The position numbers and the translations under genes are program-made. A stretch of DNA of 17,050 bases from contig QMPN01000035.1 in NCBI GenBank assembly GCA_003648575.1, positions 1-17,050 on the forward strand. The letters are read 5' to 3'. The notes under the pieces were generated by a model. That model saw nothing but the letters and a program-made list of their open reading frames with translations. It did not search any database and had not been told where the DNA came from. The DNA comes from Bacteroidota bacterium. Its GTDB lineage: Bacteria > Bacteroidota > Bacteroidia > Bacteroidales > B18-G4. Shown in pieces: positions 1 to 17,050 of this stretch (its first letter is position 1; the number at the start of each line of letters is the position of its first letter).

Positions 1-393
1 CATGCAAAAGGGCCCATGGCCGGAATCCATGCCTGCCTGCAGGCGGCCAAAAATGAGCACTGCTTTGTAGTAAGCGTCGATACTCCCTTTGTGGGTCCTG
101 AATTTATCCGGTTCATGCTGGAAGCGAAAAAAGATGGTCTGATTGCCGCCCCATGGTATGGGAAAGATCAGTATGAACCTCTTTGCGCCTACTATAACAA
201 GGACGCACTTCCGGTAATGGAAGCCTTTTTTAAGAAGGGAAACTATAAGCTGCCGGATGTTTTCATGTCACTGCCATTCACCCCGGTAAAAATACCGGCT
301 GATGCCTCATTTCAACATGAGATGCTTTTCCATAATATTAATACGGAGGAAGACCTGCTGCGTGCCGAACAATACCTGAAAAACAAAGCATGA
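1..393 (+). CDS. mobA: Molybdenum cofactor guanylyltransferase-like protein MobA, 5' truncated by window edge
   Basis: This is the C-terminal ~130 residues of a MobA-type nucleotidyltransferase, the enzyme family that joins GMP to molybdopterin in the cytoplasm to make the MGD cofactor. The frame is open from base 1, so the gene starts outside the window. Visible landmarks are GPMAGI (family GPLAGI loop), VSVDTPF (family V-x-x-D-x-P metal/nucleotide site), EPLCAYY, and near the end FHNINTEEDL, which matches the usual N-(I/V)-NTPEDL ending. Its stop overlaps the start of the next gene in ATGA at 390-393, so the two are probably translated together. It lies near a molybdopterin oxidoreductase that would need this cofactor. 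A related NTP-transferase of other specificity (MocA-like) cannot be fully excluded without the N-terminus. Confidence 0.85.
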   Translation, partial: HAKGPMAGIHACLQAAKNEHCFVVSVDTPFVGPEFIRFMLEAKKDGLIAAPWYGKDQYEPLCAYYNKDALPVMEAFFKKGNYKLPDVFMSLPFTPVKIPADASFQHEMLFHNINTEEDLLRAEQYLKNKA

Positions 394-932
394 TCCAGCG
401 ACCTGACTTCATGATCATTTCCGGTAATGGCCGCAACACAGGCAAGACCAGCTTCGTTTGCAGGATGATTACTACTATAGGCGGCTCTTATCCTGTTACT
501 GCTATCAAAGTTTCCCCGCACTTCCATCCTGAAAGATCCGGTGATGCTATTCTCATCCGGAATGAACACTTTATTATCAGGATGGAGCTCAGTTCCAAAA
601 AGCCAAAAGACAGCTCCCTGATGCTTGCTGCCGGAGCTGCAAATGTCTATTACATCGAGGCCATAGACACCCACCTCACCGAAGCCATCAACACCCTTTT
701 CAGAAAAGTCAGGATCGAAGGCCCTGTTATCTGCGAATCGGGCGGAATGCGCCGTATCATCGAGCCATCCATATTTATCCTGTTGAATAAACCAGATACT
801 ATCAAAGAAAAAGCGGGTTTCACAGAGCTGAAACCTATGGCAGACAGGATTGTAATGTTTGATGGGGAAGAATTTGACCTCCAGCCCGAGGATATTAAAT
901 TTAATGGGGCAGAATGGTTGCTTAAGGCTTAA
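390..932 (+). CDS. MobB-like P-loop GTP-binding protein
   Basis: A 180-residue protein with a Walker A motif at residues 12-20 (G-N-G-R-N-T-G-K-T), directly after a first beta strand (FMIIS). A second conserved-looking segment, GPVICESGG (about residues 110-118), sits where a Walker B-like strand is expected. The size, the P-loop near the N-terminus and the immediate coupling to a mobA-like gene (ATGA overlap) point to the MobB family, a GTP-binding adaptor in molybdenum cofactor maturation. Beyond the P-loop the sequence is divergent, so the name is by family and context and I give no symbol. The start at 390 is favoured by the overlap; Met8 at 411 is an alternative. The gene ends 11 bases inside the 3' end of the convergent cytochrome gene, leaving no room for a terminator. 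Confidence 0.7.
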   Translation: MIQRPDFMIISGNGRNTGKTSFVCRMITTIGGSYPVTAIKVSPHFHPERSGDAILIRNEHFIIRMELSSKKPKDSSLMLAAGAANVYYIEAIDTHLTEAINTLFRKVRIEGPVICESGGMRRIIEPSIFILLNKPDTIKEKAGFTELKPMADRIVMFDGEEFDLQPEDIKFNGAEWLLKA

Positions 933-3654
933 AATAATCTGGGAGAACACATTTTTCCGTCCGTCTCTGGAGGACAGTTTCAAAATCATCAAGCGTAGAA
1001 AGCATCAGATCCGAATCCTGATCATGGCACTCCAGGCAGGAACCAAACAGTAATATCCTTTGCTGTTCCTCCAGGCTGAAAGGACGCGCATTCGTCCGTG
1101 TAGCATGATTCCCATCAGGCTGTTGCAGGACAGGGATCCAGGCATCTTCAGGCAGGCCGTCATTGGGATTATTGGCAAAGCGTGGCACAAATTGCCATTC
1201 ACCAACACCATCTTTCATTGAATAGGTCAGCTTTCCATGCCCATAGCCCAGGGCGAGGGGATTATTATGACAGGAACGACAGTCCCGGCCTTCCGATATA
1301 TTTGTATGCGCAGATAAAGGTGCAAACAGACGGTGGAAAACAAGCGGATTTTCAACATCCGGGTCATAAGTTGCCTTGTCGATACTCAGGATCATTCCAG
1401 GCACAAAAGTGTGTACCTTTCTTACATCCCCTTCTATAACACCCAGGGTAGGCAAGTCAGCAAGGTACATCCCTACATATTCAACCCAGCTGCCGGTTTC
1501 TTCCTTATTCCTGATCATATCATAACCGGCTATCTTAGGGTCGTACTCATTGTGGCAACCAATGCATTGTGGTACCCAGGCGGTATGGCACGACTGGCAT
1601 GACAGATCATCATGAGCCTCTCCCCTTTTGCATATGCCGGCAGGTGCATTCAGTGGATGCTCCTTCCCGGAAACCTTTCCAAGCAGTACAGCCTTTCCGT
1701 CAGCAGTGATCCTGCTGTTCCAGATGAGGCGTTCCGTATTGCCCAGTGGAAGAAAAGAATCCCCCCCCCAATCTATTCCTCTGGTCTGAAGTATTTTTTG
1801 TGTTTCTGCGTCCATGGCAGTCCAGGATATGAGATTCGGCTGCTGGTCGAAATGACAATCCTCACAGCTGATCTTCACCTGATCTTCTTCATGCATATAA
1901 AATGTCCCATCGCCCATGAGTTCATAGGAGTCGTGACAATCGATGCACTGCATGCCGGCCTGGTGATGCACATCCTCGCTGATATATCTGAAAACCCTGC
2001 CATCTTCCAATATGCGCAAGGTATCTGAAAGCTCTGTTTCACCTTTGCCGAGCAAGGTTTCATGCCAGCCTTCAAAAGAAGTGGAGATCCTGCCCGAGCG
2101 GCTATGGCAACCGAAACAATGTGCATTGGAGATATTCAGATCCAGTGAAGGATGGGCAGACCAGAGGGAACTGTCAGCCATGGTTTTTCCCAAATATTTT
2201 TGGAGCTCTTCGTTTGCATCGCCACTATAATTCAAATGACAGGCATTGCATCCTCCTCCCCTGCTTTCTTCATTTACGGGCCCTGGCAATAATTTGGGGT
2301 TCCCCAGGTGACAGCGTGCGCACATATTTCTCAAATGCTTATCCGCCGGGCTTTGCCCGATGTCCCCTACATTGAAATGCCCATCAGGAAGGTCCATTTC
2401 ATTAAACACATATCGGTCCACAGCAATAATACCACTCATGGTAGTCATCAGAGATGTATGTATCCGCATAGTAATATCCTGATGACAATCATTGGATCCA
2501 CAACTTCTTGAAGCATTATCCAGGTTGCCCGGAACCATCAGCATGCCGGTATGGGCCTGGTCTTTATCCGGTGTAAAAGGATTTCCCAAGTGGCAGGAAA
2601 CACAGCCGATCGCCTCCGGGTCATGTGCACTTGAAAAACCTTTCATTCCCTGGTGGCAGAGCATACATGATTCGGCCCTGCCATAGGTGCCCAATTCCAT
2701 TGCCAGTGGATGTTGAAAGGTGCCCGCTTTTAAAGGCATGGGTTCAAAAGGCATATAGATGCCTTCCCCACTCATGGTCCATTTCCACTCTTCCCCCCTG
2801 AAAAAATAACCGATGATGGTCAGAATAGCATAGAATAGGAATGCCAGCAAGAGAAAATATTTTGCTATCCGTGCACTCTCGGCCTTCAGGAAGGGCATTA
2901 TTAAAACTGGAAGCATGACCACAAAGAGGATAAGCCATATCCATCCCGGCCTGTGCATCCAGTGGAGGATCTCCTGCAAGCCCAGGAAATACCATGGTCC
3001 CTTAATGATACCGGAAAGGCCATCATGCAGGGGAGCCTGGAATAATATTGAAAGGATGAAAAGCAGCAAACCGAGTATAATAAACGTTACTGCCTTTCCC
3101 CAGATGATCCTGGCATGCTCGAAGAGGATGGCAATAATAAATATAGTGGCAATGGCAATGTGGTTCACGTACAATAATAAATAGGAGTCTTCTCTGCCCA
3201 TCAGGATATAGGCCAATTGCTCACCTAGCAGGGGGATTTCCCCGATCAGGGTATTAAAAATACGCATGGCCTCCTCGCTGTCGACATCACCTTTGAGTAT
3301 AAATCCTGACAACATAGCATATAAAATGACCAGAATTCCCAGTCCCAGCCTGAGCCAAACGCCTGCACGCATGCCTTTTTCGGTACCTAGCCTGAAGTGG
3401 TCCCAGATATGAAGGATACTAAAGATCAGAAACAATTGTGCACTCCAATAATGCATATTGCGGGCGATCACTGCTCCGGGATTTGAAAGAATGAAAGCTG
3501 AAATAGAATGATAGGGATCGAAGACATCGAAAGGAACAGCCAGCACCACACCTGATATTATACAGATCAGCAAAGCCGAAACTGCGATTCCCCCAAAGGT
3601 ATCCAGCAGGAATATCTTCGGCAGCCTGATCATAGTTGTATCTTTTTCTGTCAT
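922..3654 (-). CDS. Cytochrome b fused to a 12-haem cytochrome c domain
   Basis: A 910-residue membrane protein. Residues 1-290 are a cytochrome b core with about seven hydrophobic helices. The paired haem b ligands are His68/His82 (spacing 14) and His165/His180 (spacing 15), which is the cytochrome b6 and Bacillus-type pattern. GPWYFLGLQE at 219-228 occupies the place of the Qo-site PEWY motif. Residues ~300-910 are periplasmic and carry 11 CxxCH motifs (first Cys at 330, 351, 445, 469, 513, 570, 597, 686, 697, 792, 873) and one CxxxxCH (385). That makes 12 predicted c-type haems. The gene follows the Rieske gene with a 4-base ATGA overlap, so the pair resembles a bc1/b6f complex in which cytochrome c1 or f is replaced by a built-in multihaem wire. 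A role in quinol oxidation with electron delivery to periplasmic partners is inference. Its 3' end overlaps the mobB-like gene on the opposite strand. Confidence 0.92.
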   Translation of the reverse strand: MTEKDTTMIRLPKIFLLDTFGGIAVSALLICIISGVVLAVPFDVFDPYHSISAFILSNPGAVIARNMHYWSAQLFLIFSILHIWDHFRLGTEKGMRAGVWLRLGLGILVILYAMLSGFILKGDVDSEEAMRIFNTLIGEIPLLGEQLAYILMGREDSYLLLYVNHIAIATIFIIAILFEHARIIWGKAVTFIILGLLLFILSILFQAPLHDGLSGIIKGPWYFLGLQEILHWMHRPGWIWLILFVVMLPVLIMPFLKAESARIAKYFLLLAFLFYAILTIIGYFFRGEEWKWTMSGEGIYMPFEPMPLKAGTFQHPLAMELGTYGRAESCMLCHQGMKGFSSAHDPEAIGCVSCHLGNPFTPDKDQAHTGMLMVPGNLDNASRSCGSNDCHQDITMRIHTSLMTTMSGIIAVDRYVFNEMDLPDGHFNVGDIGQSPADKHLRNMCARCHLGNPKLLPGPVNEESRGGGCNACHLNYSGDANEELQKYLGKTMADSSLWSAHPSLDLNISNAHCFGCHSRSGRISTSFEGWHETLLGKGETELSDTLRILEDGRVFRYISEDVHHQAGMQCIDCHDSYELMGDGTFYMHEEDQVKISCEDCHFDQQPNLISWTAMDAETQKILQTRGIDWGGDSFLPLGNTERLIWNSRITADGKAVLLGKVSGKEHPLNAPAGICKRGEAHDDLSCQSCHTAWVPQCIGCHNEYDPKIAGYDMIRNKEETGSWVEYVGMYLADLPTLGVIEGDVRKVHTFVPGMILSIDKATYDPDVENPLVFHRLFAPLSAHTNISEGRDCRSCHNNPLALGYGHGKLTYSMKDGVGEWQFVPRFANNPNDGLPEDAWIPVLQQPDGNHATRTNARPFSLEEQQRILLFGSCLECHDQDSDLMLSTLDDFETVLQRRTEKCVLPDYFKP

Positions 3655-4073
3655 TGCCTATGAATGATAAGCTGTCCGCTAAGCAGATCTTCATTAATGA
3701 TAAGTTCCTTCAATGGCTTAATGGCAGGACCCTTCACTGCCTTTCCGGAAATATCGAACCTTGATCCATGGCAAGAGCACACCAATTCATTCCCCTCAAA
3801 CTTCTTGATCCGGCATCCAAGGTGTGTGCATTTCCCTTCGAAAGCCCTGGTAGTGTCGCCGTCCTTAACCAGAATCAGACCTTGTTGAAAACTGATACCG
3901 GCAGGCAGATCATTTCCTATTATGATCTTCTTCCCTCTGCCGGATCCTTCCATATCCCTTTTACCCGTAAATATCCACCATAGCAATACCGGAACTGAGA
4001 AAACAGGTACCAGTGCAGCAAAAAATTCGCGCCTGCTTATGGCTATCTTTTTACGATCATTTTTCATGCTCAA
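3651..4073 (-). CDS. Rieske 2Fe-2S protein
   Basis: A 140-residue Rieske iron-sulfur protein. Both cluster motifs are complete: C82-T-H84-L-G-C87 and C99-S-C101-H102-G-S. These provide the two Cys and two His ligands and the cysteine pair for the stabilising disulfide. The N-terminus has a twin-arginine-like motif (SRREFF, residues 13-18) followed by one hydrophobic helix (about 19-36), as expected for a Tat-inserted, membrane-anchored Rieske subunit. A tatC gene lies in the same window. Two starts are possible, Met1 (4073) and Met3 (4067); neither is distinguished by a ribosome binding site. The stop overlaps the start of the cytochrome b/c fusion. The protein should receive one electron from quinol at the cytochrome b Qo site and pass it to the fused multihaem domain. 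Confidence 0.93.
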   Translation of the reverse strand: MSMKNDRKKIAISRREFFAALVPVFSVPVLLWWIFTGKRDMEGSGRGKKIIIGNDLPAGISFQQGLILVKDGDTTRAFEGKCTHLGCRIKKFEGNELVCSCHGSRFDISGKAVKGPAIKPLKELIINEDLLSGQLIIHRQ

Positions 4074-4092
4074 AGGGCAAGGCTTAGCACTT

Positions 4093-4100
4093 CAAAAATA
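4093..4100 (-). promoter_or_regulatory. Possible -7 promoter element of the Rieske/cytochrome b operon
   Basis: On the minus strand this reads TATTTTTG, matching the Bacteroidota TAnnTTTG element, 19 bases before the Rieske start codon. No good TTTG -33 box is seen at the ideal distance; ATTG (plus-strand CAAT at 4122-4125) lies 21 bases upstream. An identical octamer stands 24 bases before tatC. A single octamer can occur by chance. Confidence 0.4.
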
Positions 4101-4350
4101 GGGATTATTATCCAATCTGCTCAATGCTGCACAACATACTATTCAGAATCCCTCTAAATTACCTACTGTTAATAATTAACAATACTGATTTTCAGTCACT
4201 TATAATACTTGTTGATTATTTGAATATGTTTCTACATTAAACTGTAAGATGCTGTCTTACTGGCACTTATACTAACATACAATTATCTATATGTCTATAT
4301 GGGTTTGATTTACTGCTAGTTACAGGCTGCTTTTATGTACAAAAACACAC

Positions 4351-4381
4351 TTTCCCAGCCCACGAATTATTAATAATTTTG
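4351..4381 (+). promoter_or_regulatory. Candidate Bacteroidota-type promoter for the Mo-enzyme operon
   Basis: TAATTTTG at 4374-4381 fits the Bacteroidota -7 consensus TAnnTTTG. TTTC at 4351-4354 lies 19 bases upstream, near the consensus TTTG -33 box. It is followed by a leader of roughly 60 bases before the start codon at 4449. This is the best-spaced promoter in the intergenic region. Confidence 0.5.
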
Positions 4382-4448
4382 TGTAGGTTAAATATGATAA
4401 TATCTACATATTTATTTGCAAATCAAGATTTATAAACAATCACAGATA

Positions 4449-6683
4449 ATGGCAAACAGAAGAGATTTCATTAAGGTTTCAGCCCTTGGGATCGGTGGCC
4501 TTGCGGTGAGCGCGTCAGCATTCAATATTTTAAAAGCTGCGGTACCACAGGACCTGATCAATAAGGATTCCGATCCACAAAAGGGGCTCAGGCGATATCC
4601 AACCTACTGCGAAGTATGTTTTTGGAAGTGTGCCGGCTGGACCTATACCGATGAGGATGGTAAGATCATCAAGATATTGGGTAATGAAGAAGATCCCCAT
4701 TGCAATGGCAGGTTGTGCCCCAGGGGTACAGGTGGTGTTGGCATGTACAATGATAAAGACAGGCTGACCACTCCTCTTATACGTGAGGGAGAGCCCGGAA
4801 GTCAGACTTACCGCAAAGCAAGCTGGGATGAAGCCCTGAGCCTGGTCGCCACCAAGATGGCGGAAATCAAAGAAAAGTACGGTCCGGAAGCTATGGCGCT
4901 CTTCAACCATGGTTCATCAGGACATTATTTCGGGCACATGCTCAAAGCTTATGGATCAAGCAACATTGTTGCACCTTCTTATGCACAATGCCGTGGCCCG
5001 CGTGAGGTTGGCTTTACAGCTACTTTCGGATCCGGGGTTGGTTCGCCGGAACCTACCGACATCCGCGACACCAGATGCCTGGTACTGATTGGATCCCACC
5101 TGGGAGAAAACATGCACAACGGGCAGGTTCAGGAAATGTCAGATGCCATCGACAAAGGCGCTACTATTATCACGGTAGACCCAAGGTTATCGACAGCAGC
5201 CAGCAAGTCGAAATACTGGCTCCCGATCAAACCTTCTACCGATCTTGCACTATTGCTTGCATGGATACACGTGCTGATCTATGAAGAGCTTTACGACAAA
5301 GAATACATCGACAAATATGCTTTTGGCTTGGACCAGCTTAAAAAGCATGTTAAGAATATGACACCGGAATGGGCCTATGGGATTACCACCATCAAGCCGG
5401 ATGTTATCAGGAAAACTGCCCGTGAGATGGCCAATGCTTCACCGGCCACTATTATACATCCGGGCCGCCATGTAACATGGTATGGTGATGACACTCAGCG
5501 AGCAAGGGCTGTTGCCATCCTCAACGCACTGGTAGGTTCCTGGGGCCGCAGGGGTGGATTTTATTTCAAGGAGAGCCTGAAGCTTCCACATTATCCGCAT
5601 CCGGAATATCCTAAGCCAAACTGGTCGTGGAGAGAAACCATGAACGGTAAATATCCGCTCGCCGGGCTTGCCATATCCAACACTCTTATCGAAGCGTCTA
5701 TTCCATCAGAGGAGAATAAACATCAGATCCATGGCTGGCTGGTATCAGGAACCAACCTTCCACTCACCATGCCGGACAAAGCCACGCTGGCGAAAGCCAT
5801 GCAGTCGCTCGACTTCATTGCGGTAGTTGACACTATGCCTATGGAGATCACCGGATGGGCTGATGTGATCCTGCCGGAATGTACATATCTTGAGCGTTGG
5901 GATGACATTCGTGTTTCACCCCACAGGGAACCATACCTGGCCCTGAGGATGCCGGCTGCCGAACCGAAAGGCGATACCAAGCCTGCCTGGTGGATGGCAA
6001 AGCAAATTGGTGAAAAGCTGGGACTTGGTGCATATTTCGATTATGAAGATTATACAGAAGTCCTCGACTGGCAACTACAAAAAGTAGGTTCTTCGCTCGA
6101 GGAGATGAAGAAGATAGGAATTAAGAAGTTCGACAGAAAATCAGGAGGTTTATACCTGCTCCCGGGAGAGGATTACGAGTTCAATACCAATAGCGGAAAG
6201 ATCGAACTGTTCTCCACCGACCTTCAGGCAGAAGGCTTCGACCCCATGCCGGTATTTACACAGCATGCAGAGCCACCGCAGGGTTTTTACCGGCTGATCT
6301 ATGGCCGTGCGCCCATGCATACCTTCAGTCGTACTGCCAACAATCCCAACCTGACCGCCCTTATGCATGAAAACACATGCTGGATCAACCCTAAAGTGGC
6401 TGATCAGTGGGGCATTGAAAATAGTCAGTATATCTGGCTTAAAAACCAGGATGGTATTGTTTCAGACTTCCCAATCCGTGTCAGGGTGACGGAAAGGATC
6501 CGCTGGGACTCGATATATATGGTACACGGATTCGGGCATAAGGAACATAAGCTTTCCCTGGCTTACGGGAAAGGGGCCGCCGACTCTTATATGATCACCA
6601 ATGTTATGGTCGATCCCATCATGGGAGGAACCGGTATGAGGGGGAACTTTGTTACTTTCCTCACAGAGGATCCACACGTATAG
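4449..6683 (+). CDS. Molybdopterin oxidoreductase, PsrA/PhsA-like catalytic subunit, Tat-exported
   Basis: A 744-residue catalytic subunit of the complex iron-sulfur molybdoenzyme (DMSO reductase) family. The chosen ATG gives the N-terminus MANRRDFIK followed by a hydrophobic stretch, a classic twin-arginine signal; an upstream TTG at 4416 would only add a poor extension. Cys54, Cys57, Cys61 and Cys90 form the N-terminal 4Fe-4S motif (CEVC-x3-C ... LCPRG). Cys181 in YAQCRGPRE is the likely Mo ligand. Other family landmarks are YNDKDRLTTPL, RKASWDEAL, VDPRLS and the C-terminal dinucleotide-binding domain. The order catalytic subunit, Fe-S protein, NrfD is that of polysulfide, thiosulfate and tetrathionate reductases and of SoeABC sulfite dehydrogenase. 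Two sulfur transporters and two rhodanese-like proteins follow. A sulfur substrate is therefore likely, but which one, and the direction, is not shown by sequence. Confidence 0.92.
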   Translation: MANRRDFIKVSALGIGGLAVSASAFNILKAAVPQDLINKDSDPQKGLRRYPTYCEVCFWKCAGWTYTDEDGKIIKILGNEEDPHCNGRLCPRGTGGVGMYNDKDRLTTPLIREGEPGSQTYRKASWDEALSLVATKMAEIKEKYGPEAMALFNHGSSGHYFGHMLKAYGSSNIVAPSYAQCRGPREVGFTATFGSGVGSPEPTDIRDTRCLVLIGSHLGENMHNGQVQEMSDAIDKGATIITVDPRLSTAASKSKYWLPIKPSTDLALLLAWIHVLIYEELYDKEYIDKYAFGLDQLKKHVKNMTPEWAYGITTIKPDVIRKTAREMANASPATIIHPGRHVTWYGDDTQRARAVAILNALVGSWGRRGGFYFKESLKLPHYPHPEYPKPNWSWRETMNGKYPLAGLAISNTLIEASIPSEENKHQIHGWLVSGTNLPLTMPDKATLAKAMQSLDFIAVVDTMPMEITGWADVILPECTYLERWDDIRVSPHREPYLALRMPAAEPKGDTKPAWWMAKQIGEKLGLGAYFDYEDYTEVLDWQLQKVGSSLEEMKKIGIKKFDRKSGGLYLLPGEDYEFNTNSGKIELFSTDLQAEGFDPMPVFTQHAEPPQGFYRLIYGRAPMHTFSRTANNPNLTALMHENTCWINPKVADQWGIENSQYIWLKNQDGIVSDFPIRVRVTERIRWDSIYMVHGFGHKEHKLSLAYGKGAADSYMITNVMVDPIMGGTGMRGNFVTFLTEDPHV

Positions 6684-6706
6684 AAAAGTAAAATTCAAAA
6701 TCCAGC

Positions 6707-6728
6707 ATTCAAAATTCAGAATTTGAAT
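6707..6728 (+). repeat. AT-rich inverted repeat between the Mo subunit and the Fe-S subunit
   Basis: ATTCAAA (6707-6713) pairs with TTTGAAT (6722-6728) around an 8-base loop. A related direct copy, ATTCAAAATCC, precedes it. The stem is weak and lies in the 71-base gap inside the operon. It may be a small dispersed repeat or a processing or attenuation site. There is no T-tract, so it is not a convincing terminator. Confidence 0.35.
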
Positions 6729-6741
6729 CTAAGATATAAAC

Positions 6742-6748
6742 AGGAGGA
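6742..6748 (+). promoter_or_regulatory. Strong Shine-Dalgarno sequence for the Fe-S subunit
   Basis: AGGAGGA stands seven bases before the ATG at 6755. Most other genes in the window have A-rich leaders with no such site, so this one stands out and fixes the start of the Fe-S subunit. Confidence 0.7.
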
Positions 6749-6754
6749 ATTATC

Positions 6755-7288
6755 ATGAGATATGCGATGGCAATAGACACCAGAAAATGCGTTGGATGCA
6801 GTGACTGCGTGGTTGCCTGTCAAACCGAGAATAATGTCCCGATCGGGTATTGCCGCGACTGGATCACCGAGACCGTCGACGGTTCTTACCCGAATGTTGA
6901 GATCGAGCTCAGGACCGAGCGCTGTAACCATTGTGATAACGCACCTTGTGTAAGGTGCTGCCCCACAGGTGCAAGTCATATTGTTGATGGTGGTGCTGTG
7001 CTTGTAACACCAAATAAATGTATCGGATGTGGCGCATGCATACAGTCATGCCCCTACGATGCCCGTTATTCCCATCCGGAAGGCTACGTCGACAAATGTA
7101 CTTTCTGTAACCACAGGGTGATCAAAGGCGAGCAGCCGGCATGCGTTTCTGTATGCCCTACAAAGTGCATGTATTTCGGCGACCTGGATGATCCGGACAG
7201 TGATGTTTCAAAAGCCTTGAAAAACAGAAAATACAAGGCCCTGGCACCTGAAGCGGGAACGAAACCACATATTTTCTACATGATCTAA
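6755..7288 (+). CDS. Four-cluster 4Fe-4S electron-transfer subunit (PsrB/NrfC/PhsB type)
   Basis: A 177-residue ferredoxin-like subunit with sixteen cluster cysteines in four groups: C12-x2-C15-x2-C18-x3-C22; C57-x2-C60-x4-C65-x3-C69 followed by P; C89-x2-C92-x2-C95-x3-C99 followed by P; and C115-x2-C118-x11-C130-x3-C134. This is the standard pattern of the electron-transfer subunit that links the Mo catalytic subunit to the NrfD membrane anchor. It has no signal peptide of its own, which fits co-export with the Tat-targeted catalytic subunit (known for this family). Its length is typical. An extra cysteine, Cys68, lies next to Cys69 within the second group. Confidence 0.95.
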   Translation: MRYAMAIDTRKCVGCSDCVVACQTENNVPIGYCRDWITETVDGSYPNVEIELRTERCNHCDNAPCVRCCPTGASHIVDGGAVLVTPNKCIGCGACIQSCPYDARYSHPEGYVDKCTFCNHRVIKGEQPACVSVCPTKCMYFGDLDDPDSDVSKALKNRKYKALAPEAGTKPHIFYMI

Positions 7289-7309
7289 GCATAAAACAAA
7301 CATAATCAT

Positions 7310-8251
7310 ATGAAAGAAGAATTGATCATAAGCGGCAGGATGAACCCGGGCATCGACCCCTTTCTGCATATATGGCACTGGCATATTCCGGTTTACCTTT
7401 TCCTGGGTGGACTGGCTGCCGGCATATTGTTCTTTGCTGCCCTTTATACAATTATGGGTAGAGAAAAAGAGATGCCAACGGCAGTAAAATGGGCAACCTT
7501 TGTGGTCCCAGTCGCCCTGGTATTTGGCCTAATGGCCCTGTTCTTTGACCTCAAGCACCAGATGTTTTTCTGGCAGCTATATACTACAGTCAGGATAGAG
7601 TCCCCTATGTCGTGGGGAGCCTGGGTGCTAATGTTTATCACACCCCTGTCGATGTTATGGGCAGCCAGCTATATCAAAGAAGCCATCCCAAGCTGGGAAT
7701 GGAAGTTTAAGATCCTTGACCAGATTATGACCCTGGTGGATAAATACCGTAAAACCCTTGCATGGGCCATGCTAGCCCTGGCGATCATCCTGGGAATCTA
7801 TACCGGTATTCTCCTGTCGGCTTTCAATGCACGTCCGTTGTGGAACACCTCCCTTCTCGGACCGCTCTTCCTGGTTTCAGGGATGTCGACCGGTGCAGCC
7901 ACCATTTTGTGGATGTCGAAAGACCATTATGAACGCCGGATCATGAGCATGATCGACCTGGTTCTGATCGTTGTAGAGATATTCTTCATCATCCACCTCT
8001 TTATGGGCTTCCTCGCCAGCACAGCAGTACAAATAGAAGCAGCGGACCTCTTCCTTGGCGGACAGTTTACCGTTTCTTTCTGGGTATTTGTTGTGATCCT
8101 TGGCCTGGTGTTTCCTGCCATACTGGAGATACTCGAGCTTAGCGGACGTAAGATCCCGGCAGCCATACCTGCCCTGCTCATCCTCTTTGGAGGCCTGGCC
8201 CTCAGGTTTATTATGGTAGAAGCAGGACAACTGACACGATATTTTTATTAG
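7310..8251 (+). CDS. NrfD/PsrC-type quinone-interacting membrane subunit
   Basis: A 313-residue integral membrane protein with about eight hydrophobic helices. The beginning WHWHIPVYLFLGGLAAG and the segment ESPMSWGAW (about residues 96-104) are typical of NrfD/PsrC proteins, as is the later WNTSLLGPLFLVSGMSTGAA. In this family the subunit anchors the Mo/Fe-S dimer on the periplasmic face and exchanges electrons with menaquinol. It carries no haem. It starts 21 bases after the Fe-S subunit stop, with an A-rich leader and no clear ribosome binding site. Together with the two preceding genes it completes a PsrABC-like respiratory complex. Confidence 0.93.
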   Translation: MKEELIISGRMNPGIDPFLHIWHWHIPVYLFLGGLAAGILFFAALYTIMGREKEMPTAVKWATFVVPVALVFGLMALFFDLKHQMFFWQLYTTVRIESPMSWGAWVLMFITPLSMLWAASYIKEAIPSWEWKFKILDQIMTLVDKYRKTLAWAMLALAIILGIYTGILLSAFNARPLWNTSLLGPLFLVSGMSTGAATILWMSKDHYERRIMSMIDLVLIVVEIFFIIHLFMGFLASTAVQIEAADLFLGGQFTVSFWVFVVILGLVFPAILEILELSGRKIPAAIPALLILFGGLALRFIMVEAGQLTRYFY

Positions 8252-8275
8252 TATTCGATCGTAAACAAAAAAACA

Positions 8276-8806
8276 ATGAATACATCAATAACAGACAGAA
8301 GTAAAATATATGCAAACCCTTACCTGAGTGGTTTCCTGCTCGGAATGATATTGCTTGCCACCTTTTATATTACCGGCAGGGGACTGGGTGCCAGCGGTGC
8401 CATTAAGTCCACTGTGGTTACTGCAGTGAACGCGGCAGCCCAAAATCACGCCGGGAATTCAGCCTACTATAGCAAGTTCATCAGCGATGACCATCATCCC
8501 ATGAACAACTGGCTGGTATTTGAAATTCTTGGTGTGCTGGCCGGTGCTTTCCTTTCGGGAGCCATCGCAGGCAGGTTAAAATTAAAGGTAGAGCATTCAC
8601 CCAAGATCTCTTCCAGAACCCGCCTGATTATGGCAGGTATCGGAGGCATCTTATTCGGGATAGGGTCACAACTCGGACGAGGATGTACCAGTGGTGCTGC
8701 CCTCAGTGGTATGGCCAGCATGGCCCTTGCAGGCTTTATTGCCTTGCTCACCATTTTTGGAGGAGGCTACCTCTTTGCATACTTTTTTAGAAAATTTTGG
8801 ATTTAG
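8276..8806 (+). CDS. YeeE/YedE-family sulfur transport protein, half-size unit 1
   Basis: A 176-residue membrane protein with about four hydrophobic helices and the family signature SQLGRGCTSGAALSG, with Cys137 at its centre. YeeE/YedE proteins carry thiosulfate or other sulfur species through conserved cysteines. The large forms contain two such halves, whereas here the halves are separate genes, this one followed after 21 bases by the second. A hydrophilic segment at about residues 50-75 (QNHAGNSAYYSKFISDDHH) lies between the first and second helices. The position inside the Mo-enzyme operon suggests it moves the substrate or the sulfur product of the complex across the inner membrane. Substrate and direction are not shown. 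Confidence 0.88.
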   Translation: MNTSITDRSKIYANPYLSGFLLGMILLATFYITGRGLGASGAIKSTVVTAVNAAAQNHAGNSAYYSKFISDDHHPMNNWLVFEILGVLAGAFLSGAIAGRLKLKVEHSPKISSRTRLIMAGIGGILFGIGSQLGRGCTSGAALSGMASMALAGFIALLTIFGGGYLFAYFFRKFWI

Positions 8807-8827
8807 AAATCATTTAGAATTAAAGAT

Positions 8828-9421
8828 ATGACTGGACCATTAATACCCATGGGCGCAATAGGACAGAGCTGGGACCTGGTAATCGCTCTTTTGATCGGAA
8901 TGGCCTTCGGATATGTGCTGGAGTCAGCAGGCTTCTCATCATCGAGAAAACTTGCAGGTGTGTTTTATGGATACGATTTCACCGTATTACGTGTATTTTT
9001 CACAGCAGCCATTACAGCCATGCTGGGTTTGCTATATTTCGGATATATGGGATGGCTCGACCTCTCCATGATCTACGTAAATGAAACCTATGTGATCGCC
9101 ACTATTGTGGGCGGACTCATCATGGGCCTGGGATTTATCACAGGCGGCTACTGCCCGGGAACAAGCATGTGCGGTGTCGCCATCGGAAAGATCGATGCCA
9201 TGGTATTTACCGGAGGGATGTTTGTTGGGATACTGATTTTCTCAGAAGCATTCTCGCTTTTCGAAGGCATCTATTACAGCAACTCCCTGGGGCCTGTGAA
9301 GGTTTACGACTCACTGGGGCTTTCTTCAGGTGTATTTGCCTTGCTGCTTATCGTTGTGGCCCTCGTGGCATTTGTATTCGCCAGGATCATACAAAACAAA
9401 GTAAAAAAAGTAGATTATTAA
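8828..9421 (+). CDS. YeeE/YedE-family sulfur transport protein, half-size unit 2
   Basis: A 197-residue membrane protein with about five hydrophobic helices and the family signature GFITGGYCPGTSMCGVAIG, with Cys109 and Cys115. It is the likely partner of the preceding half-size unit: each brings one cysteine-bearing re-entrant segment (GRGCTSG and GGYCPGTS), as expected for the two halves of a full transporter. It starts 21 bases after unit 1 and ends 11 bases before the first rhodanese gene, so all are surely co-transcribed. The second cysteine, Cys115, is not matched in unit 1. Confidence 0.88.
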   Translation: MTGPLIPMGAIGQSWDLVIALLIGMAFGYVLESAGFSSSRKLAGVFYGYDFTVLRVFFTAAITAMLGLLYFGYMGWLDLSMIYVNETYVIATIVGGLIMGLGFITGGYCPGTSMCGVAIGKIDAMVFTGGMFVGILIFSEAFSLFEGIYYSNSLGPVKVYDSLGLSSGVFALLLIVVALVAFVFARIIQNKVKKVDY

Positions 9422-9432
9422 TCATATAGCTT

Positions 9433-10047
9433 ATGAACAAAGCATATTATATACTTGCAGCTTTCCTGATCATTCTCGGAGTGGGATTATTGGTCCTTCC
9501 GGAAAGGGACCGTCCCGATGAAGCTTCACCCCGTGAACTGCTCGGTGATCTCAGAAACCCCTCACGCTTCATCTCCACTGATAAAGTGGCTGAGATGCTT
9601 ATTGATAAGGATCCAACACTGGTCCTCGTCGATGTCAGGGATATGTATGACAACCTCGACTTCAGCCTGCCCGGAGCACACAGTATTCCATTGGAAGAGA
9701 TCCTTGTGTATGACTGGGTCGACTCGCTGGCGTATGAGAAAAGCAAGGTTGTACTTTTTTCAAACAGCGATATCAAGGCTGAGCAGGCCTGGCTCCTGCT
9801 GAAAAGAGAGAACCACAATAACATCCACGTGATGAAAGGGGGACTGAACTGCTGGTTTGAGACTATTATTCAGCCTACAGCACCACCAGAAACCGCTGCT
9901 AATGATGAGATTGACCGCTATGAGTTCAGGAAAGGAGCCTCCATATATTTCACTGGCGGTTCTGCCCCTATTGAAACAGAAGCAGGCGCTGAGCCCGTGG
10001 TGGTCAGGAGAAAAAACAAAACACAAGTTGTAGAAGGAGGTTGTTAA
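9433..10047 (+). CDS. Membrane-anchored rhodanese-like protein without active-site Cys, C-terminal VVEGGC tail (1)
   Basis: A 204-residue protein. One N-terminal hydrophobic helix (residues 5-22) with Lys3 before it suggests that the rest lies in the periplasm. Residues ~45-145 have the rhodanese fold pattern: VLVDVRD (64-70), LPGAHSIP (79-86), VVLFSNSD (106-113) and MKGGLNCW (134-141). In active rhodaneses the VV-x-x-C position holds the persulfide cysteine; here it is Ser110. The only cysteines are Cys140 and the very last residue, Cys204. The tail is a linker followed by RRKNKTQVVEGGC, almost the same as in the next gene. Some sulfur-carrier or persulfide-binding role by the terminal thiol is my inference. 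It belongs to the Mo-enzyme operon, 11 bases after the second YeeE/YedE unit. Confidence 0.88.
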   Translation: MNKAYYILAAFLIILGVGLLVLPERDRPDEASPRELLGDLRNPSRFISTDKVAEMLIDKDPTLVLVDVRDMYDNLDFSLPGAHSIPLEEILVYDWVDSLAYEKSKVVLFSNSDIKAEQAWLLLKRENHNNIHVMKGGLNCWFETIIQPTAPPETAANDEIDRYEFRKGASIYFTGGSAPIETEAGAEPVVVRRKNKTQVVEGGC

Positions 10048-10051
10048 CCTC
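10037..10051 (+). other. Small hairpin over the stop codon of the first rhodanese gene
   Basis: GAGGTT (10037-10042) and AACCTC (10046-10051) can pair around a GTT loop. The stem includes the stop codon and part of an internal AAGGAGG. That Shine-Dalgarno-like sequence is too far (about 27 bases) from the next ATG to serve it. The hairpin is short and may simply come from coding the EGGC tail. Confidence 0.3.
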
Positions 10052-10066
10052 ACAAAAACAAGAATT

Positions 10067-10711
10067 ATGCAATTTAAACACCCAAACAGGTCATTTGTAG
10101 CTTTTGTTATCACTTTTATTGTTGTGATCGTAGTAGGACTGCTCACCCTCAACTGGCCTGACCTGAAATACCAGCTTAGCCTGGAAGAAACAGTCGAGCA
10201 GATTATGCTAGAAGAAGACCAGATCTTTCCTGAAGACCTTGTTGGCATCATTGAATACGAAGATTCTGCTTATGTGATCATCGACGTACGGAACCCTTTT
10301 GAATATATCAATGGCCATATCAATGGTGCATTAAATATTCCTACCAACAGCCTGCTGGATAAAGAAAACATAAAAGCTTTTAAACAATATGCAACAGATT
10401 CACTCATCGTTGTACTATATGGACAAGACCAGTTGGAAGCCAATGGGCCCTGGATGATCCTTAAACAAATAGGATTCGATAATTTCCAGGTACTAATGGG
10501 AGGATATCATTACTTCACTACAGGACCGCTCGACTTTTACGATATGCCTGAAGTGCCAGCTTACCTCGTAGAGGAACCGGCTTACGATTATTACGGTATC
10601 ATGGAAGAGATGGGAAGCACTTCCTTTGAAGATGCAGGTTCATCTGACCAGCCGGAGGTGGTGATCCCAAGCAGAAAAAAGAAAGGAAGCGTTGTTGAAG
10701 GGGGTTGTTAG
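10067..10711 (+). CDS. Membrane-anchored rhodanese-like protein without active-site Cys, C-terminal VVEGGC tail (2)
   Basis: A 214-residue protein with a positively charged N-terminus (Lys4, Arg8), one hydrophobic helix (residues 10-28) and a rhodanese domain at about 40-155, probably in the periplasm. The domain is close to consensus at IIDVRNPFEYINGHINGALNIP (71-92), so the fold is intact. The active-site position in VVLYGQDQ is Gly119, not Cys. The protein has a single cysteine, the last residue, Cys214. After an acidic, Tyr- and Pro-rich linker (160-200) comes SRKKKGSVVEGGC, matching the tail of the preceding gene. The two domains are clearly different in sequence, so the shared tail looks selected rather than left from a recent duplication. 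It is the last gene of the Mo-enzyme operon. Confidence 0.88.
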   Translation: MQFKHPNRSFVAFVITFIVVIVVGLLTLNWPDLKYQLSLEETVEQIMLEEDQIFPEDLVGIIEYEDSAYVIIDVRNPFEYINGHINGALNIPTNSLLDKENIKAFKQYATDSLIVVLYGQDQLEANGPWMILKQIGFDNFQVLMGGYHYFTTGPLDFYDMPEVPAYLVEEPAYDYYGIMEEMGSTSFEDAGSSDQPEVVIPSRKKKGSVVEGGC

Positions 10712-10799
10712 GAACCAAAACCCTGAATATATAATCAGATTGACATGACTGCATGTGATCTATATCAACAAAATTGTTATTATAAATCAACACTCTGTC

Positions 10800-10830
10800 T
10801 TGACTGCTCGAAGTTAAAGTCGTACATTTG
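10800..10830 (+). promoter_or_regulatory. Candidate Bacteroidota-type promoter for the small membrane protein
   Basis: TACATTTG at 10823-10830 fits TAnnTTTG, with TTG at 10800-10802 placed 20 bases upstream. Transcription would begin at about 10835-10838. That rules out the TTG at 10828 as a start codon and supports the ATG at 10855. Confidence 0.5.
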
Positions 10831-10854
10831 AAATATCATATAAAATCAATTCTG

Positions 10855-11091
10855 ATGAGGAGAAAACATGTGTTAGCGAATTTTGCACTGCTCTTTGGTG
10901 CTTTTGGTTTCCTGGGATACATCTTTATCGTTATTGCCGGCTATTTGGGCTGCTGTGCCAACATCACTTCTGCGCTCTACCATAACATAGTGATCATCAT
11001 CCTTGTCATTGCATTTGCCCTCTTTGCCGTTTGCATGTACAACAACTGCTGTAAGCTCCCAAAAGGACCTGAAGAGAAAAACAAAGCTTAA
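10855..11091 (+). CDS. Small two-helix membrane protein with two Cys-Cys pairs, function unknown
   Basis: A 78-residue protein that I do not recognise. After MRRKH come two hydrophobic helices (about residues 7-30 and 39-58). A Cys-Cys pair lies at the end of the first helix (GYLGCCAN), a single Cys follows in the second (AVCMY), and another Cys-Cys pair comes just after it (NNCCKLP). The tail is charged (GPEEKNKA). With the positive residues inside, the first pair would be near the periplasmic face and the second near the cytoplasmic face. A TTG 27 bases upstream keeps the same frame but lies inside the probable -7 promoter element, so I chose the ATG. It follows the sulfur operon by 143 bases on the same strand. 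It lacks the three-helix layout of MerT. A link to sulfur or thiol chemistry is a guess from cysteines and position. Confidence 0.65.
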   Translation: MRRKHVLANFALLFGAFGFLGYIFIVIAGYLGCCANITSALYHNIVIIILVIAFALFAVCMYNNCCKLPKGPEEKNKA

Positions 11092-11146
11092 GATTCTAAT
11101 TTCCGTTGCCCACTACGGAGGGAAGGATTCCTGTCTCTTAAATGAT

Positions 11147-11998
11147 TTATTCTGCCTCTGCGGCTAATCGTCTTTTATGTACCCTCTTTGCAATCACGAT
11201 GCTTAATTCATACAATCCCCACAATGGTATGACTACCATTACCTGGCTGAAGATATCCGGAGGAGTAATAATGGCCGAAATGACCAGCAGGATCACCAGG
11301 GTATATTTCCTGTTCTTTTTCAGGAATTCCGGAGTAAGCAGGCCCACACGGGTAAAGAAGAATACGAAAACCGGAAGTTCAAATACAATCCCAACGGAAA
11401 GAGAAACAGAAACCACTGTGCTGATATATGAGCTCAGGGATACATTATTGGCTACTGCTTCACTCACCTGGTAGGTCCCCAGGAAGTTAATGGTTAGCGG
11501 GACAATAAGGAAGTAGCTGAACAACACACCAAACAAAAAGAGAATAGAGCATACGAAAACAGCCCCGCCGGAGTATTTTTTTTCCGTTGGCTTCAGCGCA
11601 GGCTGAATAAAGCTCCATATCTCATGGAGGATATAGGGAAAGGCCAGGATCACGCCTGCCATAATGGAAATATACATGTGGGTAAGGAACTGCCCCGACA
11701 TCTTTATGTTAATGATCTCGAGCTGGGAATTATCCAGGCACAATGCCTGAACACCTACAATATCGGCAAAGCGACAGAGCAGTTGTGTAGTCAGAAAATC
11801 CTCCCTGATAGGCGCCAGAATGATCTTATCAAAGATAAAGTCCTTGAAGATGAAAGCTACAATGCCCAGGATCAAAACGGCAGCGATAGATCGTACAAGG
11901 TTCCATCTCAGTTCCTCCAGGTGCTCCCAGAATGACATTTCCCTTTCCTTTTTGGGTGGAGGGGGTGGATTTTTCTTGGTCGTATTAAACTCTGCCAT
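11147..11998 (-). CDS. tatC: Twin-arginine translocase subunit TatC
   Basis: A 283-residue polytopic membrane protein with clear TatC landmarks. These are the N-terminal MSFWEHLEELRWNLVRS (about residues 20-36), the segment FLTHMYISIMAGVILAFPYILHEIWSFIQPAL with the family's F-P and PAL residues, LKPTEKK, and the late SAIITPPDIFSQV before the last helix. Six helices fit the sequence. An insertion between the first helix and the second (about residues 60-100, with two Cys, LLCRFADIVGVQALCLDN) is longer than in E. coli TatC. TatC recognises twin-arginine signals in the membrane; in this window the Mo catalytic subunit and the Rieske protein carry such signals. It is convergent to the small membrane gene, with 55 bases between stops and no clear terminator. 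Confidence 0.95.
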   Translation of the reverse strand: MAEFNTTKKNPPPPPKKEREMSFWEHLEELRWNLVRSIAAVLILGIVAFIFKDFIFDKIILAPIREDFLTTQLLCRFADIVGVQALCLDNSQLEIINIKMSGQFLTHMYISIMAGVILAFPYILHEIWSFIQPALKPTEKKYSGGAVFVCSILFLFGVLFSYFLIVPLTINFLGTYQVSEAVANNVSLSSYISTVVSVSLSVGIVFELPVFVFFFTRVGLLTPEFLKKNRKYTLVILLVISAIITPPDIFSQVMVVIPLWGLYELSIVIAKRVHKRRLAAEAE

Positions 11999-12022
11999 GC
12001 AGTTCTTTTATCAATTTGAATC

Positions 12023-12030
12023 CAAAAATA
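12023..12030 (-). promoter_or_regulatory. Possible -7 promoter element of tatC
   Basis: The minus strand reads TATTTTTG, fitting TAnnTTTG, 24 bases before the tatC start codon. It is the same octamer, at a similar distance, as in front of the Rieske gene. I see no clear -33 partner. Confidence 0.4.
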
Positions 12031-12049
12031 GTAAATCCCTTGAAATTAT

Positions 12050-12057
12050 TATGTTTG
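12050..12057 (+). promoter_or_regulatory. Possible -7 element upstream of the heptamer array and isoprenoid gene
   Basis: TATGTTTG fits TAnnTTTG. If used, the transcript would carry the whole heptamer array as its leader before the gene at 12271. No TTTG lies 19-21 bases upstream, so support is weak. Confidence 0.25.
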
Positions 12058-12080
12058 TAATGTTAGGTATTGGGCGTTGG

Positions 12081-12270
12081 GCATTCAGAAACTTGAAACT
12101 TGATACTAGAAACCAGTAGGCAGTAAGCAGTAGGCAGTAGGCAGTAAGCAGTAAGCAGTCGGCATCCAGAATCCAGAATCCAGAATCCAGCAACCAGCAA
12201 CCAGCAACCAGTAACCAGTAACCAGTAACCAGTAACCAGTAACCAGTGACCAGCAACCAGTATCCAGTAC
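12081..12270. repeat. Heptamer tandem repeat array (about 27 units)
   Basis: A continuous array with strict 7-base phase. The unit drifts from GAAACTT through GTAGGCA/GTAAGCA, ATCCAGA and AACCAGC to AACCAGT. The most homogeneous blocks are three ATCCAGA-type units (about 12164-12188), three AACCAGC-type (about 12189-12209) and five AACCAGT-type (about 12210-12244). The array runs directly into the start codon of the next gene. Read on the minus strand it gives open frames rich in Leu, Thr, Gly, Tyr and Trp, which I regard as spurious. This is not a CRISPR: there are no spacers. Confidence 0.93.
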
Positions 12271-13266
12271 ATGATAATAAATAATATACTCAGGCTTCCA
12301 TCAGCATATTATTCCCTCTACAGGGATGTTAAGAGGCAGAGGCGCTTTGTTGGTAAAGTGATTGAAGGGGATATTCAGGATGCCATGCAGGACAATGACG
12401 GCACACTGGATGAAGAAGATTTTGAGAAGATCAGAAATTATTACGGCTTTGGCGTGCCGGCCATAGTTGGAGAAGGCATTTGTACGCTACGGGGTACACC
12501 CATGAATGAAAGGGAACGCCGGGCAAGCTCCTACCAGGGCGCACTCACCGGCTTATATGATGACTTTTTCGACAAGACCCATTTGACAGAAGATGAGATC
12601 AGGGCCATGATGGATGATCCTGCAAGGTATAAAGCTTCATCATCGCTGGAATCTCTTTTCATTCAATGCCTGCAAGAGGTTCATAAGAATCTTTATGACA
12701 AAGCTTTGTTCAATGTGTATTTCGACAGGGTTTTCAGTGCTCAGATAGAAAGTAAAAAACAGGCAAATGAAGGTTTGAGCCATGCGACCATCAAGAAGAT
12801 CACCTTCCTTAAAGGTGGAAATTCAGTACTTTTTTACAGGAGTATCTTTGAACACAGCCTGCAAGAGGGTGAAGAAGAAGCATTGTTTCACATTGGTGCA
12901 CTCATGCAAGTGGGGAATGATATCTTTGATGTTTATAAGGATGAGAAAGCCGGTATACGAACGCTCCCGACAAGTTGTGCACAGATCGATGATGTCAGGA
13001 TTATATTTACAACGCAGCTTAATAAAAGCATTGGCCTGATCCGGAATACCGGCTACAGGCAACAGGATATTTCACGCTTCATCAACAAGCTAGTATTAGG
13101 AATATCGAGGTGTTTTGTGTGTATGGATCAGTTGGAAAGTCTGCAGCAAAAGACAGGCGGCCGCTTTCTCCCCTCAGAATATAGTCGCAAAGAGCTCATT
13201 TGTGACATGGAAAAGCCCGGAAACATTATACGCGCCCTTCGGTATTTTTTGAAATACAGGTATTAA
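12271..13266 (+). CDS. Class I isoprenoid-synthase-like protein
   Basis: A 331-residue, mostly helical soluble protein. It has an aspartate-rich DDFFD at residues 97-101 (in GLYDDFFDKT), matching the DDxxD metal-binding motif of class I prenyl/terpene synthases. About 115 residues later comes NDIFDVYKD at 216-224, matching (N/D)Dxx(S/T/D)xxx(E/D), the second Mg-binding motif. The pair and its spacing make the fold likely. The sequence is not a typical FPP/GGPP synthase or squalene/phytoene synthase, so I give no product. The start ATG lies at the end of the heptamer array with no ribosome binding site visible; a later in-frame start (Met39 or Met78) would remove conserved-looking sequence. 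Its stop TAA shares the TTAA at 13263-13266 with the convergent queA stop. Confidence 0.75.
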   Translation: MIINNILRLPSAYYSLYRDVKRQRRFVGKVIEGDIQDAMQDNDGTLDEEDFEKIRNYYGFGVPAIVGEGICTLRGTPMNERERRASSYQGALTGLYDDFFDKTHLTEDEIRAMMDDPARYKASSSLESLFIQCLQEVHKNLYDKALFNVYFDRVFSAQIESKKQANEGLSHATIKKITFLKGGNSVLFYRSIFEHSLQEGEEEALFHIGALMQVGNDIFDVYKDEKAGIRTLPTSCAQIDDVRIIFTTQLNKSIGLIRNTGYRQQDISRFINKLVLGISRCFVCMDQLESLQQKTGGRFLPSEYSRKELICDMEKPGNIIRALRYFLKYRY

Positions 13267-14480
13267 TCCTTCCTGAAGAAAAGACAACTGTCGCCATAAC
13301 TCAAGAACCTGAAGCCATGCTCCAACGCGTAAGCATAGGCATGCTGCCAGGCTTCTCCGGCAAATGCAGCCACCAGCAGAAGAAGCGTGCTTTTAGGCAT
13401 ATGAAAATTGGTGACCAGGATATCCACAATCCTGAATTTGTATCCGGGAATGATGATCAGGCTTGTAATGCCGCTGATCTCATCAATCCCTTTCTGATCC
13501 ATATGCTTTAAAATATTGTTCAGTGATTCCTCTGTGGAAATATCAGGAGCCTTCTCATAGGGCTGCCATTGCTTTACACAGAATTCAGCTTCAGTATCTG
13601 ATGCCAGTGCATGTCCAAACCAGTAAAGGCTCTCCAGTGTCCTCATAGAGGTGGTCCCGACCGCCGTTAGCTTGCCATCATTGTTCAGCAATGATTTTAT
13701 CAAAGTCCGCTCAACAATGATCTGTTCTCTATGCATTTCATGATCGCGGATATCATCATGGCTCACCGGCTTAAAGGTACCTGCACTCACATGAAGGGTC
13801 ACATGGCCCGCCTGTATACTTTTTCTTTTCAGGGCATCCAGTACATTTTTGGTAAAATGCAATCCGGCAGTAGGTGCCGCAACAGAACCGTCCTGCTTTG
13901 CATAAATGGTCTGGTAGCTGTTAAGGTCGCCCTCTTCAGCTTCACGTTCGATGTATGGTGGCAGCGGGACTTTGCCTGCAGCCTCAAGCACTTCTGCTAA
14001 GGCCATATCGGGCGGGTCCCAGGTAAAATGCACCAGGAAAGCACCATCAGCATCTGCCGTTCTTTCTGCTTCAAAATTGATCTTGCCCTGAGGTGCATCC
14101 AGCAGCATGCTCAGCTTACCACTACGCCATTTCTTTGCATTACCGATCAGGCATTTCCAACTTACTCCTGAGCGGGCCTCAAAGGCTTTGGCGATCTCGG
14201 ATGTTGGCAAAACCGGCTCCAGGCAGAAGACCTCTATCCTGGCTCCCGTTTCCTTGCGAAATACGAGCCTTGCCCTGATAACCCTCGTATCATTGAATAC
14301 CATCATCCCGCCATCCGGCAGGTACTCAGGCAGCTTATTGAATACATCCTCCGCCGGATGATCCCCTTGCATGATCAGCAGGCGTGATGTATCGCGCTCT
14401 TCCACCGGATATTCAGCAATGCGATCCTGCGGAAGATCGTAAGCATACTTATCCATGCATATGGGATGGCCTTCATTCAT
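13263..14480 (-). CDS. queA: S-adenosylmethionine:tRNA ribosyltransferase-isomerase QueA
   Basis: QueA transfers and rearranges the ribose of SAM onto 7-aminomethyl-7-deazaguanine in tRNA, giving epoxyqueuosine. The 405-residue sequence shows the family segments YDLPQDRIAEYPVEERD (14-30), VFNDTRVIRARL (61-72), SVAAPTAGLHFT (199-210), VGTTSMRTLESL and, near the C-terminus, TNFHMPKSTLLLLVAAFAG. It is longer than the ~350-residue E. coli enzyme, with an extra segment at about 230-350. The ATG at 14480 overlaps the stop of the upstream hydrolase gene (TGATG), favouring coupling. Met9 at 14456 (MDKYAYDLP) is an equally plausible start on homology. The 3' end overlaps the isoprenoid gene's stop. 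Confidence 0.95.
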   Translation of the reverse strand: MNEGHPICMDKYAYDLPQDRIAEYPVEERDTSRLLIMQGDHPAEDVFNKLPEYLPDGGMMVFNDTRVIRARLVFRKETGARIEVFCLEPVLPTSEIAKAFEARSGVSWKCLIGNAKKWRSGKLSMLLDAPQGKINFEAERTADADGAFLVHFTWDPPDMALAEVLEAAGKVPLPPYIEREAEEGDLNSYQTIYAKQDGSVAAPTAGLHFTKNVLDALKRKSIQAGHVTLHVSAGTFKPVSHDDIRDHEMHREQIIVERTLIKSLLNNDGKLTAVGTTSMRTLESLYWFGHALASDTEAEFCVKQWQPYEKAPDISTEESLNNILKHMDQKGIDEISGITSLIIIPGYKFRIVDILVTNFHMPKSTLLLLVAAFAGEAWQHAYAYALEHGFRFLSYGDSCLFFRKD

Positions 14481-15259
14481 CAGATCTGATCTTTGAGGAA
14501 TTGTGAAACATGTTCGAAGAACTCCTTCGGGGCATCGGCATGTACCCAGTGGGTCCCCTCCTTTATCGTATGCAGGTCCATGTTGTTAAAATTCTTTTTC
14601 ATGACCGGGATATCTTCTTCAATGATATAGTCGGACCTTCCGCCACGAATAAACAAGGTAGGCTGATCAAAAACAGTTGAATAAAACACCCCGTCGTACA
14701 TGGAATCCATGTTGAGGTCGATGGCTTCCAGGTTTATTCTCCATCCCAGTATATCTTTCTCCTTCCAGAAAAGGTTTTTCATCAGAAACTGGACAATGCG
14801 TGGGCTGTCGATGAAAGTTTTCATATGCTGTTCCACATCCTGCCGGGATGATGCTTTAGAAAAATCGACTGATTTCATGGCATCGATCAAAGTCCGGTGA
14901 TATGTGTGCGAAATATAGGTACGCATACTGGTATCCACTACAATAAGTGCGCTCACATCATCAGGGTTTTCGAGGGTATAACGCATGGCTACCTTTCCTC
15001 CCATAGAATGACCCAGGATAATGGGCATCTCTATCTCCTGCTGCTCGATAAACTCTACCAGATCGTCGACCAGGGCATAATAAGTAAAAGCATAATGATG
15101 CGGTGAGCGGCCATGATTACGCTGGTCGAGCAGGTACACTTCAAAGCCCATATCAGCGATCCGCTTCCCAAATGTGACCCAGTTGTCGGAGATACCGAAG
15201 ATCCCATGAAGGATGATAAGAGGCCTACCGGAGCCGTATTTTTTGAAATGGAGATTCAT
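14480..15259 (-). CDS. Alpha/beta hydrolase (YbfF-like esterase family)
   Basis: A 259-residue serine hydrolase. Visible elements are the oxyanion-loop segment LHGIFG (17-22), DQRNHGRSP (45-53), and the nucleophile elbow GHSMGG with Ser85. An acid in GGRSDY and the catalytic His in EGTHWVHAD follow near the end. The short size and DQRNHGRSP fit the YbfF/ABHD11-type esterases; the substrate is unknown. I start the gene at the ATG 15257-15259 (MNLHFKKYG). A longer frame to 15367 exists, but those 36 extra residues (repeats of MSHVSSL type) are only the translation of a heptamer repeat array. The gene is coupled to queA by TGATG. Confidence 0.88.
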   Translation of the reverse strand: MNLHFKKYGSGRPLIILHGIFGISDNWVTFGKRIADMGFEVYLLDQRNHGRSPHHYAFTYYALVDDLVEFIEQQEIEMPIILGHSMGGKVAMRYTLENPDDVSALIVVDTSMRTYISHTYHRTLIDAMKSVDFSKASSRQDVEQHMKTFIDSPRIVQFLMKNLFWKEKDILGWRINLEAIDLNMDSMYDGVFYSTVFDQPTLFIRGGRSDYIIEEDIPVMKKNFNNMDLHTIKEGTHWVHADAPKEFFEHVSQFLKDQI

Positions 15260-15280
15260 CGGGGCAAAGGTAAGAATATT

Positions 15281-15350
15281 AGACATGAGACATGAGACAT
15301 GAGACATGAGGCTTGAGACTTGAGATATGAGACTTGAGACATGAGGCAAG
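15281..15350. repeat. Heptamer tandem repeat array, AGACATG/AGACTTG type (10 units)
   Basis: Ten units in perfect 7-base phase: four AGACATG, then AGGCTTG, AGACTTG, AGATATG, AGACTTG, AGACATG and AGGCAAG. It directly abuts a GTCATCCTGA-type repeat. A shorter array of the same unit with the same flank lies at 16794-16828. Confidence 0.93.
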
Positions 15351-15404
15351 TAGATAAAAATTGTCATCCTGATCCCGTGGAGCGAAGCGAAGCGGGAGAA
15401 GGAT
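15351..15404 (+). repeat. Dispersed intergenic repeat, TAGATAAAAATTGTCATCCTG type, copy 1
   Basis: Starts TAGATAAAAATTGTCATCCT and continues with a GAGCGAAGCGAAGCGGGAG core and AGAAGGATC. Related copies are at 15535-15597 (reverse), 16578-16630, 16728-16775 (reverse) and 16829-16895. The GTCATCCTGA...GCGAAGC...GAAGGATC style is a familiar non-coding repeat of environmental Bacteroidota genomes. Confidence 0.75.
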
Positions 15405-15423
15405 CGGTATCAAGTTGCACCCA

Positions 15424-15488
15424 TGTTGGCAGAACATCCTGCTAGCGAATGACACAACTGCTGGCAGAACATCTTGCTGGCTTAATGC
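15424..15488. repeat. Two direct copies of a ~28-base unit
   Basis: TGTTGGCAGAACATCCTGCT (from 15424) and TGCTGGCAGAACATCTTGCT (from about 15459) are imperfect direct repeats. They lie between two inverted copies of the GTCATCCTGA-type repeat. No coding potential is seen. Confidence 0.6.
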
Positions 15489-15534
15489 AAAACTACACGC
15501 AAAGCCCTCTATCTGTGGCGGAGAAAATTGATAC

Positions 15535-15597
15535 AGTTCCTTCGTCGTTCACTGCGTTCTCTCCTCAGGATAACAATTTTCACCTACAGGCTTTAAT
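15535..15597 (-). repeat. Dispersed intergenic repeat, reverse copy 2
   Basis: Read on the minus strand it begins GTAGGTGAAAATTGTTATCC and continues TGAGGAGAG...GACGAAGGAAC, a diverged copy of the repeat at 15351-15404 in opposite orientation. The pair bounds a segment of about 245 bases, like a small non-autonomous element. Confidence 0.6.
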
Positions 15598-15674
15598 GAT
15601 AAAGTATCCATCCTACTAAGCAGGTCTTGGTTAATTCAGAAAATATTTTATAGATGGTTTTTTTGAAGTGCAGA

Positions 15675-15902
15675 CTACAGTTCCAAGTTCTGAGGCAATA
15701 ACTCGTCCAGCTTGTTTACTTTGTGCTCAGGTATAATCTCTAGCACTCTTTTAAGCCAGTCGAAAGGATTTACATCATTCTTTTTGCAGGTTCCAAAAAA
15801 TGAGTAGAACATGGCAGCCCTTTCAGCCCCTCTGGATGATCCGGCAAACAGGTAGTTTTTCCTTCCCAGGGCGATTGGCCGGATAGCATTTTCTGCCGTG
15901 GA
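15675..15902 (-). pseudogene. IS66-family transposase, C-terminal remnant
   Basis: The minus strand encodes the last 75 residues of an IS66 transposase. It begins with AENAIRPIALGRKNYLFAGS, which includes the final Glu of the DDE triad (AEN) and the family-typical IRPIALGRKNYLF. Then come RGAERAAMFYSFFGTCK, NDVNPFDWLKRVLE, IPEHKVNKLDELLP and a TAG stop. The first ~400 residues are missing: upstream on the same strand the sequence turns into an LRR-like gene in another frame. So this is a dead fragment left by deletion or recombination. I could not find a convincing terminal inverted repeat on the 15600-15670 side. Confidence 0.9.
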
Positions 15903-16372
15903 TTGTCTCTTATGATAAATTCTCCATTTATCATACTTAAGCTTTCCAATCCGCTGAAGTTGTACAATGAATCATTATATGTTATGCTAAAATCACCATT
16001 TATAGCAGTAAGACTGCTAATGCCCTCTAGGTTTATTAATGCTTCATTATCCCAAACATTAAAACTTCCATCTATCGTTGTTAAACTCCCAATTCCTGAA
16101 AGGTTATGTAAAGAGTCAGTACTATAAATATTGAAATCACCTCCTATATATGTTAAAACACTTAAACCATTTAAATTTGAAATGCCAATACCAGAAGAAT
16201 TAGCATATATAGATACACTGCCTTCAATTTCTGAACATCCAGGATAATTAAATTGAAAACTATCTACTTCTAATTGATTTTTAAAAACAATCCCTTCAGG
16301 TAAGCACGATTGACAAATTCCACCTAAGTGAAAGAGAATCATTGATATGCAAAAAAACATGGAAACCCTCAT
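15770..16372 (-). pseudogene. Truncated secreted LRR-like protein, 3' end replaced by out-of-frame IS66 sequence
   Basis: The first ~157 residues are a secreted protein. A signal peptide (MRVSMFFCISMILFHLGGICQS) is followed by CLPEGIVFKNQLEVDSFQ and a Cys-bearing NYPGCSEIEGSVSIY. Then come regular ~24-residue repeats of the form (S)L-x-x-(I/L)-x-G-(D/S/E)-F-x-I-x-x-(N/D)-(D/E)-x-L-x-N-(L/F)-x-G. This receptor-L-domain/LRR-like type is common in Bacteroidota cell-surface proteins, usually longer and with a secretion-sorting C-terminus. After Asp156-Asn157 the frame runs into IS66 transposase DNA read in the wrong frame and stops at 15770. The gene is therefore truncated and probably non-functional. 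Lower G+C than its neighbours suggests it belongs to the accessory genome. Confidence 0.75.
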
Positions 16373-16407
16373 AATCTCAGTTGTTAGTATTATTTTGCAT
16401 TATGCTT

Positions 16408-16429
16408 CAATTGTCTATAAATACAATTG
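16408..16429. promoter_or_regulatory. Inverted repeat upstream of the LRR-like gene
   Basis: CAATTGT (16408-16414) and ACAATTG (16423-16429) are a perfect inverted pair around CTATAAAT, 36 bases before the LRR-like start codon. It is placed like an operator or promoter element. AT-rich surroundings make chance occurrence possible. Confidence 0.35.
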
Positions 16430-16577
16430 CATTTACACACCCAAACAAGGATATATTGGTCATTGACTTAATACACCCTCTATTGGCAGTAAAGGACAAT
16501 ATCAAATATAGAAATAAATAAGATGTGACAGCAGCAAAAATCGTCAATTAAAAATTCTGGTTAAAAAAATCCAAAGT

Positions 16578-16775
16578 TTATAGGTAAAAACTGTCATCTT
16601 GACGAGCCCGGGTAATCGGGGGAGGAAAGAAGAATTTCAATATTCAGTTTCGAGTGTAAAGAAATTGCAGGCAGCATGCAATCCTTCTACAGTTCGTACC
16701 TATCAACTATCTGCAATTCGACATGCATTCTTCGTCGCCCGCTTTGCAGGGCTCCTCTGAATGACAGCTTATACT
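16578..16775. repeat. Inverted pair of GTCATCCTGA-type repeats (about 200 bases)
   Basis: The left arm reads TAGGTAAAAACTGTCATCTT then GACGAGCC...GGAGGAAAGAAGAAT. The right arm, read on the minus strand from about 16775, gives AAGCTGTCATTCAGAGGAGC then CCTGCAAAGCGGGCGACGAAGAATGC. The two arms face each other around about 90 bases of unrelated sequence. The layout is like that of the pair at 15351-15597. Confidence 0.55.
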
Positions 16776-16793
16776 TATTTCCTAAAATAAATG

Positions 16794-16828
16794 GAACATG
16801 AGACTCGAGACTTGAGATTTGAGGCTAG
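16794..16828. repeat. Short heptamer array, AGACTTG type (5 units)
   Basis: Units GAACATG, AGACTCG, AGACTTG, AGATTTG and AGGCTAG stand in 7-base phase, immediately followed by TAGATAAAAATTGTCATCCT. This is the same arrangement as at 15281-15370. Confidence 0.85.
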
Positions 16829-16895
16829 TAGATAAAAATTGTCATCCTGCTTCGGCCGCCGAAGCTTAAGCGCAGGCGGGATTAGAGCGAGGAAG
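16829..16895 (+). repeat. Dispersed intergenic repeat, copy following the short heptamer array
   Basis: It begins TAGATAAAAATTGTCATCCT, identical to the start of the copy at 15351. Then comes a stem-like part CTTCGGCCGCCGAAG (CTTCGGC pairs with GCCGAAG) and AGAGCGAGGAAGGA. It ends about 35 bases from the pdxJ stop. Confidence 0.7.
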
Positions 16896-16929
16896 GACCG
16901 CCTTCCCTTTAGCTCCTGGCATATTAAAA

Positions 16930-17050
16930 CTACCGGCCAGCTAATTGCCTCAGATACATTTGTATGGCATTCTCAAGACCGAAATACAATGCATCGCTGA
17001 TGAGGGCATGACCTATGGAAACCTCCAGCAAGCCTTCAAGACCGCTTGCA
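16930..17050 (-). CDS. pdxJ: Pyridoxine 5'-phosphate synthase PdxJ, C-terminal end only
   Basis: Forty codons, counting the stop, on the minus strand, continuing beyond the window. The residues [20 protein letters not shown] followed by [12 protein letters not shown] match the conserved C-terminus of PdxJ. SIGHALI is the phosphate-binding E-(V/L)-(N/S)-IGHA segment at the end of the TIM barrel. PdxJ condenses 3-amino-1-hydroxyacetone phosphate with deoxyxylulose 5-phosphate in de novo vitamin B6 synthesis. The stop is TAG at 16930-16932. Confidence 0.93.

Follow-up and report, generated by a model that had tools for sequence, protein, structure and literature searches.

Two adjacent rhodanese-like proteins, Rhd1 and Rhd2, encoded in the 17,050-nucleotide stretch of Bacteroidota DNA analyzed here (the window), lack the catalytic loop cysteine and both end in a basic tail whose last residue is a cysteine. 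Our preferred reading, to which we assign a probability of about 60%, is that this tail is a SoxY-like sulfur-carrier arm which, mounted on a dead rhodanese, would exchange sulfane sulfur or thiosulfate with the pore of a YeeE-type transporter, by a thiol chemistry that we infer. Conservation and gene context strongly suggest that the terminal cysteine is the working thiol, and it may be this residue that carries sulfur to YeeE. The most likely origin of the arm is a convergent one, on a catalytically dead rhodanese. The tailed-rhodanese pattern extends far beyond the window, across the Bacteroidota sample described below.

The operon and its two rhodanese-like proteins

The plus strand of the window carries one operon in the order Mo oxidoreductase, 4Fe-4S protein, NrfD, YeeE_C, YeeE_N, Rhd1, and Rhd2. 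The first gene (4449..6683, +) encodes a PhsA/PsrA-like Mo-bisPGD oxidoreductase (PF00384) with the twin-arginine leader MANRRDFIKV, in which the cysteine of the SYAQC motif is presumably a Mo ligand; the mechanical open reading frame starts at 4416 (TTG), as against 4449 in our feature list. It is followed by a PhsB/PsrB-like 4Fe-4S ferredoxin-type electron transfer subunit (6755..7288, +; PF13247) and an NrfD/PsrC membrane subunit (7310..8251, +; PF03916, 156.8 bits). This front-end resembles PhsABC/PsrABC in having a Mo subunit with a Tat leader, a ferredoxin subunit, and an NrfD membrane subunit, but differs in being encoded together with a YeeE pair and tailed rhodaneses and in the score of its PhsA, whose top NCBIfam match (PRK15488 PhsA, 476.5 bits) lies below the cut-off of 694 bits and does not place it in the PhsABC thiosulfate reductase equivalog. 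Next come the PmpA-like C-terminal half of a YeeE/YedE transporter, YeeE_C (8276..8806, +; PF04143 profile positions 176-309), and the PmpB-like N-terminal half, YeeE_N (8828..9421, +; profile positions 10-157). With two half-length PF04143 proteins and one conserved cysteine in each (Cys137 of YeeE_C in 77/77 sequences, Cys109 of YeeE_N in 78/79), the transporter is a split YeeE like PmpA/PmpB, which PMC11582611 describes as half-transporters with one cysteine each. No Sox domain was found among the 10 window proteins scanned, and a search of viral contigs returned no relative.

Rhd1 (9433..10047, +; 204 amino acids) comprises a transmembrane (TM) anchor at residues 3-21, a rhodanese-fold domain at about 45-145 without a loop cysteine, a helix at 157-174, and a disordered tail ending in VVEGGC. 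Ser110 (9760..9762, +) occupies the position of the rhodanese catalytic loop cysteine, and the C-terminal arm covers residues 175-204 (9955..10044, +), the codon of Cys204 lying at 10042-10044. Rhd2 (10067..10711, +; 214 amino acids) has a TM anchor, a rhodanese-fold domain with Gly119 (10421..10423, +) at the loop cysteine position, and an arm ending in VVEGGC, with the codon of its terminal Cys214 at 10706..10708 (+). Rhd1 contains just two cysteines, C140 and C204, and Rhd2 a single one, C214, as a sequence-only reading of this DNA had described. The same reading held that the domains are diverged and the tails nearly the same, and this is borne out by a BLASTP identity of 27% between the two proteins as against the pattern R-K-x-K-x-x-V-V-E-G-G-C common to the ends of Rhd1 (RRKNKTQVVEGGC) and Rhd2 (SRKKKGSVVEGGC).

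Both proteins match the Pfam Rhodanese profile PF00581 (Rhd1 at 39.1 and Rhd2 at 55.6 bits; cut-off 22.2), which is the sole domain matched in either; neither has the loop cysteine of an active single-domain rhodanese. A SoxY domain (PF13501) gave no match in Rhd1 or Rhd2 at E 0.1, a DsrC domain (PF04358) gave none, and a TusA-like domain (CPxP) of the TsuB/YeeD partner type is absent from both. What the sequences do have of a swinging-arm carrier is a near-invariant cysteine near the C-terminus and a Gly-rich arm, the flexibility of which is indicated by low pLDDT only. The AF2 model of Rhd1, built from 71 sequences, has a mean pLDDT of 82, contains the TM helix, rhodanese core, and helix at the residues given above, and resembles solved rhodaneses in Foldseek at E ~1e-6. 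Its arm has a pLDDT below 50 at 178-194 and 200-204, and the arm likewise falls below 50 in the model of a YeeE_N-rhodanese fusion protein (see below), so that on predicted disorder the arm is probably mobile. The fusion model has a mean pLDDT of 62 overall and was set aside for docking the arm to YeeE because its YeeE half is too poor.

The sequence-only reading had also placed the rhodanese domains in the periplasm on a membrane anchor. In Rhd1 (71 of 75 showing a clear TM segment) the net charge averages +1.5 ahead of the anchor and -0.8 behind it, and in the 120 listed fusions the values are +1.5 and -1.1; because positive charge precedes the anchor, the domains of Rhd1 and the fusions are placed outside (N-in/C-out), and by the positive-inside rule this side would be the periplasm. 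The charges thus support this placement for Rhd1 and the fusions; for Rhd2 the corresponding values of +1.4 and +1.1 (73/75) do not settle the topology.

Conservation of the tail and its association with YeeE

Related loci were taken as the best 80 of 222 from one search of genome contigs, and comprise, judged from their record titles, 74 from Bacteroidota groups, 4 from Chlorobiota, and 2 from Neomarinimicrobiota. Wherever the contig extends, the order Phs-YeeE_C-YeeE_N-Rhd1-Rhd2 recurs with few exceptions, Rhd2 lying after Rhd1 in 75 of the 80. Four open reading frames initially labeled Rhd2 were excluded from the conservation, tail-pair, and codon counts, namely two lipoprotein-like rhodanese proteins (L062_11731 and L071_8566), an active rhodanese with an IGGC tail (L019_1352), and a partial third copy with an AGGC end (L002_2582). 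Across the 80 loci and the window, the terminal cysteine is present in 80/81 Rhd1 proteins, the remaining one being truncated by a contig end, and in 75/76 Rhd2 proteins, the exception being a frame (L024) that stops early without a tail. The loop residue is Ser in 76, Cys in 3, and Ala in 2 of the 81 Rhd1 proteins, and Gly in 54, Ala in 13, His in 5, Asp in 2, Ser in 1, and Tyr in 1 of the 76 Rhd2 proteins, never Cys, whereas Cys140 of Rhd1 is poorly conserved (33/81). Together with the disorder predicted by AF2, these counts support the earlier proposal that the thiol sits on a C-terminal arm of a domain with a dead loop. Similar values were obtained for the protein families, counted with the window included and only over sequences without a gap at the position concerned (for Rhd1 the 120 listed of 164 matches, for Rhd2 all 89): the terminal cysteine occurs in 119/120 of the Rhd1 family among the matches listed and in 88/89 of the Rhd2 family, and a loop cysteine in 2/121 (among the matches listed) and 0/90, respectively.

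One residue may follow the terminal cysteine, since ends in GGCG, GGCD, GGCS, and EGCF occur. Among the other mechanical open reading frames of the 80 loci, only 8/3166 end in GGC followed by zero to two residues, and these fall into just two clusters, the scanned representatives of which are rhodaneses. Because the Gly-Gly-Cys codons vary freely across 148 genes, the tail is not a nucleotide motif, and a Shine-Dalgarno-like GGAGG within the tail codons was thereby ruled out. Selenocysteine was not found at the terminal position in any of the tails read, the stop after GGC being TAA in 102, TAG in 33, and TGA in 13. A few active rhodaneses, namely seven tandem rhodaneses, L019_1352, and L059_7082, bear a tail as well. 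The arm and the dead loop can therefore occur separately, and losing the loop cysteine does not go strictly together with gaining the tail.

The tails of Rhd1 and Rhd2 match each other within operons. Over 75 pairs with both tails read, 11.0 of the last 14 residues are identical within a genome as against 7.6 between genomes, a within-genome value never reached in 20,000 permutations (maximum 8.32), and the residue three before the cysteine is identical in 68/75 pairs, whereas core identity is 20.9% within and 20.8% between genomes. The simplest reading is a shared pressure from one partner on both tails, and base composition may add to the choice between Lys and Arg. Recent gene conversion is not visible, because the sharing of codons at identical residues in the tail (42%) does not exceed the level predicted from the codon usage of the genes themselves (46%; core 41%, between genomes 42%), but an old conversion with saturated silent sites may lie behind the match.

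The association with the transporter was examined in an even sample of 395 genomes from the Bacteroidota, the phylum to which Draconibacterium mangrovi belongs. The Rhd1 profile found matches in at least 65/395 genomes, a lower bound because at most 8 candidates were scored per genome, and a YeeE_N search of the same genomes found 69 places in 65 genomes, all of which were examined. An open terminal-Cys rhodanese adjoins YeeE_N or is fused to it in 67 of the 69, which supports the tie to the YeeE pair that the sequence-only reading had proposed. In these 67 places the cysteine is the last or penultimate residue (GGLCS twice, FQC once, and otherwise GC followed by at most one residue). At one further place (L208) the frame is broken, yet a KKKKREGC tail is encoded in another frame after the break. 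The kind of locus that would speak against the earlier reading, a similar operon whose rhodanese keeps the loop cysteine and lacks the tail, was sought at all 69 places and encountered only in G340, the single true exception, where the neighbor of a divergent YeeE (31%) is an MBL-rhodanese protein whose loops carry Cys. In a wider set of 72 proteins together with Rhd1 and Rhd2, the loop column holds Ser 28, Ala 24, Gly 19, Cys 2 (L130 and L199), and Asp 1. Six sampled genomes have an Rhd-profile match without YeeE_N, five of these matches (L214-L218) being untailed rhodaneses. In the sixth, G300 (L133), Phs is accompanied by two tailed rhodaneses with no YeeE between them, and G003 (L113) resembles it but has a single tailed rhodanese.

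Fusions, with the layout YeeE_N, extra TM segment, rhodanese, and tail, account for 35 of the 69 places, and two tailed proteins occur together in only 2 (G138 and the main G001 locus). The suggestion that the two proteins act as a heterodimer or through a disulfide between their tails therefore does not hold as a general rule. Of 7999 proteins scored with a profile of the fusions, 3637 reached E 1e-20 or better; residue counts refer to the 120 listed of these, many of the named ones being from Ignavibacteria. Among the matches listed, the GGC end is found in 120/120, a loop cysteine in 0/120, and YeeE Cys107 in 120/120, and 96/120 have three cysteines in all.

The sulfur enzyme near these places varies. 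It is an octaheme cytochrome in 35 of the 69, accompanied by a cytochrome b561 in 33 of these (the L117 protein scores 578 bits with TIGR04315; cut-off 375), Phs in 26 (counting the main G001 locus and omitting L112 from G004, which lies outside the sample), and a tandem rhodanese in 6, though several kb away in L111. The remaining two places, L179, which lies at a contig end, and G340, belong to none of these classes. Because the neighboring enzyme differs between places, the constant module consists of YeeE_C, YeeE_N, and the tailed rhodanese, and the front-end is exchangeable, as would be predicted if one shared sulfur carrier served the transporter throughout. The earlier choice of the Mo enzyme as the sulfur partner was too narrow, Phs being one of at least three partner types. 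Among the 80 related loci, the vicinity of the operon contains a type III SQR-like gene in 17 (representative 650 bits, cut-off 525), a DsrC-like gene in 13 (representatives scanned), and a DsrE2-like gene in 12 (representative below the NCBIfam cut-off).

As a control for specificity, PF00581 was searched in four genomes, giving 42 matches, of which 30 had loci examined in frame. Six of the 30 end in GC followed by zero to two residues; all six are YeeE-associated and lack the loop cysteine, one of them having a Cys140 equivalent. None of the other 24 is tailed and 22 have a cysteine inside the matched domain (Fisher p = 4.7e-5 for the control), the two Cys-less domains being the first domains of two-domain proteins. 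Other phyla were probed by a plasmid search with a fusion protein, which gave four records, three of them examined. The YeeE pairs of Fusobacteria and Sulfuricella have no annotated rhodanese adjoining in these plasmid records. The unannotated record of Gemmatirosa (Gemmatimonadota) encodes YeeE_C, YeeE_N, and a rhodanese (PF00581, 54.7 bits) with a loop Ser (LVLYSEGG) and an RRGC end; we take its mechanical 439-amino-acid frame to be a read-through in GC-rich DNA, with the real rhodanese start inside it. No YeeE-rhodanese fusion or terminal-Cys rhodanese was recognized in the titles and abstract starts of the open-license literature, which is weak evidence of absence.

A putative carrier arm and competing explanations

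In the mechanism that we favor, Rhd1 and Rhd2 would be dead rhodanese-fold scaffolds, periplasmic and membrane-tethered, that support a sulfur-carrier arm; this arm, a basic and disordered tail, would offer the thiol of a terminal Gly-Gly-Cys in the manner of the SoxY GGC arm. A front-end sulfur enzyme, PhsABC/NrfD here and an octaheme tetrathionate-reductase-type cytochrome or an active tandem rhodanese elsewhere, would load or unload this thiol with sulfane sulfur or thiosulfate, and the arm would swap sulfur with the pore cysteine relay of the split YeeE (Cys137 of YeeE_C and Cys109 of YeeE_N). More tentatively, a YeeE-tethered dead rhodanese with a GGC arm may replace SoxY in Bacteroidota and at least one member of the Gemmatimonadota, passing sulfur from interchangeable periplasmic enzymes directly to the pore cysteines.

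Several known systems share parts of this design. The tailed proteins have the fold and profile of the rhodanese/thiosulfate sulfurtransferase family PF00581, but nearly all lack its catalytic loop cysteine and have a C-terminal cysteine instead. DsrC/TusE proteins carry sulfur in sulfur-energy metabolism on a cysteine of a C-terminal arm; they share the arm cysteine with Rhd1 and Rhd2 but have another fold and are cytoplasmic. The likeness to SoxY is that of a GGC on the swinging arm of a periplasmic carrier found in similar gene company, although Rhd1 and Rhd2 lack a SoxY domain, are built on a rhodanese scaffold with a membrane anchor or a YeeE_N fusion, and usually have the cysteine as the very last residue. 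According to PMC5336275, sulfur intermediates are borne by the cysteine of a swinging arm of SoxY; PMC11237559 regards the SoxY GGC as a functional motif and places variant soxY genes of lucinid symbionts near yeeE/D, dsrAB, and dmsAB, or beside otr. No SoxY match passed the cut-off in the 32 tailed genomes searched or in 14 control genomes, so that this comparison has no positive control, and genome completeness was unstated; there was one sub-threshold match, in G240 (22.7 bits, cut-off 28.4). PMC11073785 reports that YeeE works with the cysteine protein YeeD on the cytoplasmic face and that in Corynebacterium pollutisoli a Cys-bearing partner is naturally fused to the transporter. A Cys-bearing partner serving the transporter, with fusions known, is thus common to TsuA/YeeE-TsuB/YeeD and to our module, but TsuB/YeeD is TusA-like and binds the cytoplasmic face, whereas the window partner is a dead rhodanese, predicted to be periplasmic, with its cysteine on a tail. 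In the SoxT work on Hyphomicrobium, PMC11582611 states that the second thiosulfate sulfur reaches the cytoplasm "by unknown means" and deems a passage from the SoxY cysteine along the cysteines of a YeeE-type pore conceivable. The YeeE and tailed-rhodanese module is a candidate for a hand-over of this type.

Other roles for the tail have to be weighed against a carrier arm. The terminal cysteine could be structural or redox-active, with disulfides between Rhd1 and Rhd2 or within a homodimer holding or regulating the complex as a switch for oxidized sulfur. This would fit the position of Rhd2 after Rhd1 in 75/80 loci and the matching of tails within a genome, but with two tails in only 2/69 places and 35 YeeE_N fusions a partner tail is unnecessary, though a homodimer is conceivable, and the Gly before the cysteine with at most one residue after it favors access over a fixed bond; we consider the explanation unlikely. 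About as unlikely is a docking tag, the Lys/Arg residues and cysteine of which would bind Phs, YeeE, or a metal while sulfur moved as free thiosulfate or polysulfide. Among the matches listed, close families keep one basic residue as faithfully as the cysteine (K196 in 120/120 of the Rhd1 family, R391 in 120/120 fusions), and paired tails co-vary, both of which would suit docking. In the wider set, however, the letters before GC change (EEEEGGC in L059 and L080, SSGGGC in L063) and the cysteine stays, and the same cysteine is retained with three unrelated front-end enzymes.

The flow of sulfur might also be outward and respiratory, the same arm feeding Phs with persulfide or thiosulfate as electron acceptor and YeeE supplying or clearing sulfur. 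A top NCBIfam match of PhsA to thiosulfate reductase, though below cut-off, and the octaheme tetrathionate-reductase-type cytochrome in 35/69 places point in this direction, whereas the SQR-like (17), DsrC-like (13), and DsrE2-like (12) genes near the related loci suggest sulfide or sulfane oxidation and a cytoplasmic sulfur relay, and we regard outward flow as distinctly improbable. QbsE is a ubiquitin-like sulfur carrier with a GGCF end, and trimming away the terminal cysteine could likewise free a Gly-Gly end for the thiocarboxylate chemistry that such carriers perform. The EGCF end of L043 recalls that case, but 26/72 proteins of the wider set have a single Gly (EGC, MGC, or DGC), the domain is predicted to be periplasmic, apart from E1-like enzymes, and the invariant letter is the cysteine itself; trimming is therefore very improbable indeed.

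Implications for sulfur handling in Bacteroidota

If the tail is a sulfur-carrier arm, its tie to the transporter would bear on how periplasmic sulfane sulfur reaches the cytoplasm via YeeE/SoxT-type proteins, and the fusions, which hold candidate arm and transporter in one polypeptide with three cysteines in 96/120 of those listed, would open the hand-over to single-residue changes. Rhd1 and its relatives would then be a pseudoenzyme whose reactive thiol has moved to a tail, and a role would be provided for a large family (3637 fusion-profile matches) now named just "rhodanese-like" or "YeeE/YedE". From a genomic point of view, the tailed rhodanese would also be a marker for the handling of thiosulfate or sulfane in Bacteroidota, a phylum in which none of the 32 tailed genomes searched gave a SoxY match above the cut-off.

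Genes flanking the operon

On the complementary strand and divergent from the operon, positions 922-4073 of the window encode a 910-aa fusion protein, in which a cytochrome b is joined to a multihaem c region resembling ExtM, together with an adjoining Rieske protein. The multihaem region scores 243 bits against the NCBIfam ExtM model, which is below its cut-off of 800. This pair also adjoins the operon in many relatives, with clusters in 21 and 17 of the 80 related loci (the best of 222). Downstream of Rhd2, the second of the rhodanese-fold proteins with a C-terminal arm ending in Cys, the forward strand encodes a small membrane protein of 87 aa with paired cysteines (GCCAN and NNCC; positions 10828-11091). 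Relatives of it occur in 11 of the 80 loci, and a family profile search returned nothing over the cut-off. Visual inspection of the mechanical ORF LLVTGYWLLVTGYW shows an imperfect repeat with a GGTTACTGG-like unit between tatC and the next gene (12011-12256).

YeeE and rhodanese layouts

In Bacteroidota genomes, an operon consisting of an octaheme cytochrome, a cytochrome b561, YeeE_C, and a fusion of YeeE_N with a GGC-ending Rhd was found at half of the YeeE_N places (loci L115-L123, L134, L166-L176, L178, and L180-L189); in L117 a MarR-like gene precedes it. No description of this arrangement was found in a literature search covering titles and abstract starts of open-licence papers. A third layout, in which a tandem rhodanese precedes YeeE_C, YeeE_N, and an Rhd ending in RMGC, occurs in L195, L196, L205, and L206. 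Judged by eye, a cysteine-desulfurase-like gene lies 3' of Rhd in L196, L206, and the Gemmatirosa locus L220. At L111, Draconibacterium mangrovi (G001) carries a second pair of YeeE genes, accompanied by a diverged Rhd that ends in DGGCE; a 144-aa rhodanese-like protein lacking the tail follows.

Sulfur genes around the Phs-type operon

Downstream of Rhd2, loci including L021, L023, L029, and L053 share a row encoding a type III SQR-like protein, a protein of ~227 aa, a DsrC-like protein with a single Cys (C-terminus SCI), a DsrE2-like protein, and TatC. Upstream of PhsA, seven loci (L008, L023, L026, L029, L035, L039, and L042) encode a tandem rhodanese of ~300 aa with a signal-peptide-like N-terminus. 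Its second loop keeps the Cys, reading CNTG in the three sequences read, and 7 of the 8 members of the cluster end in GGC. This protein is likely an active sulfurtransferase bearing the same arm as Rhd1 and Rhd2.
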